NCBI GenBank assembly: GCA_029776225.1
Contig: JAKOTR010000035.1
Location: 124,001-188,000 of the forward strand
DNA: 64,000 nt
Direction: 5' to 3'
Source of the DNA: Acidobacteriota bacterium
GTDB taxonomy: Bacteria; Acidobacteriota; Terriglobia; Bryobacterales; Bryobacteraceae
Part shown: positions 1-64,000 of the stretch, piece by piece
Layout of the letters: the number at the start of each line of letters is the position of its first letter
How positions within the stretch are numbered: the first letter of the stretch is position 1
Program-made: the position numbers and the translations under genes
Notes under the pieces: model-generated
Databases searched by the model: none
Told to the model about the DNA's origin: nothing
What the model saw: the letters and a program-made list of their open reading frames with translations, nothing else

Positions 1-161
1 TGACCTGCATCATGGCCCGCGAGTCGGCGTACTCGGGAATGGAGATCACCTGGGACATGATCATGAACTCCAAGCTGGACCTCCAGCCCAAAGAGTTCGA
101 CTACAATCTGAAAACGCCCGAGAGGAAGCGGCCCGTGCCGGGCGAGTATAAGTTTATTTGA
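1..161 (+). CDS. Gfo/Idh/MocA-type oxidoreductase, C-terminal end (partial)
   Basis: Only the last ~52 codons are in the window, read in frame 3 to the TGA at 159-161. The tail contains MARESAYSGMEITWD and ends PERKRPVPGEYKFI. The MARESAYSG..ITWD..MNS..DL segment is a pattern I associate with the C-terminus of Gfo/Idh/MocA-family NAD(P)-dependent sugar dehydrogenases, often secreted, in Acidobacteria and Planctomycetes. The nucleotide-binding domain lies off the left edge, so the substrate cannot be judged. Its stop codon overlaps the TTG start of the following GHMP kinase, so the two are probably co-transcribed and may act on the same sugar. Confidence 0.65.
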   Translation, partial: TCIMARESAYSGMEITWDMIMNSKLDLQPKEFDYNLKTPERKRPVPGEYKFI

Positions 162-1195
162 CCCGTATCGTCAAGAGCGTCGCACCGATCCGCATTTGCG
201 ACAACGGAGGCTGGACGGACACCTGGTTCGCGGGCCACGGGCGTGTCTTCAACATCGCCGTCTATCCGTACGCGGAAGTCGAGATGCGGGTCCGGCGCGG
301 CGCCGTGGACCGCGAGCGCATCACGATTCACGCTGAGAATTACGGCCAGTCCTATACCATTGCCGAGCCGTGCGGCTCTTACGGCAAGCATCCCCTGCTG
401 GAAGCGGCCTTCGATTACATGCACATCCCCAAGGATGTCTCCATCGAGGTCTCGATTTTCAGCGAAGCGCCGGGCGGATGTTCTACAGGCACCTCCGCGG
501 CCGTGAGTGTGGCGCTCATCGGAGCGCTCGATACGCTGACGCCTGGGCGGATGTCGCCTCATGAAGTCGCGGCGGCCGCGCAGCGCATTGAGACCGAACT
601 GCTCAACCAGCAGTGCGGCATCCAGGACCAGATCGCCTCGGCGTTCGGCGGCATCAACTACATCGAGATGCACCGCTACCCGCACGCCTCGGTCAGCCAG
701 ATCCGCATTCCGGATTCGCTTTGGTGGGAGCTGGAAAGCAGGCTGTCGCTGGTCTACGTCGGCCAGACGCACAGTTCTTCGGAAGTGCACCAGATGGTGA
801 TTCGGGAACTGGAGGGCGCGGGTCCGGATACGCCCAAGCTTCGCCCGCTGCGCTGCGCCGCGGAGAAATCGAAAGACGCACTGTACGCCGGCGACTTTGA
901 AGCGCTCGGGCGCGCGATGATCGAATGCACGGAGGCGCAGGCGGAGCTGCATCCCGCGCTGGTCGGGCCGCATCACCGGCGTATTATTGAAATCGCGCGC
1001 GCCCACGGCGCGCTCGGCTGGAAGGTGAACGGAGCGGGCGGAGAGGGCGGCTCGGTGACGATCCTCAGCGGCGCCGGCTCCGCGCGCAAGCGTGCGATGC
1101 TGCGCGAGATCGAGCAGACCTGCCCCACCTACCGGAACATCCCAATCTACCTTTCGCGCTACGGCCTCCGGGTCTGGGAGGCGGGGGAAGGGTAG
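158..1195 (+). CDS. GHMP-family sugar kinase
   Basis: A 345-residue protein of the GHMP (galacto-/homoserine/mevalonate/phosphomevalonate) kinase superfamily. Visible signatures are the N-terminal sugar-binding APIRICDNGGWTDT (residues ~9-22), the glycine-rich ATP loop GGCSTGTSAA near residue 107 and the C-terminal GWKVNGAGGEGGS near residue 288. GHMP kinases phosphorylate small sugars or alcohols with ATP. This subgroup resembles heptose-7-phosphate, fucose or galactose kinases, but the substrate cannot be assigned. The TTG start is chosen because it overlaps the TGA of the upstream dehydrogenase, and the conserved APIRI begins a few residues later. Decayed pieces of a related gene occur at 2961-3118 and 6955-7037. 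A comM fragment begins right after its stop. Confidence 0.85.
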   Translation: MTRIVKSVAPIRICDNGGWTDTWFAGHGRVFNIAVYPYAEVEMRVRRGAVDRERITIHAENYGQSYTIAEPCGSYGKHPLLEAAFDYMHIPKDVSIEVSIFSEAPGGCSTGTSAAVSVALIGALDTLTPGRMSPHEVAAAAQRIETELLNQQCGIQDQIASAFGGINYIEMHRYPHASVSQIRIPDSLWWELESRLSLVYVGQTHSSSEVHQMVIRELEGAGPDTPKLRPLRCAAEKSKDALYAGDFEALGRAMIECTEAQAELHPALVGPHHRRIIEIARAHGALGWKVNGAGGEGGSVTILSGAGSARKRAMLREIEQTCPTYRNIPIYLSRYGLRVWEAGEG

Positions 1196-1197
1196 GG

Positions 1198-1290
1198 GCC
1201 GCCGCGCATTTCCTTGTAGGCGACCGCGGGAGCCTCGACGTGGAGGCCAGCAGCGGCCGTTGTCAACTTTCGGGTGGCTGACCATCCCTC
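1198..1290 (-). pseudogene. comM remnant A
   Basis: Bases ~1200-1250 match the comM coding region near 7349-7410 (the [12 protein letters not shown] segment), for example CTCCTTGTAAGGGACGGCC in comM against CTTGTAGGCGACCGCGG here. The copy is diverged and no longer gives the ComM frame for any length. Past the comM homology, roughly 1256-1286, it shares a weaker ~25-base flank with the second remnant at 3420-3446. It starts three bases after the GHMP kinase stop, repeating the kinase-comM convergent junction seen twice more in this region. Confidence 0.6.
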
Positions 1291-1434
1291 CGGAGCTGGG
1301 GAGCAGTTCGGTAGTTGGAGGGTTGCCAGCCGGATTCCTCCATCAGACGCGATAGACAGACAAGGGGAGAGCCGGCAGTCAAGTGAATTATCATCTTCAT
1401 GGATTTGCGGTGAACGGAGTTCAGTACAGCATTA

Positions 1435-2823
1435 ATGTTTCGCAAGCAGAGTTCAATGTCCACTGGAAGATATCAGAACCTACCTGTCCTTGAGTCCCCT
1501 GACGTTTTTGTACTCGGCGCCGGCTTCTCCCACGCGATCAGTGACAGCATGCCGCTGATGAGGGATCTCGGTTGTCGTGTTGCTACCAACCAGCCCGAAT
1601 ATCAGCGCATCGCCGAGCTCTTCGGTGGTGACGTCGAACTGGCAATGACGTTCCTGGTACAGGACCAGCCCTGGCTGGCAGAGTCCGACCGCCTCCGGAA
1701 TAGAGCGGTTTTTCTCGAGATCTCCAGGAAAGTCGCAAGTGTGATCGACGAGGCGACTGAGGAGGTGTTGAGCCATCCCTGCCCGGAATGGCTGGTTAGG
1801 TTTGTACACTACTTACACGACTGCAGATGCACAGTCATAACCCTCAATTACGACACACTCCTGGAACGCGCCTTCCGAGCAATCGAGCTGGGGCAGGATC
1901 CTCTCGGTCGGCCAAATTGTTACCTGGATGCGCGGGCGCTTTTCCCAATTGCTCTGCAAGCACCTGGTCTTGGGTTTCTTAGACCGCTGTCTGCTACTGT
2001 GCTGAAGCTGCACGGTTCCACAAATTGGTTCTACTCCGGTCGAAGCGAGTATTTTGGTGAGCCAGTGTGCTATCGACATCTCATTGGCTGGTCCCGGGAC
2101 GACCAATTCGGGCGTCCGCCCCAACTGGCCGGCAGACTTCCATTGATAGTTCCGCCTGTAGCTGACAAACTCGGCTACTTCCAGAACGAAGCTGTCCAGC
2201 ACCTTTGGGCGCGCGCCCGCAACGCTTTATTGAGGTGCAGCGAAGGCTCCGGTCGGCTGTTCCTGGTTGGATACAGCTTGCCCGCGACTGACCTGACGAT
2301 GCGATTCCTCCTAAACGGCGCAATACAGCCCACCGGACAGGGTGAGCTTCGACTGATCCCGGTGAATGTATCTAAGGAAGTCAGTCATCATCTCCGCCGC
2401 CTTTTACCGTCGTGCTACACGATTGACCAGGGGTTCTTTGGGGAGCATGCCGTCGAGGAAATGGTGGATTTCCTTCTTCAGGAACAGCGGAAATTCTTTG
2501 CCTCGCTTGAGGCTAGCCAGCAAGGGACCGTGCAACAGCGTATTCGTGCCACGATTAGACCGCACCAACAGTTACATGTACCAGGGCGCGATGAATGTTT
2601 TTCTGTAGACGCGTTTTTTGGTTTGGGCATTCTGCTTAGTTGCGGCGCTGCTAGCGTGAAAACATTCGTTCCCTGGGATTGTCTGGAAGAACTGATGCTT
2701 AAGCTATCCCAAATTAGACCGCCGTGCGTTTTCGGAAAACACGATCCGGATTACTTGGGTGAGCCTCGGTCCATTGAGGATCGCCTCACTAGCTGGTGTA
2801 CGCGCCCCTGGCGCCCTGGATAG
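1435..2823 (+). CDS. SIR2-like domain protein, probable antiphage NADase-type effector
   Basis: 462 residues with a Rossmann-like SIR2 fold: VFVLGAGFS at 24-32 for nucleotide binding, TLNYDTLLE at 136-144 with Asn138 and Asp140, KLHGSTNW at 191-198 with His193, then LIVPP and VGYSLPATD. The Asn and His correspond to the catalytic pair of SIR2-type NADases such as ThsA and DSR proteins, which kill infected cells by depleting NAD+. That role here is inference. Residues ~350-460 match nothing I recognise and may be the sensor part. The current frame ends at TAG 2821-2823, but a shifted frame from about 2791 reads on as a plausible tail (APLAPWIAGLLEAADIIRI...) to a TGA at 2898-2900, suggesting a 3' frameshift. 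A second ATG lies at 1456. The gene stands alone between kinase/comM remnants and looks less GC-rich than its neighbours. Confidence 0.75.
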   Translation: MFRKQSSMSTGRYQNLPVLESPDVFVLGAGFSHAISDSMPLMRDLGCRVATNQPEYQRIAELFGGDVELAMTFLVQDQPWLAESDRLRNRAVFLEISRKVASVIDEATEEVLSHPCPEWLVRFVHYLHDCRCTVITLNYDTLLERAFRAIELGQDPLGRPNCYLDARALFPIALQAPGLGFLRPLSATVLKLHGSTNWFYSGRSEYFGEPVCYRHLIGWSRDDQFGRPPQLAGRLPLIVPPVADKLGYFQNEAVQHLWARARNALLRCSEGSGRLFLVGYSLPATDLTMRFLLNGAIQPTGQGELRLIPVNVSKEVSHHLRRLLPSCYTIDQGFFGEHAVEEMVDFLLQEQRKFFASLEASQQGTVQQRIRATIRPHQQLHVPGRDECFSVDAFFGLGILLSCGAASVKTFVPWDCLEELMLKLSQIRPPCVFGKHDPDYLGEPRSIEDRLTSWCTRPWRPG

Positions 2824-2960
2824 CTGGGTTACTCGAGGCCGCAGACATAATTCGCATCGAAAATCAAAACGGATACCGTTTCACGGTGCGTGTGCCATGA
2901 CCACCTCGACGCGGATCTGCCGGTCGGACTGATAGCCGAATAGTAGGTCGTTCGAGTAAC

Positions 2961-3118
2961 CACCGCCTGCTAGAAGCGACTCTCGACTACATGCACATCC
3001 TAAGGGGGCCACGATGGAGGTCTCCACTTTCAGCCAAGCACCGGGCGGATGTTCCTCCGACACCTCTACGGCCGTCAGCGTCGTGCTTACCGGGCACCCG
3101 ATTCGCTGACGGCCGGCC
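2961..3118 (+). pseudogene. GHMP kinase remnant 1
   Basis: This stretch aligns with bases ~390-548 of the intact GHMP kinase. Shared runs include ACTACATGCACATCC and CCGGGCGGATGTTC. It covers the ATP-loop region only. Indels break the reading frame. It differs from the intact gene at positions where it agrees with the third copy at 6955-7037 (GTCAGCGT and GATTCGCTGAC), so it descends from a different kinase allele or paralogue. A comM remnant on the opposite strand follows within 20 bases. The 60 bases before it (2901-2960) show nothing recognisable. Confidence 0.75.
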
Positions 3119-3135
3119 AGCGTGCAACGCAAGGC

Positions 3136-3446
3136 TGACGGGCGACCTTGAGGATCCGGTCGTGCGCGCGGGCGGAAAGGCCGAGCCGGCGCATGGCCAT
3201 CTCCAGTGTGCGCTCGCCGGCATCGTCCGGCTGGCAGAGCTCGCGCAGCAGCTTGGTGGAACCTGGGCGTTCGCATCCCTGCGTTGCTGCTGGATGCGGC
3301 GGGCGCACTCGATGCTCGCGCGCATTTCGGCCGAAGAAGCCCCCTGCTCTTCGCCGCGCATCTCCTTGTAAGCGACGGCCGGAATCTTGACGTGCAAATC
3401 GATGCGATCCAGCATTGGCGCGGTCAAATTCCGAGTGGGCGACCAT
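3136..3446 (-). pseudogene. comM remnant B (C-terminal third, frameshifted)
   Basis: Bases 3136-3425 align with intact comM 7132-7416 at about nine bases in ten by eye; the 110 bases from 3141 differ at only five positions. The translation gives [22 protein letters not shown] and [13 protein letters not shown], then breaks near NAQVPP and resumes in another frame as [21 protein letters not shown] frameshift therefore splits the ComM C-terminal domain. Homology stops abruptly at the codons for PMLDRID. The next ~20 bases (to 3446) are not comM but resemble the flank of remnant A. Bases 3447-3602 after it hold no recognisable gene. Confidence 0.85.
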
Positions 3447-3602
3447 GCGCTGGGAGGCGTCTGTAAACCCTTCGCACTACAGGAGCCCCTGCCGGCGTAA
3501 GCTGCGTTCGCTGGCAGGTGCCCGGCCGAACGCCGTCGTTCTCAAGACCTTTGATATTGTGAGATCAGCCGCTGCCGCGCTCGATTCTTATCATGGAAGG
3601 AG

Positions 3603-4859
3603 ATGCCTGTCACGCGATTCGTTCCTTCTGAGATCGCTACTAAGCTCATCTTGTCCTTGGCCATAGGGCTGCTGGTCGGCTTCGAACGGGAATGGTCTCG
3701 CAAGGATCTGGGAGCGCGAACGTTTGCCATCGTCAGCCTTCTGGGAATGCTCTGCATGGTGCAATCGCAGGTGTTCGCGTTGATTGGCATGGCCGCAGTT
3801 GTGATGGTTGTGATCGTGATGAATGTGGGAAATCTCGTCCTGCATCGTGAACTCGAAACCACCACTTCTGTGGCGCTTATCGTCGTATTCACTCTAGGCG
3901 CTCTGGTTGGTGACGGGCACATTTTTGCCCCGACTGCGGCAGCGGTTCTCATGACGCTACTGCTGGCTCTGAAACCGCAGATAACGCGCTTTGCAGGGGG
4001 CGTCACGGCCGAGGAACTGCGCAGCGCGGTTCTGCTCGGGCTGATCGGATTGGTGATCTACCCCGTTTTGCCCGATCAACCTGTCGACCCGTGGGGTCTG
4101 CTGAAGCCACGCGAGGCGTGGCTGACCGTCATCCTGATCGCCGGACTCGGCTTCGTCAATTACGTGCTGCTGAAGATGTACGGTGCTCGCGGGGTCTACG
4201 CTACTGCGCTATTTGGAGGCCTGGTGAACAGCACCGCAGCGGTCGCCGAGCTGTCGAGTTCAGTTGCCAGCTTGGGGGCTGGCTCGGGCGCCATTCTGGT
4301 CAACGCAACACTGATCACGGTTCTTTCGATGTTCGTTCGCAACCTGGTCATCGTGAGCGTCTTCACTCCATCCGCCGGATTGCTCTCTTTATTCCCCATA
4401 GCGGCGATGTGCGCGGCGTGTGCGGGCTTCGTGCTGCGGCAGGGCCGGGACCTGACACCGGCTTCTGCGCCGCGGCTGACGTCACCGATCTCAATTCGAA
4501 AGATTACGGGTTTCGGGCTCTTCTTCCTTGTAATTCAGTCGGCGAGCGTCCTCGGCCAGCGCTTCATAGGCGAGGTCGGCACCATCATCGTCAGCTTCCT
4601 GGGTGGCTTCGTCAGCAGTGCGAGCGCCACAGCCGCAGTCGGCAGCCTTGCAGCCCACGGCCAGATCTCCGCTTCTACTGCGGCGGCCTCAACCGTTTTG
4701 ACCTCTATTGCCAGCGCTGCGATCAACGTGCCGATTATTTATCGCGCCACCCGCGGGAGCAAAACCTTCATCAAGCTGATTGTTCTGTCGGCAATCACGA
4801 CCGTGATCGGACTCGCTGTCCTGGCCGCAACGCTGCTTCTCAAGCTCAAGTATTATTGA
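3603..4859 (+). CDS. MgtC/SapB-family membrane protein with DUF4010 domain
   Basis: 418 residues, almost entirely hydrophobic helices (about 12-13 predicted). The N-terminal ~130 residues carry the MgtC signature GLLVGFEREW..K..GARTF with the following IVSLLG. The rest matches the DUF4010 pattern (ELRSAVLLGLIGLVIYPVLPD, LGFVNYVLLK, FLGGFVSSASATAA). MgtC proteins help bacteria cope with low magnesium and some regulate ATP synthase; the role of the DUF4010 form is not established. An AAGGAGA lies immediately against the ATG, which is too close for ideal spacing, but no better in-frame start is seen. The gene is intact, unlike several neighbours in this island. Confidence 0.85.
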   Translation: MPVTRFVPSEIATKLILSLAIGLLVGFEREWSRKDLGARTFAIVSLLGMLCMVQSQVFALIGMAAVVMVVIVMNVGNLVLHRELETTTSVALIVVFTLGALVGDGHIFAPTAAAVLMTLLLALKPQITRFAGGVTAEELRSAVLLGLIGLVIYPVLPDQPVDPWGLLKPREAWLTVILIAGLGFVNYVLLKMYGARGVYATALFGGLVNSTAAVAELSSSVASLGAGSGAILVNATLITVLSMFVRNLVIVSVFTPSAGLLSLFPIAAMCAACAGFVLRQGRDLTPASAPRLTSPISIRKITGFGLFFLVIQSASVLGQRFIGEVGTIIVSFLGGFVSSASATAAVGSLAAHGQISASTAAASTVLTSIASAAINVPIIYRATRGSKTFIKLIVLSAITTVIGLAVLAATLLLKLKYY

Positions 4860-5128
4860 TGACTACCCGACAGAGCTGCCCATCAGCGGAGTCATCTCCT
4901 CACCACCAACCTGCGTCTCTGTGCAGTCCGCAAGTGCTCCGGAAATCATTCCTAACGGTAGGCACCACTGGCGGCTGACGCTCGACGGGTTGGGTGCTTA
5001 CCCGGCAACAGCGGAATCGCGTTGCCGTGTTGCAGCAGTGGCGCCGGCCGCTCGCGGCGACATCAGAGCGTCCATGGGACGAGCTGGGCGGCTTTGTGCC
5101 ATTTGACCGGATGGCTGGTTGCCCCCAC

Positions 5129-5605
5129 TTACACGGGGCGCCCCATATCAAAGACGATCTCCTTTGAAATCTTGCCGTCTCGCATCTCAAAGATGTGAAC
5201 CAGACGCATTTCAATCTCCTGCCCCGCGGAAAAGTGCGGCCAGCAACCATCGCGCACCACCTCGAAGGTCACAAGACTATCGTCCACGACGCGATCTTAT
5301 GTGGCGAACCGTTGCAGAGATTGGAACTGCACATTACTCATCGTGGCCCAAAGCTCGCGATAGAACTTGGCTACCGCCTGCTTGCCGGAGAAAAGCCGGT
5401 TGAGGCCATTGAGAGCGGCAGCTTCGAAAACAATGTCATCTGTATATAGCTCAAGCGCTGCTTCAACATCATTTTCTGCTTCGCTGTGAAGATGAGTATC
5501 CACACACGCCGATCTTGCGCTTTCGCGCGAGCGCCCGTATCCGATGATTGTGACATCGCTCTCCCCCTCCTGAGGGCTATGGAGCCAGTATGAGTATGCG
5601 ATCAC
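5129..5605 (-). pseudogene. SnoaL/NTF2-like protein interrupted by a nonsense codon
   Basis: Read leftward, the frame gives an NTF2-like alpha+beta barrel: DVEAALELYTDDIVFE, LFSGKQAVAKFYRELW, then, after an in-frame TAA at about 5294-5296, DRVVDDSLVTFEVV, QEIEMRLVHIFEM and RDGKISKEIVFDMG to a stop at 5129-5131. The frame is the same on both sides of the TAA, so a single base change split one ~150-residue protein. The frame is open upstream to about 5730 with no good start codon. The domain probably begins near the GTG of VDTHLHSEAEND. SnoaL-like proteins are small cyclases, isomerases or binding proteins; no substrate can be given. The stretch 4860-5128 beyond its 3' end shows nothing recognisable. 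Confidence 0.65.
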
Positions 5606-5775
5606 ATCGACGCCGAGGCCGAGAAGCAGGCCGAGCAGTTCCGGAATTTTCGCTGGTGAAAGCGTTGCCAGACACTCGCGGGCTGAGGCGGCCTGCTCGA
5701 TGCCATAGGCAAGCCGCTCATTGGCGTGTCACGTGCGACTGACAACAATCGCGGCTACCGTCACAGTGGCGCTTC

Positions 5776-6462
5776 TTAGCGTCTTGTCGTGGAAGGCAGT
5801 TTGGGTAGGCTGGGCAACGCCGGCAGCTTCGGCAGACTGGGGAATGTCGGTGCGTAAGGGTTACGAACACTGTTCGGCGAGTAGGGGCTGCCGTACTGGC
5901 CGAAGGGGTTGTTCACCGAATCGGGGCTGTATGGACTTCCGAAGCGCCCATAGGGATTGCTGACCGAATCTGGATCGTATGGGTTCGCACTGAACTTTCC
6001 GAGGTACTTTCCCTGAGGCGTCACGATGGCGGGAGCCTGCGTAGCGTATGGGTTCCGCGCGCTATAGGGGGAGTAGGGACTGCCGTATTTTCCGTACGGA
6101 TTGTTGACCGAGTCCGGGCTGAACTCGCTTCCGTACCTCCCGAACGGGTTCGAAACCGAATTCGGATCGAACCGATTCGAATTCAAATTCCCCAGGTAGT
6201 TCCCCTCTCCGTCCTGACTGCGCAACTGCGGGGTGGCGTAGGCCGGCGGACGGTATGCAGGAATGGCCGGCGTAGCACTTCTCCGCTCAAGTTCCCGCAG
6301 GCCACTTCTGCTCAGCGTGATCCCCAACTCATCGAGTGCTTTCACTTTGCTCTCGATCGAAACGCCAGGGGCAATTCTGAGGACACGAAGGTAGCTATCG
6401 AGGTCGAGTTCCTGGCAGTAGAGTGGCAGGCTCGCGACGAGGAGAAATAACAGTCGAGTCAT
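5776..6462 (-). CDS. secreted YGSPYSPDSVNNPYG-repeat protein
   Basis: 228 residues with a signal peptide (MTRLLFLLVASLPLYC), a short helical segment (SIESKVKALDELGITLSRS) and then a repeat array. The unit is about 20 residues, built on S-P-x-S-V-x-N-P-[YF]-G-x-[YF]-G-S, with variants such as EFSPDSVNNPYGKYGS, PYSPDSVNNPFGQYGS and YDPDSVSNPYGRFGS. At least six units are visible, interleaved with two copies of a [GQ]-G-[NK]-YLG-[NK]-[LF] motif. The C-terminus is a proline/leucine tail with two PSLPKLP repeats. Similar Asn/Pro/Gly/Tyr repeats occur in uncharacterised secreted bacterial proteins; I know no function. The start is the only Met preceding the signal peptide. It lies within the comM island and appears intact. 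Confidence 0.75.
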   Translation of the reverse strand: MTRLLFLLVASLPLYCQELDLDSYLRVLRIAPGVSIESKVKALDELGITLSRSGLRELERRSATPAIPAYRPPAYATPQLRSQDGEGNYLGNLNSNRFDPNSVSNPFGRYGSEFSPDSVNNPYGKYGSPYSPYSARNPYATQAPAIVTPQGKYLGKFSANPYDPDSVSNPYGRFGSPYSPDSVNNPFGQYGSPYSPNSVRNPYAPTFPSLPKLPALPSLPKLPSTTRR

Positions 6463-6616
6463 CGCGCCACCTCTCTCCCAAGAATAGTCGTTGCATCGAC
6501 TGAATGCAACGGCACCAAGGCACTAACGTACTGGAACTAAAGTACTAAGAACGCTTTGGCCCTCGATCACCGGCGGGGATCAGTAGAGCGCTGGCTTTAT
6601 AAGGGAATGATTCACA

Positions 6617-6955
6617 ATGTTCACGCAGCAAACGTTGGTGACGCTCGCTCAATACTTGACTATCCGGCCTTGGGCAGATCTCAACCTCCTTTTCCAGAAG
6701 CACGGCACCATGGAGGGCTGGGTACCTTGATCGTCAGGCCACGTTCAATACGCGCGTGGGATCGAAGCTTCGAAACCGAGTCTCCCCGACATACACCTGC
6801 AACGACCGCTGGAGCGACCTTCAAGCGTGCCTGGCGTTGGAAGGATGCCAATGGTCGGAGGACGGCAGGTTGATCAAGTCGGAACCAGTGATCGAGGGAG
6901 CCGCCCCTACTGAGGACGACCTCACGGCAGAACTGGGTCGCAGTGGTTTGGAGCC
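6617..6955 (+). pseudogene. truncated, frameshifted abortive-infection-like fragment
   Basis: An ATG at 6617 opens a short frame (MFTQQTLVTLAQYLTIRP...) ending at a TGA near 6730. A different frame from about 6741 continues as TFNTRVGSKL, WSDLQACLALEGCQW and IEGAAPTEDDLTAELGRSGL. The two parts look like the two halves of the N-terminal region of one protein. The second resembles, from memory, the linker that precedes an Abi_C-type (abortive infection) domain. The protein is cut off at ~6950, where GHMP kinase remnant 2 begins. Family assignment is tentative; the frame change and truncation are seen directly. Confidence 0.4.
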
Positions 6956-7037
6956 TCCGCCGTCAGCGTGACGCTCATCAGGGCGCTCGATTCGCTGACA
7001 CCCGGGCGCATATCGCCTCATCAAATCGCGCGCGAGG
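6955..7037 (+). pseudogene. GHMP kinase remnant 2
   Basis: Bases 6955-7037 align with ~493-580 of the intact kinase: ACGCTCATCAGGGCGCTCGA here against GCGCTCATCGGAGCGCTCGA there, and CATATCGCCTCATC against GATGTCGCCTCATG. It runs directly into the stop codon of intact comM (TAA, reverse strand 7038-7040). It shares GTCAGCGT and GATTCGCTGAC with remnant 1 and not with the intact kinase. No usable frame remains. Confidence 0.75.
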
Positions 7038-8558
7038 TTAGCTCCAGTAATTCCTGTCCAGACTCCGGTACTGCACCGCTTCGGCCAGGTGCTTCGCGGA
7101 GACCTGCTCGGAAGCGTCCAGATCGGCGATCGTGCGGGCGACCTTGAGAATCCGGTCGTGCGCGCGGGCGGAAAGGCCGAGCCGGCGCATGGCCATCTCC
7201 AGCGTGCGCTCGCCGGAATCGTCCAGCCGGCAGAGCTCGCGCAGCAGCCTGGGCGGGAGCTGGGCGTTCGTGTACCCGCGCTGCTGCTGAATGCGGCGGG
7301 CGCACTCGATGCGCGCGCGCATCTCCGCGGATGAAGCCCCCTGCTCTTCGCCGCGAATCTCCTTGTAAGGGACGGCCGGAACCTCGACGTGCAGATCGAT
7401 GCGGTCCAGCATCGGCCCGCTGATCTTACCCAGATACCGCTGGATCATCGCCGGCGTGCAGCGGCACTCGCGCGTGCTGTCGCCATAGAAACCGCAAGGG
7501 CAGGGATTCATCGCCGCAACGAGCATGAAGCTGGCCGGGAACGAGAGCGTCATGTTCGAACGCGCGATGGTTACCATGCGGTCCTCCAAAGGCTGCCTGA
7601 GCAGCTCCAGGGTGTTGCGCGGGAATTCCGGAAACTCGTCGAGGAACAGAACGCCGTTGTGTGCGAGGCTTACCTCGCCGGGCCGGGGCATGCCGATTCC
7701 TCCGCCGATCATGCCGGCGTCGGAGATCGTGTGGTGCGGCGCGCGGAACGGCCGCTGCAGCAGCAGGCCCGCGCCGCGCGGCAGCACCCCGGCTACGCTG
7801 TGGATTTGGGTCGTTTCGAGGGCCTCGGCGAACGTAAGCGGCGGAAGAATGCCGGCCAGCCGCTTCGCCAGCATCGTCTTGCCCGATCCTGGCGGGCCGA
7901 TCATCAGAACGTTGTGCCCGCCAGCCGCGGCCACTTCAAGCGCGCGCTTGGCCGTGGTCTGGCCGCGCACGTCGCGGAAATCGGGCGCCGCGCCCTCAGT
8001 CCCGGGAACAGGCTGAACGCAGGGGGGCACCGGCGTGAACTGTTCCGGCTGGTTCAACAGGCTCACGACTTCCGCCAGATGCCGCAAACCGAACACCCGC
8101 ACGCCCTCCACCACCGCCGCCTCGGCCGCGTTATCGATCGGGACAACGAAATTGGGAATCGAGTGCCGCCGCGCGCACACCGCCATCGACAGCGCCCCGC
8201 GCACAGGGCGCAGCGTGCCGTCGAGCGACAGTTCCCCCGCCAGCAGGTAGTCGTCGGCGCGCCGCACCGTGCCCATCGCGCCCAGAATTCCCATCGCCAT
8301 CGGGAGGTCGAATCCCGCGCCCTCCTTCCGGAGATTGGCCGGGGCGAGATTGATGGTGACCGCTTTGTTGGGATAGCCGAAGCCGGAATTCATCAGCGCG
8401 GACTTAATGCGCTCCCGGCTCTCCTTCACCGCCGTATCCGGCATGCCGACCATGACAAAATCGCGGTTGCTGCCGGCAGGGTACATGTCCACTTCGACAT
8501 CGATCAGATAGCCCTCGATCCCGTACACCGCAGCGCTTCGCGTCCGAAAGAGCGCCAT
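7038..8558 (-). CDS. comM: ComM/YifB-family AAA+ ATPase (Mg chelatase-like)
   Basis: 506 residues from the ATG at 8558 ([16 protein letters not shown]). An upstream in-frame extension exists, but family members begin here. Order of parts: N-terminal Lon-protease-like domain ([30 protein letters not shown]), a linker, an AAA+ core with Walker [15 protein letters not shown] and Walker [12 protein letters not shown], a cysteine-rich [10 protein letters not shown], and the C-terminal domain ([17 protein letters not shown]). ComM is a hexameric branch-migration helicase that helps integrate incoming single-stranded DNA during natural transformation. In Acinetobacter baumannii comM is the known insertion site of AbaR resistance islands. 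Three partial comM copies flank cargo genes around this intact one, so this locus also looks like an insertion hot spot. Confidence 0.93.
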
Positions 8559-8625
8559 AAGCGGTTCAGTATATCGTCTCGGATATGTGGCGGGCACGAG
8601 GGGCGAAGAGTATACCATTTTGAGC

Positions 8626-9643
8626 ATGAGCTCTGAAGCCACCGAAAGACCAACTCGTTCCAAGTCGCTTCAGCTACGATCGACGCTGCTTGGGGTTGCA
8701 GCACTAGCGGTTTCTGGAGTTGCATTCCTGATTTACCAACGTGTGGTTCCGCGCGCTGTCACTGTGACGAGTGGAGAGTTCCCCGAAGAACTCGTGTAAG
8801 TTCGTTCAGCGGACGACGTGGTGAATGGTGGTGCGATGTTCACGGCGTCCAAAATATTGGCTAAGCCGATCGCTGTCATCTGGATTCATGGATGGGGAAC
8901 GAACTTCTACTCTCCGACCTACGTGATGATCGGCCGAGAGCTCGCGGCGCCCGGCTATACAACCATTAGTGGAAACACACGCATGCACGATCTCGGTAAT
9001 TCCCTCGGGTACCGAGACGGAAAACGGATCCGCGGCGGAGGTTACTGGGGTCGCGAGCGAGGAGGTCCGAGATCTTGCCGCCTGGGTGGATTTCACCGAG
9101 GCTCAGGGCTGCAAGCGGGTGGTGCTGGTTGGACACAGTGCTGGCTGGGCGGCGGTGCGGAGGTATCAGGCGGAAAAGCAGGACTCACGTGTAGTGGGAG
9201 TGGTCCTGGCTTCCGGTGCGGTTCGAGCCGACACCAGGCCGCCGGACCCCGATCAATTGGCGGAAGCGAAACGCCTGATGGCTCTCGGCGAACCGGACGC
9301 TCTGATACGCGATCCAAAGCGCTCTTTTCCTTCCTACATCAGCACGGCGACATTCCTGGATATCGTGAACACCCCGCCGGAATTCAAAGACTTTTTCGGC
9401 GTACAGCCAGAAACCTCGAATCCCGGCCTTATGAATGGTGATGTTGGAAACGAGGCAGAACTGGAGCTGCTCAAATCATCCATCCAGCGTCAACGGAGCG
9501 GCCCCAGGCGAGTGGATACTGTCATGATCCGGAACGCCGATCACATGTACACCGGTGAAGAGGCACAAGTCGCTCACACCATCGCCGCTTGGATCGACAC
9601 CGTCGCGTTGCCGCAACCGGGCACGAGCGGCAGCAAGCGGTAG
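8626..9643 (+). pseudogene. membrane-anchored alpha/beta hydrolase, broken by a stop and a frameshift
   Basis: An ATG at 8626 begins a protein with one N-terminal membrane helix (LLGVAALAVSGVAFLIYQ). An in-frame TAA at 8797-8799 interrupts it (EELV-stop-VRSADDVVNGG), and the same frame continues through AVIWIHGWGTNFYSPTY. A one-base loss near 9049 (YWG/VASEEV) shifts it into the last frame, which carries the nucleophile elbow LVGHSAGWAA and the late histidine RNADHMYTGE. The intact ancestor would be about 338 residues and resembles lysophospholipase-like alpha/beta hydrolases. Two independent lesions mean it is very probably dead. It is transcribed away from comM and is followed at once by comM remnant C. 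Confidence 0.8.
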
Positions 9644-9644
9644 C

Positions 9645-9680
9645 AAAACTGTTCCGGCTGGTTCATCGGGCTCACGACTT
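9645..9680 (-). pseudogene. comM remnant C (36 bases)
   Basis: CTGTTCCGGCTGGTTCA and GGCTCACGACTT here are identical to comM bases 8039-8071, with a three-base difference between the two blocks. In comM this encodes part of [12 protein letters not shown]. Such a match is far too long to be chance. It sits between the end of the hydrolase pseudogene and the stop codon of the alcohol dehydrogenase, marking the right edge of the disturbed region. Confidence 0.75.
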
Positions 9681-9685
9681 AACCC

Positions 9686-10849
9686 TCACAGCGCGGCCAC
9701 CACCAGATCGCGCATCTCATCCGCGGTGAGCGGCAGGGGGTTGCCTTTCGTGCTGCTGGCCCTCGCGGCTGCTTCGACCAGCGCGGGCACATGCTCGCTG
9801 CCGATCCCGTAGGCGCCGAGCGGCGGGATCTCCAGCTCGCGGCACGTCCGCCTCACCCACTCGATGCCGTCTTCGACTGCCGCTTCCGGATTTCCCGTCA
9901 GAATGCGTGCGATCCGCTCGTAGCGGCGCAGCGCTTCGCTTTCCGGCGCGCGGGCGCGCAGCGCGCGAACATTCGTCTCCATGCCCTGGGCCAGCAGCGC
10001 CGCGCAGACCGCTCCGTGCGGCGCGGGGAACGCGCCTCCGATCACCGCCGCGAATCCGTGCACGATGCCTAGCCCGGCGTTCGCCAGCGAGAGCCCGCCC
10101 AGCAGGCTGGCGATGCACATATCCGTCCGCGCCTCCACGTCGCGGCCGTCGCGAAACGCCCGCACGAGCGACCGCGCCGCCCGGCCCATGCCTTCCACGC
10201 AGAACATGTCCGTCATCGGATTCGCGCGAACGGAAACGTAAGGCTCGATCAGTTGCGTCAGCGCGTCGAGCCCGGTTGCGGCCGTAACGGCGGGCGGGAG
10301 GCCGAACGTGAGTTCGGGATCCACCACCGCCAGCCGCGGCAGCATCCAGGGACTCCGCAGGCTGGCTTTGACGCCGTGCTCCGGCGACGCCAGCACCGCG
10401 TTGCGCGTTACCTCCGATCCCGTGCCCGCCGTGGTCGGCACGGCGATGAACGGCACCGAGGGCGCAGCCAGGCTTTTGCCGGCGCCGATCACCTCCAGGT
10501 AGTCCAGCGGGTCGCCCGGGTTGGCCAGCAGCGCGGCGATCGCTTTCCCCGCGTCAATCGCGCTGCCGCCGCCCGCGGCGATCACCACGTCGCATTTCGC
10601 CTCGCGCGCCACGGCGCAGCCCCGCCGCACCAGGTCTACCGTCGGCTCCCTGTCCACGGGAAAGAACGACGAGTCGATGCCGGCAGCCGCCAGATCGACA
10701 GCCAGTGACGCGGTCCTCTCCTGCGCCGCTCCGGTCACCAGCAGCGCGCGCGTTCCCATGGACTTCGCTGCGGGCGCCACCTCCCGGATCCTGCCCGCGC
10801 CGAAGAGAATGCGCCCCGCGGTGGCGAAATCAAACCCCATTGCGCTCAC
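9686..10849 (-). CDS. iron-type (group III) alcohol dehydrogenase family protein
   Basis: 387 residues. NAD(P)-binding motif [13 protein letters not shown], nucleotide-contact [10 protein letters not shown] and the metal-site region [14 protein letters not shown]...HGFAAVIGG...PHG place it in the Fe-ADH/maleylacetate reductase superfamily. In classical members the metal is held by Asp and three His. Here the first His is Gln (DALTQ), while two His positions (HGFA, PHG) remain. The metal or substrate may therefore differ from FucO-type enzymes. A GTG start at 10849 overlaps the preceding TGA; an ATG three codons later is the alternative. It is the last gene of the nine-gene leftward run, so it may reduce or oxidise an intermediate of that pathway. 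Confidence 0.88.
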
Positions 10850-11151
10850 CAGCCTTCATCGCCGGGGAAAACGTTCGTGTATTTGACGCTCGTGCGCGGC
10901 TCGGCCATCATGCCCGCCACCGCGTCGCGCCAGGCGGCATAGTGCGCCGTTTCCTTGTGCGCGGCGGGCGCGTCCGCGTTCTTGTAGACCTCAACCAGAA
11001 CGAATCGCGTCGGGTCGTCGGTCTGCTGGAGGACGTCAAACCGCGCGATGCCGGCCTCCTTCACGCTGTTGCGCGCGTTCTCGATGGTGGCCTGCTTGAA
11101 CGCATCGATGAATTCGGGTTTCACATGAACGTGAACTTTGACGATGAGCAT
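10846..11151 (-). CDS. antibiotic biosynthesis monooxygenase (ABM/LsrG)-fold protein
   Basis: 101 residues. [20 protein letters not shown], the mid segment [20 protein letters not shown] and [14 protein letters not shown] are typical of the dimeric ferredoxin-like ABM fold, which includes quinol monooxygenases, the AI-2 isomerase LsrG and many uncharacterised small enzymes. No catalytic residue can be fixed by inspection. Its ATG overlaps the panC stop by one base and its stop overlaps the alcohol dehydrogenase start, so all three are translationally coupled. Confidence 0.8.
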
Positions 11152-12014
11152 CAGTCTTTTCTCCCGTACTCACACCAAATGTTGTCGATCAGCCGTGTCG
11201 AGCCCAGCCACGCGGCAACCGCCACCCGCACCGGACCGGTGATCCGCTCCACCGGCTGCATGGTCCCGGCATCGACGATCTCAAAATACTCCACCTGGAT
11301 CTGCGGGTATTTCGCCAGCAGCTCGAGCGCCCCGCGCCGCACCTCGCCGGGATCGAGGATCCCGGAAGCAATCAGCTCACGGGCGGCTTGCAGGCTACGG
11401 TAAAGCGCGGGAGCGACGCGGCGCTCCTCCTCGTTGAGGTGGGTGTTGCGGGAACTGAGCGCCAGACCGTCCGGCTCCCGAACGGTGGGAACGGGAACGA
11501 TCTCGATGGGCATGTTGAGATCGGCCACCATGCGCTGAATAGTGGCGAGCTGCTGAGCGTCCTTTTCGCCGAAGTAAGCGCGGTGCGGCTGCACGATGTT
11601 AAACAGTTTCGTCACCACCGTCGTGACACCGCGGAAATGACCGGGACGCTTTGCGCCGCACAGGTGTTCGGTCACCTTCTCCACCTCCACGAAGGCCAGT
11701 TGCGGGCACGGATACATCTCGCTTTCCGGCGGCGCAAACACAAAATCCACTCCGCGATCGGAGCAGAACTTCAGGTCCGCTTCGAGCGTGCGCGGGTAGC
11801 GCTCGAAATCCAGCGCCTGGTTGAACTGTATGGGATTTACGAAGACGCTGACGACGACTGTCCCGCACTCCTCGCGCGCCCTTTCGATGAGCCGCCCGTG
11901 CCCGGCGTGCAGCGCCCCCATGGTCGGGACAAGTCCGATGATGCGCCCGTCGCGCCGGAACGGCTCCAGCCGCCCGCGGAGATCGGAGATGGAATGTACC
12001 AGCACCGCGCTCAT
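11151..12014 (-). CDS. panC: pantoate--beta-alanine ligase
   Basis: 287 residues, normal length. It catalyses ATP-dependent joining of pantoate and beta-alanine to give pantothenate in the cytoplasm. The nucleotidyl-transferase HIGH motif is seen as [10 protein letters not shown], followed by [22 protein letters not shown] and the KMSKS-like region [12 protein letters not shown]. It overlaps panB by four bases. It is the seventh gene of the FkbH operon, placing pantothenate synthesis with a carrier-protein pathway that needs the phosphopantetheine arm. Confidence 0.95.
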
Positions 12015-12835
12015 CGCCGCGACCCCCGCACCGGCTGCTCAAGAGCGGGAAAGACGCCTTCCCGCACCTCGTCGACATAAGCTTTCGCGGCGGCCGTAAT
12101 CTGCTCGCCTACTTTCGCGTACTGCTTCACAAAGGGAGGAACGGGGCCGGGGTACAACCCAAGGATGTCGTGGCTCACGAGCACCTGGCCGTCGCAGTAC
12201 GGTCCGGCGCCGATACCGATCGTGGGGATCTCCAGCGCCGCGGTGACTGCGCGCGCGACCTCGGCCGGGATGGATTCCAGCACGATCGAAAACACTCCGG
12301 CCTGCTCCAGCGCCCGCGCGTTCGCTATCAGCCTTTCCGCATCGCGCTCGGCCTTGGCCTGCTGCCGGTAGCCGCCCAACTGGTGGACCGATTGCGGAAC
12401 CAGCCCCAGGTGACCCATCACCGGGATGCCGATGTCCACCAGCCGGCGCGCCACCTCGAGTACCGGCTCTCCGCCTTCGATCTTGACCGCCGCCGCGCCG
12501 CCCTCCTGGATGAGCCGGCCGGCGTTGCGGACCGCCTCGGAGACGCTCACCTGGTAACTGAGGAACGGCATGTCGGCGATGATCAGCGCGCGGGAGGCGC
12601 CCCGCGCCACCGCAGCGGTGTGATGCACCATGTCATCCAGCGTCACCGGAAGCGTAGTCTCGTAGCCGAGCACCACCATGCCGAGCGAATCGCCGACGAG
12701 CAGGGCATCGACGCCCGCACGGTCGAGCAGGTGCGCCATGGCCGCGTCGTAGGCGGTAAGCACGGCGATCTTCTCGCCCCGCCGCTTCTTTTCCTTAAAG
12801 TCGAGAATGCGAACTCGTTTGCCGCCTTCAGGCAT
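12011..12835 (-). CDS. panB: 3-methyl-2-oxobutanoate hydroxymethyltransferase
   Basis: 274 residues, full length. PanB adds a hydroxymethyl group from methylene-tetrahydrofolate to 2-oxoisovalerate to make ketopantoate. Conserved TIM-barrel motifs are VLTAYDAAMA, LVGDSLGMVVLGY, IADMPFLSY, VKIEGG, GHLGLVPQS and IGIGAGPYCDGQVLV. Metal-binding Asp is in GDSLG and the catalytic Glu lies in VLESIPAEV. It overlaps the DUF2520 gene by eight bases and panC by four. Confidence 0.95.
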   Translation of the reverse strand: MPEGGKRVRILDFKEKKRRGEKIAVLTAYDAAMAHLLDRAGVDALLVGDSLGMVVLGYETTLPVTLDDMVHHTAAVARGASRALIIADMPFLSYQVSVSEAVRNAGRLIQEGGAAAVKIEGGEPVLEVARRLVDIGIPVMGHLGLVPQSVHQLGGYRQQAKAERDAERLIANARALEQAGVFSIVLESIPAEVARAVTAALEIPTIGIGAGPYCDGQVLVSHDILGLYPGPVPPFVKQYAKVGEQITAAAKAYVDEVREGVFPALEQPVRGSRR

Positions 12836-13718
12836 TCTTGCCTCCGCTCTCCCGCAGGACTTCCTCCAGTTTCCGGGCTTTCGTTTCTTCGATACCGCGC
12901 CGCCGGGCTATGTCGAGAGCTTGCAGAGCGGCCGCGCGGTAGAAGGCGCGCACCGCCGGAGGAGCGGCTGCGAGCGCGCTCAAATGCGTTGTAACTGTCT
13001 CGACATCTCCCCGTTCCACCGGCCCGGTCAGCGCCCGGACCGGCCCCAGGCTGAGTGCATTGGCGCTGCTAGCCTTGACCAGCGGCGCAACCGCGGCCAG
13101 GGCGTCGCGTTCCTCAATCCCTGCCGCCCCCATCAGCATAACAGCCGCATCCACCAGCGCAACCACATAATTGCTCGCCATGACGGCGGCGGCGTGCCAC
13201 AACGGCCGCTTGTCGGCCGGCACGAAGAGCGCCCGCCCGCCGAGCATCGCGGCGATGCGTTCGGCCCACGCGGCGGCGGCGCCTTCGGCGGTAATGCCGA
13301 AAGTACAGCCCTGCAGCGCCTCCACCCCTTGAGCCGGACTGGCTACCGTCTGAAGCGGGTGTAGCGTGCCGCAGGATACTCCCCGGGCGGCAAGCGGCGC
13401 GAGAATCTCCGGACCATGAGCGCCGCACGTGTGCAGCGCCGCTCCCCCGCTCATCCCCGCCTCGGCCAGCACGGCGGCCACGTGCGGGATCGCGCCGTCG
13501 GAAACTGCGATCAAGACGCGCTGCGCGCACCGCGGCAGGCAGGGATAGGAAACTGCTTCCCCTTCGCCGATGAACTCCACCGCGGCGCGGGCGTGATCCA
13601 TCTGCCGGCTGGCCACCGCCGCGATGCGCTCCCCGCGCTCGCGCAGCAGGCGTCCCAGGCTCTGCGCCATGCGCCCGGCGCCGGCAATCGCGATCGGGCC
13701 CTGCGGATCAGTCTGCAT
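12828..13718 (-). CDS. Rossmann-like/DUF2520 protein, candidate ketopantoate reductase
   Basis: 296 residues. The N-terminus has a dinucleotide-binding fold (IAIAGAGRMAQSLGRLL), then ALHTCGAHGPEILAPL and GTLHPLQTV, and the helical DUF2520 domain (WHAAAVMASNYVVALVDAA, ALTGPVERGD). DUF2520 proteins are relatives of ProC, F420-dependent reductase and ketopantoate reductase. No panE is present in the window, and this gene lies directly in front of panB-panC with overlapping ends, so reduction of ketopantoate to pantoate is the simplest proposal. That function is inferred from context and fold only. Confidence 0.75.
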   Translation of the reverse strand: MQTDPQGPIAIAGAGRMAQSLGRLLRERGERIAAVASRQMDHARAAVEFIGEGEAVSYPCLPRCAQRVLIAVSDGAIPHVAAVLAEAGMSGGAALHTCGAHGPEILAPLAARGVSCGTLHPLQTVASPAQGVEALQGCTFGITAEGAAAAWAERIAAMLGGRALFVPADKRPLWHAAAVMASNYVVALVDAAVMLMGAAGIEERDALAAVAPLVKASSANALSLGPVRALTGPVERGDVETVTTHLSALAAAPPAVRAFYRAAALQALDIARRRGIEETKARKLEEVLRESGGKNA

Positions 13719-14088
13719 ATTCCCACGTAAGCAGCCTGGCCGGCGTTCGTTCGGCCGCCACGGTAGCCGCGTAGCCTGCGCCCGGCTCCAGTTCCTTCAC
13801 CAGCCATCCTTCGGGGAGGGGCGGTTCCAGGTACGGCTTGCATTTGAGAGTACGGCCGAAACGCAGCGCCGCGGGCGTAATTCCACAATAACGCGACAGT
13901 ATTCTGCGCAGGGCGCCGTGCGCGGCTCTGTAGCGCCGGCGATCTCCGGCGCGGCAAAAGCGGCGCGCGGCCTCCTCCAGCGAGAGTTCGCTGGCGAACG
14001 ATTCCGCGGGGAACTGGTCAGGACCGGTGCGCCAGGCGTGCAGCTCCGTTTCCCCGAGGCTCAACTCGCCTCGCGCCGGATCCCACAT
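13708..14088 (-). pseudogene. Sfp-type 4'-phosphopantetheinyl transferase lacking its catalytic centre
   Basis: 126 residues from the ATG at 14088, about 100 short of the usual 220-240. The first ~90 residues look like the N-terminal half of an Sfp-type enzyme (ELHAWRTGPDQ, LSLEEAARRFCRAGDRRRYR, LRRILSRYCG, KCKPYLEPP). They run straight into what looks like the C-terminal end (GWLVKELEPGAGYAATVAAE). The middle that carries the NLSHS, the metal-binding D-x-E and the EK motif is absent. An internal in-frame deletion explains this. The protein should be unable to transfer phosphopantetheine, yet the frame is kept and both ends overlap neighbouring genes. It may be a recent loss or a small protein with a new role. 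Confidence 0.65.
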
Positions 14089-16100
14089 AAATCCCTCGCC
14101 AGCGAGGCGACAAAAAGCGGCGAATTGACGAAGAAGTGCTTGCCCGGCAGCATTTCGAGCGCGAACGAAGCGGTGGTCTGCCGCGCCCACGCCTCCAGGT
14201 GGTCCCGCGTGATGTTCGGATCTTCCGTGCCGCCGTAGGCGCGAATCGGGCAGTCGAGCGGCGGCTCCTCGACGTACACGTAATTCCGGTAAAGCGCCGA
14301 ATCCGCCCGTATTGCGGGAAGGATCGTCTTCAGCAGTTCCTCATCCGCCAGCGCCTCCGGCGGAATGCCTCCGAGGTTCCGCAATTCGGCGACGAGTTGC
14401 TCATCCGGCGGATCGGGCGGTGGGACGTGGTTGAGCCGGAACTGCGGGGCTCGCGCGGCGGAAACGAACAAGGCCACGGGCAAAGGCAGCTTTTCCCTGC
14501 GCAGCCGGCGCGCTAGTTCAAACGCAACCGCCGCTCCCATGCTGTGCCCGTAAAACGCGAACCGCTCGCCGGTGAACGGCCGGATCGCCTCCGCGAGCGC
14601 TTCCACCAGCGGCCCCATGCGATTGAAGGGCGGCTCGGAGAAGCGCGTTTCGCGGCCGGGCAGCCGCACGGGAATCACGGCAACATCTTCAGGAAAGGCC
14701 CCGGCCCACGTGCGGAACATTAGCGTGCCGCCGCCGGCGTGCGGGAAACAGAACAGGCGGAGCGCGGCTGGAACCGACGGGTCCGCTTTGGGAAACCAGG
14801 CGCTGCCGGGCGAGGATTTCCGGCGCAACCGCAGCGCGAGCAGCCTGCGTTTTTCGGGCGAGAGCCTGTCCAACGGCGAAGTCTGCGCCGGCGCAGCCAC
14901 TGTTCGTGGTTTTCGCGGAGCCTCGATGACCTTTTTCAGAAAATTCTCGAACGGCTCCACGCTCAGACCTTCTGCGTAGGCGATCGCGGCCTGCCGCGAC
15001 ATGCGCGAAATCTCCTCGTAGTGCGCGCGGTCGGTGATCAGCCTGCCGAGCGCTTCGACCCACGGCTCGATGTCCTGGGGCGGCACCTCGGCCACCGGCA
15101 CCATCTGCTCGTCGAGCTCCGTCTGGTATTTTTCGATCAGCCGTACTGGCAGGAGATAGGGAACCCCGAGTTTCGCTTCCGGTATGCCGCCCGCGTTGCT
15201 TGCCACCACCGGGACTCCCCGCAACATCGCCTCGACCACGATCCGCGACCGCGCTTCGGCCCACAAGGACGGCACGAGCAGCACGCGCGTCCGCGCAAGC
15301 AGTTCGTCGATGTTATCCACCGGATCGAGCACACGTATGTTCGGCAGTGCGGCAAGTGCGGCGCGGTCCTGCTGATTGGTGCCCCAGGTCGGCACGGCGG
15401 CGAACAGCGTGGACGGGAAGCGGCGCGCCAGTTCCAGGAAAATCGAAATGCCCTTTACCGCGCAGGGGTTTACCAGCGTGACGAACTCGTTGTCGAAACG
15501 CCCCAGATCGGGATACGGGCCGGGATCCATCAGGGAAATCGGCAGCGCAACGGCGTCGATGCCGCTCCACTTGCGGATGTAGTCGGCCACGTAGCAGCTC
15601 ACGCCCACAACGCCGTCGGCCTGCCGCAGCGCGTCTGTCTTCGCGGCGCTCGGGAACGCGCAGTCCGGGCCGAACGGCAAGGCCAGCGTGGCGCGTGCGA
15701 GGTAGACAACGCGCGCCCCCTCCGCCTTGAGCGCCGCTTCGAAAAGCACCTGGGCGGGATCGTCGGTCGAACTCAGGATGACGGACGGAGCGAATTCCTC
15801 GATCTGGCTTGCGAAATACGCTTTCAGGTGAGGCCTGTTGGTGACGACATGAACCTCAACGCCATTGAGGTTGAAAACGACGACGCCCGAATCGGAGGAC
15901 ACGACCTCGACCGACCGCGCCGCCAGCTCCTCCAGGTACTGCTGGTGCTCCTTCTCGCCGAAGGTGCTGAGCCGCGCCACGACGCGGCAGGCATGCCCCC
16001 GCGCCGCCAGCGCTTCCACCAGCATGCGGTTAGATTTGTCGCCGCCGCCGTGCGCGGGGTAGTAAAGCGAGTTTTGCGCCAGCAGAATGCGCATGTTCAT
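14061..16100 (-). CDS. GT4 glycosyltransferase fused to a type II thioesterase
   Basis: 679 residues in two enzymes. Residues 1-~395 are a GT-B glycosyltransferase related to the next gene (GGGDKSNRMLVEAL, VNPCAVKGISIFLELA, SLWAEARSRIVVEAML with the paired Glu 282/290). Residues ~408-427 form the linker SPLDRLSPEKRRLLALRLRR. Residues ~445-675 are a thioesterase of the RifR/GrsT class: FPHAGGG, YGHSMGA with Ser520, GGTEDP with Asp627 and GKHFF with His655. Type II thioesterases release or edit acyl groups on carrier proteins. Fusion of sugar transfer to release suggests the product leaves a carrier protein together with, or onto, a sugar. This is inference. It overlaps the upstream gene by four bases. 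Confidence 0.85.
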   Translation of the reverse strand: MNMRILLAQNSLYYPAHGGGDKSNRMLVEALAARGHACRVVARLSTFGEKEHQQYLEELAARSVEVVSSDSGVVVFNLNGVEVHVVTNRPHLKAYFASQIEEFAPSVILSSTDDPAQVLFEAALKAEGARVVYLARATLALPFGPDCAFPSAAKTDALRQADGVVGVSCYVADYIRKWSGIDAVALPISLMDPGPYPDLGRFDNEFVTLVNPCAVKGISIFLELARRFPSTLFAAVPTWGTNQQDRAALAALPNIRVLDPVDNIDELLARTRVLLVPSLWAEARSRIVVEAMLRGVPVVASNAGGIPEAKLGVPYLLPVRLIEKYQTELDEQMVPVAEVPPQDIEPWVEALGRLITDRAHYEEISRMSRQAAIAYAEGLSVEPFENFLKKVIEAPRKPRTVAAPAQTSPLDRLSPEKRRLLALRLRRKSSPGSAWFPKADPSVPAALRLFCFPHAGGGTLMFRTWAGAFPEDVAVIPVRLPGRETRFSEPPFNRMGPLVEALAEAIRPFTGERFAFYGHSMGAAVAFELARRLRREKLPLPVALFVSAARAPQFRLNHVPPPDPPDEQLVAELRNLGGIPPEALADEELLKTILPAIRADSALYRNYVYVEEPPLDCPIRAYGGTEDPNITRDHLEAWARQTTASFALEMLPGKHFFVNSPLFVASLARDLCGIRREAS

Positions 16101-17386
16101 TTCGGGCTGGGGGTTTGTTTCCGGAGCCGCTGGAGTAACAGCGCACGCTTTTCGGGCGAAAGTCCGGCCAGGATTTCGCGTGCGGTCTTGCGCCGGTCTT
16201 CCTCCGGCTCCTTGGAGGCCGGCACGAGCGTCTTCAAAAACTCCTCCATCCGCTCAGGGCGTATCCCGCAGACGAACCGGAGAGCGGCTTCCCGCGAAGC
16301 CGCCGCCTCGCGCTCGTATGCGGCCCGGTCGCTGAGCAGCGTTTGGAGCGCTTCGGCCCAGGGCGTAATGTCCTGCTCGGCCAGAACCGGCTTCGGCAGC
16401 CCGCGCTCGTCAAAAACCGGTTCGAGCCGCTCGATGGGGCGCACCGGGATCACAAAACCCGTTCCCGCCTTGGCTTCCTGCAACCCGCCGAAATCGCTCG
16501 CCACCACGGGCACGCCGCGGAGCATGGCCTCCATGACGATCAGCCCGAAACCCTCGTACCACAGCGAGGGCATCAGCAGCACGCGGGTGCGCGCCAGCAC
16601 CTCCTCGATGTCGCGGCAATTCGGCAGGATAACGACGTTGGGAAGCGCTTCGAGCGCCTGCCGGTCGGCGGTGGTCGTCCCCCAACCAGGCAGCGCGGCG
16701 AACCGAACTTGCGGGAACCTTTCGGCCAGCGCCAGGAAAATCGTAATCCCCTTCATCTGGCAGGGGTTGATCAGGGTGACGAATTCGTTATCGAACGACC
16801 CGCACTGCCGGAACGGACCGGTCCCGTATATCGGCGGATGGATGATTTCGGCGCGGCAGCCGGCGTGCTTTTCGACATAAGCCTGCATGTGCCGCCCGAG
16901 CACGACCACACCCGCTGCCCGGGCCACCATTTCCGCTCCTTGCGGCTCGGGGTTCCAGCTTGCCGGTCCGAAAGGAAAAAACTGCGGCGTATGAGCGAGA
17001 TAGACCACCCTGCCCGGCAGCAACTGGTGCGCCGCCCGCAGCAAAACGTGGCCCACGTCCTCTGAAGAAACCAGCAGCCAGTCGGGCTCGAACTCTTCAA
17101 CCTGCCTGCGCAGCAATTGCAACTGCCGCGCCGGTTCGGCTGCCGCGTAGATCTCCAGGCGCTCGCCGCGCCGCGAGAACTCCACGCCCCCGCCCAGGTC
17201 TACCGGCTGCTCGATCCCTTCGCCGCGCAACTGCTCCAGCCTGCCTGCCGAGTCCCCCAGCGTGGCGCATACCACCCGGCAACTGTGCCCCGCCGCCGCC
17301 AGATGATCCAGCCAGACCAGGTTGCTGCGGGTCGCGCCTCCCCGTGGAGGCACGTAGGAGGCGTTCGCTGTCAGCAGAATGCGCAT
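16097..17386 (-). CDS. GT4-family glycosyltransferase with C-terminal docking-like tail
   Basis: 429 residues, GT-B fold. The acceptor domain begins MRILLTANASYVPPRGGATR. The donor domain shows LINPCQMKGITIFLALAERF, LMPSLWYEGFGLIVMEAM (Glu278 and Glu286, the E-x7-E nucleotide-sugar signature) and GVPVVASDFGG. It is clearly paralogous to the N-terminal half of the next gene. The last ~25 residues read EILAGLSPEKRALLLQRLRK, a sequence type I know from linkers and termini of NRPS/PKS proteins rather than from glycosyltransferases. The donor and acceptor sugars are unknown. It lies four bases after the FkbH-like gene. Confidence 0.87.
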   Translation of the reverse strand: MRILLTANASYVPPRGGATRSNLVWLDHLAAAGHSCRVVCATLGDSAGRLEQLRGEGIEQPVDLGGGVEFSRRGERLEIYAAAEPARQLQLLRRQVEEFEPDWLLVSSEDVGHVLLRAAHQLLPGRVVYLAHTPQFFPFGPASWNPEPQGAEMVARAAGVVVLGRHMQAYVEKHAGCRAEIIHPPIYGTGPFRQCGSFDNEFVTLINPCQMKGITIFLALAERFPQVRFAALPGWGTTTADRQALEALPNVVILPNCRDIEEVLARTRVLLMPSLWYEGFGLIVMEAMLRGVPVVASDFGGLQEAKAGTGFVIPVRPIERLEPVFDERGLPKPVLAEQDITPWAEALQTLLSDRAAYEREAAASREAALRFVCGIRPERMEEFLKTLVPASKEPEEDRRKTAREILAGLSPEKRALLLQRLRKQTPSPK

Positions 17387-17390
17387 GTCC

Positions 17391-19562
17391 TTACTGCTGT
17401 TCCTTTTCCAGAAGCGCCCGGACCTCCTCGTCCGAAAGCCCTTCGAGTTCTTCGAGGATCTTTTCGTAATCGGCGCCCGCGTGCTCGATCTGCTCGACGT
17501 CGATGGCCTTGGCCAGCTCCGCCACCGTGAACGGGCCGCCGTAAACCACTTCCAGCGACAGGTCTACGTGGAACGTCTGGCGCACGCGGGAGAGCAACTG
17601 GACCGCAAGCAGCGAGTGCCCGCCGAGGTCGAAAAAGTTGTCGTGAATGCCGACTGAAGGCAGCCCCAACAGCTCGGCCCACATCTCCGCGAGCTGCTTT
17701 TCGAGGTCCGTACGCGGGGCATCGCCGCCGGGCGCCGGCGCCATTTTGTTCCGGTTCCTGGCCGATGCCCGCTCGAGAACCTGCTCGGCCGTGGCGAGTT
17801 CGTTGGCGATCCGGTTGTAGTCAACCGCTCTGCGCGTGCTGCTGGAGGCATCGGCGCGGCGCACCGGGGCGGCCGCAGGCTTGGGACCGTTCGGCACGTA
17901 CTTCAGAGCCGCCAGATAATCCGCCGGGAACCGGAAAACGATTGTGTCGCCATCGGGCTCGGCGAATTTGGACCCGACACTCTCGAGCAGCTTCAGCGCC
18001 GGGCTATTGCGCGGCATACGGACAAAACGCGCGTCGACCCGGGACAAGCCTCGCTCCAGGGCCGTCTGACCCAAGCGCGCCAGCATGCGATGCTCGACGC
18101 CCCGCCCGAGCGCGCGGCAGCTCAACAGGAAGGTGTCCAGCGCCAGAGCGTCTTCGCGTGCTTCGAAAATCATGACCCCGACCAGCCCGTAGCTGCCGAA
18201 GCGGTCGCGCACATCCACCGTCAGGCATTCCGCCTTCCCGTCCCGCAGCAAAGCCTGGATTTCGTTCTCGGACCGCCGGATGCAGCTGAAATTCATCTGA
18301 TTGGTCCGCTGAGTCAATTGCGAAACCCTCGGCAACTGCTCCGGGCGCATCGGCGCGATCTCGATCTGCAGGTTCAGCGCCGCCAGGAACTCCTCCAGGC
18401 TTGCGCTCTTCTTCTCCAGCCGCCCGCGCTCGATTTCCTGGAGGTAGAGAGCCGCTCGTTCGCGGTCCTCCGCGGTCGCGCGGAGGCGGTCGAACGCCCA
18501 GACGTGGCGCAGGAAGGCGGGAATCCTATCCCGCTCTGTGGGCAGTTGGAGGCAAAGTACTTCCGGGCAGTTCGCCTGAACTTCGGCGCATTCAGTGGGG
18601 TTATCGTCGACGAAGATGAAGCTGTCGAGGCCGAGCCGGAGCTCCTCGGCTATCGATACTATATTTGTAGATTTTGGCTGCCAGTCGATTCGCCGCGTTA
18701 TAAAGTGCTCAAGCCGCAGGGGAAACTCCGGATGGACGCGGAAGGTTTCTACTACATCTTCGTCATTGTTCTTGCTGCACAGGGCTAGCAGCATGCCCGC
18801 CTGGTGCTGGGCCAGCATGAATTCCTGCAAGGCGCGCCGCGGCTCGTCGAGCACCACTCCCTGCGGGCCGTCCTCGCCGCAGACGCCCGCCCAGAGCGTC
18901 TCGTCGCAATCCAGCACCACGACCTTGTACGGCGTCATCCGCAGCGCCTGGATCTTTCTGGCCACCAGAGTTCCGAGCGCGGCGAAAAAGGCCGGTTTGT
19001 AAGGGATATGCCCGAGCATATCGCCGTCCGGGTCGTGGTAGTCCGGCACCGGGTAGAGCTGGTTGAGTTCCGCCGGAGTGGCTGTGTACACGCCGCTCAC
19101 GCCCGCCAGCGACGACTCGATCCGCGCTTCCAGGCGTTCCACCAGCGCTGCGCGCTCCGGATCGCTCAGGAACTTGGGCGAAGAGGGACAGAGCACAACC
19201 AGCAGCGGAGACCGGAAGCGGCCCGCCGCCGTGCGCACCGACGAGATCAGATGGTCGACGTTCTCCTCCAGATCGTGCGCCCCGGCATCCCCGAACCGCG
19301 ACCAGTCCTCAAAGCGCACCAGCACCACGTTGAAACCGTCCCGGTTGCGCGCCAGCAGGCTCTCGGGGTCCAGCAATTGCTGGAACACCTGGTTGTACGG
19401 AGCGAACCTGACCTGAAGGTCCCAGCCAAGCTCCTTGATCCAGAACGCCAGGTACGTTTCAATCGGTTCCGCCGTGAACGTTGCGCTCACGGCGACTCTG
19501 GGTGCTGCCAGCGCCGGCGCCGGCGGCAATGCTGCCGATGAATCCGGTGAAGAACGAGCCAT
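17391..19562 (-). CDS. FkbH-like HAD/acyltransferase fused to a carrier protein
   Basis: 723 residues. Residues ~20-205 are an N-terminal SGNH-like extension. Residues 213-345 are the HAD domain, with VVLDCDETLWAGVCGEDG (Asp218, Asp220), CSKNN at 262-266 and FVDDNPTECAEV (Asp319, Asp320). Residues ~395-550 are a GNAT-like domain (SQLTQRTNQMNFS, DRFGSYGLVGV, MPRNSPA). Residues ~615-690 are a carrier protein with FDLGGHSLLAVQLL and the phosphopantetheine serine at 650. The end, ILEELEGLSDEEVRALLEKE, resembles PKS/NRPS C-terminal docking helices. Characterised FkbH-type enzymes load glycerate from 1,3-bisphosphoglycerate onto a carrier protein. The fused carrier makes this a self-contained starter module. 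It heads the operon. Confidence 0.9.
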   Translation of the reverse strand: MARSSPDSSAALPPAPALAAPRVAVSATFTAEPIETYLAFWIKELGWDLQVRFAPYNQVFQQLLDPESLLARNRDGFNVVLVRFEDWSRFGDAGAHDLEENVDHLISSVRTAAGRFRSPLLVVLCPSSPKFLSDPERAALVERLEARIESSLAGVSGVYTATPAELNQLYPVPDYHDPDGDMLGHIPYKPAFFAALGTLVARKIQALRMTPYKVVVLDCDETLWAGVCGEDGPQGVVLDEPRRALQEFMLAQHQAGMLLALCSKNNDEDVVETFRVHPEFPLRLEHFITRRIDWQPKSTNIVSIAEELRLGLDSFIFVDDNPTECAEVQANCPEVLCLQLPTERDRIPAFLRHVWAFDRLRATAEDRERAALYLQEIERGRLEKKSASLEEFLAALNLQIEIAPMRPEQLPRVSQLTQRTNQMNFSCIRRSENEIQALLRDGKAECLTVDVRDRFGSYGLVGVMIFEAREDALALDTFLLSCRALGRGVEHRMLARLGQTALERGLSRVDARFVRMPRNSPALKLLESVGSKFAEPDGDTIVFRFPADYLAALKYVPNGPKPAAAPVRRADASSSTRRAVDYNRIANELATAEQVLERASARNRNKMAPAPGGDAPRTDLEKQLAEMWAELLGLPSVGIHDNFFDLGGHSLLAVQLLSRVRQTFHVDLSLEVVYGGPFTVAELAKAIDVEQIEHAGADYEKILEELEGLSDEEVRALLEKEQQ

Positions 19563-19585
19563 TAGAGGAAAATTCCCGAAACTTT

Positions 19586-19615
19586 ATTATGATTCCCCCC
19601 CCGGTGTACTCACAA
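19586..19615 (-). promoter_or_regulatory. candidate sigma-70 promoter of the FkbH operon
   Basis: On the reverse strand TTGTGA (19615-19610) and CATAAT (19591-19586) are separated by 18 bases, placing a start about 17 bases before the FkbH ATG at 19562. An eight-base G run lies in the spacer. No other promoter-like gap exists down to 9686, so all nine genes may depend on it. The assignment is by consensus only. Confidence 0.4.
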
Positions 19616-19720
19616 CTCGGGCAGGAGCGAAGTGGCCCGCCGTCAGTCGAGTTTGAGGGGCAGGCTGCCGCGCCGTCTGGTTTGGACGGCGCTATCTTCC
19701 CAATCGTATCCTGAAAAAGA

Positions 19721-20992
19721 GTGTCTGAATTTCTCAACCTGCTCCGGCGCAATGCCAACTACCGCAACGTCTGGCTGGGGCAGGTGGTCAGCGAAATCGG
19801 CGATTACTTCAACAACATCGCTGTCCTCAGCCTGGTGCTCGAGAACACGGGATCGGGCCTTTCCGTCGCCATCGTGATGCTGGCCCGCGCGATTCCGGCG
19901 GTTCTGGCCGGACCGGTGGCGGGGGTCGTACTGGACCGCTACGACCGGAAAAAGATCATGATCGCGAGCGACTTAGTGCGCGCCGCGGTCGGGTTCGCTT
20001 TCATTTTCGGGATCCCGCACGGGCGCCTGGGGCTTGTTCTGCTGCTCAGCGCGGCGCTGATGTTCGCCTCGCCGTTTTTCACCAGCGGGCGCACCTCAAT
20101 TCTGCCCGCCATCGCCGGTCCCAAGGAACTTCATACGGCCAATTCCCTGACCCAGACCACCCAGTGGGCCACCCTCACCTTGGGGACGCTGATGGCCGGC
20201 TTCAGCGCCGCCAAGTTCGGCTATGCCTGGGCCTTTGTGATCAACGGCGTCTCGTTCTTGCTCTCCGCGCTTGCCATCTGGCGGTTGCGTCCCGCTCCCG
20301 GCGCGTCCTTCCGTCCGCAGCGCAACGGCGGCGGGGGCATTCACCCCTGGGCGGAATACGCGGAAGGGCTGAAATATATCGGCGCGACGCCGCTCACGCT
20401 CGGCATCGCCCTGCTTTCCGTTGGTTGGGCGATCGGCGGCGGCGCGGCGCAGATCCTGTTTGCGCTCTTCGGCGAGCAGGTGTTCCACCGGGGCGCGGCG
20501 GGCATCGGCACGATATGGAGTTTCGCCGGAGTCGGCCTGCTCATAGGCGGGGCTGTCGGCCACGTTCTCGGCAAGCGGGTGGATTTCAAGGGCTACAAGC
20601 TCTCGATCTCCGTCTCTTACCTCCTGCACGGCGGCACGTATGTCGTCTTCAGCGTCATGGAGAACTATTGGGCGGCCCTGTTTTTCGTGATGCTTTCCCG
20701 CGTCGGCATGGCGGTCACGTCGGTGCTCAATTATTTGCAACTGCTGCGGCACACCCCGGACGAGTTCCGCGGCCGCGTGTTCGCCACCATGGAGACGGCG
20801 CGCTGGCCGGTAATGGTCCTCTCGATGGCGGCGGCGGGGGTGGCTTCCGAATACTGGAGCCCGCGCGCGATCGGCGTCGTGGCGGGCGTCTGCGGGACGC
20901 TCACCGCCCTGGCCTGGGCGTGGGCGGACTGGCGGGGCAAGCTGCCCGAACCCGAGGCCAAGCCCTGTGCGGAAACGCCCCAGGTGAACTGA
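19721..20992 (+). CDS. MFS exporter (MFS_3/enterobactin-exporter-like)
   Basis: 423 residues with about 12 hydrophobic segments. Family signs are LLRRNANYRNVWLGQVVSE at the N-terminus, the loop 2-3 motif GPVAGVVLDRYDRKKIM and TPDEFRGRVFATMETARW in the C-terminal half, as in EntS-like and related MFS_3 exporters. A GTG start at 19721 is used. The gene is divergent from the FkbH operon with 158 bases between them, so export of that pathway's product, or self-resistance, is a reasonable guess. The next gene, cysS, follows 40 bases downstream. Confidence 0.85.
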   Translation: MSEFLNLLRRNANYRNVWLGQVVSEIGDYFNNIAVLSLVLENTGSGLSVAIVMLARAIPAVLAGPVAGVVLDRYDRKKIMIASDLVRAAVGFAFIFGIPHGRLGLVLLLSAALMFASPFFTSGRTSILPAIAGPKELHTANSLTQTTQWATLTLGTLMAGFSAAKFGYAWAFVINGVSFLLSALAIWRLRPAPGASFRPQRNGGGGIHPWAEYAEGLKYIGATPLTLGIALLSVGWAIGGGAAQILFALFGEQVFHRGAAGIGTIWSFAGVGLLIGGAVGHVLGKRVDFKGYKLSISVSYLLHGGTYVVFSVMENYWAALFFVMLSRVGMAVTSVLNYLQLLRHTPDEFRGRVFATMETARWPVMVLSMAAAGVASEYWSPRAIGVVAGVCGTLTALAWAWADWRGKLPEPEAKPCAETPQVN

Positions 20993-21032
20993 GCCCGCGA
21001 AGCCCCTTTGCTAGGATAGTAGCTCACCCTTT

Positions 21033-22433
21033 ATGGCCCTGCGCTTCTATAACACCCTGACGCAACGGATCGAGGATTTCACCCCTCAGCAAGGCAACGT
21101 GGTCCGCATGTACACCTGCGGCCCCACGGTCTGGAACTACGCCCACATAGGAAACCTGCGCACCTTCACGTTTGTGGATATTCTGCGCCGCTGGCTGCGC
21201 TGCCGCGGTTATCAGCTCGACCACGTCATGAACATCACCGACGTGGACGATCGCATCATTCAGCAGGCCATGGCGGCCGGCAAGTCGCTCTCCGAATACA
21301 CGGACGTGTATACCCGGGCGTTTCTCGAAGACGCCGAAACGCTGCGCCTGGAGCGCCCCGAGCACCTCGTGAAAGCCACGGAACACATCCAGGACATGGC
21401 CGAGGCCATTAAGCGGCTTTCCGAGAAAGGCTACACCTACGAGAGCGACGGGTCGATTTATTTCCGCATCGCGAACTTCCCGGAGTACGGCAAGCTTTCG
21501 CACACGGACTTCAGCGGCATCCGTGCCGGCGCGCGGGTCGATACAGACCGCTACGACAAGGAGAATGCGCGCGACTTCGCCCTCTGGAAAGCGCCGAAGG
21601 AAGGCGAGCCGAGCTGGCAGACCGTAATCGGTCCCGGGCGGCCCGGCTGGCACATCGAGTGCTCCGTGATGGCGATGAAGTACCTCGGCGAGACGCTGGA
21701 CATACACGGCGGCGGCATCGATCTGACCTTCCCGCACCACGAAAACGAAATCGCGCAATCGGAAGCGCTGACCGGAAAGCCGTTCGCCCGCTACTGGCTG
21801 CACTCCGAGCATCTCATCGTCGAGGGCCAGACGATGTCGAAGTCGCTGGGCAACTTTTTCACCCTGCGCGATCTTCTCGAACGGGGCCATGCACCGGAAG
21901 CCGTCCGCTATCTCCTGGCTTCCGTGCCGTATCGCAAAAAGCTCAATTTCACGATGGACAGCCTGCGCTCGGCCGAAACCGCCATCGAGCGCCTGCGCAA
22001 CTTCAAATTGCGCCTGGATACGGGCAGCTTCCCCGAAGGCACAAGTGAGGCCCTGCTCGAGCGAACCCGCCAGGCGAACGCCAGCTTCGAAGAGGCGCTC
22101 GACGACGACCTGAACACGGCCGAAGCCCTGGCGGCCGCCTTCGAATTCGTCCGCGACGCGAACTCAGCCATGGACGCGGGCCAGTTCCTTGCGGGCAACA
22201 CGGCGCCTGCGCTGGATTTCCTGGCGCGCTTCGACTCGGTCTTTGACGTTCTGCGCCCCAGCCGCAAAGATACCGGACTCTCCGACAGCGAGATCGAGAA
22301 GCTGATCGCGGAACGCGACCGCGCCCGGAAGGCCAGGCAGTTCGCGCGGTCGGACGAAATCCGCAGTTACCTGCTCGAACGCGGCGTGATACTCGAAGAT
22401 ACCAAGGAAGGCACCCGCTGGAGGAGAAAGTAG
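21033..22433 (+). CDS. cysS: cysteinyl-tRNA synthetase
   Basis: 466 residues, full-length class I synthetase that charges tRNA-Cys. HIGH appears as YAHIGNLRTF and KMSKS as GQTMSKSLGNF. The zinc site that selects cysteine is visible as Cys in MYTCGPTVWNY, Cys in GWHIECSVMAM, and His/Glu in FPHHENEIAQSE. The DALR-type anticodon-binding helices follow, with a short C-terminal EGTRWRRK. It starts 40 bases after the MFS gene on the same strand and may share its transcript. Confidence 0.97.
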   Translation: MALRFYNTLTQRIEDFTPQQGNVVRMYTCGPTVWNYAHIGNLRTFTFVDILRRWLRCRGYQLDHVMNITDVDDRIIQQAMAAGKSLSEYTDVYTRAFLEDAETLRLERPEHLVKATEHIQDMAEAIKRLSEKGYTYESDGSIYFRIANFPEYGKLSHTDFSGIRAGARVDTDRYDKENARDFALWKAPKEGEPSWQTVIGPGRPGWHIECSVMAMKYLGETLDIHGGGIDLTFPHHENEIAQSEALTGKPFARYWLHSEHLIVEGQTMSKSLGNFFTLRDLLERGHAPEAVRYLLASVPYRKKLNFTMDSLRSAETAIERLRNFKLRLDTGSFPEGTSEALLERTRQANASFEEALDDDLNTAEALAAAFEFVRDANSAMDAGQFLAGNTAPALDFLARFDSVFDVLRPSRKDTGLSDSEIEKLIAERDRARKARQFARSDEIRSYLLERGVILEDTKEGTRWRRK

Positions 22434-22607
22434 GCGTAACTGCCGGGCGCTGCTCGGCCCCGCTGGCGGCCGCGCCGCAACCCGGCGAATCCGGTCCAAA
22501 GTTAGTGAAACCCGAGGCTCAAGCCTGCTAGTCTAAGTACGTTCGGGGAGTGTTGTCCCAATCTCCCGAGCCGGGTCCGTCGTGCCCGTAGATCATGAGG
22601 AGCCGAA

Positions 22608-24728
22608 GTGGTAATGTCCGTGAGTCGACTTCTTGCCTGCCTGGCCTCGTGCGTCTTCCTGGCTGGTTCGATTCAGGGGGCGCCCGCAGCTGTCAGTCCC
22701 GAGGCCGCACGTAAGCTGTTGGAAGATCTGCCGCTTTTCTTTGAGCCAAACCAGGGCCAGTGGAATCCGAAGGTGAAGTTTTCGGCCCGCGCCGGCGGTT
22801 ACCAATTGTTTCTCACTGCCCGCGAGGCCCTGTTCGCATATCACGGGCCGGAGGATGGGTCGCCCCGGCTGGCCGGTTTTTCGCTGTTGAATGCGAACCC
22901 CTCTCCGGCGGCTGCCGGTGTGGATCAGCTTCCCTCCCGCAGCGACTATTTCCGGGGAAGGTCGAAATCGGAGTGGCGCACCGGAGTGGCGCACTACGCG
23001 CGGGTTCACTATCGCGAGGTCTACCCGGGTATCGACCTTGTCTACTACGGCAAGCAGAAGCGGCTGGAGTACGATTTCATCCTGCAGCCCGGCGCGGATC
23101 CCGACCTGATCCGGCTGAAGTTCAGCGGCGGCCGTCTCGAACTCACCCCGGAAGGCGATCTCGTGCTCACGGACGGCGGCGCCCGGCTGGTGCAGCACCG
23201 GCCTTATGTCTATCAGGACGACCCGGATTCCTCTTCCCGGCGCCAGGTCTCCGGGAAATACCGGCTGCTCGGCCGCAACGTAGTCGGATTTGAGCTGGGC
23301 GAATATGACCGCTCGCGCCCGCTCATCATCGACCCGGCAGTTGTCTTCGCATCGTTTGTGGGCGGCGCTGGAAGCGACGGCGTCACGGCGGTCAAGCTCA
23401 ACTCGGAAGGGATCCTTTACGTTCTCGGCTACACCAACAGCGCAGACCTCACGTCGACTGGAAACCCCTATCAGGCCGAACTCGCCGGAGACCAGGACGT
23501 GTTTCTCGCCAGGATCAACCCGGCCGCTGCGGGTTCCGGCGCCCTGATCTCGCTTACCTTCTTCGGGGGCAGCGGCAAAGACACACCGGCGGGGTTGGCC
23601 CTGATTTCGGACAAAATCGTCTGCTTTACGGGCAGCACCAACTCCACGAATCTCCCGCTGGCGATTGCTTACCAAAGAGACCTCGCGGGTGAGACGGACG
23701 CTTTTGTCGCCAAGTTCGATTACGCGTTGGAGGGCGGCGATACTCTCTTCTACTCGACCTATCTCGGCGGCTCCGGAGCCGACACTGCCGCCGGTATCGA
23801 TGTCGATGCCGAAGGGAAGGTTTACATAATCGGCACGACCTTTTCCGAGAATTTCCCGGTGAGCGAGTCCGCCCTTCAGACGGTCAGGTGGGGGCCGCAG
23901 GATGCCTTCATCGCGAAGTTCGACACGCTCGATGAAACTAACTCGCTTCTGCACAGCACGTATCTGGGTGGTGAGTCTATTGATTTCGGCCGGGCGATCG
24001 CCGTCTCTCCCGACGGGATGGTGTACTTTGCGGCCGTAACCACGTCCACCATGTTTGCCGGCTACGGCTACGAGGAAGGCAAGTTCGGCGGGGTCGACGG
24101 GGTTGTGGGAAAGCTGGACCTGACGCAACCCGGTGAGCTCGCGCTAGCTTACATGACCTATCTGGGCGGCACCGGCTACGACGAGCCGCTCGCGATTGCG
24201 TTTGACCCCTCGGGCAAACTCCTGGTGACCGGCTACACGCTGTCGACGGACCTCCCCACAACCGACGATGCCTACCAGCGGGAGCTGAGGGGCAACGCGG
24301 ATGTGTTCCTTGCGAGGCTGGATTTCTCGCTGCCGCCGGAGCACGCCATTTCCTACATGACCTATTTCGGTGGCGGCGGCGGAGAGGTAGCCTATGGGCT
24401 AGCCACGGATGCCGAAGGCAACGTCTACCTCACTGGTTACACGCTTTCTATGGATTTCCCGGTGACCGGCGATGCCTGGCAGCGGGACTGGGGATGGGGC
24501 GTGGATATTTTCGTTTCCAAGTTCGGCCCCGATGGCGCGCTTCTGTACTCCACCTACTTGGGGCACGCCGGGACTCACGTCGGATATTCCATCGCTGCCG
24601 GACCGGACGGGAGCATCTATGTTGGAGGCGCGGCCGGGCGCAAGGGCATCTCCCCGACATCCAACGCGTTCCAGACCGAATACGGCGGCGGCTACTCCGA
24701 TGGATTCGTAGTGGTGTTCGCGCCGTAG
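22608..24728 (+). CDS. secreted SBBP-repeat protein with DUF7948 N-terminal domain
   Basis: 706 residues. A signal peptide (LLACLASCVFLAGSIQGAPA) precedes an N-terminal domain seen in this family (LPLFFEPNQGQWNPKVKF, YREVYPGIDLVYYG, LEYDFILQPGADP). The rest is a series of beta-propeller SBBP units of 50-60 residues with the pattern YSTYLGGSG.D.A..I..D..G..Y..G.T.S..FP (for example DTAAGIDVDAEGKVYIIGTT). The repeat was named from Solibacter and other Acidobacteria, where many copies occur. Function is unknown; extracellular binding is likely. The start may be the GTG at 22608 or the ATG at 22614; a GAGGAG lies a few bases upstream. No C-terminal sorting domain is seen. Confidence 0.88.
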   Translation: MVMSVSRLLACLASCVFLAGSIQGAPAAVSPEAARKLLEDLPLFFEPNQGQWNPKVKFSARAGGYQLFLTAREALFAYHGPEDGSPRLAGFSLLNANPSPAAAGVDQLPSRSDYFRGRSKSEWRTGVAHYARVHYREVYPGIDLVYYGKQKRLEYDFILQPGADPDLIRLKFSGGRLELTPEGDLVLTDGGARLVQHRPYVYQDDPDSSSRRQVSGKYRLLGRNVVGFELGEYDRSRPLIIDPAVVFASFVGGAGSDGVTAVKLNSEGILYVLGYTNSADLTSTGNPYQAELAGDQDVFLARINPAAAGSGALISLTFFGGSGKDTPAGLALISDKIVCFTGSTNSTNLPLAIAYQRDLAGETDAFVAKFDYALEGGDTLFYSTYLGGSGADTAAGIDVDAEGKVYIIGTTFSENFPVSESALQTVRWGPQDAFIAKFDTLDETNSLLHSTYLGGESIDFGRAIAVSPDGMVYFAAVTTSTMFAGYGYEEGKFGGVDGVVGKLDLTQPGELALAYMTYLGGTGYDEPLAIAFDPSGKLLVTGYTLSTDLPTTDDAYQRELRGNADVFLARLDFSLPPEHAISYMTYFGGGGGEVAYGLATDAEGNVYLTGYTLSMDFPVTGDAWQRDWGWGVDIFVSKFGPDGALLYSTYLGHAGTHVGYSIAAGPDGSIYVGGAAGRKGISPTSNAFQTEYGGGYSDGFVVVFAP

Positions 24729-24739
24729 TCTGCGATCCT

Positions 24740-24775
24740 TGCAGCCGGGTTTGCCTGGGGGCAAGCCCGGCTGCA
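24740..24775. terminator. perfect 16-bp hairpin between convergent genes
   Basis: TGCAGCCGGGTTTGCC (24740-24755) pairs over its whole length, with one G-U, with GGCAAGCCCGGCTGCA (24760-24775) around a TGGG loop. It lies just after the SBBP gene and downstream of the leftward cysC operon. No clear T tract follows on either strand, so it may act as a bidirectional stem-type stop or protect transcript ends. Confidence 0.55.
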
Positions 24776-24845
24776 TCCCTCAGTCAGGTATCTTTGGCCC
24801 GGCCGCGTTTCTTCAGTCCAAACCTTTCAGCCCGCCCGCATCTCT

Positions 24846-25037
24846 TCATTCGAGGTAACCTAAGCCTTTCAGCTTGCGCGCGATCTCCTCTTCGGACTCC
24901 GCGTCTTCGAGCCGCGCAATCTCCCTCTCGATCACGTGCTCCACGAATTCTTGCGGTGAGCTGTATCCGCCGGCCGCGGCGCACTTCTTCACCTTCGCCC
25001 AGACGCCTGGCTTGAGCGTGACTGTCGGTTTCAGCAT
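24846..25037 (-). CDS. small ribbon-helix-helix-like protein
   Basis: 63 residues from the ATG at 25037, whose start lies inside the end of cysC (7-base overlap). [20 protein letters not shown] followed by [20 protein letters not shown] has the beta-strand/helix/helix layout of ribbon-helix-helix DNA-binding proteins. The end, [14 protein letters not shown], closely resembles the LKSLGYVQ tail of the divergent sulfatase-like protein at 31500-33644. It could regulate the operon or act as a small partner; neither is shown. It is the last gene of the six-gene operon. Confidence 0.65.
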
Positions 25038-25606
25038 TGTCTCCTCCCGGCCGCCATGGCGCGCGCTTCTACATACGAGCGGCTGACCAGGGCGGCGATC
25101 ACCTTCCCCGCGCTGTCGGTCGCCTTTTCGATGTCGGTCCTGCACTCGACCTCGGGTTTGAGCGGCGGCTCGTAGGGGTCGTCGATTCCGGTGAAACCGC
25201 GGATTTCGCCGCGGCGCGCCTTCGCGTACAAACCCTTCACGTCGCGCTGCTCGCAGACATGCAGCGGTGCATTCACATACACCTCGATGAAATCGCCGAT
25301 GCGTGCGCGCACCTCGTCCCGGATCTCGCGATACGGGGAAATGGCCGAGACCAGCACAATCACGCCATTGCGTGACAGCAGGTGCGCCACGAAGCCGATT
25401 CTGCGGATGTTTTCGTCACGGTCCTCCTTGGAAAACCCAAGCCCCTTGGTGAGGTTCTGGCGCACAATGTCGCCGTCCAGCGATTCCACCGGGTAAGCGG
25501 CGGCGCGCAGGTGGTGCTCCACCAGCTTGCTGATTGTCGTCTTTCCCGCGCCGCTCAGGCCCGTAAACCAAACCGTAACGCCGCGCCTTCCATTCGACGT
25601 GCCCAT
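25031..25606 (-). CDS. cysC: adenylyl-sulfate (APS) kinase
   Basis: 191 residues, standard CysC length. It phosphorylates APS to PAPS in the cytoplasm. The P-loop is [14 protein letters not shown]. Other conserved parts are [44 protein letters not shown], the [24 protein letters not shown] lid region, and PEVE. No cysD/cysN or cysH is in the window. Its place behind three alkaline-phosphatase-superfamily genes hints that PAPS, or the kinase itself acting on another substrate, serves surface modification rather than cysteine synthesis. Confidence 0.93.
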
Positions 25607-25619
25607 AGCCCTCCTGTTT

Positions 25620-26435
25620 TCAGACCGAAACTTTGAACCGCCCTTTCAACAGCAGCGCCGACGCCATCGAGAGAATGAAGAACCACACCAGCCAGTCCGT
25701 GCTGAAACCGAACAGGCTGACGGAGGCTTGCGGATACCGTATGTCGATCCACTCGATGTTTCCGGCGCCGATCCGCGGCTCGCCCGGCCGCCACAGCGCC
25801 GCGAAGGCCGAGTCCACACGCCGGCCGGGAACAAACAATGGGGAGCCGCCGGCTTCAATCCTCTTCGAGACGGTGCGGCCGTCGATCGTGAAATGCAGAT
25901 AGCCGGAAACCGGGGCCACTGGCCGGATCCGCCAGCTCACTTCGTTCCGCTCCAGCACGCGAACCGGCGGCGTCTCGATCTCGATGCCCTCCGGCGCCAT
26001 CAAGACCGGCGCGGTGATGGCGGGCCCCCGCATAGCGACGGTCACGATGGCCGGCCGGCCGACCGCAAGCGGCGCGCGCCCGTAAAAGCCTTCCAGATGC
26101 ACCAGCAACAGCACCGTGGGAAGCGCCAGGACCAGCACCGGCTGCAGCATCAGCCCGGCATAGCCCAAATTGGCGCGCAGCAGAGATTTCTGCGCCCTCC
26201 ACGCCACCGCGGGCTCGTCGCTGAAGATCCGCAACTCCAGCAGGTGCGCCTGCACTTTGCGTTTCACCGTTCGAATCCGCGCCTGGTTGGAGACCTTGCC
26301 GAAAACCCAGATCATCCCGACGCCGGCCGCCGCCGAAAGCAACGCCAGCCGCACGCTTGCGGGCGCCCACGCCGTCGCGGCCGAGTACCACAGCAGCAGC
26401 GAATTGAAAGCCTGGTTGAAGGCGTCCATCACCAT
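25620..26435 (-). CDS. membrane protein with EMC3/YidC-like layout (function unknown)
   Basis: 271 residues from the ATG at 26435, chosen because GAGGGG lies about eight bases upstream and the start falls just after the previous stop. A first membrane helix ([17 protein letters not shown]) is followed by a charged, possibly coiled segment ([19 protein letters not shown]), a second hydrophobic stretch ([20 protein letters not shown]), a ~110-residue beta-rich soluble part and a last helix ([18 protein letters not shown]). The helix-charged hairpin-helix order recalls the Oxa1/EMC3/DUF106 superfamily, but this is only a topological impression. It is 14 bases from cysC. Confidence 0.6.
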
Positions 26436-26445
26436 TGCATGCCCC

Positions 26446-28377
26446 TCACCGCGCGCCGCGAGCGGTTTCAGCCGGCGCTTCAAACACGGACTGCCCCAGC
26501 ATGCCCTCCGGCCGGGGCACATTGAACTCCGCCAGCACCGTCGCCGTCACGTCATAGAGCCTGGGGTGCTCCATCTGGATTTTCCGGTTGCTGAGCAGGA
26601 CGCCGGGCACCTGATCCGCCGCCATGCAGTGGTCGCCGATCCACGCGTCCGTGTTGTCTTCGATCGGAACCGCGGGCACTGCACCCAGCGCTGTCTGCCA
26701 CGAGGCCCGGTATCCGCGCCGGAAACCCACGATCAGGTCGGGCGCGGACGCCAGGTTGCGCCCGCGGAATTCCCGCTCCGGCCGGTACACCCGCTCCACC
26801 ACGTTCAGTTTCGTCTTCGGGTCGCGGAACGCCAGCAGTTCTTCCGTGATGCGGTCCAGCAGCCGTTCCTTCTCTTCGTGCGGGACGATGCCACCCGACT
26901 CGCGGCCCTGAAGGTTCAGATAAATGCCGTTGAGTCCGATCGCGTAGGCCTCAGTCCGCGTCCAGTCCACGTGCCGGAAAAGCTCCTGGTTGCCCGTGTT
27001 GGCCGGATCGTCGAGCGCGAGGAATCCCCGCTGCATCAGCCATGTGTTCAGGTGCACGGCGCGGTCAAAGCGCGCAAAGCCGTGGTCGGACATCACCAGG
27101 AGCGTTGTTCCAGGGCCGGCCTGTTGCATGGCCTCGCCGATCGCCGCGTCGATTGCGCGGTAGATCTCCAGCAGGTCCGAATCGTACCGGCCCCACAGCA
27201 TGTGCGAATTCTGATCGATGCTCGAAAAATAGTAAAAGAAGAGGCCGCTCTTGAAACGCGAAAGCTCGTGGCGGAACATCCGCAGGCTGTCGGCGAGCAC
27301 CTGGCGGCTCTGCCCCAGAAACTCCTGCCTGCTGAGTATTCCTGCGCGGTAGGCGCTCGTCTCCTCCGGTATGCCTTGCGTGTAGAACGGGCCAAGGGCG
27401 TGGGCCAGCTCGCGGCTGAAGTCCGGGGGCGTGGAGATCGGCAGCGCGGGATCCCCAGGATCGATATTGACGGGGGTCACGTAAATGCGGAGCCGCGGGC
27501 GGACCTGCTGCAGGTAGATGCGGAAAATCCCCGCCGTGCTCGCGAGCCCCGGAATCATGCGGAATCGCGCCCGCAGCCAGCCCGACCACTCGCCCTCCCG
27601 CAGGATGATCTGCTCCTCTTCGGTATCGAAGCGGGCAACCGGCTCGGTGGGATCGATGTGGGCCACCAGCGGGTACGTCACGACGGTGTGGTCGCGGCGG
27701 AAGCTGTTCGCCGGGCCGTTCAGGACGAGCTCCGCGCGCCCGTTGACCACGCTCGTGCGCACGATGAGCCCTCCGGGCACCGTTGTCCGCTTCTCATCCG
27801 GATCATCCGTGAAGTAGGTGAACATGCCGAAGGCGCCAGCCAGGTCGGGCGTCCCCATGCCGGAGAGCGACTGCGCCTCGCAATCCACCGGCGGAAAGTT
27901 CGCCGGCATGCGAATGACGGTGGAATCGATGCCGCGCTCTTCGAGCAAACGCCAGAACGCGGTCCCGCCGCGCAGCCGGCGCACGCTGCCAGAGGAGAGC
28001 GGCACCACCCACGGCCCGATGCTCAAGCTCCGGCGGGGTGGAACGGATTCAGCCATCGAGGAAAACGGCATGCGCGTTTGCGGGTTTCGATGAATGAAGT
28101 CGAAAATGCCGTGCCCGCCCGGGTCCATGCCCGTGGTCACGGTGGACCAAGCCACCGGGCTCTGCGGCGGAACGGTCGTCTCGAGCAGGCGGAAGCCGCC
28201 TTCCTTCCGCAGCCGGTTCAGGTTCGGCAACTCGTTCCAGTGCGCCTCCAGGAACTGCGGATCCATCCCGTCGACGCCCAGCACGATCATGCGCCGCCCT
28301 GTAGCCTCGGTCGTCTGGCGCGAGCAGGCGCAGAGCGCAAGAACAAGCGGGGCCAGAAGCAACGCCCGACTCTTCAT
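26446..28377 (-). CDS. alkaline-phosphatase-superfamily phosphodiesterase, predicted lipoprotein
   Basis: 643 residues from the ATG at 28377, which overlaps the previous stop by four bases. MKSRALLLAPLVLALCACSR gives a lipoprotein-type signal. The catalytic core shows the first metal Asp in IVLGVDGMDP, the nucleophile region TTVPPQSPVAWSTVTTG, the following GGHGIFDFIHRN, and the later metal ligands in LVMSDHGFARF and IGDHCMAAD. This matches the type I phosphodiesterase/nucleotide pyrophosphatase group, periplasmic enzymes acting on phosphoesters. The paralogous next gene shares the SPVAWST and SDHGFA blocks. The substrate is unknown. An upstream open frame extension is not counted because it lies inside the neighbouring gene. 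Confidence 0.85.
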   Translation of the reverse strand: MKSRALLLAPLVLALCACSRQTTEATGRRMIVLGVDGMDPQFLEAHWNELPNLNRLRKEGGFRLLETTVPPQSPVAWSTVTTGMDPGGHGIFDFIHRNPQTRMPFSSMAESVPPRRSLSIGPWVVPLSSGSVRRLRGGTAFWRLLEERGIDSTVIRMPANFPPVDCEAQSLSGMGTPDLAGAFGMFTYFTDDPDEKRTTVPGGLIVRTSVVNGRAELVLNGPANSFRRDHTVVTYPLVAHIDPTEPVARFDTEEEQIILREGEWSGWLRARFRMIPGLASTAGIFRIYLQQVRPRLRIYVTPVNIDPGDPALPISTPPDFSRELAHALGPFYTQGIPEETSAYRAGILSRQEFLGQSRQVLADSLRMFRHELSRFKSGLFFYYFSSIDQNSHMLWGRYDSDLLEIYRAIDAAIGEAMQQAGPGTTLLVMSDHGFARFDRAVHLNTWLMQRGFLALDDPANTGNQELFRHVDWTRTEAYAIGLNGIYLNLQGRESGGIVPHEEKERLLDRITEELLAFRDPKTKLNVVERVYRPEREFRGRNLASAPDLIVGFRRGYRASWQTALGAVPAVPIEDNTDAWIGDHCMAADQVPGVLLSNRKIQMEHPRLYDVTATVLAEFNVPRPEGMLGQSVFEAPAETARGAR

Positions 28378-30413
28378 GCCGCCACCTCGCTTTGAGCGCG
28401 CGCCGGCTCGCTGACGATTAATGGCCTGCCCTCCATGTAGGCCGGAGGTTTGATGCCGAACAACTCGAGCGCGGTCGGCGCCATGTCCTCGATGCCGGGG
28501 TCCTCGGCGGCAATCCGCCTGTTGGAAATCAGCACGCCCGGCACGAGATGCGGGTCGATGCAGTGGTCGCCGCTCCATGCCTTGCGGTTGTCCTCGAACA
28601 CGGCTGCCGTCACCTTGCCCACGGCGGCATCCCACGACGCGCGGTAGCCGTCCGCGTAGCCGATGATCAAATCCGGCGCTGCATCAAGGTAAGGACCGCG
28701 ATAGAGAGCATCGCTGGGCCACGCTTTGCGGATCGCGGTCCTGCCGAGTTCCTCGTCGCGGAGCCCGGTGAGTCTTGCCGCCAGCTCGAGCTTCAGCGCG
28801 TCCGTCTCGGCACCCGGAGCCACGATGCCGTACTGTTCCCGGCCCTTCTGGTTGATGTAGATTCCGGCCAGCCCGAACGTGTACGCCTTGGTCCGGCTCC
28901 AGTCGATGCCTTGCAGGTAGTCGCGCCCCTCCGCGCCTTCCTTGAGCGCAAGATAGCCGTTCTGGTGCAGCCAGGCGTTCAGGTTCACGCCGCGTTCGAA
29001 GGAAGCGAACCCGTGGTCGGAGAGCACGAACAGTACCGTGCCGTCATCGACGTATTTCAGCGTTTTCCCGACGATGTCGTCCGCGCGCCGGTAAAGTTCT
29101 TCGATGGTGCGCGAGTACGGCCCGCCCTTGTCCTTGTGCCGGAAGAACATGTGCTGCACGCGGTCCGTGGTGTCGAAGACGCACGCCGTCACGCCGCGGC
29201 GGGTGCGCTCGAGCGCGCTGAAGAACATGGCCTCACGCTCGGCGCACGTGAGGTAAGCCTGCTGGAGGAACGCCTCCTCGTCAATCGCCTGCTCGTTGAG
29301 CGCCCACGTGTCTTCGGCCATCCCAAGGGTGGCGTATGCGCCGAGCAGCTTCGCCAGGTAAGTCGCGTAAATGGAGGGGTGCGAGATCGGCAGCGCCGGG
29401 TTTTCCGGGTCGATGTTGACGGGCGTCATGTAGAGCGAAATTTCCGGTTCCGTTTCGGTCAGCAGAAAGCGCACGATGCCCTTAACGCGGATGCCGAACG
29501 AGGCGCGGAACGTGAGCGTGATCCAAGGGGTGAATTCGTTCGGCCGCAGCCGGTAGCGTTCGCCGCAAACCTCCAGCAGCGCCGTCCCGCCGGCGCCCGG
29601 CTTCAGCGTGAACGGCAGCTTGAGCGCGCCGCCGTTTTCCCGCATGGAGTTCGCCGGTCCCTGGATTTCTCCTGCGTACCCTTCTCCGCTCTTCGATAAA
29701 GGGAAGCGGTTGCCGCTCTCCATCGCACCGCCGCCCGCGCGCGTGGTGAACAGCGCGAACGTGCCCTGCGTGCCCAGCAGATCCGGAGTGCACATCGCCG
29801 AGAGCAGCCTGCCGTTGAATTTTTCCGGTGGGAACGTGATCGGGACACGCAGCACGGTGGACGTGATGTGGTGCTCCCCCAAAACTTGCCAGAACGTGCG
29901 GCTTTTCCGCCGCATTTCGACGATGGGCTTGCCGAGCGGGATGCGATACTTGCCGATGTGCAACATCCGCTGCGGATCCCGCACGCGCGTGGAAGACAGC
30001 TCCGGAAGGTAGGACTTGAGGTTCCGGTTCAAAAAATCGAACATGGCGTGGCGGGCGGGGTTGACGCCGGTGGCGAACGTGGACCATGCGACCGGCGAAA
30101 GCGCCGGAAACGTCGTCCGCAGCCGCCGGAAACTCCCCTGCTCGCTCAGGCGGCGCATGTTGGGCAGTTTGCCCTCCTTCATGTACCGCTCCGTCAGCGC
30201 CGGATCGAGCCCGTCGAGTCCCAGGAAAATCAGCTTACGCACTTTCGCGCGCTTGTAGCCCTGGGCGCCCCGGAGAAACCTCCACATCATTCGGAACGGC
30301 CAGGCGAGCAGCGATGCTGCCCCGAGCGCCAGTCCGACCGCCAGCGTGAGAAAGGAGCCGAGAAACGCAAAGCCCGCGCCCGGTCCGATATAGGCGAGAT
30401 AAACCGGCATCAT
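28374..30413 (-). CDS. membrane-anchored alkaline-phosphatase-superfamily phosphodiesterase
   Basis: 679 residues. Two N-terminal hydrophobic segments (YIGPGAGFAFLGSFLTL, LALGAASLLAWPF) anchor a large periplasmic domain. Metal Asp67 is in IFLGLDGLDP. The likely Thr nucleophile is in RRLRTTFPALSPVAWSTF (residues 100-101), followed by ARHAMFDFLNRN. Later ligands are in LFVLSDHGFASF and WSGDHCIDPH. It is a paralogue of the lipoprotein encoded next and overlaps genes on both sides by four bases. The pair probably act on the same class of envelope phospho- or sulfo-conjugate. Confidence 0.85.
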   Translation of the reverse strand: MMPVYLAYIGPGAGFAFLGSFLTLAVGLALGAASLLAWPFRMMWRFLRGAQGYKRAKVRKLIFLGLDGLDPALTERYMKEGKLPNMRRLSEQGSFRRLRTTFPALSPVAWSTFATGVNPARHAMFDFLNRNLKSYLPELSSTRVRDPQRMLHIGKYRIPLGKPIVEMRRKSRTFWQVLGEHHITSTVLRVPITFPPEKFNGRLLSAMCTPDLLGTQGTFALFTTRAGGGAMESGNRFPLSKSGEGYAGEIQGPANSMRENGGALKLPFTLKPGAGGTALLEVCGERYRLRPNEFTPWITLTFRASFGIRVKGIVRFLLTETEPEISLYMTPVNIDPENPALPISHPSIYATYLAKLLGAYATLGMAEDTWALNEQAIDEEAFLQQAYLTCAEREAMFFSALERTRRGVTACVFDTTDRVQHMFFRHKDKGGPYSRTIEELYRRADDIVGKTLKYVDDGTVLFVLSDHGFASFERGVNLNAWLHQNGYLALKEGAEGRDYLQGIDWSRTKAYTFGLAGIYINQKGREQYGIVAPGAETDALKLELAARLTGLRDEELGRTAIRKAWPSDALYRGPYLDAAPDLIIGYADGYRASWDAAVGKVTAAVFEDNRKAWSGDHCIDPHLVPGVLISNRRIAAEDPGIEDMAPTALELFGIKPPAYMEGRPLIVSEPARAQSEVAA

Positions 30414-31312
30414 CTCAGCTTTCCTTCGACGAACGGCACCTCGAAGACTTTTTCGTGGTTGATCGGCCCGTGGCCGAAATACCCTCCTTCGCCGAACAGT
30501 TCGCCGTGGTCGGCGGTGATGGTGATCCAGGTGTTCTTCGGAACCGTGTCGAACAACTCCTCCACCACGCCGTCCAGGTATTTGACCGCGCGCACCTGCC
30601 GCTCCCGCAGCATCCGCAGCTTGGCGTCGTCGAAAAATTTTTCTTTACGCCCGGAGAGCTTCCCGCCGACCACGTGATCGTCGAGGTGCTTGAAAACGCC
30701 GTGCACGCCGCTGATGCGCGGCCACTGCTCGGGCGGCTCGTCGGGCAACGCATACGGGTAGTGCGTCTCGCCGACGTTCAGCAGGTAAAACGACGGGCGG
30801 TCTTCGCGGAACTTCATCTCGCGGACCATCGCCCGCATATCGTTGTGCTTGTCCATCAGCCGGTAACTGTCGAACCCATGGTTCAGAATCGTCTTGGGAT
30901 TCAATACCGGCAGCGACACCATCGCGTGCGTGCGGTAGCCGAGCGTCTCGTTCAGGAAGGCGGGAAAGTAAAGCTTGGGAATCAGCGATTTGAATTCGAT
31001 GCCCTCAACGCCCAGCCGTTCGGAAAATTTCAGAAAATCGCGCTTGTAATACTCCGAGGCGAAGACGTTTGCCGGGCTCGAATGCGGCAGCAGCCCGCAG
31101 AGCAGGTTGTAATGCGATGGCGCCGTCCACGACGCGTAGGACCAGCGGCGCTCCACCCGCCCGAGTTTGCGCATGATGCGCGGCCGCGCCGCCACGAACG
31201 AGTCGTACCGGCAGCTATCCAGAATGACAATGATGTAGTTGTTTTTCGGACGCTTGCGAACGGACGCGCCGCCGCGCACCCGCCCGCGGTCCCGCCGGGC
31301 AGCGATCCCCAT
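30410..31312 (-). CDS. sulfatase-like metalloenzyme lacking the formylglycine residue
   Basis: 300 residues, short for a sulfatase (usually 450 or more). Metal-site Asp32 lies in IIVILDSCRYDSF. The position of the formylglycine C-x-P-S-R motif reads WTAPSHYNLLCG, so Thr63 replaces Cys/Ser. Late ligands are in ITITADHGELFGEGGYFGHG. Thr at this place is the nucleophile in phospho-transferring relatives such as LtaS, so phosphoester chemistry is more likely. No signal peptide or membrane helix is seen, suggesting a cytoplasmic enzyme, unlike its operon partners. It is the first gene of the operon. Confidence 0.75.
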   Translation of the reverse strand: MGIAARRDRGRVRGGASVRKRPKNNYIIVILDSCRYDSFVAARPRIMRKLGRVERRWSYASWTAPSHYNLLCGLLPHSSPANVFASEYYKRDFLKFSERLGVEGIEFKSLIPKLYFPAFLNETLGYRTHAMVSLPVLNPKTILNHGFDSYRLMDKHNDMRAMVREMKFREDRPSFYLLNVGETHYPYALPDEPPEQWPRISGVHGVFKHLDDHVVGGKLSGRKEKFFDDAKLRMLRERQVRAVKYLDGVVEELFDTVPKNTWITITADHGELFGEGGYFGHGPINHEKVFEVPFVEGKLR

Positions 31313-31457
31313 AACTCAGCCCCCCTGTGATAGCCGATTCGCCGCAGGCCGTTTCCGTGCCCGCCAGCTCTCGACTGCGCTTATTTGTAACTTTACCAAA
31401 AAATGATTAGCCGTAATTTCTACATTACTGGTTCTTTTTAGCCCTGAATTACAGGTT

Positions 31458-31466
31458 TGATATACT
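31458..31466 (+). promoter_or_regulatory. extended -10 promoter for the divergent sulfatase-like gene
   Basis: TGATATACT is an extended -10 (TG-n-TATACT) 34 bases before the ATG at 31500; no good -35 is visible. A GGGGG that can serve as ribosome-binding site lies at 31491-31495. The same TG-n-TATACT form precedes the his leader at 33660. Confidence 0.45.
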
Positions 31467-31499
31467 TCTGAATAACTGGGGATATCTCACGGGGGCTTA

Positions 31500-33644
31500 A
31501 TGGCAATCCGCCGCTATCTTCTTTTGGGCGTACTCCAAGGGGCCTTTGCCTGGTCGGCTTACTCCATCGGCGAATTCGTGGTTTCGTCCGTGTTCGGATT
31601 GGCGCGGCCATACGCGGAGCTGACGCCGTGGCACTGGCAGCTCACCAGCCTGTTGATCGCCGGATATCTCTTGGCCGGCCTGCTTGCCGGGGCGCTCGCC
31701 GGCCTCATTCTTTACCTGCTCACGAGCGCCGTCTCCTGGGTCGAGAACACCGACACGGCTTCGGTTCTCGAAGCCGGTGGGACGCTGACGCTCGTCGCGG
31801 CTTTCGGCGCCAATCTGCTTGCGCACTCTTCAGGCGATATCGGACGAGTGCCGCTGTTGGGTCTGAGCGTGATCTTTTGCCTGCTGCTGGTAGCGGCCAT
31901 CCGCTCGGAAAAAGTATCCGAGCGCCTCGGCCTGCTCACGAATCCCTGGATCGTCGCGATTGTGCTGTTGGGTACGGGGCAGATATTCGGACTGCTCAAG
32001 CTGAGAGAGGACGGCAGCCCGGCGGGCGGCAAGGCCATGGTGTTCGCGGCCGGACTCGCCGTAGTGCTGTTAGCCATCGTCGTTGCGTCTGTGTTTGCCG
32101 GCAGGCGGCTGCGCGCCCGTTTCGCCCGGCGGCCGGCAGGAAAGTTTGCGCCGGCGGGCGCAGCGCTCGCCCTCGCCTGCGGGTTGCTGGCGGTGAGTGC
32201 CTGGCTGGGCTGGCCGCGAATTTCCTCGGCCGAAGCACAGGCGGCCGCCGTTCAGAGCTCCTCTCAACCCAACGTGGTCATCATGGTGATGGACACGGTC
32301 CGCGCAGACCACCTCTCGCTTCACGGATACTCGCGGCGGACCACTCCCAACCTGGAGGCGCTCGCGCGCGACTCGGTGGTCTACAAAAATGCCATCGCGC
32401 CTTCGGACATGACGCTGAGCAGCCACGGCTCGCTGTTCACCGGCTTGTATGCGGGCTGGCACGGCGCGCATTGCTCGCCTCCCGAGGCCAGTTACGGCCG
32501 CCCGCTCAGTCCCAATGTGACCACCCTGGCGGGAATACTCGCCGCCAACGGCTACTCGACAACCGGCGTTTCCGCGAACGTGTATCTGAGAGAGAATTTC
32601 GGACTGCAGCGAGGTTTTCAGCGGTTCCGCATTCCCAGGCCCGTGCCGGTCCTCAGCCCGGAAAGTTGGTATCTGCTCCGCAGGGGCATGCGGAGGACGC
32701 TGACTCACTTCGTCGACACCGCCCAGTTTGACCGCCTGTTCGCCCGCGCCGAGGATGTGAATCAATCGGCATTCGAGTTGATGAACGGGCAGGTGCTCGC
32801 CCGCGGCCCGTTTTTTCTTTTCCTGAATTACATGGACGCGCACTTCCCTTACGTTCCGCCGGCGCCTTTCGATACGCGTTTCCCCGGCAAGATCCGCAGC
32901 CTGACCCAGGATGAACTCACCGAAGTTCAGGAAGCGGTGGTCAGCGGCCATCCCATGTCCGCCGAAGAGCATGCCCACTTCATCTCGCAGTACGACGGCG
33001 GCATCGCTTACGTGGACGCACACATCGGGCAGGTGATCCAATGGCTGAAGCGGCGCGGAGTCTACAACAACACGATGATCGTCGTCGTTTCCGACCACGG
33101 CGAGCAGTTCGGGGAAAAAAACCTGGTCCTGCACGGAAACTCGATTTACCAGGCGCTGCTCCATGTCCCGATGGTCATCAAGTTTCCCGGAAACAAGCGC
33201 ACCGGCGTTGTTGACGAGCCGGTCAGCCTTATCGATGTCGCGCCCACGATTCTGTCGGCTCTCGAACTCCCCGTCCCGGAAAACATGCAGGGGATCGATC
33301 TGCTGACTTCGGACCCGGCAAACCGCAAGCAACTCTTCAGCGAGTCGTTCCCGTGTCCCGCCTTGCACCGTTCGGATTGCCCGCAGGAAGGCTGCCGGGC
33401 GCAAGCGGTATTCTCCTGGCCGCTCAAGTACGCCAGTTCTTCGAGTGGCCGCCGCGAACTGTTCGATCTGGCCAAAGACTCGCGCGAGGACCACAACATT
33501 CTCGGCAAGGAACCCCAAGTAGCCAAGGAACTTAGCCTAGAACTCTCCCGCTGGCTGAAGACCGTTCCGGTCAAGGCCGGCCAGCAATCCGGCATCGAAG
33601 CGGAGACGCTCCAGCAACTCAAGTCCCTGGGCTACGTGCAGTAA
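31500..33644 (+). CDS. membrane-anchored sulfatase-family enzyme (Thr in place of formylglycine Cys)
   Basis: 714 residues. The first ~240 contain about six membrane helices (LTSLLIAGYLLAGLLAGAL, IVAIVLLGTGQIFGLL, VFAAGLAVVLLAIVVASVF). The rest is a sulfatase fold: IMVMDTVRADHLSLHGY (Asp265, Asp270), SDMTLSSHGSLFTG where Thr305 stands at the formylglycine position, VVVSDHGEQFGE and a C-terminal LQQLKSLGYVQ. The layout (multi-span anchor plus extracellular domain, Thr nucleophile) is that of LtaS/EptA-like phospho-transferases, although overall sequence is of the sulfatase type. It faces away from the cysC operon across 187 bases. Confidence 0.82.
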   Translation: MAIRRYLLLGVLQGAFAWSAYSIGEFVVSSVFGLARPYAELTPWHWQLTSLLIAGYLLAGLLAGALAGLILYLLTSAVSWVENTDTASVLEAGGTLTLVAAFGANLLAHSSGDIGRVPLLGLSVIFCLLLVAAIRSEKVSERLGLLTNPWIVAIVLLGTGQIFGLLKLREDGSPAGGKAMVFAAGLAVVLLAIVVASVFAGRRLRARFARRPAGKFAPAGAALALACGLLAVSAWLGWPRISSAEAQAAAVQSSSQPNVVIMVMDTVRADHLSLHGYSRRTTPNLEALARDSVVYKNAIAPSDMTLSSHGSLFTGLYAGWHGAHCSPPEASYGRPLSPNVTTLAGILAANGYSTTGVSANVYLRENFGLQRGFQRFRIPRPVPVLSPESWYLLRRGMRRTLTHFVDTAQFDRLFARAEDVNQSAFELMNGQVLARGPFFLFLNYMDAHFPYVPPAPFDTRFPGKIRSLTQDELTEVQEAVVSGHPMSAEEHAHFISQYDGGIAYVDAHIGQVIQWLKRRGVYNNTMIVVVSDHGEQFGEKNLVLHGNSIYQALLHVPMVIKFPGNKRTGVVDEPVSLIDVAPTILSALELPVPENMQGIDLLTSDPANRKQLFSESFPCPALHRSDCPQEGCRAQAVFSWPLKYASSSSGRRELFDLAKDSREDHNILGKEPQVAKELSLELSRWLKTVPVKAGQQSGIEAETLQQLKSLGYVQ

Positions 33645-33659
33645 GGGCCCGTCCGACTC

Positions 33660-33668
33660 TGGTATACT
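33660..33668 (+). promoter_or_regulatory. extended -10 promoter of the his operon
   Basis: TGGTATACT is an extended -10 box (TG-n-TATACT). A start about seven bases downstream would fall at 33675-33676, one or two bases before the leader-peptide ATG at 33677, so the leader would be translated from a leaderless or nearly leaderless transcript. No good -35 is visible. Confidence 0.5.
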
Positions 33669-33676
33669 GACTCTTC

Positions 33677-33745
33677 ATGCAAGTCTGCGCCGTCGCACTG
33701 CATCATCACCATCACCATTCGAAGCCACACAGGGCGGCGGGCTGA
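33677..33745 (+). CDS. hisL: his operon leader peptide with six consecutive His codons
   Basis: A 22-codon frame reads MQVCAVALHHHHHHSKPHRA followed by AG and TGA at 33743-33745. Codons 9-14 (33701-33718) are all His, with a seventh His at codon 18. It lies directly before hisI and is followed by complementary segments ending in a Rho-independent terminator, the classic arrangement of a translation-coupled attenuator. Slow translation of the His codons signals low charged tRNA-His. The run of His codons is not a cloning tag: it has its own promoter-like element and matching downstream hairpins. No Shine-Dalgarno sequence precedes the ATG. Confidence 0.85.
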   Translation: MQVCAVALHHHHHHSKPHRAAG

Positions 33746-33790
33746 CTTCTCGCAATTTTTCAGAACAAAAATTGAAAAGGCGCCCGCCGC
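33734..33790 (+). promoter_or_regulatory. his attenuator: antiterminator pairing
   Basis: GCGGCGGGC at 33734-33742, inside the last leader codons, is perfectly complementary to GCCCGCCGC at 33782-33790, the upstream arm of the terminator. A ribosome stalled on the His codons (33701-33718) leaves 33734-33742 free to pair and prevents the terminator. A ribosome that reaches the stop at 33743 covers it. Between the two arms is a hairpin, CAATTTTT (33753-33760) with AAAAATTG (33767-33774). Confidence 0.75.
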
Positions 33791-33810
33791 TGAAATAGGC
33801 GGGCTTTTTT
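33782..33810 (+). terminator. his attenuator terminator
   Basis: GCCCGCC (33782-33788) pairs with GGCGGGC (33798-33804) around a nine-base loop and is followed by TTTTTT (33805-33810). It is a Rho-independent terminator placed 16 bases before the hisI start, so it decides whether the whole his operon is transcribed. Confidence 0.85.
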
Positions 33811-33825
33811 GTTGGGGTTGGATCA

Positions 33826-34206
33826 ATGGAACTGGATTTCACCAAACTGGAGGGGTTGCTGCCGGCGGTGATTCAAGACCATGCCACCGGCAGGGTGCTC
33901 ATGGTCGGCTTTATGAACGAAGAGGCGTTCCGCAAGACGGTCGAAACCGGCTACGCGACGTTCTACAGCCGGTCGCGGAAGAAACTCTGGCTGAAGGGCG
34001 AAAGTTCCGGACACCGCCTGGTTGTTAAAGAGATCTCCACGGATTGCGACCAGGATGCCTTGCTCATCCGCGTCGAGGCCCTCGGACCGGGCGTGTGCCA
34101 CAACGGCTATCAGAGCTGCTTTTATCGGCGGCTTGAGAACGGGCAGTGGGTGGAATCGGAAAACCGCACGTACGACCCCAACGCCGTCTACGGGAGCAAA
34201 GCATGA
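33826..34206 (+). CDS. hisI: phosphoribosyl-AMP cyclohydrolase
   Basis: 126 residues, the stand-alone HisI form without a HisE domain. It opens the purine ring of PR-AMP in step 3 of histidine synthesis. Signatures: [11 protein letters not shown], the Zn/Mg-binding Asp and Cys in [15 protein letters not shown] and [13 protein letters not shown], and [16 protein letters not shown]. First gene after the attenuator. No hisE (step 2 pyrophosphohydrolase) is present in this operon. Confidence 0.95.
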
Positions 34207-35072
34207 AACTCAAACTGGGTATTCCGAAAGGCAGCCTGGAAAACGCCACCATCGACCTTTTTCGCCGCGCCGGCTTCCGCATCACCACCAGCAGCCGCTC
34301 GTATTTCCCCGACATCGACGACCCGGAGATCGAGTGCATGCTCATCCGTGCGCAGGAAATGGCCCGCTATGTCGAAGACGGCGTGCTGGACGCCGGACTG
34401 ACCGGGCGCGACTGGGTCGAGGAATGCGAAGCCACAGTCGTGACCGTCGCCGATCTCATCTACGCCAAGCAGAGTTTCGGCAAGGTACGCTGGGTGCTCG
34501 CGGTGCCGGAAGCCTCTAATTTCCAAACCGTCAAGGACCTGGAAGGAAAAGTCATCGCCACCGAGCTTGTTGGGGCGACGAAGCGCTATCTGGCCAGGCA
34601 CCAGGTGAACGCGAAGGTCGAGTTTAGCTGGGGCGCCACCGAAGTAAAACCGCCGGAGCTGGCCGACGCCATTGTCGAAGTGACCGAAACCGGCTCCTCG
34701 CTGCGAGCCAACAAGCTCCGCATCATCGACACGGTCCTCGAGTCCAATACGCAGCTCATCGCCAACGTCGACGCCTGGAAAGACGAGTGGAAGCGGCGCA
34801 AGCTCGAAGACATGCGGATGCTGCTGGAAGGCGCCATGAACGCGCTCGGAAAAGTCGGCCTGATGCTGAACGTGCACCGGGAGTGCCTCAACGCCGTTCT
34901 TGCCGTGCTGCCCGCGCTGAAGAAGCCGACCATTTCGAATCTCAGCGAGGAAGACTGGCTGGCCGTGAACACCATCATCGACGAATCCACCGTGCGCAAC
35001 ATCGTGCCGCTTCTTAAGAAGGCCGGGGCGCAGGGTATCGTCGAGTATCCCTTGAACAAGATTGTGATGTGA
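34203..35072 (+). CDS. hisG: ATP phosphoribosyltransferase, long form
   Basis: 289 residues, the homohexameric long form with a C-terminal ACT-like regulatory domain (~residues 215-289), so HisZ is not needed. It catalyses the first committed step, ATP + PRPP to PR-ATP. Motifs: [43 protein letters not shown], the PRPP loop region [21 protein letters not shown]. The ATG at 34203 overlaps the hisI stop by four bases. Histidine feedback inhibition through the ACT-like domain is expected from the family. Confidence 0.95.
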
Positions 35073-35075
35073 AAC

Positions 35076-36320
35076 ATGATCCGAATCATTGAGTCGAAGA
35101 ACGCAGGGCGGCTGTTGCGGCGCCGCGCCGCGCAGTTGGCCCGGGCCGAGGAGACGGTGCGGCCGATCCTCGAGGACGTCCGCAAGCGTGGCGACCGCGC
35201 GGTCCTTGAGTACGCCCGCCATTTCGACGGGCTCGACCGGCCCTCGGTGCGCGTGCCGGCCAGCGAACTGAAGTCGGCGGCGGACCGCCTCTCTCCCGAT
35301 CTGCGCCGCGCGATTCAAACCGCGGCGAAGAACATTCGCGCTTACGCGAAAACGCAACTGCCCAAGGAGCGGATGTCCTCGCTGGCGCCGGGTCTCTGCC
35401 TGGGAAGCATCGTGCGCCCGCTCGACGCCGTCGCGGCTTACATTCCTTCGGGCCGCTATCCCCTGCCATCGACGCTCATGATGACCGCGATTCCCGCGCA
35501 GGTGGCGGGCGTGCCGCGAGTTTGCGCCGCCACGCCGCGGCCGGTCGCGGCGGTCTACGGCGCCGCCTCCCTCCTCGGTGTAACCGACGTCTTTCAAATG
35601 GGGGGCGCGCACGCCATCGCCGCTTTCGCATTCGGCACTCGCACGGTTCCCCGCGTGGACCGCATCGTCGGGCCCGGCAACATCTACGTCGCCGCAGCGA
35701 AGAAGCTGCTGGCGGGCGAGGTGGGCATCGACTTCATCGCCGGCCCCACCGAAATCCTCATCATCGCCGAGGACGGCCGGCCGGAGGTGCTCGCTGCCGA
35801 CATGCTGGCCCAGGCGGAGCACGATGTCGACGCTTCCGCCATCCTGCTGACCACATCGAAGACCCTGGCGAAAGCCGTGGCGGTTGAAATTGACCGCCAG
35901 CTCGCAGACCTTCCAACCGCACGCGTTGCGGCCAAGTCGATCGCGAAAAACAGCGCGATCATCATCGTCGAATCCACCGCTCAGGCCGTGGAGCTCGCCA
36001 ATCAGTTCGCGCCCGAACACCTCGTCATTCCGGATCTCTCGCTGCTTAGAGACATCCGGCACGCGGGCAGCGTGTTTGTCGGCCCGTTCAGTCCGGAAGC
36101 CGCCGGCGACTACGCCTCGGGACCGAACCACGTGCTGCCCACCAGCGGCGCGGCCCGGGTGCGCGGCGGCCTTTCCGCAGCCGACTTTGTCAAGGTGATC
36201 TCGGTGCAGCAGTTGAGCCGTCCCGCGCTCGCCAAACTTGCTCCCGCAGTCACTACGCTTGCGCGGACCGAAGGCCTGGAAGCGCACGCGCGCTCCGTGG
36301 AGGTGCGGCTTAATGCCTGA
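35076..36320 (+). CDS. hisD: histidinol dehydrogenase
   Basis: 414 residues. It oxidises histidinol to histidine with two NAD+. Conserved blocks: VAAYIPSGRYPLPSTLMM, VTDVFQMGGAHAIAA, IVGPGNIYVAAAKK, GPTEILIIAED, AQAEHDVDASAIL (Zn-binding Gln/His) and GDYASGPNHVLPTSGAAR. Three bases separate it from hisG. Its 3' end overlaps hisC by eight bases. Confidence 0.96.
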   Translation: MIRIIESKNAGRLLRRRAAQLARAEETVRPILEDVRKRGDRAVLEYARHFDGLDRPSVRVPASELKSAADRLSPDLRRAIQTAAKNIRAYAKTQLPKERMSSLAPGLCLGSIVRPLDAVAAYIPSGRYPLPSTLMMTAIPAQVAGVPRVCAATPRPVAAVYGAASLLGVTDVFQMGGAHAIAAFAFGTRTVPRVDRIVGPGNIYVAAAKKLLAGEVGIDFIAGPTEILIIAEDGRPEVLAADMLAQAEHDVDASAILLTTSKTLAKAVAVEIDRQLADLPTARVAAKSIAKNSAIIIVESTAQAVELANQFAPEHLVIPDLSLLRDIRHAGSVFVGPFSPEAAGDYASGPNHVLPTSGAARVRGGLSAADFVKVISVQQLSRPALAKLAPAVTTLARTEGLEAHARSVEVRLNA

Positions 36321-37368
36321 CGCCCCACGCCCCCGCGAAGCCGTTCTCAAAATGGCGCCGTATTCTCCGCCGACCAGCGGCCGCGCGGGCAAGCTCCGCC
36401 TGGATTTCAACGAGAACACCGTGGGCTGCTCCCCGCGCGTGTTGAGCGCCCTCCGCGATTGCCTCACGGCAGGCAGCCTTACCATCTATCCGGAATACGA
36501 AGAGGCGAAGAAGGAACTGGCCGCGTTTTTTGGCGTGTCTCCCGATGCGCTCCTGTTCACGAATGGAACCGACGAAGCGATTCAGGTGCTCGTCAACACC
36601 TACGTGGACGACGGCGACGACGTGCTGCTGCTGCGCCCCTCTTACGCCATGTACCGTTTCTATTCCGAGGTGGCCGGCGCGGCGGTTCGTGAGCTCGACT
36701 ACCGCGCCGAAGATTTGGCCTTTCCGCTGGAAGAATTGCTGGAGGCCATCCGCCCCGGCACGCGCGCCATTCTCATCGCCAATCCCAACAACCCGACCGG
36801 AAGCGGCGTTGATCTGGACGGCATCGAGCGGATTCTTAAGGCGGCCGGCGCCGCGGCCGTGCTCATCGACGAGGCCTACTTCGAATTTTGCGGCGTGACG
36901 GCGCTGCCGCTCATCGAGCGCTATCCCAACCTCTTTGTCAGCCGCACGTTTTCGAAGGTCTATGGTATGGCGGCCATGCGCATGGGCTGCCTGCTATCGC
37001 AGCCTGCGAACGTAGCTTACCTGCACAAAGCGCAGTCCCCTTACAGCGTGAACTCTCTGGCGGTGATCGCCGCGCGCGCGGCCATCCGCGACCAGGAGTA
37101 CATCCAAAACTATGTCGCCGAAGTTCACGCGGCGCGCGAGCTGCTCCGCGCCGGCCTGGACGAATTGAAGATCCCCTATTACCCGAGCCAGGGGAACTTC
37201 ATTCTGATGCGCATCGGCCCGCGCGCAATCGAGGTGCGCGACCGTCTTCGCGAGCGGGGCGTGCTGGTGCGCGACCGCAGCTACGAAGTCGAAGGCTGTG
37301 TCCGCGTGACCGTCGGAACGCGCGAGCAGGTGCGGCGCTTCCTGAGCGAACTGAGAGAGATCTGGTAA
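36313..37368 (+). CDS. hisC: histidinol-phosphate aminotransferase
   Basis: 351 residues, fold-type I PLP aminotransferase. It converts imidazole acetol phosphate to histidinol phosphate. Motifs: LDFNENTVGCSPRV, FTNGTDEAIQVL, IANPNNPTGSG, IDEAYFEF and the PLP lysine in SRTFSKVYGMAAMRMG. The start at 36313 sits within hisD and gives the family's N-terminus (LKMAPYSPPT). The stop shares its last A with the next ATG (TAATG). Confidence 0.95.
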   Translation: MPDAPRPREAVLKMAPYSPPTSGRAGKLRLDFNENTVGCSPRVLSALRDCLTAGSLTIYPEYEEAKKELAAFFGVSPDALLFTNGTDEAIQVLVNTYVDDGDDVLLLRPSYAMYRFYSEVAGAAVRELDYRAEDLAFPLEELLEAIRPGTRAILIANPNNPTGSGVDLDGIERILKAAGAAAVLIDEAYFEFCGVTALPLIERYPNLFVSRTFSKVYGMAAMRMGCLLSQPANVAYLHKAQSPYSVNSLAVIAARAAIRDQEYIQNYVAEVHAARELLRAGLDELKIPYYPSQGNFILMRIGPRAIEVRDRLRERGVLVRDRSYEVEGCVRVTVGTREQVRRFLSELREIW

Positions 37369-38042
37369 TGAGCGAACGATTCATCGTCTTCGATATGGAC
37401 GGCGTGCTGGTGGACGTTTCGGATTCCTACCGCACCACCATCATCCGTACGGTCGAGGACTTCACCGGCAAACGAATCAGCCGCGAGCTGATTCAGGAAT
37501 ACAAGAACCGGGGCGGCTGGAACGACGATTGGAAGCTGTCCCACCGCATAGTGAACGATCTCGGAGTTCAGGTGGAGTACGAGGAAGTCGTGCGCCACTT
37601 CAACAAGCTGTTCCTCGGCAATGGCGCGGACGGCCTGATCCGGCGCGAGCGCTGGATCGCGAGCCCCGGCCTTTTGGAACGCCTCAGCGAGCGATACCGG
37701 CTGGCCATCTACACCGGGCGTCGCCAGTTCGAAGTGAAGCCGACGCTGGAGCGTTTCGCCGGCACGCTGCGCTTTGACCCCATCGTCACCGCGGAGATGG
37801 TGGAGCATCTCAAGCCGGCGCCCGACGGGCTGCTCAAGATCCGCGAGATGTACCCGGGCAGCGATTTCCATTACGTCGGGGACACCATTGACGACTGCCG
37901 CTGCGCAAAGGCGGCCGGGGTTCCCTTTATCGGCATAGCCGCGCCGGACTCCTTAAGGCGCGAGGAACTTGTGTGCTTGTTCCAGGCCGAGGGCGCTGCC
38001 GCCGTTCTCGAAAGCATCAACCAGTTGGAGACCGTGCTGTGA
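37368..38042 (+). CDS. HAD-superfamily phosphatase, candidate histidinol-phosphate phosphatase
   Basis: 224 residues. HAD motif I is [11 protein letters not shown] (Asp9, Asp11), motif [11 protein letters not shown], motif III Lys in [11 protein letters not shown] and motif [18 protein letters not shown]. The his operon has a HisB with only the dehydratase domain and no HisN or PHP phosphatase. This HAD protein is overlapped by hisC on one side and hisB on the other. The missing histidinol-phosphate phosphatase step therefore fits it well. It belongs to the HAD-IA group found next to hisB in some archaea and bacteria. The function is inferred from context. Confidence 0.75.
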
Positions 38043-38626
38043 GAACCGCCTCCGTCGAGCGCAACACGAAGGAAACAAGGATCCGCGGCAAGCTGCGGAT
38101 CGAGGGCCGCGGCCGTTACCAAATCTCCACCGGAATCCGCTTCCTCGATCACATGCTCGAGCTGTTTGCCAAGCACGGCGGCTTCGACCTGGAACTCGAA
38201 GCCGCGGGCGATCTCGACGTCGATCAGCACCACACCGTCGAAGACGTCGGGATCGTGCTCGGCCAGCTCTTCTGCCGCGCGCTCGGCGACCGCCGCGGCA
38301 TCAACCGCGCCGGCTACTTTGTGATGCCGATGGACGAAACGCTGGCGGTTGCCGCCGTGGACCTTGGCGGGCGGCCGTACCTGGTCTACAAGGATCTGGT
38401 CAAGGCGCGCACGGTCGGCGACCTGCAATCCGAACTGGTTGAGGATTTTTTCCAGGGTTTCGTTGCTCACGCCGGCGCGAACCTGCACATCCGGGTGATG
38501 TACGGACGCTCCAGCCATCACCAAATTGAGGCGGTGTTCAAATGTTTTGCCCGAGCGATGAAGTTCGCCTGTTCGAAGGACAAGCGTCTCAAGGACGAGC
38601 TTCCGTCGACCAAGGGGCTGCTATGA
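38039..38626 (+). CDS. hisB: imidazoleglycerol-phosphate dehydratase
   Basis: 195 residues, dehydratase-only HisB. The Mn-binding His/Glu motifs are [41 protein letters not shown], and late [11 protein letters not shown] and [17 protein letters not shown] start at 38039 overlaps the HAD stop (GTGA) and gives the expected N-terminus ([12 protein letters not shown]). Confidence 0.95.
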
Positions 38627-38663
38627 AGGGTGCTGTTGTCCGGATTGCCTTTCCTGGAGTTCT

Positions 38664-39257
38664 ATGATCGCGATCTTCGATTACGGCGCGGGTAATCTGC
38701 GCTCGGTCGAAAACACGCTGGCCGAAATCGGCGCGCAATACACGTTGGTCCGCGATGCCGCCGGATTGAAGGAAGCCTCCAAGATCATTCTGCCCGGCGT
38801 GGGCCATTTCGGCCAGATGATGCGCGCGCTCGACCGGCTTCAGGTGCGCGGCGCGCTGCTCGATGCGATCTCCGCCGGCGTGCCGTTTCTCGGTATTTGT
38901 TTGGGCTTGCAGGCGCTGCTGGAAAGCAGCGAGGAAGCACCGGAAGTGCGCGGGCTTGGCGTGTTCTCTGGCTGCGTCAGGCGTTTCCCCCGGGATGCGC
39001 GCGTGCCGCACATGGGCTGGAACGAGCTCGAATGCTGTTCTCCCTCCCGGCTGCTCGAAGGGCTCGGGCCGGCACCGTATGTTTACTTCGCCCATAGTTA
39101 CTATGTGCCTGTAAGTCACTACACAGTGGCGAAATGTACTTACTCGGAGCCGTACACCGCGGTGCTGGAGAGCGGGAACGTCTTCGGCGTGCAATTTCAT
39201 CCCGAAAAGTCCGGACCGCTCGGGCTGCGAATCGTTAAGAACTTCGTGGAGTTATAA
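38664..39257 (+). CDS. hisH: imidazole glycerol phosphate synthase, glutaminase subunit
   Basis: 197 residues, class I glutamine amidotransferase that feeds ammonia to HisF. Catalytic Cys in [13 protein letters not shown], His/Glu in VQFHPEKSG, oxyanion region [12 protein letters not shown]. It begins [14 protein letters not shown], typical for HisH. It lies 37 bases after hisB and one base before hisF. Confidence 0.96.
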
Positions 39258-39258
39258 A

Positions 39259-40026
39259 ATGCTGGCTAAACGCATTATCCCCTGCCTGGACGTCACCGCC
39301 GGCCGCGTGGTGAAAGGCGTCAATTTCGTGAACCTGCGCGATGCGGGCGACCCCGTCGAACTGGCGGACCGCTACAATCAGCAGGGCGCCGACGAACTGG
39401 TTTTCCTGGACATCACCGCCTCGAGCGAGGAACGCGACACCATGGTCGACGTGGTGGCGCGCACCGCGCGCAAGGTCTTTATACCGCTCACCGTCGGCGG
39501 CGGCATCCGCTCGGTCGCTGACGCCCGGCGCATTCTGCTCGCGGGCGCCGACAAGGTGAGCATCAACACGGCCGCGGTGAAGCGCCCCGAACTGATCCGG
39601 GAGCTGAGCGAGGAATTCGGTTCCCAGGCCGTGGTGCTGGCCATCGACGCCCGGCGGCGCCCCTCCGGCGACGGCTGGACGGTTTACGTTCGCGGCGGCC
39701 GGGACGACACAGGCATCGATGTCATCGAGTGGGCCATGCGCGGGGAATCCCTCGGAGCCGGCGAGATCCTGCTCACCTCCATGGACACCGACGGCGTTCA
39801 GGAAGGTTTTGATTGCGAACTGACACGAGCGGTTTCCCGCGCCACTCGCGTCCCTGTGATCGCCTCCGGCGGAGCCGGCAAACCGGAGCATTTCAGCCGC
39901 GTGCTGACCGAGGGCGAAGCCGACGCCGCCCTGGCCGCCTCCATCTTCCATTACGGCACGTATACCGTCGCCGATCTCAAGGAACACCTGGCGCGCTGCG
40001 GCATTCCCGTCCGGAGGTCCTCGTGA
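39259..40026 (+). CDS. hisF: imidazole glycerol phosphate synthase, cyclase subunit
   Basis: 255 residues, (beta-alpha)8 barrel. Together with HisH it makes IGP and AICAR from PRFAR. Catalytic Asp in [18 protein letters not shown], the second in [14 protein letters not shown], with phosphate loops TVGGGIRS and [12 protein letters not shown]. It overlaps hisA by four bases. The hisF-hisA order is the reverse of the enterobacterial one. Confidence 0.96.
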
Positions 40027-40721
40027 TCATTCCTTGCATCGACTTGATGGACGGCAAGGTCGTCCAGCTCGTGCAAGGCCGCGAGAAGGCTCTCGAGGGG
40101 GGAACGCCCGAGGAGATGCTGGACCGCTTCTCCCGCTTCCGGCAGATCCAGGTGATCGATCTCGACGCGGCGCTCGGCCGGGGCTCCAATGACGGAATCG
40201 TCGAGTTCCTCGCTGAACGCGCGGTGACGCGAGTAGGCGGCGGCGTGCGCACGCCGGGGCGGGCGCGCCACCTGGCCGAACTCGGCGTGCAGAAGGTGAT
40301 CGTGGGCACCGCCGCGTTTTCCCAAACCGGTATCAACACCGAGTTTCTCGAGACGCTGTGCGAGGAGATCGGCCGCGACCGTGTCCTCGTGGCTCTGGAT
40401 TCCAAAGAGGGCCGCATCGTCATCAAGGGTTGGCGCGAAGCCACCGACTTGAGCGCTGAAGAGGTGCTCGGCCTCCTGGAGCCCTACTGCTCGGGCTTCC
40501 TGTGTACGTACGTGGACAAGGAAGGGATGCTGCAAGGGACGAACCTCGACTGGTTCCGCCGCCTGCGCGCGGCTACAAACCTGGAACTCACGGCCGCGGG
40601 CGGCATCTCTTCCTACGATGAGATTCGCGCCCTGGCGGAGCTTGGCATCCACGCCGCTCTGGGCATGGCGATCTACACCGGAAAACTGGACCTGGAAACG
40701 CTGGCGGCAATGGACGTCTAG
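40023..40721 (+). CDS. hisA: ProFAR isomerase
   Basis: 232 residues, (beta-alpha)8 barrel related to HisF. It isomerises ProFAR to PRFAR. Catalytic Asp in [18 protein letters not shown], Asp in [14 protein letters not shown], phosphate loops [11 protein letters not shown] and [16 protein letters not shown] start at 40023 overlaps the hisF stop. It is the last his gene; the next start is 96 bases away. Confidence 0.95.
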
Positions 40722-40817
40722 CGCTCTCGCCGCCGCAGCCCCTGAGCCGCCTGCTGCCAAGGGAGGATCCGCTTTGCCTCCAAATGCGGCAAACTGATAG
40801 ATAGGTTTTGGGGGGGT

Positions 40818-41939
40818 GTGAGTAGGTCCTTCTGGCTGGGCATCCTGGTGATTTGCGCCATTGCACTGGGCGCGTGTTCGCGCGGGACGCCTGCGCCCGC
40901 GGAGGCCGAAGCCAGCCAGGACTCCGCCGTTCCGGTCAAAGTCGGGCGCGTTGAGCAGCGGCCCGAACCGGTCGAGATCCAGGCCATCGGCAACATCCAG
41001 CCCTACACCACTGTCTCTGTCAAATCCGAGGTGGGCGGGGAACTCACCGGCGTTCACTTCACCGAGGGGCAGGAGGTCCACAAGGGGCAACTGCTGTTCA
41101 CCATTGACCCGCGCCCGTTCGAAGCCGCTCTGAAGCTGGCCGAGGCGAATCGCGCCAAGAACCTTGCCCAGGCCGCGAGAGCCCGGGCCGATGCCGAACG
41201 GTATCGGGGGCTGGCCGCCGAGGGCGTCATATCGCAGCAGCAGTACGACCAGGCGCGCGCAGACGCGGAAGCTCTCCAGGCTTCGGTCGAAGCCGACGAA
41301 GCCGCCATCGAAACCGCGCGGCTGCAATTGAGCTACACCAAAATCTACGCGCCCATCTCCGGCCGGACCGGCAATCTTCTCGTGCACGAGGGCAACCTCG
41401 TCAAAGAGAACGATGTCGCCCTGGTCGTTATCAACCAGATTCAACCGATCTACGCCGTTTTCGCCGTTCCCGCGCAGTATCTGCCGGAGATCAGGCGCTA
41501 CCACTCGCGGCGCCCCCTGCGCGTCGAGGCCAGCCCCAAGGACAGCAACCAGCCGGGCGCCGTGGGCGTGCTCACGTTCATCGACAACAACGTCGATACC
41601 GCCACCGGAACCATCCAGCTCAAGGCGACCTTTCAGAACCGCGACCGGGCCTTGTGGCCCGGCCAGTTCGTCGACGTCACCGTCACGCTCACCACACAGC
41701 CGGACGCGATCGTCGTCCCCGCGCAGGCGATCCAATCGGGGCAACAGGGCCAGTTTGTTTTCGTCGTCAAGCCGGACATGACCGTGGAGTCCCGCCCCGT
41801 CGTGGTGGACCGCACCCGCGGCGCTTACGCCATCGTCTCCCAGGGACTCCAGCCGGGTGAAACCGTGGTGACCGACGGCCAGTTGCGGCTCGTGCCGGGC
41901 AGCCGCGTCACCGTGAGCGGAGGGGAACCGGCCCAGTGA
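40818..41939 (+). CDS. RND efflux periplasmic adaptor lipoprotein (MdtA/AcrA-like)
   Basis: 373 residues from a GTG preceded by a G-rich ribosome site. ICAIALGAC gives a lipobox. Order: beta-barrel start, lipoyl half (VGGELTGVHFTEGQEVHKGQLLFTID), a helical hairpin (FEAALKLAEANRAKNLAQAA...), lipoyl second half (IYAPISGRTGNLLVHEGNLV) and membrane-proximal domain. It links the inner-membrane pump to an outer-membrane channel. It overlaps the pump gene by four bases. No TolC-like gene is seen here. Confidence 0.92.
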   Translation: MSRSFWLGILVICAIALGACSRGTPAPAEAEASQDSAVPVKVGRVEQRPEPVEIQAIGNIQPYTTVSVKSEVGGELTGVHFTEGQEVHKGQLLFTIDPRPFEAALKLAEANRAKNLAQAARARADAERYRGLAAEGVISQQQYDQARADAEALQASVEADEAAIETARLQLSYTKIYAPISGRTGNLLVHEGNLVKENDVALVVINQIQPIYAVFAVPAQYLPEIRRYHSRRPLRVEASPKDSNQPGAVGVLTFIDNNVDTATGTIQLKATFQNRDRALWPGQFVDVTVTLTTQPDAIVVPAQAIQSGQQGQFVFVVKPDMTVESRPVVVDRTRGAYAIVSQGLQPGETVVTDGQLRLVPGSRVTVSGGEPAQ

Positions 41940-44900
41940 ACATCGCGGGTTTCTTCATCCGGCGTCCGGTGACGACCACGCTGCTCATGGCCGCACTCCT
42001 CGTGTTTGGAGCGATGGCCTACTTCCGCCTCCCGGTCAGCGATCTGCCCAACGTGGATTTCCCCACCATCAACGTTTCCGCGTCGCTGCCCGGAGCGAGT
42101 CCCGAGACGATGGCCTCCTCGGTCGCCACCCCGCTCGAAAAGGAGTTCTCCACGATTGCCGGACTGGACTCGATGAGCTCCTCGAGCACGCTGGGAAGCA
42201 CGTCCATCACCCTTCAGTTCTCACTCGACCGCTCCATCGACGCCGCCGCCCAGGATGTGCAATCCGCCATCAGCCGCGCTTCTAATCAGCTCCCGCCCGA
42301 CATGCCGGCGCCGCCGACTTACCGCAAGGTCAATCCCGCCGACAGCCCCATACTCTACATGGCGCTGACCTCGCCCACGCTCCCGCTTTCCACCGTGGAC
42401 GAGTACGGCGAAACCACCATGGCCCAGCGCATCTCGACCGTAAGCGGAGTCGCTCAGGTGATGGTTTTCGGCGCGCAGAAATATGCTGTGCGCGTCCAAC
42501 TGGACCCCAATGCGCTTGCTTCCCGCGGCATCGGCATCGACGAAGTCCGCCAGGCCATTCAGAACGCCAACGTGAATCTGCCCACCGGCACGCTGTATGG
42601 GGAGCACAAGGCTTTCACGCTGGAACCGACCGGGCAGCTCGAAAACGCCGAGGCTTACCGCCCCGTCATCGTCGCCTATCGCAACGGCTTTCCGGTCCGC
42701 CTCGGCGAACTCGGGCGCGTCATCGATAGCGTGCAGAACGACAAGGTCGCGAGCTGGTTCAACGGCACTCGGGGCATCATCCTGGCCGTGCAGCGCCAGC
42801 CGGGCACCAATACGGTCGAGGTGGTGGACCGCATACGGAACCTGCTGCCCACGCTCCGTGCCCAGATTCCTGCTTCGGTGTCCCTCGACATCGTCTATGA
42901 CCGCTCGGAATCCATCCGCGAATCGGTCAACGACGTGAAGTTCACCCTCATGCTGACCATCGCCCTGGTCGTGCTGGTGATCTTTCTGTTTCTGCGCAAC
43001 GTCTCGGCCACCATCATCCCCAGCCTCGCGCTGCCGCTCTCGATCGTGGGCACGTTCGCCGTCATGTACCAGTTGGGCTTCTCGCTCGACAACCTCTCCC
43101 TCATGGCGCTCACGCTCTCGGTGGGCTTCGTCGTCGACGACGCCATTGTGATGCTCGAAAATATCGTGCGGCACCTGGAAATGGGCAAGCCGCCGCTGGA
43201 GGCAGCATTCGCGGGCGCGCGCGAAATCGGTTTCACCATCGTCTCCATGACCATCTCGCTCGCCGCCGTCTTCATTCCCGTGCTCTTCATGGGCGGCATC
43301 GTCGGGCGGCTCTTCCACGAGTTCGGCGTGACGATCGCCGTGGCGATTCTGGTCTCGGGATTCGTCTCCCTCAGCCTCACGCCCATGCTTTGCAGCCGTT
43401 TTCTCCGGCCGCCGAGCAACACTCACGGGATCTTTTACCGCGCGCTCGAACGCGTTTTCGACGGCATGCTTCGCATCTATGATTGGACGCTCCGCCGCGT
43501 GCTCCGCGCGCGTCTGGCCGTCATGCTGCTCTCGATCGTCCTGCTCCTCGTCACTGGCTACCTCTTCGTGATCATCCCCAAAGGATTCATTCCCGCCCAG
43601 GACACCAACCAGATCTTTGGCGTTACTGAAGGCCCCCAGGACGTATCCTATGACGCCATGGTCGCCTATCAGCAGGCGGTGGACGCGGTGATCGCCCGCG
43701 ACCCCAATGTGGTGTCGCTGGTTTCTACCATCAACCGCGGCACGCTCAATACCGGTTTTGTCTTTGCACGGCTCAAACCCCGCAGCGAGCGCACCCTGAG
43801 CGCGGAAGAGATCATTGAGCAGCTTCGCCCGCAACTCGCTGCGGTGCCCGGCATTCGCGTTTACCTCCAGGTTCCTCCCCTCATCCAGATCGGCGGCCAG
43901 CTCACCAAGAGCCTCTACCAGTACACCTTGCAAAGCTCGGACATGGAAGAACTGCACCAGTGGGCGCCCAGGATAGCCTCCGAGTTGCGGAAATTGCCCG
44001 GCTTTCAGGACGTCACTACCGACCTCCAGATTCAAAGCCCGCAAGTGGTGGTAGCCATCGACCGCGACAAGGCTTCGAGCCTCGGCGTCACCGCGGCCCA
44101 GATCGAAAATGCGCTGGCGGACGCCTACGGCTCGCGCCAGGTCTCCACCATCTACACGCCGACGAATGAATACTGGGTGATCATGGAACTGGAGCCGAGA
44201 TACCAGCGCGACCCGAACGCGCTCTCGCTCCTCTACGTCCGCTCGGCTTCCGGCCGCCTTGTGCCGCTCAACGCAGTCGCCAGGCTGACGCCGGGCGTCG
44301 GGCCGCTTACCGTAAACCACTTCGGCCAGACCCCGGCCGTTACCGTGTCGTTTAACCTCCAGCCGGGCGTCTCGCTCGGCGGCGCCGTGACTGCTCTCGA
44401 AGACGTTGTGCAGCGCATCAACCTGCCCGCCACGATCACCACCAGCTTCCAGGGCACGGCCCAGGCATTCCAATCCTCGCTCGGGGGCATGGGATTGCTG
44501 CTCTTGATGGCCGTGGCGGTCATCTACATGGTGCTCGGCATCCTGTACGAGAGCTTCGTGCACCCCATCACCATTCTTTCGGGACTCCCCTCGGCCGGCC
44601 TTGGCGCGCTGCTCACCCTGATGGTTTTCGGCGACGAGCTGAACGTCTATTCGCTGGTCGGCATCATCATGCTGATCGGAATCGTGAAGAAGAACGCCAT
44701 CATGATGATCGATTTCGCGCTGGATGCTCAGCGCGGCGAAGGCAAATCCGCCGCCGCCGCCATTTACGAAGCCTGCCTGATCCGGTTCCGCCCCATCATG
44801 ATGACCACGATGGCCGCGCTCATGGGCACGCTGCCCATCGCACTCGCCTTCGGCGCCGGCGGCGAAGCGCGCCGTCCTCTCGGTCTGGCTGTTGTCGGAG

Positions 44901-45043
44901 GGTTACTCGTCTCCCAGCTTCTGACCCTATACCTTACCCCCGTCTACTTTATCTACCTCGATAGGTTTAGTACCCTCTTCCGGCGCCGCAAAGCTCCCCG
45001 TGCCCATCCCACACCAACGCCGGCGCCGGAATCGGTGACCTGA
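41936..45043 (+). CDS. RND multidrug efflux permease (MdtB/AcrB-like)
   Basis: 1035 residues, normal for hydrophobe/amphiphile RND pumps with 12 membrane helices and two large periplasmic loops. N-terminus IAGFFIRRPVTTTLLMAAL. The proton-relay Asp pair is in GFVVDDAIVMLENIVRH (helix 4). The conserved FHEFGVTIAVAILVSG, GFIPAQDTNQIFG and IMLIGIVKKNAIMMIDFAL are present. It should export drugs or toxic metabolites using the proton gradient. A 266-base non-coding stretch follows before dnaB. Confidence 0.95.
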   Translation: MNIAGFFIRRPVTTTLLMAALLVFGAMAYFRLPVSDLPNVDFPTINVSASLPGASPETMASSVATPLEKEFSTIAGLDSMSSSSTLGSTSITLQFSLDRSIDAAAQDVQSAISRASNQLPPDMPAPPTYRKVNPADSPILYMALTSPTLPLSTVDEYGETTMAQRISTVSGVAQVMVFGAQKYAVRVQLDPNALASRGIGIDEVRQAIQNANVNLPTGTLYGEHKAFTLEPTGQLENAEAYRPVIVAYRNGFPVRLGELGRVIDSVQNDKVASWFNGTRGIILAVQRQPGTNTVEVVDRIRNLLPTLRAQIPASVSLDIVYDRSESIRESVNDVKFTLMLTIALVVLVIFLFLRNVSATIIPSLALPLSIVGTFAVMYQLGFSLDNLSLMALTLSVGFVVDDAIVMLENIVRHLEMGKPPLEAAFAGAREIGFTIVSMTISLAAVFIPVLFMGGIVGRLFHEFGVTIAVAILVSGFVSLSLTPMLCSRFLRPPSNTHGIFYRALERVFDGMLRIYDWTLRRVLRARLAVMLLSIVLLLVTGYLFVIIPKGFIPAQDTNQIFGVTEGPQDVSYDAMVAYQQAVDAVIARDPNVVSLVSTINRGTLNTGFVFARLKPRSERTLSAEEIIEQLRPQLAAVPGIRVYLQVPPLIQIGGQLTKSLYQYTLQSSDMEELHQWAPRIASELRKLPGFQDVTTDLQIQSPQVVVAIDRDKASSLGVTAAQIENALADAYGSRQVSTIYTPTNEYWVIMELEPRYQRDPNALSLLYVRSASGRLVPLNAVARLTPGVGPLTVNHFGQTPAVTVSFNLQPGVSLGGAVTALEDVVQRINLPATITTSFQGTAQAFQSSLGGMGLLLLMAVAVIYMVLGILYESFVHPITILSGLPSAGLGALLTLMVFGDELNVYSLVGIIMLIGIVKKNAIMMIDFALDAQRGEGKSAAAAIYEACLIRFRPIMMTTMAALMGTLPIALAFGAGGEARRPLGLAVVGGLLVSQLLTLYLTPVYFIYLDRFSTLFRRRKAPRAHPTPTPAPESVT

Positions 45044-45264
45044 AAAAGAGCCCCTTTTCAAAATTTCTGTTCTGAGGTAGAACAATTTAGTAGCGATCTG
45101 TTTGCGCCCTGCTGTGGAAATCGCGGCAGGCAAGGGCTGGGAGCGCTTTTTCGTGCTTAACTTGCAGACGTCCGTACTCGAAGACCCGCGCACGCGTTTT
45201 CCACGGCTTCTTGCACAGGCTAAGCCGCACAAATCACAGCCTTGTGCGGATGGAATGGCCGGAC

Positions 45265-45293
45265 TTGTAACGCGGGATCGGACCGCGTCTAAT
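45265..45293 (+). promoter_or_regulatory. candidate dnaB promoter
   Basis: TTGTAA (45265-45270) and TCTAAT (45288-45293) are spaced by 17 bases. The predicted start near 45300 leaves about ten bases before the ATG at 45310. Just upstream, CCGCACAA (45225-45232) can pair with TTGTGCGG (45242-45249). The rest of 45044-45264 shows nothing recognisable. Confidence 0.4.
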
Positions 45294-45309
45294 AGAATAT
45301 CGTTCGACA

Positions 45310-46695
45310 ATGGCAAGCGCTGACCTCGCTCTCGATAAGGGACTCCCTGCGAACCTGGAAGCCGAGCGGCTTGTGCTCGGCTCCATCATGATCGACGATT
45401 CCCTCTTCGTCCAGGTGGCCGGCGTTTTGCAAGCGGACGACTTCGCGCTGGAAAAACACAAGCGCATCTTCAGCCGCATGGCCGAGCTGCACGAGCGCAA
45501 CGAGAAGATCGACCGCATCACCGTCGCCAACGAGCTGCTGAAGCACAACCAGCTGGAATCCTGCGACGGCCTCAGCTACCTCGTTTCGCTCGACGATGGC
45601 CTTCCGCGCACACCGAACATCGACGGCTACGTCCGCATCATCCGCGACAAGGCGCTGCTGCGCCGCATCATCTTCGCTTCCCAGAAGCTGATCGACCGGG
45701 CCCTCAGCGGCGAGGAGGAGCCCGATGAGATCCTCGCCTCGGCCGAGGAAACGCTTCTGAAGCTGAACGATTCCCGCGGCAGCGGCGGTTTGGAGTCTCC
45801 CAGCGAGATCATCCAGGGCTACGAGGGCGGCATCAACGCCTTTCTCGACCCGAGCAAGCGAATCAAGGGGCTCAGCACAGGCTTCATCAAGTTCGATGAG
45901 ATGACCGGCGGCCTCCATCCCGGCGAGCTGATCATCCTGGCGGCCCGCCCGGCCATGGGGAAGACCGCGCTGGCGCTGAACATCGCGCAGCACGTCGCCT
46001 GCGGGCAGAACCCCCAAACGGTGGCGATTTTCTCGCTGGAAATGTCCAAGGAATCGCTGCTCACCCGCATGCTCTGCGCTGCGGCGCGCGTAGACAGCCA
46101 GAAATTCCGCGCCGGCTACCTCAACCAGAACGAGCGCAACCGGCTTCAGACCGCGGCCGCGCAGCTTGCTGCCGCGCCGCTGTTTATCGATGACACGCCG
46201 AGCGTGAACCTGATGGACATCCACGCCAAGCTGAGGCGCCTCAAAGCGGAGCACGGCCTTGGGCTCGTCGTTATCGATTACCTTCAGTTGATGAGCGGAC
46301 GCGGCCGGTTTGAGAACCGCGTCCAGGAAATCAGCTCTCTCTCCCGCGGCATGAAGCTGCTCTCCAAGGAACTCGAAGTGCCGATGCTTGTGCTCTCGCA
46401 GTTGAGCCGCGCCCCCGAAGTGCGGCAGGGAGACCACCGGCCTCAGTTGAGCGACCTTCGCGAATCGGGCTCCATCGAGCAGGACGCCGACGTCGTCGCC
46501 TTCATCTTCCGCGAGGAAGTCTACAAGCCCGAGCGCGAGGATTTGCGCGGCACCGCCGAGTTGATTCTCGCCAAGCAGCGCAACGGCCCGACCGGCAAAA
46601 TCAACCTCGTCTTCCTCCGCCAGTGGACGAAATTCGAGAACCGCGCCTCGGATCTGGGCGAGGACGAAGCGCCTCCCCCGCCCGAAGACGAGTAG
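45310..46695 (+). CDS. dnaB: replicative DNA helicase
   Basis: 461 residues, full-length DnaB. The N-terminal helical domain (NLEAERLVLGSIMIDDSLF) binds primase. The RecA-like motor shows Walker A ARPAMGKTALALN, the following FSLEMSKESLLTRM, Walker B LVVIDYLQLMSG, and the DnaB motif LSDLRESGSIEQDADVV. The hexamer unwinds DNA at the fork. No intein or split is seen. The C-terminus is acidic and proline-rich (EAPPPPEDE). Confidence 0.97.
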   Translation: MASADLALDKGLPANLEAERLVLGSIMIDDSLFVQVAGVLQADDFALEKHKRIFSRMAELHERNEKIDRITVANELLKHNQLESCDGLSYLVSLDDGLPRTPNIDGYVRIIRDKALLRRIIFASQKLIDRALSGEEEPDEILASAEETLLKLNDSRGSGGLESPSEIIQGYEGGINAFLDPSKRIKGLSTGFIKFDEMTGGLHPGELIILAARPAMGKTALALNIAQHVACGQNPQTVAIFSLEMSKESLLTRMLCAAARVDSQKFRAGYLNQNERNRLQTAAAQLAAAPLFIDDTPSVNLMDIHAKLRRLKAEHGLGLVVIDYLQLMSGRGRFENRVQEISSLSRGMKLLSKELEVPMLVLSQLSRAPEVRQGDHRPQLSDLRESGSIEQDADVVAFIFREEVYKPEREDLRGTAELILAKQRNGPTGKINLVFLRQWTKFENRASDLGEDEAPPPPEDE

Positions 46696-46714
46696 ACTGC
46701 CCCGCACCGTCAGT

Positions 46715-47281
46715 TTAAGGATTCTCGGTAATTTCGCGAATCACGCGGCAGGGATTGCCCGCCGCGAAGACGTTTTCAGGAATGTCGCGCGTTACTACGC
46801 TGCCTGCTCCGATCACCGCGCGCGAGCCAATCCGCACGCCGGGCAGAATGATGGCGCCGCCGCCTACCCAGACGTCGGATCCGATCTCAACCGGCTTGCC
46901 ATACTCCTGTTCGCGGCGGAGCGCCGCGTTGAAGGGGTGCATCGGAGTGTAGATCTGAACAGCCGGACCGAACAGAGTGTAGTCGCCGATACGGACTGAA
47001 CAGACATCCAGCACAACGCAATTGAAGTTGAAGAAGACCCGCTCGCCAAGGTGTATGTTCGATCCGTAGTCGCAATAAAACGGGGGCTGCATCCAGACGG
47101 TATCCCCTCCGCTGCCGAAAAGCTCTTTGAGAATGCGCCTTCGTTCGTCCTGCGCGGAATCCGGAGTAGCGTTCAGCAGCCGGCAGAGATCCCGCGCTCT
47201 CGTGCGGGCAAAAACCAGTTCCGGATCGAACGGATCGTAGAGCTCGCCCGCGAGCATCTTCTCGCGCTCGGTCATGCGCAC
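46715..47281 (-). CDS. maltose/galactoside O-acetyltransferase-like enzyme
   Basis: 188 residues, left-handed beta-helix acetyltransferase of the LacA/Maa/NodL group. The N-terminal Maa domain reads MTEREKMLAGELYDPFDPEL. The helix contains YCDYGSNIHLGERVFFNFN, the catalytic His in YTPMHPFNAALR and VWVGGGAIILPGVRIGSRAV with hexapeptide repeats. It would transfer acetyl from acetyl-CoA to a sugar. It converges on dnaB with 19 bases between the stops and diverges from the HtrA gene. Confidence 0.9.
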   Translation of the reverse strand: MRMTEREKMLAGELYDPFDPELVFARTRARDLCRLLNATPDSAQDERRRILKELFGSGGDTVWMQPPFYCDYGSNIHLGERVFFNFNCVVLDVCSVRIGDYTLFGPAVQIYTPMHPFNAALRREQEYGKPVEIGSDVWVGGGAIILPGVRIGSRAVIGAGSVVTRDIPENVFAAGNPCRVIREITENP

Positions 47282-47381
47282 TCGATTTCATTGTCCCGCA
47301 AGCGCACCAGTCTGGCCCGCCTTCTACTGCGGCGCGCATACCTCATCCGGGCTATATGCTGTGAATAGGGGGAGGGGAGCT

Positions 47382-48851
47382 ATGTCTCATATCATCCGGA
47401 TGCGCCGCGGTATCGCTGTCTTAGTACTCATCCTTGCGCTGGCAATTGGAGGACTCATCGGCGGTTTGGCCGCTGCGAGGATAGTGTCGGATGAGACAGT
47501 GCCCATCTTTGTGGCTTCCGCTCAGGACCGCGGCGTGCAGCGGGTCTCGTTTGAGAACGGGTTTTCGCCCGTTGTGAGCGCAGTCGCCGATGCCGTGGTC
47601 AACGTCTCGTCGTCGCGGGTTGTGCGTTCCGAAAGCCCGTTCGAGCCGTTCTTCGACGAACCGCTGCTGCGCCGGTTTTTCGGCGATCGCGGCCGGCTCC
47701 GGCGGGAAACCAGTCTTGGCTCAGGCGTGATCGTCAGTCCCAACGGCTACATACTCACCAACTACCATGTGGTCGAGGGTTCCGGCGACGTCAAGGTCGT
47801 TCTCCACAACAAGCGGGAATATCGCGCGAGGATCATCGGGACAGATGAAATGACCGACGTCGCCGTTCTCAAGGTGGATGCCACCGGACTGCCCGTTGCC
47901 CGCCTGGGCGATTCCAACGCTCTCGCCGTCGGCGATTTTTGCCTTGCCCTCGGCAGCCCATTCGGCCTCGGTCAGTCCGTCACCGCAGGCATTATCAGCG
48001 CTACCGGCCGCAGCGATATCGGCATCGATACACCGGGCGCCTACGAAAGTTTCATTCAGACCGACGCCGCTATCAACCCCGGCAACTCCGGCGGCCCGCT
48101 GGTCAACGTCCGCGGCGAACTGATCGGCATCAACAGCGCCATCCTCTCCAGAAGCGGCGGCAACGTCGGCATTGGCTTCGCCGTTCCTATCAATCTCGCC
48201 CGCGCCGCGATGGATCAGATCATCCAGCACGGAAAGGTGACTCGCGCCTACATGGGCGTTCTGCCGCAGGAGGTAACGCCCGCCATCGCCGAGGCGTTTG
48301 GCCTCCAGCAAGCCGGCGGCGTTCTGGTGGGCAATGTCGAACCCAACAGCCCGGCCGCCAGGGCCGGCATCCAGCGCGGCGACATCCTGCTTTCCATGAA
48401 CTCGAAACCGATCACGGATTTCGGCCAGTTCCGGATCGACGTAGGTTCGATGAAGCCCGGCAGCACCGTCCGGTTCATCGTTTTCCGCAACGGCACGCAG
48501 CAGCAAATCGACGTCACGCTGGGCGAGATGCCCTCGCAACCACGGCCCCAGCCGCGGCCTCAACCGCAGCAAAGGGACCCGCTTGAAGGGCTCTCGCTGC
48601 GCAACCTCTCTCCCGAACTTGCTGCGCAGCTCGGGTTGCCGGCCGATACCCGGGGAGTCGCCGTCACCGACGTTGCCGAAGGGAGCGCCGCCGAGGACGC
48701 GGGGCTTCAATCGGGCGACATCATCGTCGAGGTCAATCGCAAGCCGGTTTCAAGTGCCGCTGAGGTCGGCCGCGCCGTCCGCGCCTCGGGTGGAAAACCG
48801 GTCCTGTTGCTGATCGATCGTGGCGGCGTCACCATGTACCTTACCCTTTGA
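47382..48851 (+). CDS. htrA: HtrA/DegP-family periplasmic serine protease
   Basis: 489 residues from the ATG at 47382, which has GGAGGGGA just upstream. A signal anchor (GIAVLVLILALAIGGLIGGL) leads to a trypsin-like domain with His129 (LTNYHVVEG), Asp159 (EMTDVAVLK) and Ser236 (INPGNSGGPLVN). Two PDZ domains follow (YMGVLPQEVTPAIAEAFGL; GVAVTDVAEGSAAEDAGL) joined by a proline/glutamine-rich linker. It should degrade or refold damaged envelope proteins. Confidence 0.93.
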   Translation: MSHIIRMRRGIAVLVLILALAIGGLIGGLAAARIVSDETVPIFVASAQDRGVQRVSFENGFSPVVSAVADAVVNVSSSRVVRSESPFEPFFDEPLLRRFFGDRGRLRRETSLGSGVIVSPNGYILTNYHVVEGSGDVKVVLHNKREYRARIIGTDEMTDVAVLKVDATGLPVARLGDSNALAVGDFCLALGSPFGLGQSVTAGIISATGRSDIGIDTPGAYESFIQTDAAINPGNSGGPLVNVRGELIGINSAILSRSGGNVGIGFAVPINLARAAMDQIIQHGKVTRAYMGVLPQEVTPAIAEAFGLQQAGGVLVGNVEPNSPAARAGIQRGDILLSMNSKPITDFGQFRIDVGSMKPGSTVRFIVFRNGTQQQIDVTLGEMPSQPRPQPRPQPQQRDPLEGLSLRNLSPELAAQLGLPADTRGVAVTDVAEGSAAEDAGLQSGDIIVEVNRKPVSSAAEVGRAVRASGGKPVLLLIDRGGVTMYLTL

Positions 48852-49064
48852 GCAGCCAAATGGCGGGGAAAATCTCCGTTGTCTCCGGCCGTTTACATGG
48901 AGCTATGCTAAGATAAAGCATCCGCTCGAAGCAGCCGTGAAGACAATGATTTGAATGTACTTACGCGGGGGCGGGCGGCTGCCAAAAAAGACTGCGAAAC
49001 CGGAATTGGACAACGCGGAACTCCAAACAGCTAGCAGAGGAACCCTCGAGACTGCCGCAAGGTG

Positions 49065-50816
49065 ATGCCAAAGAACGCCAAGGCCGTGCGCTTTCGACAG
49101 CGCGAAGAACTGCTGGACTTCCTGCTCGAGATCTCCGCGGCTACCTCGGAGACGCTCACCGACCTGGAAGGATTGTTGGCCAACGTGGCGGAGATCATCC
49201 GCAAGGTCATTCCCTACGAGCTGTTTGCCATCTTGCTGTACAGCGAGAAGCGCAAGGAGCTGCGCATCCGCTACGCCATCGGGCACCGCGACGAGGTCGT
49301 GAAGAATCTTGTCATTCCCCTTGGCCAGGGGCTTACCGGCGTAGCGGCGGCCACACGCCAGCCTGTGCTTTCAGGCAACGTCAAGCAGGACCCGCGCTAC
49401 CTGAACGCCGTGGATGCCGTGCGCTCGGAACTCGCCGTTCCCATGGTCACGCGCAAGCGGCTGGTAGGCGTCATAGACGTGCAGTCCACGCGCCCTGATG
49501 CCTACTCCGAGTACGACCGCGCCTTGCTGCGCCTGATCGCCGCCCGCGTCGGCAGCACCATCGACAATGCCCGCCTGTTCCGCCGGGTCGAGCGCCAGAA
49601 CCGCACGCTTCAGATCCTCTCCCATCTATCACAGGAGTTCTCCTCCATTCTCGACCTCAACGAACTGTTCAGGCACATCGCCGACGCCATCAAGGTGCTG
49701 ATCAAGTACGACGCGCTGAGCATTTTGCTGGTGGACCAGGAGCGGCAGTGCCTGCGGCACAGCTTCAGCGTGCGCTATGACGAACGCGTCGAGCTCGACA
49801 ACATTCCCCTCGGCGCCGGTATTACCGGTACGGCTGCCGCCACGCGGGAAGTGATCCGCACGGATAACGCCCTTGCCGACTCGCGTTACATCCCGTCGCA
49901 TCCCGATGTGCGCTCCGAGGTCGCCGTTCCCCTCATCGTTCACGACAAGGTCGTAGGCGTGCTCGATCTCGAAAGCGACCGCTTCGCCGGATTTACGGAC
50001 GAGCATGTGCGGATGTTGTCGCTGCTCGCGCCGCAGATCGCCAGCTCGATCGAAAACGCCCGCCTGTACAACGAAGTGGCGGAGCGGCAGAAGCGCATCG
50101 ATGAGGACTTGCATGCCGCCCGTGAGCTTCAGAAGGCGCTGCTCCCCACCGCGGCGCCCGACGTGGAGGGATTGGAGATCGCCATTGGCTACCGGCCTGT
50201 GCGCGTTATCGGAGGCGACATCTTCCATTTCCACGAGTGCAGCCGGGACACCACCCTGATCGCCTTTGGGGACGTCAGCGGAAAGGGGGTCGCGGCCGCG
50301 CTTTACGGAGCGCTCGCCGGGGGCCTGCTTCGCACGCTGGTGCCCCGCCACCGCGAGCCCGCCGCCCTGCTGCGTTCGCTGAATGGCGCCCTGCTGGAGC
50401 GCCGGGTGGATGCTCGCTACGTGGCCCTGTTGATACTGCTTTGGGAGGCAAAGGAGCGGCGCCTTACCATGGCCAACGCCGGCGCTATTCCGCCCATCGT
50501 TTGCCGCTGCGGTGAAATCATCCGGCCCCGCGTTGAGGGAATTCCTCTGGGCCTTCTGCCCGACCGCGACTATGAAGAAACGGTTCTGGAAGCCAGGCCC
50601 GGCGACATGGTCTTGCTCTATTCCGATGGCATCACGGACCAGCACAACCCGCACGGTGAGGAATACGGCCGTGCGCGCCTGGTAGACCTGCTCCAATCGG
50701 TTTACGGCAAGACCGCCCAGGAAGCCGCCAACGCGATTTTTGCCGGTTTGGATGAATTTACTCAGGATGCCCCGGCATTCGATGATCAGACTCTGCTCGT
50801 TTTGAAAGTGAAATGA
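49065..50816 (+). CDS. GAF-GAF-PP2C (SpoIIE/RsbU-type) protein phosphatase
   Basis: 583 residues from the ATG at 49065; a GTG lies one codon earlier. Two GAF sensor domains (about 15-165 and 190-345) share IPLGQGLTGVAAATRQPV and IPLGAGITGTAAATREVI. A short helix (IDEDLHAARELQKALLP) precedes the PP2C-type phosphatase, with metal Asp in RVIGGDIFHF and FGDVSGKGVAAALYGA, and late VLLYSDGITDQHN and FDDQTLLVL. Such proteins dephosphorylate anti-anti-sigma factors and so switch on stress sigma factors; no partner is seen nearby. Upstream 48852-49061 has no clear gene. Confidence 0.9.
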   Translation: MPKNAKAVRFRQREELLDFLLEISAATSETLTDLEGLLANVAEIIRKVIPYELFAILLYSEKRKELRIRYAIGHRDEVVKNLVIPLGQGLTGVAAATRQPVLSGNVKQDPRYLNAVDAVRSELAVPMVTRKRLVGVIDVQSTRPDAYSEYDRALLRLIAARVGSTIDNARLFRRVERQNRTLQILSHLSQEFSSILDLNELFRHIADAIKVLIKYDALSILLVDQERQCLRHSFSVRYDERVELDNIPLGAGITGTAAATREVIRTDNALADSRYIPSHPDVRSEVAVPLIVHDKVVGVLDLESDRFAGFTDEHVRMLSLLAPQIASSIENARLYNEVAERQKRIDEDLHAARELQKALLPTAAPDVEGLEIAIGYRPVRVIGGDIFHFHECSRDTTLIAFGDVSGKGVAAALYGALAGGLLRTLVPRHREPAALLRSLNGALLERRVDARYVALLILLWEAKERRLTMANAGAIPPIVCRCGEIIRPRVEGIPLGLLPDRDYEETVLEARPGDMVLLYSDGITDQHNPHGEEYGRARLVDLLQSVYGKTAQEAANAIFAGLDEFTQDAPAFDDQTLLVLKVK

Positions 50817-50959
50817 GGGCAGCTTGTACCGCCGGCGGGTTAATTTTTACATTTTGCGCGGTTCAACGCGCCTATTATGCGGGGTTTGCGGCGAACGTCC
50901 GCACAGTACTGAAACATACATGAATCAGCCCCGGCCCATAGTTATTGAAAATTGCTACG

Positions 50960-52207
50960 ATGCGTGACCCGTTCTGTTACGTAGATGACTCGCTGCACTG
51001 CGAAGACGTTCCGCTGGCCGATATCGCGGCCCGTGCCGGTACTCCCAGCTACGTCTATTCGAGCCGCGCGATTCTGGAAACTTACCGCGCTTACGACGAA
51101 GGACTCGCGGGCATTCCCCACAGGATCTGCTACGCTGTCAAGGCCAACTCCAATCTGGCGGTGCTGGCGCTGCTGGCCAAGGCGGGCGCTGGCTTCGACA
51201 TCGTTTCGGGCGGCGAACTCTATCGCGTTCTGAAGGCGGGTGGCGACGCCTCTTCCGTGGTGTTTTCGGGGGTGGGCAAGACCGCGGATGAGGTCGAATA
51301 CGCGCTCCGGGAGGGAATTCACAGTTTCAATTGTGAATCCGAAGCCGAACTGGCGCTTATCGACGCCCTTGCCGCGCGGCTGCGTGTTAAAGCCCGTGCT
51401 TCTTTCCGCGTGAATCCGGACGTCAGCGCCGAAACCCACCCTTACATCTCCACCGGGCTTCGCGAACACAAGTTCGGGATCGATATTGGCGAGGCCGAAT
51501 CGTTATACAAGAACGGCAGCGCCCTGCGCAACGTGGAAATAGAGGGAGTAAGCTGCCATATCGGCTCGCAGTTGCTCGATATCGAACCCATTCTTGAGGC
51601 CGTGGATAAGATGCTTGAGCTGGTGGACCGGCTGCGCGCCGCCGGCATCCCCATTCGCTCCCTGGATCTCGGCGGCGGTCTCGGCATCGCGTACCGTCCG
51701 GATGAACAGGCCCCCGAGATTCGGGAGTTCACGGCCCGGCTCCGGGAAAAGGTCGCTGGCCGCGATCTCTTTTTGATACTCGAGCCGGGGAGGTCCATCG
51801 TTGGCGGGGCCGGAGTACTGCTGACTCGCGTGCTTTATCGCAAGTGCCGTCCCACCAAAGAGTTCGTGGTGGTGGATGCGGCCATGAACGACCTGATCCG
51901 TCCGTCGCTCTATCAGTCCCATCACGAGATTCTGCCCGTGCGCCGGCAAAATCGCGGCGAAATTCTGGCCGATGTCGTTGGCCCGGTGTGCGAGTCCGGC
52001 GATTTCCTCGCCCGCGACCGCAAACTCGCCAACGTGCTGCCCGGCGATGTGCTTGCCGTAGCCACCACCGGCGCCTACGGATTTGTCGCGGCCTCCAACT
52101 ACAATTCCCGCGTCCGCCCGCCCGAAATTCTGGTTGAAAACGGGTCATGGCGGATCGTCCGCGCCCGCGAGACCTGCGACGACCTTATTCGTGGCGAAAC
52201 GGTCTAA
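50960..52207 (+). CDS. lysA: diaminopimelate decarboxylase
   Basis: 415 residues from the ATG at 50960 (a TTG at 50945 is a weaker alternative). It makes lysine from meso-diaminopimelate using PLP. PLP-binding Lys61 is in CYAVKANSNLAVL, the phosphate loop in LDLGGGLGIAY and EPGRSIVGGAGVL, and the dimer-site residues in GPVCESGDFLA. Conserved HKFGID and CHIGSQLL are present. It stands alone with its own upstream region. Confidence 0.95.
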   Translation: MRDPFCYVDDSLHCEDVPLADIAARAGTPSYVYSSRAILETYRAYDEGLAGIPHRICYAVKANSNLAVLALLAKAGAGFDIVSGGELYRVLKAGGDASSVVFSGVGKTADEVEYALREGIHSFNCESEAELALIDALAARLRVKARASFRVNPDVSAETHPYISTGLREHKFGIDIGEAESLYKNGSALRNVEIEGVSCHIGSQLLDIEPILEAVDKMLELVDRLRAAGIPIRSLDLGGGLGIAYRPDEQAPEIREFTARLREKVAGRDLFLILEPGRSIVGGAGVLLTRVLYRKCRPTKEFVVVDAAMNDLIRPSLYQSHHEILPVRRQNRGEILADVVGPVCESGDFLARDRKLANVLPGDVLAVATTGAYGFVAASNYNSRVRPPEILVENGSWRIVRARETCDDLIRGETV

Positions 52208-52225
52208 TTTTTCTTCCGATTTTTC

Positions 52226-52254
52226 TTCACAGTTCGGTATTTTCCTGCTATAAA
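52226..52254 (+). promoter_or_regulatory. sigma-70 promoter upstream of the histidine kinase gene
   Basis: TTCACA (52226-52231) and TATAAA (52249-52254) are exactly 17 bases apart, with TGC before the -10 (extended form) and a T-rich stretch upstream. It gives a start near 52261 and a ~190-base leader before the chosen kinase ATG at 52454. The leader holds no recognised riboswitch. Confidence 0.6.
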
Positions 52255-52453
52255 GACAATGAACTACTGTTAATGCCCCCGAGACGGCCTCCGGCCGGCT
52301 GTAGATGCGCATAAACATCATCCCTCATCCGGCTGAGCGACATCTGATTTGGAAGCGACGGCTGGCGATTTTGCCACGTCTAGCGCGGAGACGGGCCGGA
52401 ATTTCCCGCCGGACCGCACGGGCCCGCGCAGCGGGGCGGAAGCTGTAACACTC

Positions 52454-53938
52454 ATGATCAATCGCAATCAAGAGAACTTGAGCGCCCTGGCGCAGGCGGA
52501 CTACTGTGCGCTGCTACTGAAGTCCCTCGACATCATAGCTGTGGTAGATCGGGAGGGCATTATCCGTTGCGTAAGTCCCGCCGTCGAGAGAATTCTTGGT
52601 TTTTTCCCGGCCGAACTGACCGGCAGCAGCCTTTTCGATCTGCTCCACCCGGGCGATTCGGAAAGGGGCAAGGCCGGCCTCGAGCGAACCCTGCAGGGCG
52701 CCGCGTCCCGGCGCACGGCAGTGTTCCGTGTGCGGCATAGGGATGGCTCGTGGCGCACCCTCGAGGTCATCGGGAGAAGACTCATTGACGATCCGGACTC
52801 CCCGGTTGTCGCCATCGAAACGCGGGACATTACCCGCCGCAATCTCGCCCTGAAAGCGCTCCGGCAGAGCCGGAGATTTGTCCGCCACATCGCCGCTTCC
52901 GTCCCCGATCCGCTGGTCATCTACGACCTCGTCCATGGCCGGTTCGTGTACGCGAACCGCGACGTGCTTGGTTACCGGCCGGAGCAGATTCGGGCCATGA
53001 GCTGCGATCAATTCGCGGAACTGGTGCATCCTGACGACAGGCCCATGCTCGCCGGGCACGTTGCCAGACTAAAACGCGGCAGCGACGGCGAGGTGTTCGA
53101 AACGGAATTCCGGCTTAGAGATATCGAGGGCCGCTGGCACTGGATTTCCAGCTGCGGCACGATTTTGAAGCGAGCTCAGGAAGGCCTGGCGCAGCAGACG
53201 ATCAGCGTCTTCCGGGATGTGACCGCGCGCAAGCAGGCCGAATCGGACCTCGAAGCGCATCAGGCCGAATTGCGCCGCAGCCGCGAAGAGCTCAGGGCGC
53301 TGGCCGCCTGCCTGCTGACCGTCGCCGAGGACGAGCGCAAGGCGCTGTCGCGCGAGTTGCACGACGACCTCAATCAGCGGCTCGCCATTCTCGCCATCGA
53401 CTTGGAGACGATCGCTTCCGACCTCCCGCCCGAACAGCCGCTCAGGCGCGAGCTGGAATCGCTTACAGCGCGGATCGTCGAAATGACCGAAGACGTCCGC
53501 CGCATCGCCTATCGCCTGCGCCCGTCCCTGCTCGACGACCTCGGACTGGTGCCCGCCCTGCGTTCGTATTGTGAACAGTTGAACGGCCGCGACGGCCTGG
53601 CGGTAACTTTCACACACTCCGAGTTGCCGCCAACATTGAAGCCCGAGCAGGCGCTGTGCCTGTATCGCGTCGCCCAGGAAGCCCTGCGCAATGTCGCAAA
53701 ACATGCCCGGACGCGCCGCGCGGCGGTGACGCTCTCGGTCGATGACGGCGCCGTCGTTCTCAATGTGAGAGATTGGGGCGCCGGATTCGATCCCGCAGCC
53801 GCGCACTCCAGGGGCCTGGGCATCGTTGGAATGGCCGAACGGGTCCGGCTTGTTGGCGGCACTTTTGAAGTTAAGTCCCAACCCTGTCATGGCGCCTCCA
53901 TAGAGGTCAGGATCCCCTGCGCGTTGGAGGAGCAATGA
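52454..53938 (+). CDS. PAS-PAS sensor histidine kinase, NarL/DegS class
   Basis: 494 residues from the ATG at 52454; a TTG at 52349 would add 35 residues with no domain. Two PAS domains (about 20-135, with IIRCVSPAVERILGF and the PAC tail IETRDITRRN; about 150-270, FVYANRDVLGYRPEQIRAM and VFRDVTARKQAE). Then the HisKA_3 dimer helix with the phospho-His in ALSRELHDDLNQRLAI and the HATPase (ALRNVAKHA N box, VRDWGAGFD G1, GLGIVGMAERV). No membrane segment, so it senses a cytoplasmic signal. It overlaps the response regulator gene by four bases. Confidence 0.92.
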   Translation: MINRNQENLSALAQADYCALLLKSLDIIAVVDREGIIRCVSPAVERILGFFPAELTGSSLFDLLHPGDSERGKAGLERTLQGAASRRTAVFRVRHRDGSWRTLEVIGRRLIDDPDSPVVAIETRDITRRNLALKALRQSRRFVRHIAASVPDPLVIYDLVHGRFVYANRDVLGYRPEQIRAMSCDQFAELVHPDDRPMLAGHVARLKRGSDGEVFETEFRLRDIEGRWHWISSCGTILKRAQEGLAQQTISVFRDVTARKQAESDLEAHQAELRRSREELRALAACLLTVAEDERKALSRELHDDLNQRLAILAIDLETIASDLPPEQPLRRELESLTARIVEMTEDVRRIAYRLRPSLLDDLGLVPALRSYCEQLNGRDGLAVTFTHSELPPTLKPEQALCLYRVAQEALRNVAKHARTRRAAVTLSVDDGAVVLNVRDWGAGFDPAAAHSRGLGIVGMAERVRLVGGTFEVKSQPCHGASIEVRIPCALEEQ

Positions 53939-54549
53939 GTCGCGCGCGCCTGCTGCTTGCCGACGATCACGCCCTGGTCGTCGCCGGCCTCCGCAAACTG
54001 CTCGAAGCCGAGTTCGATGTTGTCGGCACAGTCACCGACGGGCGCGCCGTAATTTTGGCGGCTGAGCGTCTTAAACCCGATGTCATTCTTCTGGATATTT
54101 CGCTGCCCCTGGTCAACGGCATCGAGGCTGCCAAGGTGATCAAAAAAACATTTCCCGAAATTAAGATCGTTTTTGTCACCATGCACTCAGACCCGAATTA
54201 CGTGAGGGAGTCCTTCCGGGCGGGCGGATCGGGTTACGTGCTGAAGCGGTCGGCGGCTTCCGAACTGGTCACAGCCATCCGGGAAGTGCTCGCGGGCCGC
54301 ACCTATATCACGCCGCTCGTCAGCGCCCGGCAGGAGCCGGGCAAACGCCGCGGTGAGTTGACCCCCCGCCAGCGTGAAGTGCTGCAACTGGTCGCCGAGG
54401 GGCGCAGCACAAAAGAAATCGCCGGTATTCTGAAAATCTCGGTAAAAACTGTAGAATTTCACAAGTCTGGCATAATGCAAAAACTATCGATGCATAGCAC
54501 CGCCGAGCTAACGAGATACGCCATCGATCATGGAATTATCGGCACTTAG
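53935..54549 (+). CDS. NarL/FixJ-type response regulator
   Basis: 204 residues. Receiver domain with LLLADDHALVVAGL, phospho-acceptor Asp54 in VILLDISLPLVNG, Thr in FVTMHSDPN and Lys in YVLKRSAAS. The LuxR-type helix-turn-helix follows: LTPRQREVLQLVAEGRSTKE, IAGILKISVKTVEFHKSGIM. Cognate partner of the preceding kinase by coupling and class. Target genes unknown. Confidence 0.93.
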   Translation: MSRARLLLADDHALVVAGLRKLLEAEFDVVGTVTDGRAVILAAERLKPDVILLDISLPLVNGIEAAKVIKKTFPEIKIVFVTMHSDPNYVRESFRAGGSGYVLKRSAASELVTAIREVLAGRTYITPLVSARQEPGKRRGELTPRQREVLQLVAEGRSTKEIAGILKISVKTVEFHKSGIMQKLSMHSTAELTRYAIDHGIIGT

Positions 54550-54669
54550 ACCGCAACGGTTCACAAATTGAACACGAATTTATCGGAACTAGGGTTTTCC
54601 CCAGTTTCGCTCTTGGTGGTCTCCTACGTAGACTGATCCTGTACGCAAACGTGAGACGGGGTTGGGTTG

Positions 54670-55140
54670 ATGGGTGACTACATTATTCAGCGGTGGGTGA
54701 AGCCGGAGGATGACTCCCGGCGGCCGATGCACTCCGCAAAAAGCCGGGTGCCCGGCCCGGCGCAAAAAAAAAGTGCGGTCGGAATTCTGCTGGTGGATGA
54801 CCAGAGTGATCTCCGAAGCCTGCTCCGCCGCGCCCTCGAACTGGAGGGCTACTCGGTGTGGGAAGCCGGGAACGGGCAGGAGGCCCTTGAGATCGCGGAG
54901 GCAGAGGGCAACCGCATCCACCTGCTGCTCACGGATTTGAGAATGCCGGGGATGGACGGTTACGAACTCGCCAGAGAGTTAACCCGCAGGAGGCCCGACA
55001 TCGTTGTGCTGTATATGTCCGGGTATTCCGAGAACTTGCCCCCTCCAGGTGTCCCGTTCCTTCAAAAACCTTTTCGCCTCGATACCCTGAAGCGGGAAAT
55101 CGCGCGTCTTCTCCAGAGCAATCGGCGGGCGGCGGGCTGA
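54670..55140 (+). CDS. single-domain receiver protein
   Basis: 156 residues from the ATG at 54670. A polar ~35-residue N-terminal extension precedes a CheY-like receiver: GILLVDDQSDLRSLLRRAL, Asp89 in LLLTDLRMPGMDGYEL, VLYMSGYSEN and the Lys in PFLQKPFRLDTL. No output domain. The YMSGYS/FLQKPF wording is typical of receivers attached to hybrid kinases, so it may be a phosphorelay component. It lies 120 bases after the response regulator. Confidence 0.85.
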   Translation: MGDYIIQRWVKPEDDSRRPMHSAKSRVPGPAQKKSAVGILLVDDQSDLRSLLRRALELEGYSVWEAGNGQEALEIAEAEGNRIHLLLTDLRMPGMDGYELARELTRRRPDIVVLYMSGYSENLPPPGVPFLQKPFRLDTLKREIARLLQSNRRAAG

Positions 55141-55223
55141 TTTTCGAAGCCGCGCCGGAACTGGCTGGACATTTTTGTTACAAAATTCGATCCGCCAGCG
55201 CAATCAGTGTTGCCGATTTCCCC

Positions 55224-57833
55224 TCACTGCCGCGCCGGGTGCGGCTGCGTGGCCAGTCCCTTCGCCGGAAATTCGGCCGTTTCCACCCGCTGCTTCTGGC
55301 GCACGCGCTCCGCCGCCTTTTTCCCCGCGAGAAACGCATGGTCCGAATTGTAATATTCCCACTCGCTATAGCGGCCCGCCAGCAATATATCATGGGATTC
55401 CAGCCATTTACGGATGACCGCCACGTTGCGCGCCCGCGCATGGTCGTAAATCACGTAAGCGTGAGGCAGGTCGCACTGCGCCGACGCGCGGATACGGTCG
55501 TCCCGGCGGATGATGCCGGCGCGGCGGCAGTCCTCGACCGTTCGGCGGATCAACTCGTCTCCGTCGCAGGGCAGCGGCTTGTATTCGGAATAGGTGATTT
55601 CGCAGGTCAGCCCGAATCCGCCCGGAGGATTGCAATGCGGGCTGGCGTTGCCCTGCACGAAAATGCGATGAAATATCGTGTCCTCCGGGTAATAGATCCA
55701 GTGTTTTTCGGTGATGTTGGGCCGGTCGATCCCCAGATGCACGCAACGCACGGATACGTGCCGCAGGCCAGCCGCCGCCGCCCTCACCGCCGGCGGCGCT
55801 TCGTCGCCCGTCATCCGCACCAGCACCGGAAGTGGAATCGTGCTGATGAGATATTCGTACTTCACCTCTTCGCCGCCAGCCAGCGTTACGGTGTGGCTTT
55901 TTGGCGAAACCGCGATGATTTTGGAGTTCAACCGCAGCTCGCCCTTCAAATATGGCAGAAAACCGTCCATCAGCGCCTGAAATCCTCCCCGCAGAGGGTA
56001 GCCGAAGCGCGCATTCGGCCCCATCGGTTTGGGTACGGGTTGGAGCGCCCCTTCGATCATTTCGCCGATGTCGGGAAGCGGCACCCGCCCCCCGAGCCAG
56101 GACGTCTCCATTTCCGATAGCGGAACCGTCCATAGTTTGCGGTTGTAGGGTATGGCGAAGTGTTTCGCAATTCCGGCGCCCCAGACCTGGTAGATGAATT
56201 CCTCGAAATTCCGGGGCTGCGTGCCGCCCGGGGCCAAAGCCGTCTCGCTCTCCAGGATCCCGTCGGCGCAGCAGTCCGTGATTGGGGCCGTTTTGCAACT
56301 CCTGCCGTTCGCCTTGGGCGAGCCAGCGGCCTTCAGCGGGCCGAAGCGGGCCTCGATCGCTCCGATGAGGCATTCCTTGATAACTTGGGGAGGCAGCCCG
56401 TACAGCGCGCCCTGAAAGGGATATCTGGTGTAGACGCCTTTGCTGAACACCCAGGCCTCGCGGTCCTGCCAGTGAACGTTATCCCCCAGCAGCATCCGGT
56501 AAAGCTGGTGCACGTAGCTCTCGTTTGAGAACATGATGTGGCCCGCGAAGTCGAAGGTGAAGCCGTCCACCTCGATCGAGCGGCACCAGCCGCCCACGCG
56601 GTCCGCCTGCTCGATCAGCAGCGCGTCCTCGCCGAGGTGATACGCCGCGCTCAACCCTGTGGGGCCCGCTCCCGCCACAACCACCCGGCGGCGCGGCGCC
56701 GGCCGCCCCCCGGTTCGCGTCCACTCCCGCGCCACCAGTTTGGCCATCTCGGCGACGGTGGCGTCCCAGGAGGTGCGCGAGAGCACCTCGCGCATGCGTG
56801 ACACGCGTGTCCGCAGTTCGCCGGGCGGAGGGGCCAGGGCGCGCTCGCATGCCGCGATGAACTCCCCGGCCGTCCCGCCCATGTACACGATCCCGCCGTA
56901 CGGCTCGGCCACGTCTTTGATCGGCGTGCTGACGATCATCTTGTTCGCGGCCATGTATTCCAGCGTTTTGGTGGGGCTGATGAAACGGGTGGCCTCGTTG
57001 CGCGCGAACGGCAGCAGGCAAACGTCCCAGTTCGATAGATAAGAGGGCAGCTCCCGATAGCTCTTCTGGCCCAGGTAGTGAATGTTCGGGCGGCGCGGCA
57101 GGATTTCCTCCTTGATTTTCACAACGGGCCCGATCATGATCAGCCGCCACTCCGGATGTGCAGCGGCTATCCGGTCGATCAGGTCGAGATCCATCCGTTC
57201 ATCGATCACTCCGAAGTAACCGAGGCGCGGGTGCGGGATCGCGGCCTGATCGGCCGGCTCGGGCAGCCGCCGGGAAGCCTGGCCGAAATGGTTCACATCG
57301 ACGCTGCTGGGGAAGCAGTGGACGTTCGGGTGGCGGTCCTTCTTCGCCTGATAAAGACTGGGGCCGCCGGTGAACACAACATCGGCAATCTGGAACAGCT
57401 CCTCCTCGCGCTCGAGCAGCTCCGGCGGGGCATTGAGGAATGCGGACAACTCGTCCATGGCATCGTAGACCACGACGCGCGGGGCCAGATCGCGGACCAG
57501 CGGAAGCGCCATCGGGGTATAGATCCAGGCGCAGAATTCGCCAATGCGCTCCTCGGCGACCAGTTGCCTCAGCAGGGTACGCAAAGCGGGCAACTGCTCG
57601 TTCGAAAACCCCGGCTCTTTAACGGGGGTGTGCGGGCGGGCTACCAGCACGTTCGGCTCAGGCGTGCTTCGTTCCCAGAACAGCGCGTCCGGACGGTCCT
57701 GAACCGGCTCTTCCACGAACACCACGCGGCAGTTCGGTTGTGAGGCGAAACGGGTGAGCAGGTGTTGCGGGCGCTGATAAACGAAGTCCCACCGCAGGTG
57801 CGAAAACGTAAGTATTACATAATCCTGGCTCAC
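55224..57833 (-). CDS. fusion of a GT4-like glycosyltransferase and an FAD-dependent oxidoreductase
   Basis: 869 residues. Residues 1-~375 are a GT-B glycosyltransferase (LRWDFVYQRPQHLLTRF, VVYDAMDELSAF, LGYFGVIDERMDLDLID, FISPTKTLEYMAANKMIVST). From ~382 an FAD-binding amine-oxidase/HemY/UDP-galactopyranose-mutase-like protein starts: RRRVVVAGAGPTGLSAAYHL, IEQADRVGGWCRSI, FDFAGHIMFSN, YTRYPFQGALYGLP, and C-terminal LLAGRYSEWEYYNSDHAFLAG. Mutase-type flavoproteins contract sugar rings, which would give the transferase a furanose or modified donor; this coupling is an inference from the fusion. It is followed on the same transcript side by no gene before the convergent receiver. A clan-A hydrolase lies upstream on the same strand. 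Confidence 0.82.
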   Translation of the reverse strand: MSQDYVILTFSHLRWDFVYQRPQHLLTRFASQPNCRVVFVEEPVQDRPDALFWERSTPEPNVLVARPHTPVKEPGFSNEQLPALRTLLRQLVAEERIGEFCAWIYTPMALPLVRDLAPRVVVYDAMDELSAFLNAPPELLEREEELFQIADVVFTGGPSLYQAKKDRHPNVHCFPSSVDVNHFGQASRRLPEPADQAAIPHPRLGYFGVIDERMDLDLIDRIAAAHPEWRLIMIGPVVKIKEEILPRRPNIHYLGQKSYRELPSYLSNWDVCLLPFARNEATRFISPTKTLEYMAANKMIVSTPIKDVAEPYGGIVYMGGTAGEFIAACERALAPPPGELRTRVSRMREVLSRTSWDATVAEMAKLVAREWTRTGGRPAPRRRVVVAGAGPTGLSAAYHLGEDALLIEQADRVGGWCRSIEVDGFTFDFAGHIMFSNESYVHQLYRMLLGDNVHWQDREAWVFSKGVYTRYPFQGALYGLPPQVIKECLIGAIEARFGPLKAAGSPKANGRSCKTAPITDCCADGILESETALAPGGTQPRNFEEFIYQVWGAGIAKHFAIPYNRKLWTVPLSEMETSWLGGRVPLPDIGEMIEGALQPVPKPMGPNARFGYPLRGGFQALMDGFLPYLKGELRLNSKIIAVSPKSHTVTLAGGEEVKYEYLISTIPLPVLVRMTGDEAPPAVRAAAAGLRHVSVRCVHLGIDRPNITEKHWIYYPEDTIFHRIFVQGNASPHCNPPGGFGLTCEITYSEYKPLPCDGDELIRRTVEDCRRAGIIRRDDRIRASAQCDLPHAYVIYDHARARNVAVIRKWLESHDILLAGRYSEWEYYNSDHAFLAGKKAAERVRQKQRVETAEFPAKGLATQPHPARQ

Positions 57834-57969
57834 ATCTCCCCCTTCTGGATGAGGGCGCTCAACAGGTTAGAAAGGCGGGCGCGCCCCCTGACGAAATGAG
57901 CAATTATGAATCCAAGGGAGTCCCGGGAGGATCCAGCGCTGTGTGAACTCCACGCTGTGGCGGCGGGTT

Positions 57970-59085
57970 CTACCCGGGCAGCACTTCGCGCGCGCGGCGC
58001 AAGCCAGCGGCGTAGCCCCTGTTGAGCACTCGGCGCAGATTACCCTGGCGGTCGCGCTTGAGATCCCACAACCCGCTGTGATGCCACCACTTCGGGTCTT
58101 CCCAGTCGTGGCGGTCCAGTATGGGGTAGATGCAGATGCCTTCCACCGGCGCTCCGGCCTCCAGCGCCAGTTTGACCTCGTTGGCCACGTCGCGGATCCA
58201 CCGGCCCCGCCCGCGTCCGAAGTGGCTCGTTTCTGCCACGATCACCGGACGCCCGTACCGTTCGTACAAGTTCTGCAGTTGCCGGTGCAGGGGTATCCAC
58301 CGGCTGTCCCGCGGGACGGCGTCCCAGGCCAGTTTGTTGTCCGGGATCTCCCACTGGTTGTCGTAGTAGTAATTGGCGCCGATGATGTCCAGGTACTTGG
58401 GATTCCCGCCGAGGGAAGGCTGCTTGCGCCCGGCCAGCATATCCCAGGCTTCGAACTGCGCCTCGCGGTGCCTGGCTGCCGGCTCTTCAAGGTCCGGGCG
58501 CCCTGGCGGAGCCACGACGTTGATGATGGGATCGGCGAGCAGAAAGCGCGCCCGAGGCTCCACGTCCCAGATGGCCTCGCAGGCGGCTATCGTTGCGCGC
58601 ACCAACTGGTGCTTGATCGCGTCGTCCTGCCCCTCGGCAAACGGATAGAGGAAACGCGCCGCCGCCCAGCAGAAAAACGAAATCTCGTTGATCGGGCAAA
58701 AGAACGGCACGCGGCTGGTATGGTCCTTCAGGAATCGCGCCACCGCGCCGGCGTAGCGCGCAAACCGGTCCACAAATTCCGGTTTCAGAATGTCCAGGCC
58801 GTCCGGCCAGCCGTAGTGGCAGAGGTTCCAGATGACCTGAACGTTGTGGCGCTCGGCGGCTTCGGCGAGCGGCCGCAGCGGGGCGAAATCGTACTGCCCG
58901 TTCCGGTCGATCAGATGCCAGCGGCAGCCATCGCGGGCGGTGCGGAATCCCGTCTCCGCCAGCATCGCGTAGTCCGCATCCGCAAGCTTGTCGTGCTGCG
59001 TTGCGGCAATCATGTCCAGCCGCACGCCGTACTTGTTGATGTGGCACGCGGATTCGAACCCGGCCTGCCAGAAGGATTGAAACAC
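57970..59085 (-). CDS. clan-A glycoside hydrolase-like protein (GH1-like)
   Basis: 371 residues, no signal peptide. TIM-barrel signs: LAETGFRTARDGCRWHLID, VIWNLCHYGWPDGLDI, acid/base Glu134 in PFFCPINEISFF, LDIIGANYYYDNQ and nucleophile Glu285 in RPVIVAETSHFGRGRG, then EGICIYPILDRHDWEDP. Retaining beta-glycosidase chemistry is expected. Substrate unknown. It lies 136 bases upstream of the glycosyltransferase-flavoprotein fusion on the same strand, so both may handle the same intracellular glycoside. Confidence 0.82.
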   Translation of the reverse strand: MFQSFWQAGFESACHINKYGVRLDMIAATQHDKLADADYAMLAETGFRTARDGCRWHLIDRNGQYDFAPLRPLAEAAERHNVQVIWNLCHYGWPDGLDILKPEFVDRFARYAGAVARFLKDHTSRVPFFCPINEISFFCWAAARFLYPFAEGQDDAIKHQLVRATIAACEAIWDVEPRARFLLADPIINVVAPPGRPDLEEPAARHREAQFEAWDMLAGRKQPSLGGNPKYLDIIGANYYYDNQWEIPDNKLAWDAVPRDSRWIPLHRQLQNLYERYGRPVIVAETSHFGRGRGRWIRDVANEVKLALEAGAPVEGICIYPILDRHDWEDPKWWHHSGLWDLKRDRQGNLRRVLNRGYAAGLRRAREVLPG

Positions 59086-59110
59086 GCGCCCGGCCCGGGC
59101 CGTACTGGCC

Positions 59111-59659
59111 CTATTTCGCCTTTACCGGCTCCGCCGCCAGCACCTGGATCGCTGCCCGGCAAAACGCCGGCAGATCGTCAGGCTTCCGCGAGGTCACCAG
59201 GTTGCCGTCCACCACAACCTCGGCATCCTCATACCGCGCCCCGGCGTTCATGACGTCGTCCTTGATTGCGAAGAAACAAGTGGCCCGCCTTCCCTTCAGC
59301 ACGCCCGCCGAGCAGAGCACCCACAGGCCGTGGCAGATCGAGGCCACCAGCTTGCCCTGCGCGTCGATTTCCTTCACGAATTGCGTGGCTTTTTCGTACC
59401 GGCGAATATGGTCGGGCGCGTAGCCGCCCGGCACCACCACGCCGTCGAAATCCGCCGCCTTCACTTCGTCATAGGACTTCTGCGCCGTCACCGGATAGCC
59501 GTACTTGCTCGGATAGCTCTCCCCGGCTCTCGCGCCCACCGTGACGACTTCCGCGCCGGCTTCCTTCAACCGGTAGTACGGATACCAGACCTCAAGCTCC
59601 TGGTAGGACTGGTCCACAAAGATAGCGATGCGCTTTCCTTGAAGTTCCATTGCTTTCAT
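59111..59659 (-). CDS. DJ-1/PfpI family protein
   Basis: 182 residues. The nucleophile elbow is VASICHGLWVL with Cys109-His110, the conserved Glu in QSYQELEVWYPYYRL and PGGYAPDHIRR. This is the PfpI/YhbO group, described as proteases, chaperones or glyoxalase/deglycase-type enzymes against reactive aldehydes; the exact activity is debated. The stop lies 25 bases before the start of the clan-A hydrolase on the same strand, so they may share a transcript. Confidence 0.88.
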   Translation of the reverse strand: MKAMELQGKRIAIFVDQSYQELEVWYPYYRLKEAGAEVVTVGARAGESYPSKYGYPVTAQKSYDEVKAADFDGVVVPGGYAPDHIRRYEKATQFVKEIDAQGKLVASICHGLWVLCSAGVLKGRRATCFFAIKDDVMNAGARYEDAEVVVDGNLVTSRKPDDLPAFCRAAIQVLAAEPVKAK

Positions 59660-59775
59660 TTTAATCTGAAGCCTTTTTAGCCGATCCCCGGTCCCGGGGC
59701 CAAACAGCCCCTTTCCGTAACTTTTGCCGTCTCGCTTGCGCCTTTTTTAGTGTCTCCGCCGTCTTAAGTACTACA

Positions 59776-61137
59776 ATGTCGAGGACTTCAATGTCTGCAT
59801 CCACCCAGCCAGCGCCTGTTCCGAGCCGGCCACCGGCGACTCCCGGCCCCGGCCCGGTCCCCGTGCCGCCACCGGTTCATCCTGGACCGTCGCGGCGATG
59901 GCTTGTGCCGGCGGGGCTGGCGCTGATAGGGCTGCTGGCAGGCGCGCTGTACCTGGCGCTCAGGACCAATCAGGCGACCCAGACCGGGTCGGCCGACCTT
60001 GTGCGTACGGTTCAGGCCACCGCCGGTACCCTGGAACGGGTGGTGCGCATTGCGGGCCAGACCGCAGCCCGCAATTACGTGACCGTCAGGGTTCCCTCTT
60101 TCCGCGCTCCCGATTCCGGACGCGACCTGACCTTAGTCAAGCTGGCCGACGCGGGGACATTCGTGAAGAAGGGCGACATCGTAGCCGAATTGGACGCCCA
60201 ATCGCTCCGGGATCACATCGATGACGCTCAGGATCAGGTCCTCCAGGCTGAAAACGCCGTTTTGAAGCAACGTGCGCAACAGGAAGTCGAGCGCGAGACG
60301 TTGCAGCACAACATTCGCGTCGCCAAGGCGGATCTGGATAAGGCAAGGCTGGACCATGCGGCCGGCGAGGTGAAAACCGAAATCGAACGGGAGCTGCTCA
60401 GGCTTGCTGTCGAGGAGGCAGAGGCCGCCTACAAACAGCTTCAGCGCGATGTGGCGTTCAAAGCGGCCGCCGATGCCGCCGACCTGGCGATCCTTCAGGT
60501 AGCGGTCCGGAAGGCCCAGATCCACGTCGATAATCACCGGAACGATCTGCGCTCGTTTGTAATCAGAGCGCCCATGGATGGCCTGGTGGTGATGCACCAG
60601 ACCTTCCGTCAGGGGCAGACCGTTCAAGTGCAACTCGGCGACAACGTGCGGCCTGGCCAGCCCTTCATGAAAATCGTGGACATCAGCAGCATGCAGCTGG
60701 AAGGACTGGTCAGCCAGGCCGATTCCAACCAGTTCCGCATCGGGCAGCGCGCCATCATTGGTCTCGATGCCTTCCCCGACTTGAGATTTGAGGGCAGGAT
60801 AGAGAGCATTGGCGCCTTGGCCGTTAAAGGAATGTGGGAGACGTACTACGTTCGCAACGTGCCCGTGCGCATCGCCATCGAGGGGAGCGATCCCCGCCTC
60901 ATCCCCGATTTGTCGGCGTGGGCCGACGTGCGGCTGGCAACGGAGCCGAACGCCATCATCGTGCCCCGCGAGGCGGTTCGTTCCGAAAACGGGCAGGATT
61001 TTGTCTACGTCAAAGTAAACAATAAGTTTGTGAAGCGCCCCGTCGAACTGGGTTTGAAGAACACGACCCACGTCGCCGTGAAATCCGGGCTCGAAGCCGG
61101 AGAAGAAGTGGCGGTGGGAGATGTCGATCCCAAGTAG
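59776..61137 (+). CDS. HlyD/RND-type membrane fusion protein
   Basis: 453 residues. A proline-rich cytoplasmic head (PVPSRPPATPGPGPVPVPPP) precedes one membrane helix (PAGLALIGLLAGALYLAL). The periplasmic part has a lipoyl half (TLVKLADAGTFVKKGDIVAELD), a long coiled-coil hairpin (~140-255), the second lipoyl half (IRAPMDGLVVMHQTFRQGQTV) and a beta-barrel. It would bridge an inner-membrane ABC or RND pump and an outer-membrane channel, but no pump gene adjoins it here. Two ATGs (59776, 59791) are possible. Confidence 0.85.
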   Translation: MSRTSMSASTQPAPVPSRPPATPGPGPVPVPPPVHPGPSRRWLVPAGLALIGLLAGALYLALRTNQATQTGSADLVRTVQATAGTLERVVRIAGQTAARNYVTVRVPSFRAPDSGRDLTLVKLADAGTFVKKGDIVAELDAQSLRDHIDDAQDQVLQAENAVLKQRAQQEVERETLQHNIRVAKADLDKARLDHAAGEVKTEIERELLRLAVEEAEAAYKQLQRDVAFKAAADAADLAILQVAVRKAQIHVDNHRNDLRSFVIRAPMDGLVVMHQTFRQGQTVQVQLGDNVRPGQPFMKIVDISSMQLEGLVSQADSNQFRIGQRAIIGLDAFPDLRFEGRIESIGALAVKGMWETYYVRNVPVRIAIEGSDPRLIPDLSAWADVRLATEPNAIIVPREAVRSENGQDFVYVKVNNKFVKRPVELGLKNTTHVAVKSGLEAGEEVAVGDVDPK

Positions 61138-61230
61138 CCGCGGGCTTCCTTCTGCCGTCCGTACGAGTGTATTCCTCTGATCTCTAAGCAAAAAGTGTCC
61201 CGGCGCGCCGTGGGCGGTTGAGCCCGGAGC

Positions 61231-63225
61231 TTATCGTACCGCCACCAGGTGCTGGCCGCGCGGCAGATAAAGCCCGCAGCGGCCGGGGCCCGCGTCAAAC
61301 TGCGCCGGCGCGGCCTCCTCTCCGTCAATTTCAATGCTTGTGGGAGGCCTGTTTAGAATCGCGATCGCGCGGGAGGAACTCGAGTAGGAAAACTCAATGC
61401 CCCCGCCGCGCGACGCAGCGGCTTTCAGATCGCCGTTGAAATCCAGCAGGCGGAGGGCCGGCTCCTCGCCGCCCGGCTCAAGGACGTGCGTCCCCGGGGG
61501 CAGCCACACAATCCCACCGCCGGCGGCAGGCCAGGGTGAACCATTTACCAGGACCGGGCCGCTCCACTCGACGCCGGTTCCGTAGCGTGACTCCACCACC
61601 AGCCTGCCGCCGTTCCTCTGAGCCCTTTCCACAACGGACGCAGCCGCCGGCAGCAGCGGCAAGTCGACGGGAAGAATCGAGTTCTCGAAATACAACGCCA
61701 CCCTGTTGAACGCCTGCGAGGCCAAATGAACCAGTTGGAACAGCTCCGTGCCGGTCTGCTGCTTCGTCGGATACACATCCTGGTAGCGCTCGACCACGTT
61801 GATGTCGATGCCCAGCTTGTCCGTTCGCCGCGTAAGTTGTTGATAGCGGCGGGCGATTTCGGGGTAGCGCTGCGGCCCGAGGTGCCAGATCGTGGCCGGG
61901 TCCTCAATCAGAAACGTGAAGTCGTGCCGGTCGAGCAGCGGCAGCACGCGGGCGGCGTCCGCGCCGATGGCGTCCCGTATCCCCTGGTCGAACCTGTCAT
62001 CGACGTGGGTGAGCACCAAATCGAGATGGGGCCGCTTCTCCCGAATCGCTCCGATCTGTTCCAGCCACTCCACCTGGGCGCGGCGCGCCAGTTCGGCCCG
62101 GAAGTCCAGAAACAGCCGCAGCTTCGCGGGCGTGCGGGCGGACGGGTCGCGGAACAGCTCGACGGGGTCGAAACCGTGCAGACCGCGGAACTCCCGGCGC
62201 ACGTCGTCGTTCATCGGGGTGAACCGGGAGGCATTATCCGCGCCCTCCAGAGATTCGAAGTACAACTCGGCGAGATTGATACCGTCCCAGTCGAAACGGT
62301 TGATGAGATCCCGGACTCCTTGCGCAACGGCTCGGAAGCACTCCCGGTTGTTTAAATTCATCAGCTTGCGCCAGTCGAGGTGGGCATCCTGAAGGGTAGC
62401 GGTCTTTTCCCGCCACTCCGGGTGGTCCCTCCAGAACTGCTCGCTGACGTGGGGTAGTTCGAGCCAGGCGTACACCAGGATGGCGTTGCGGTGGCAGGTC
62501 TCGATCAGGCCGGTAAGCCAGTTGTCGCGCCAGGGCTCAGGCTCGAAGTAGTGCCAGGCGGCTACGTGGAGCGCGGCAATTCCCGCCATTCTCCAGCGCT
62601 TCGCCAGGTACTCGAGGTCGGCGCGGGAGCGGTATGAGGAATCGAAAAACGCCCAGGTCCGCCGGGCACGGAACGGCGGGGAGAGGCCCAGATCTGTAAG
62701 TGCTTGAAGCAGATAGGGAAACCGCTCGTAGCCGCGCTCGCCGGGCGAAGCCGCCACCCAGAGCACGCCGCCCGCACCCTTCTTGAAGCCGGCCATCAAG
62801 GGAGCACCGCCGTGGCGCTCACGGACGAAGATGCGGGCTTCCGGCGGGACCTCGAAAACCGGGATCTCCAGAGCCTGTTCCCAGATAATGGGCAGTTTCG
62901 GGCGCCGCTCGTCAACGGTATTTTGAACTCTGACTTTCCTGCTGCCTGCGCGGAAACCAAAAGCCTCCGCTACCGGGGACGCGCCTTCCAGAATCACGAA
63001 CCCTCCGGCTTCGGCGTGTTCGAGCCACGGCTCGGCGGGTGCGGCCGCATCCCCGCGCAGGACGACGATTCCGGCTTTGCCGTTGGCGGGCAGAAAACCC
63101 ACCGACGAGAGAACGTCCGGCCAGCTCCCCGGATCCTTGCCTTCCACCCGGAAGTCGATAGTCCCGGGGGCGGCGGCCGCGCTGGCGGCCAGCAGCAGAA
63201 GCAGGGAGCTAGCGGCTAAACGCAT
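61231..63225 (-). CDS. secreted glycoside-hydrolase-like TIM-barrel protein
   Basis: 664 residues. Signal peptide MRLAASSLLLLLAASAAAAP. Residues ~20-180 form an N-terminal domain with Rossmann-like pieces (GIVVLRGDAAAPAE, GGFVILEGASPVAEAF). A barrel domain follows, of the type seen in GHL10-like proteins: WRMAGIAALHVAAWHYFEP, VYAWLELPHVSEQFW, FDWDGINLAELYFESL, HLDLVLTHVDDRFDQG. The last ~130 residues are beta-rich. A catalytic Glu pair cannot be fixed by eye. It overlaps the upstream outer-membrane protein gene by 17 bases, so the two may serve polysaccharide export or trimming. Confidence 0.75.
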   Translation of the reverse strand: MRLAASSLLLLLAASAAAAPGTIDFRVEGKDPGSWPDVLSSVGFLPANGKAGIVVLRGDAAAPAEPWLEHAEAGGFVILEGASPVAEAFGFRAGSRKVRVQNTVDERRPKLPIIWEQALEIPVFEVPPEARIFVRERHGGAPLMAGFKKGAGGVLWVAASPGERGYERFPYLLQALTDLGLSPPFRARRTWAFFDSSYRSRADLEYLAKRWRMAGIAALHVAAWHYFEPEPWRDNWLTGLIETCHRNAILVYAWLELPHVSEQFWRDHPEWREKTATLQDAHLDWRKLMNLNNRECFRAVAQGVRDLINRFDWDGINLAELYFESLEGADNASRFTPMNDDVRREFRGLHGFDPVELFRDPSARTPAKLRLFLDFRAELARRAQVEWLEQIGAIREKRPHLDLVLTHVDDRFDQGIRDAIGADAARVLPLLDRHDFTFLIEDPATIWHLGPQRYPEIARRYQQLTRRTDKLGIDINVVERYQDVYPTKQQTGTELFQLVHLASQAFNRVALYFENSILPVDLPLLPAAASVVERAQRNGGRLVVESRYGTGVEWSGPVLVNGSPWPAAGGGIVWLPPGTHVLEPGGEEPALRLLDFNGDLKAAASRGGGIEFSYSSSSRAIAILNRPPTSIEIDGEEAAPAQFDAGPGRCGLYLPRGQHLVAVR

Positions 63226-64000
63226 ACCAGAAGCCCGCTCTCAATTCGAAAAAGTTGGGGTCCCGCGGATTACCCGCGTTGTTCGTGTAGACGCCGCGCA
63301 GCAGGTTCACCGAAAAAACGAGTGACGGCGGAAGAGCCTCCCAGCGGAAACGCAGTCCCGGGCCGAACTCGACGAAATTTGCCCAGTACTCGCGCTTTAC
63401 GTCGGTGGTGAAATTGGCGTTGGCGTAAAGTTGCGTTTGCAAGCCGGAGAGCGACGGCGGCGTGTATCCGATGCGGTTCTGAAGGTAGACGATAAAGTCG
63501 TTGTTAAACCGGCTGATGAAGACGCCGTCAGCGGTGGTTTCGGCGAACCAACCGGGCGCTTCACCGCCGAGCAATTGGCCCTTTGCCCTGCTGAACGCGA
63601 TGCCGCCCCGGTAATCCGGCAGCATGCGGCCCTCCGAGCGCCCTCCCAGGTAGCTGATCGCCTGGCCGGCCTCGGCCCACAGACTCGCCCCGTGGAAGGA
63701 GGCGGTGGCGATTCCGGCGCCCAGGATGAAGGAGCTCTCGGAGAGGTACTGCGGAAGCGCGCCCCCGGTGGTCCCGCGTGTGTCTCCGATGAAGCGCAGC
63801 GAAACGTAGGGGCGGAAGGGAAGTTTTCCCAGGCGCAGGTCCGTTTTGACCTGGCCGTACGAGAACACGTCCTTCCAGCGCGTTGAATAGAACGGGAACA
63901 GCCACGCCGTGGTGCGAAAACGGGCAAGCCCCGGCCTCAGGTTCCGGTAAGCCTTTCGGGCTTCGGCCGCGAGGGCCGGGTCCGGGCTTTGCCGCGCCAG
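63209..64000 (-). CDS. outer-membrane beta-barrel protein, C-terminal part (partial)
   Basis: The frame is open from the right edge (64000) to the stop at 63209; 263 residues are visible. The first ~25 (ALAAEARKAYRNLRPGLARF) look helical, perhaps the end of a TPR region. The rest alternates amphipathic strands ending in aromatic residues (WKDVFSYGQVKTDLRLG, FRPYVSLRFIGDTRG, FNNDFIVYLQNRIGY, FELRAGFWYAFSR), with a C-terminal aromatic two residues before the end, as in outer-membrane barrels such as the C-terminal domains of NfrA-, PelB- or BcsC-type exporters. The family is tentative because the N-terminus is missing. Confidence 0.65.
   Translation of the reverse strand: MARQSPDPALAAEARKAYRNLRPGLARFRTTAWLFPFYSTRWKDVFSYGQVKTDLRLGKLPFRPYVSLRFIGDTRGTTGGALPQYLSESSFILGAGIATASFHGASLWAEAGQAISYLGGRSEGRMLPDYRGGIAFSRAKGQLLGGEAPGWFAETTADGVFISRFNNDFIVYLQNRIGYTPPSLSGLQTQLYANANFTTDVKREYWANFVEFGPGLRFRWEALPPSLVFSVNLLRGVYTNNAGNPRDPNFFELRAGFWYAFSR

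Follow-up and report, generated by a model that had tools for sequence, protein, structure and literature searches.

The his operon of the window, the whole 64,000-nucleotide stretch of acidobacterial DNA that was analysed, is probably controlled by a ribosome-mediated histidine transcription attenuator whose sensor peptide would be translated from a leaderless mRNA, a reading to which a probability of about 0.87 is assigned. It is built on the sequence, its conservation and covariation, and the spacing of a promoter element, and would extend from these to the transcription start, the positions of the ribosome and the response to histidine. A cluster of codons for the operon's own amino acid was found in a short open reading frame, an intrinsic terminator lies between this leader and the first gene, and an antiterminator that excludes the terminator and would be exposed by a stalled ribosome was recognized at the sequence level. 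The original prediction, made from the DNA letters, had spoken of an apparent acidobacterium, and this holds from the nearest named hisI relatives, which belong to Bryobacterales, Bryobacteraceae, Solibacteraceae and 'Terriglobia' genomes of the phylum Acidobacteriota.

The leader and the his operon

The elements between the upstream gene and hisI are collected in Table 1. The six tandem histidine codons were found exactly where they had been predicted, and a seventh, CAC, lies at 33728-33730. The perfect nine-base complementarity claimed for the two antiterminator arms is exact, with GCGGCGGGC at 33734-33742 being the reverse complement of GCCCGCCGC at 33782-33790, and extends to a helix of 10 bp (33733-33742 with 33782-33791), the tenth pair being G-U (33733-33791). 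The terminator, also predicted, is present with a stem of GCCCGCC (33782-33788) and GGCGGGC (33798-33804) followed by TTTTTT, and its fold gave z -2.6 against shuffles. The antiterminator segment folded more stably than every one of 200 shuffles (z -3.7) and is not a chance pairing in the window. The A+U-rich hairpin within its loop, CAATTTTT/AAAAATTG, is apparently specific to the window species and may bring segments 2 and 3 together. When the 5.2-Mb genome was searched for further stretches of five or more CAY triplets, no short leader was found, the runs being in long ORFs or other non-leader contexts.

Table 1. Positions of the features in the window and of two short ORFs in distant loci
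Feature	Position	Strand	Basis and remarks
Sulfatase-like gene upstream of leader	31500-33644	same as his operon	ORF
Extended -10 promoter element TGG-TATACT	33660..33668	+	sequence; not in the original prediction
Predicted transcription start, A of leader ATG	33677 (33675-33677 possible)	+	inferred from -10 spacing
Leader peptide ORF MQVCAVALHHHHHHSKPHRAAG*	33677..33745	+	22 codons; ATG 33677, TGA 33743-33745
Six tandem His regulatory codons CAT CAT CAC CAT CAC CAT	33701..33718	+	sequence
Candidate segment 1 (protector arm)	33681..33700	+	pairs with 33730-33748; not in the original prediction
Segment 2, antiterminator 5' arm, final leader codons	33733..33742	+	sequence, fold, covariation with segment 3
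A+U-rich hairpin within antiterminator loop	33753..33774	+	fold; fits both states; not conserved in alignment
Segment 3, antiterminator 3' arm and terminator 5' arm	33782..33791	+	sequence, fold, covariation
Intrinsic terminator	33782..33810	+	fold; alignment consensus structure; present in relatives
hisI, first structural gene of operon	33826..34206	+	ORF; relatives 57-86% identical
hisG, hisD, hisC, HAD-type phosphatase, hisB, hisH, hisF, hisA	34203..40721	+	ORFs named from their own sequences
Short ORFs before hisG in a distant family	L149:5782-5851, L152:5718-5787	along hisG	without TAnnnT spacing

The identity of hisG was confirmed by PF01634, and tblastn with the his genes of the window as queries revealed the same gene order in relatives. 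The hisB of the window is short, a 217-aa ORF with the dehydratase part only, and a HAD-type phosphatase gene (37365-38040) sits between hisC and hisB, which may supply the histidinol-phosphate phosphatase. A crude scan of ilvB- and leuA-type genes in the same genome found no further leaderless leaders with terminators. The trpE domain Anth_synt_I_N (PF04715) was unmatched in the 98% complete assembly of the window while 14 of 14 control genomes matched, and trpE may be divergent or missing from the assembly.

The original prediction had proposed that upstream regions of hisI be compared among Acidobacteriota, and the comparison supports it. Within the window's family and order, the 400 nt upstream of hisI were compared for 111 relative loci; 86 distinct regions contain a His-rich leader ORF with 13-32 codons and an end 57-119 nt away from hisI, and 84 of the 86 carry a terminator, typically GCCCGCC...GGCGGGC with a U-tract, mostly 10-40 nt from hisI. 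Of the loci in which no leader was called, some lie on truncated contigs or are preceded by coding sequence (L016, L089), and two begin the leader with a codon other than ATG (L029, L073). At one locus (L020), about 80 nt before hisI, the promoter TGGTATACT and the terminator are kept while the leader ORF and antiterminator arm between them are missing, which looks like a natural deletion of the leader or an assembly error; if the loss is real, the his operon there would be permanently attenuated or driven from elsewhere.

It could be argued that the hairpin is a constitutive terminator of the upstream sulfatase-like gene, which lies on the same strand and ends 137 nt from the terminator, and that the histidine codons are incidental. 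This is extremely improbable, as the leader and terminator stay with hisI, including where the upstream gene differs, while the sequence above the -10 box is unconserved; the terminator lies a few tens of nucleotides from hisI almost everywhere, and the antiterminator covaries, as described below.

Antiterminator and candidate protector

Pairing of segments 2 and 3 was evaluated across relatives by energy, placement and covariation. The terminator 5' arm pairs with the end of its own leader at a mean of -18.9 kcal/mol, as compared with -15.4 kcal/mol for codon-order-shuffled leaders (P 2e-13) and -17.6 kcal/mol (sd 0.24) for arms swapped among species. In an alignment of 35 sequences, built without structure information, 76% of the cells of the 2:3 helix are paired, compared with no more than 44.5% in slid positions, and the helix's covariation score of 0.156 exceeds both the shuffled (0.086, sd 0.011) and the slid (at most 0.097) values, with none of 500 shuffles as high. 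At three positions bordering the invariant CGGGC:GCCCG core, a base and its partner covary through T-A, G-C, C-G and other pair types, each at P 0.0002 (0/5000 shuffles), which is the least value obtainable from 5000 shuffles; these shuffle P values are overstated since the shared ancestry of the sequences remains in part, yet the slid controls share that ancestry and fail. Part of the core is invariant and gives no covariation signal, an invariance that partly reflects the terminator and the Arg/Ala codons. RNAalifold, applied to the whole leader in the 35-sequence alignment, returned mainly the terminator, with no compensatory pairs in its stem because the stem is nearly invariant; the pairs of the named structures (2:3 and 1:2) were counted in place of this output. 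The original prediction was to fall if relatives lacked conservation or covariation of the arms or histidine codons; the codons are kept and the antiterminator covaries beyond the shuffled and slid controls, so that it withstands this comparison.

The position of arm 2 is also conserved. It had been placed in the final leader codons, where the terminating ribosome would cover it, and in 47 of 84 relatives the distance from the CGGGC core to the stop codon is indeed exactly 12 nt. Arm 2 starts at a median of 15 nt past the histidine cluster. A fixed distance from the stop codon and such a median distance from the histidine codons are what the footprint of a stalled ribosome requires; against this, the arm begins only 6-8 nt after the last clustered histidine codon in 9 of the 70 relatives measured. 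The front edge of a ribosome lies about 12 nt beyond the first base of the A-site codon. With any of the six histidine codons in the A site, the ribosome thus reaches at most about 33729 and leaves 33733-33742 free.

Whether the ribosome masks arm 2 alone or together with a protector hairpin was evaluated from the complementarity of segments 1 and 2. The original prediction described a three-part attenuator in which the ribosome alone masks the antiterminator arm and no separate anti-antiterminator is needed, a claim that appears doubtful, since leader codons 2-8 can pair with that arm. In the window, 33681-33700 pairs with 33730-33748 and sequesters exactly 33734-33742, at -24.9 kcal/mol for 33677-33760. 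Across 84 relatives, 1:2 complementarity exceeds both codon-order (P about 1e-7) and synonymous-codon shuffles (P about 1e-5), and the CCGTCGC/GCGACGG core pairs in 85-97% of sequences at the six best columns. The three-part design gains from a 1:2 covariation in relatives that is not above shuffles and from a fold in the window of only z -1.8, and is nevertheless rather unlikely given the complementarity above; a four-segment, trp-like design is judged from the sequences to be more likely. Both can be partly true, with the ribosome masking arm 2 at the stop codon and the 1:2 hairpin keeping it masked afterwards.

In the proposed attenuation mechanism, RNA polymerase would start at, or at most 2 nt from, the A of the leader ATG, and a ribosome would load straight onto the 5' end of the mRNA. 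When charged His-tRNA is ample, the ribosome would reach the stop codon at 33743 and cover approximately 33728-33758, including the arm 33733-33742, which leader codons 2-8 could hold in the 1:2 hairpin after ribosome release; with arm 2 masked, segment 3 would fold with segment 4 as the terminator, and transcription would end about 15 nt before hisI. When charged His-tRNA is scarce, the ribosome would stall on 33701-33718, covering segment 1 and leaving 33733-33742 free to capture 33782-33791, so that no terminator would form and the operon would be transcribed.

Predicted leaderless start of the leader

The extended -10 box of the window ends 8 nt before the leader ATG, and a -35 element is not recognisable upstream of it. 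In a base matrix of 86 leaders, the upstream signal consists solely of TGnTATACT, then 8-9 nt, then TTC|ATG with a conserved pyrimidine at -1; positions -40 to -21 are flat and no conservation is seen in the DNA preceding the -10 box. Among the 86 relatives, 69 have an extended -10 box whose end is 8-9 nt upstream of the leader ATG, as compared with 1 of 301 other ATGs in the same regions. Shine-Dalgarno-like cores precede the leader in 2 of 86 relatives. A TA-box approximately 10-12 nt before the start codon has been taken as the mark of bacterial leaderless genes, whose predicted share of the genes in three Acidobacteria is about 13% (PMC3160421). The features by which leaderless genes are recognized, a -10 box some 8-10 nt ahead of the start codon and no Shine-Dalgarno site, were thus found for the his leader, and from the -10 spacing, the pyrimidine at -1 and the lack of a Shine-Dalgarno site, the leader mRNA is predicted to be leaderless across the phylum, with transcription starting at the leader AUG.

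The same attenuator could instead operate on a leadered mRNA that starts upstream of 33660, with the leader translated behind a 5' UTR that is conventional or lacks a Shine-Dalgarno site. The predicted start is derived from sequence, and clear Shine-Dalgarno sites are not usual in these genomes, where hisI has an SD-like site in only 16 of 111 relatives. A leadered mRNA is nonetheless very unlikely in view of the fixed distance of the extended -10 box from the ATG, the flat base composition upstream of it, and the like spacing of leaders beyond the window's family, of which 31 of 35 have TAnnnT ending 8-10 nt before the start; in those leaders TTGACA at -35 is common, and an SD-like site was found in only one of the 35.

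Leaderless initiation proceeds on undissociated 70S ribosomes and differs in its dependence on initiation factors. Because of this, the leaderless start may conceivably be a part of the sensor across Acidobacteriota, the his operon also reading the general initiation or stress state as a dual-input attenuator, although this extension of the leaderless attenuator is regarded as quite unlikely.

Known attenuators and spread across Acidobacteriota

The window had no match to the Rfam His_leader family (RF00514), either at gathering score or at E values up to 10; an Rfam scan of the window found nothing at gathering score, with isrD and Thr_leader as the sub-threshold entries. The covariance model of the T-box did not match the window either, so the mark of a histidine T-box riboswitch was not found there. 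The element resembles hisL of Salmonella and E. coli in having a run of histidine codons in a short leader peptide, an intrinsic terminator and an alternative antiterminator before the his operon; it differs in its leaderless promoter/ATG spacing and in its probable four trp-type segments, while enteric his has an extra hairpin between the pause hairpin and the terminator (PMC1183508). The E. coli trp attenuator shares the 1:2, 2:3 and 3:4 logic and an arm 2 close to the leader stop codon, whereas the window has histidine codons, a predicted leaderless start, and a candidate segment 1 located at codons 2-8, ahead of the regulatory codons.

Translation-coupled his attenuation had been called best known in Proteobacteria, which is right, and His-leader attenuators have been described in Firmicutes as well: for hisS/hisZ in bacilli (PMC2965389) and for his operons of the Bacillus cereus group, Eubacteriales and Erysipelotrichales (PMC9413887). 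Like the window, these combine a His-codon leader with a terminator and antiterminator outside Proteobacteria; they belong to another phylum, and leaderless spacing is not reported for them in the available parts of those papers. Leaderless leader peptides have been reported for trpL, leuL and ilvL of Streptomyces lividans, by RNA-seq (PMC8079986), and for polycysteine leaderless ORFs of mycobacteria (Canestrari 2020, cited in PMC13236596). Such actinobacterial leaders resemble the present one in ribosome-mediated control and in an ORF that begins at the transcription start, both predicted here; they differ in amino acid and phylum, and several are without a clear intrinsic terminator while that of the window is strong. 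The literature searched, which is not the whole literature, described neither a histidine attenuator in Acidobacteriota nor a leaderless his leader.

The phylum was surveyed through HisG-bearing genomes drawn phylum-wide, many of them draft or metagenome assemblies, and 100 his-gene loci were obtained from that draw plus the hisI relatives. Many families generally have a His-rich leader in front of hisI-headed operons, as in 11 of 11 cases in family f8 and also in f20, f29, f38, f49, f51, f63, f67, f80, f4 and f7; the element is mostly absent from lineages with other his gene order or a short HisG. For 14 of the 35 leaders of other families, notably in f8, no terminator was returned by a simple scan, and the switch may differ there in its downstream half. 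Within the window's order, a large genus that has hisI-hisD shows no recognisable His leader ahead of hisI (L186-L188, L194, L206, L207), while other genera of its family keep it (L189, L191, L192, L208); this is taken from the sequences as a lineage-specific loss. In a distant family with hisG first, this gene is preceded at 76-84 nt by the short ORFs MLKASLHIHLCHHHVHTIRRVG and MLNLQISRFHAHFHHHALVKGA, possibly independent His leaders.

In conclusion, many acidobacterial families have conserved the putative histidine switch, and a probable, widely conserved histidine attenuator can thereby be assigned to Acidobacteriota. Histidine leader peptides and leaderless leader peptides, so far apart in the literature searched, would be joined in this element, which offers a testable case of attenuation with the ribosome loading directly at the 5' end of the nascent RNA. 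Annotation based on Shine-Dalgarno sites will overlook such leaders.
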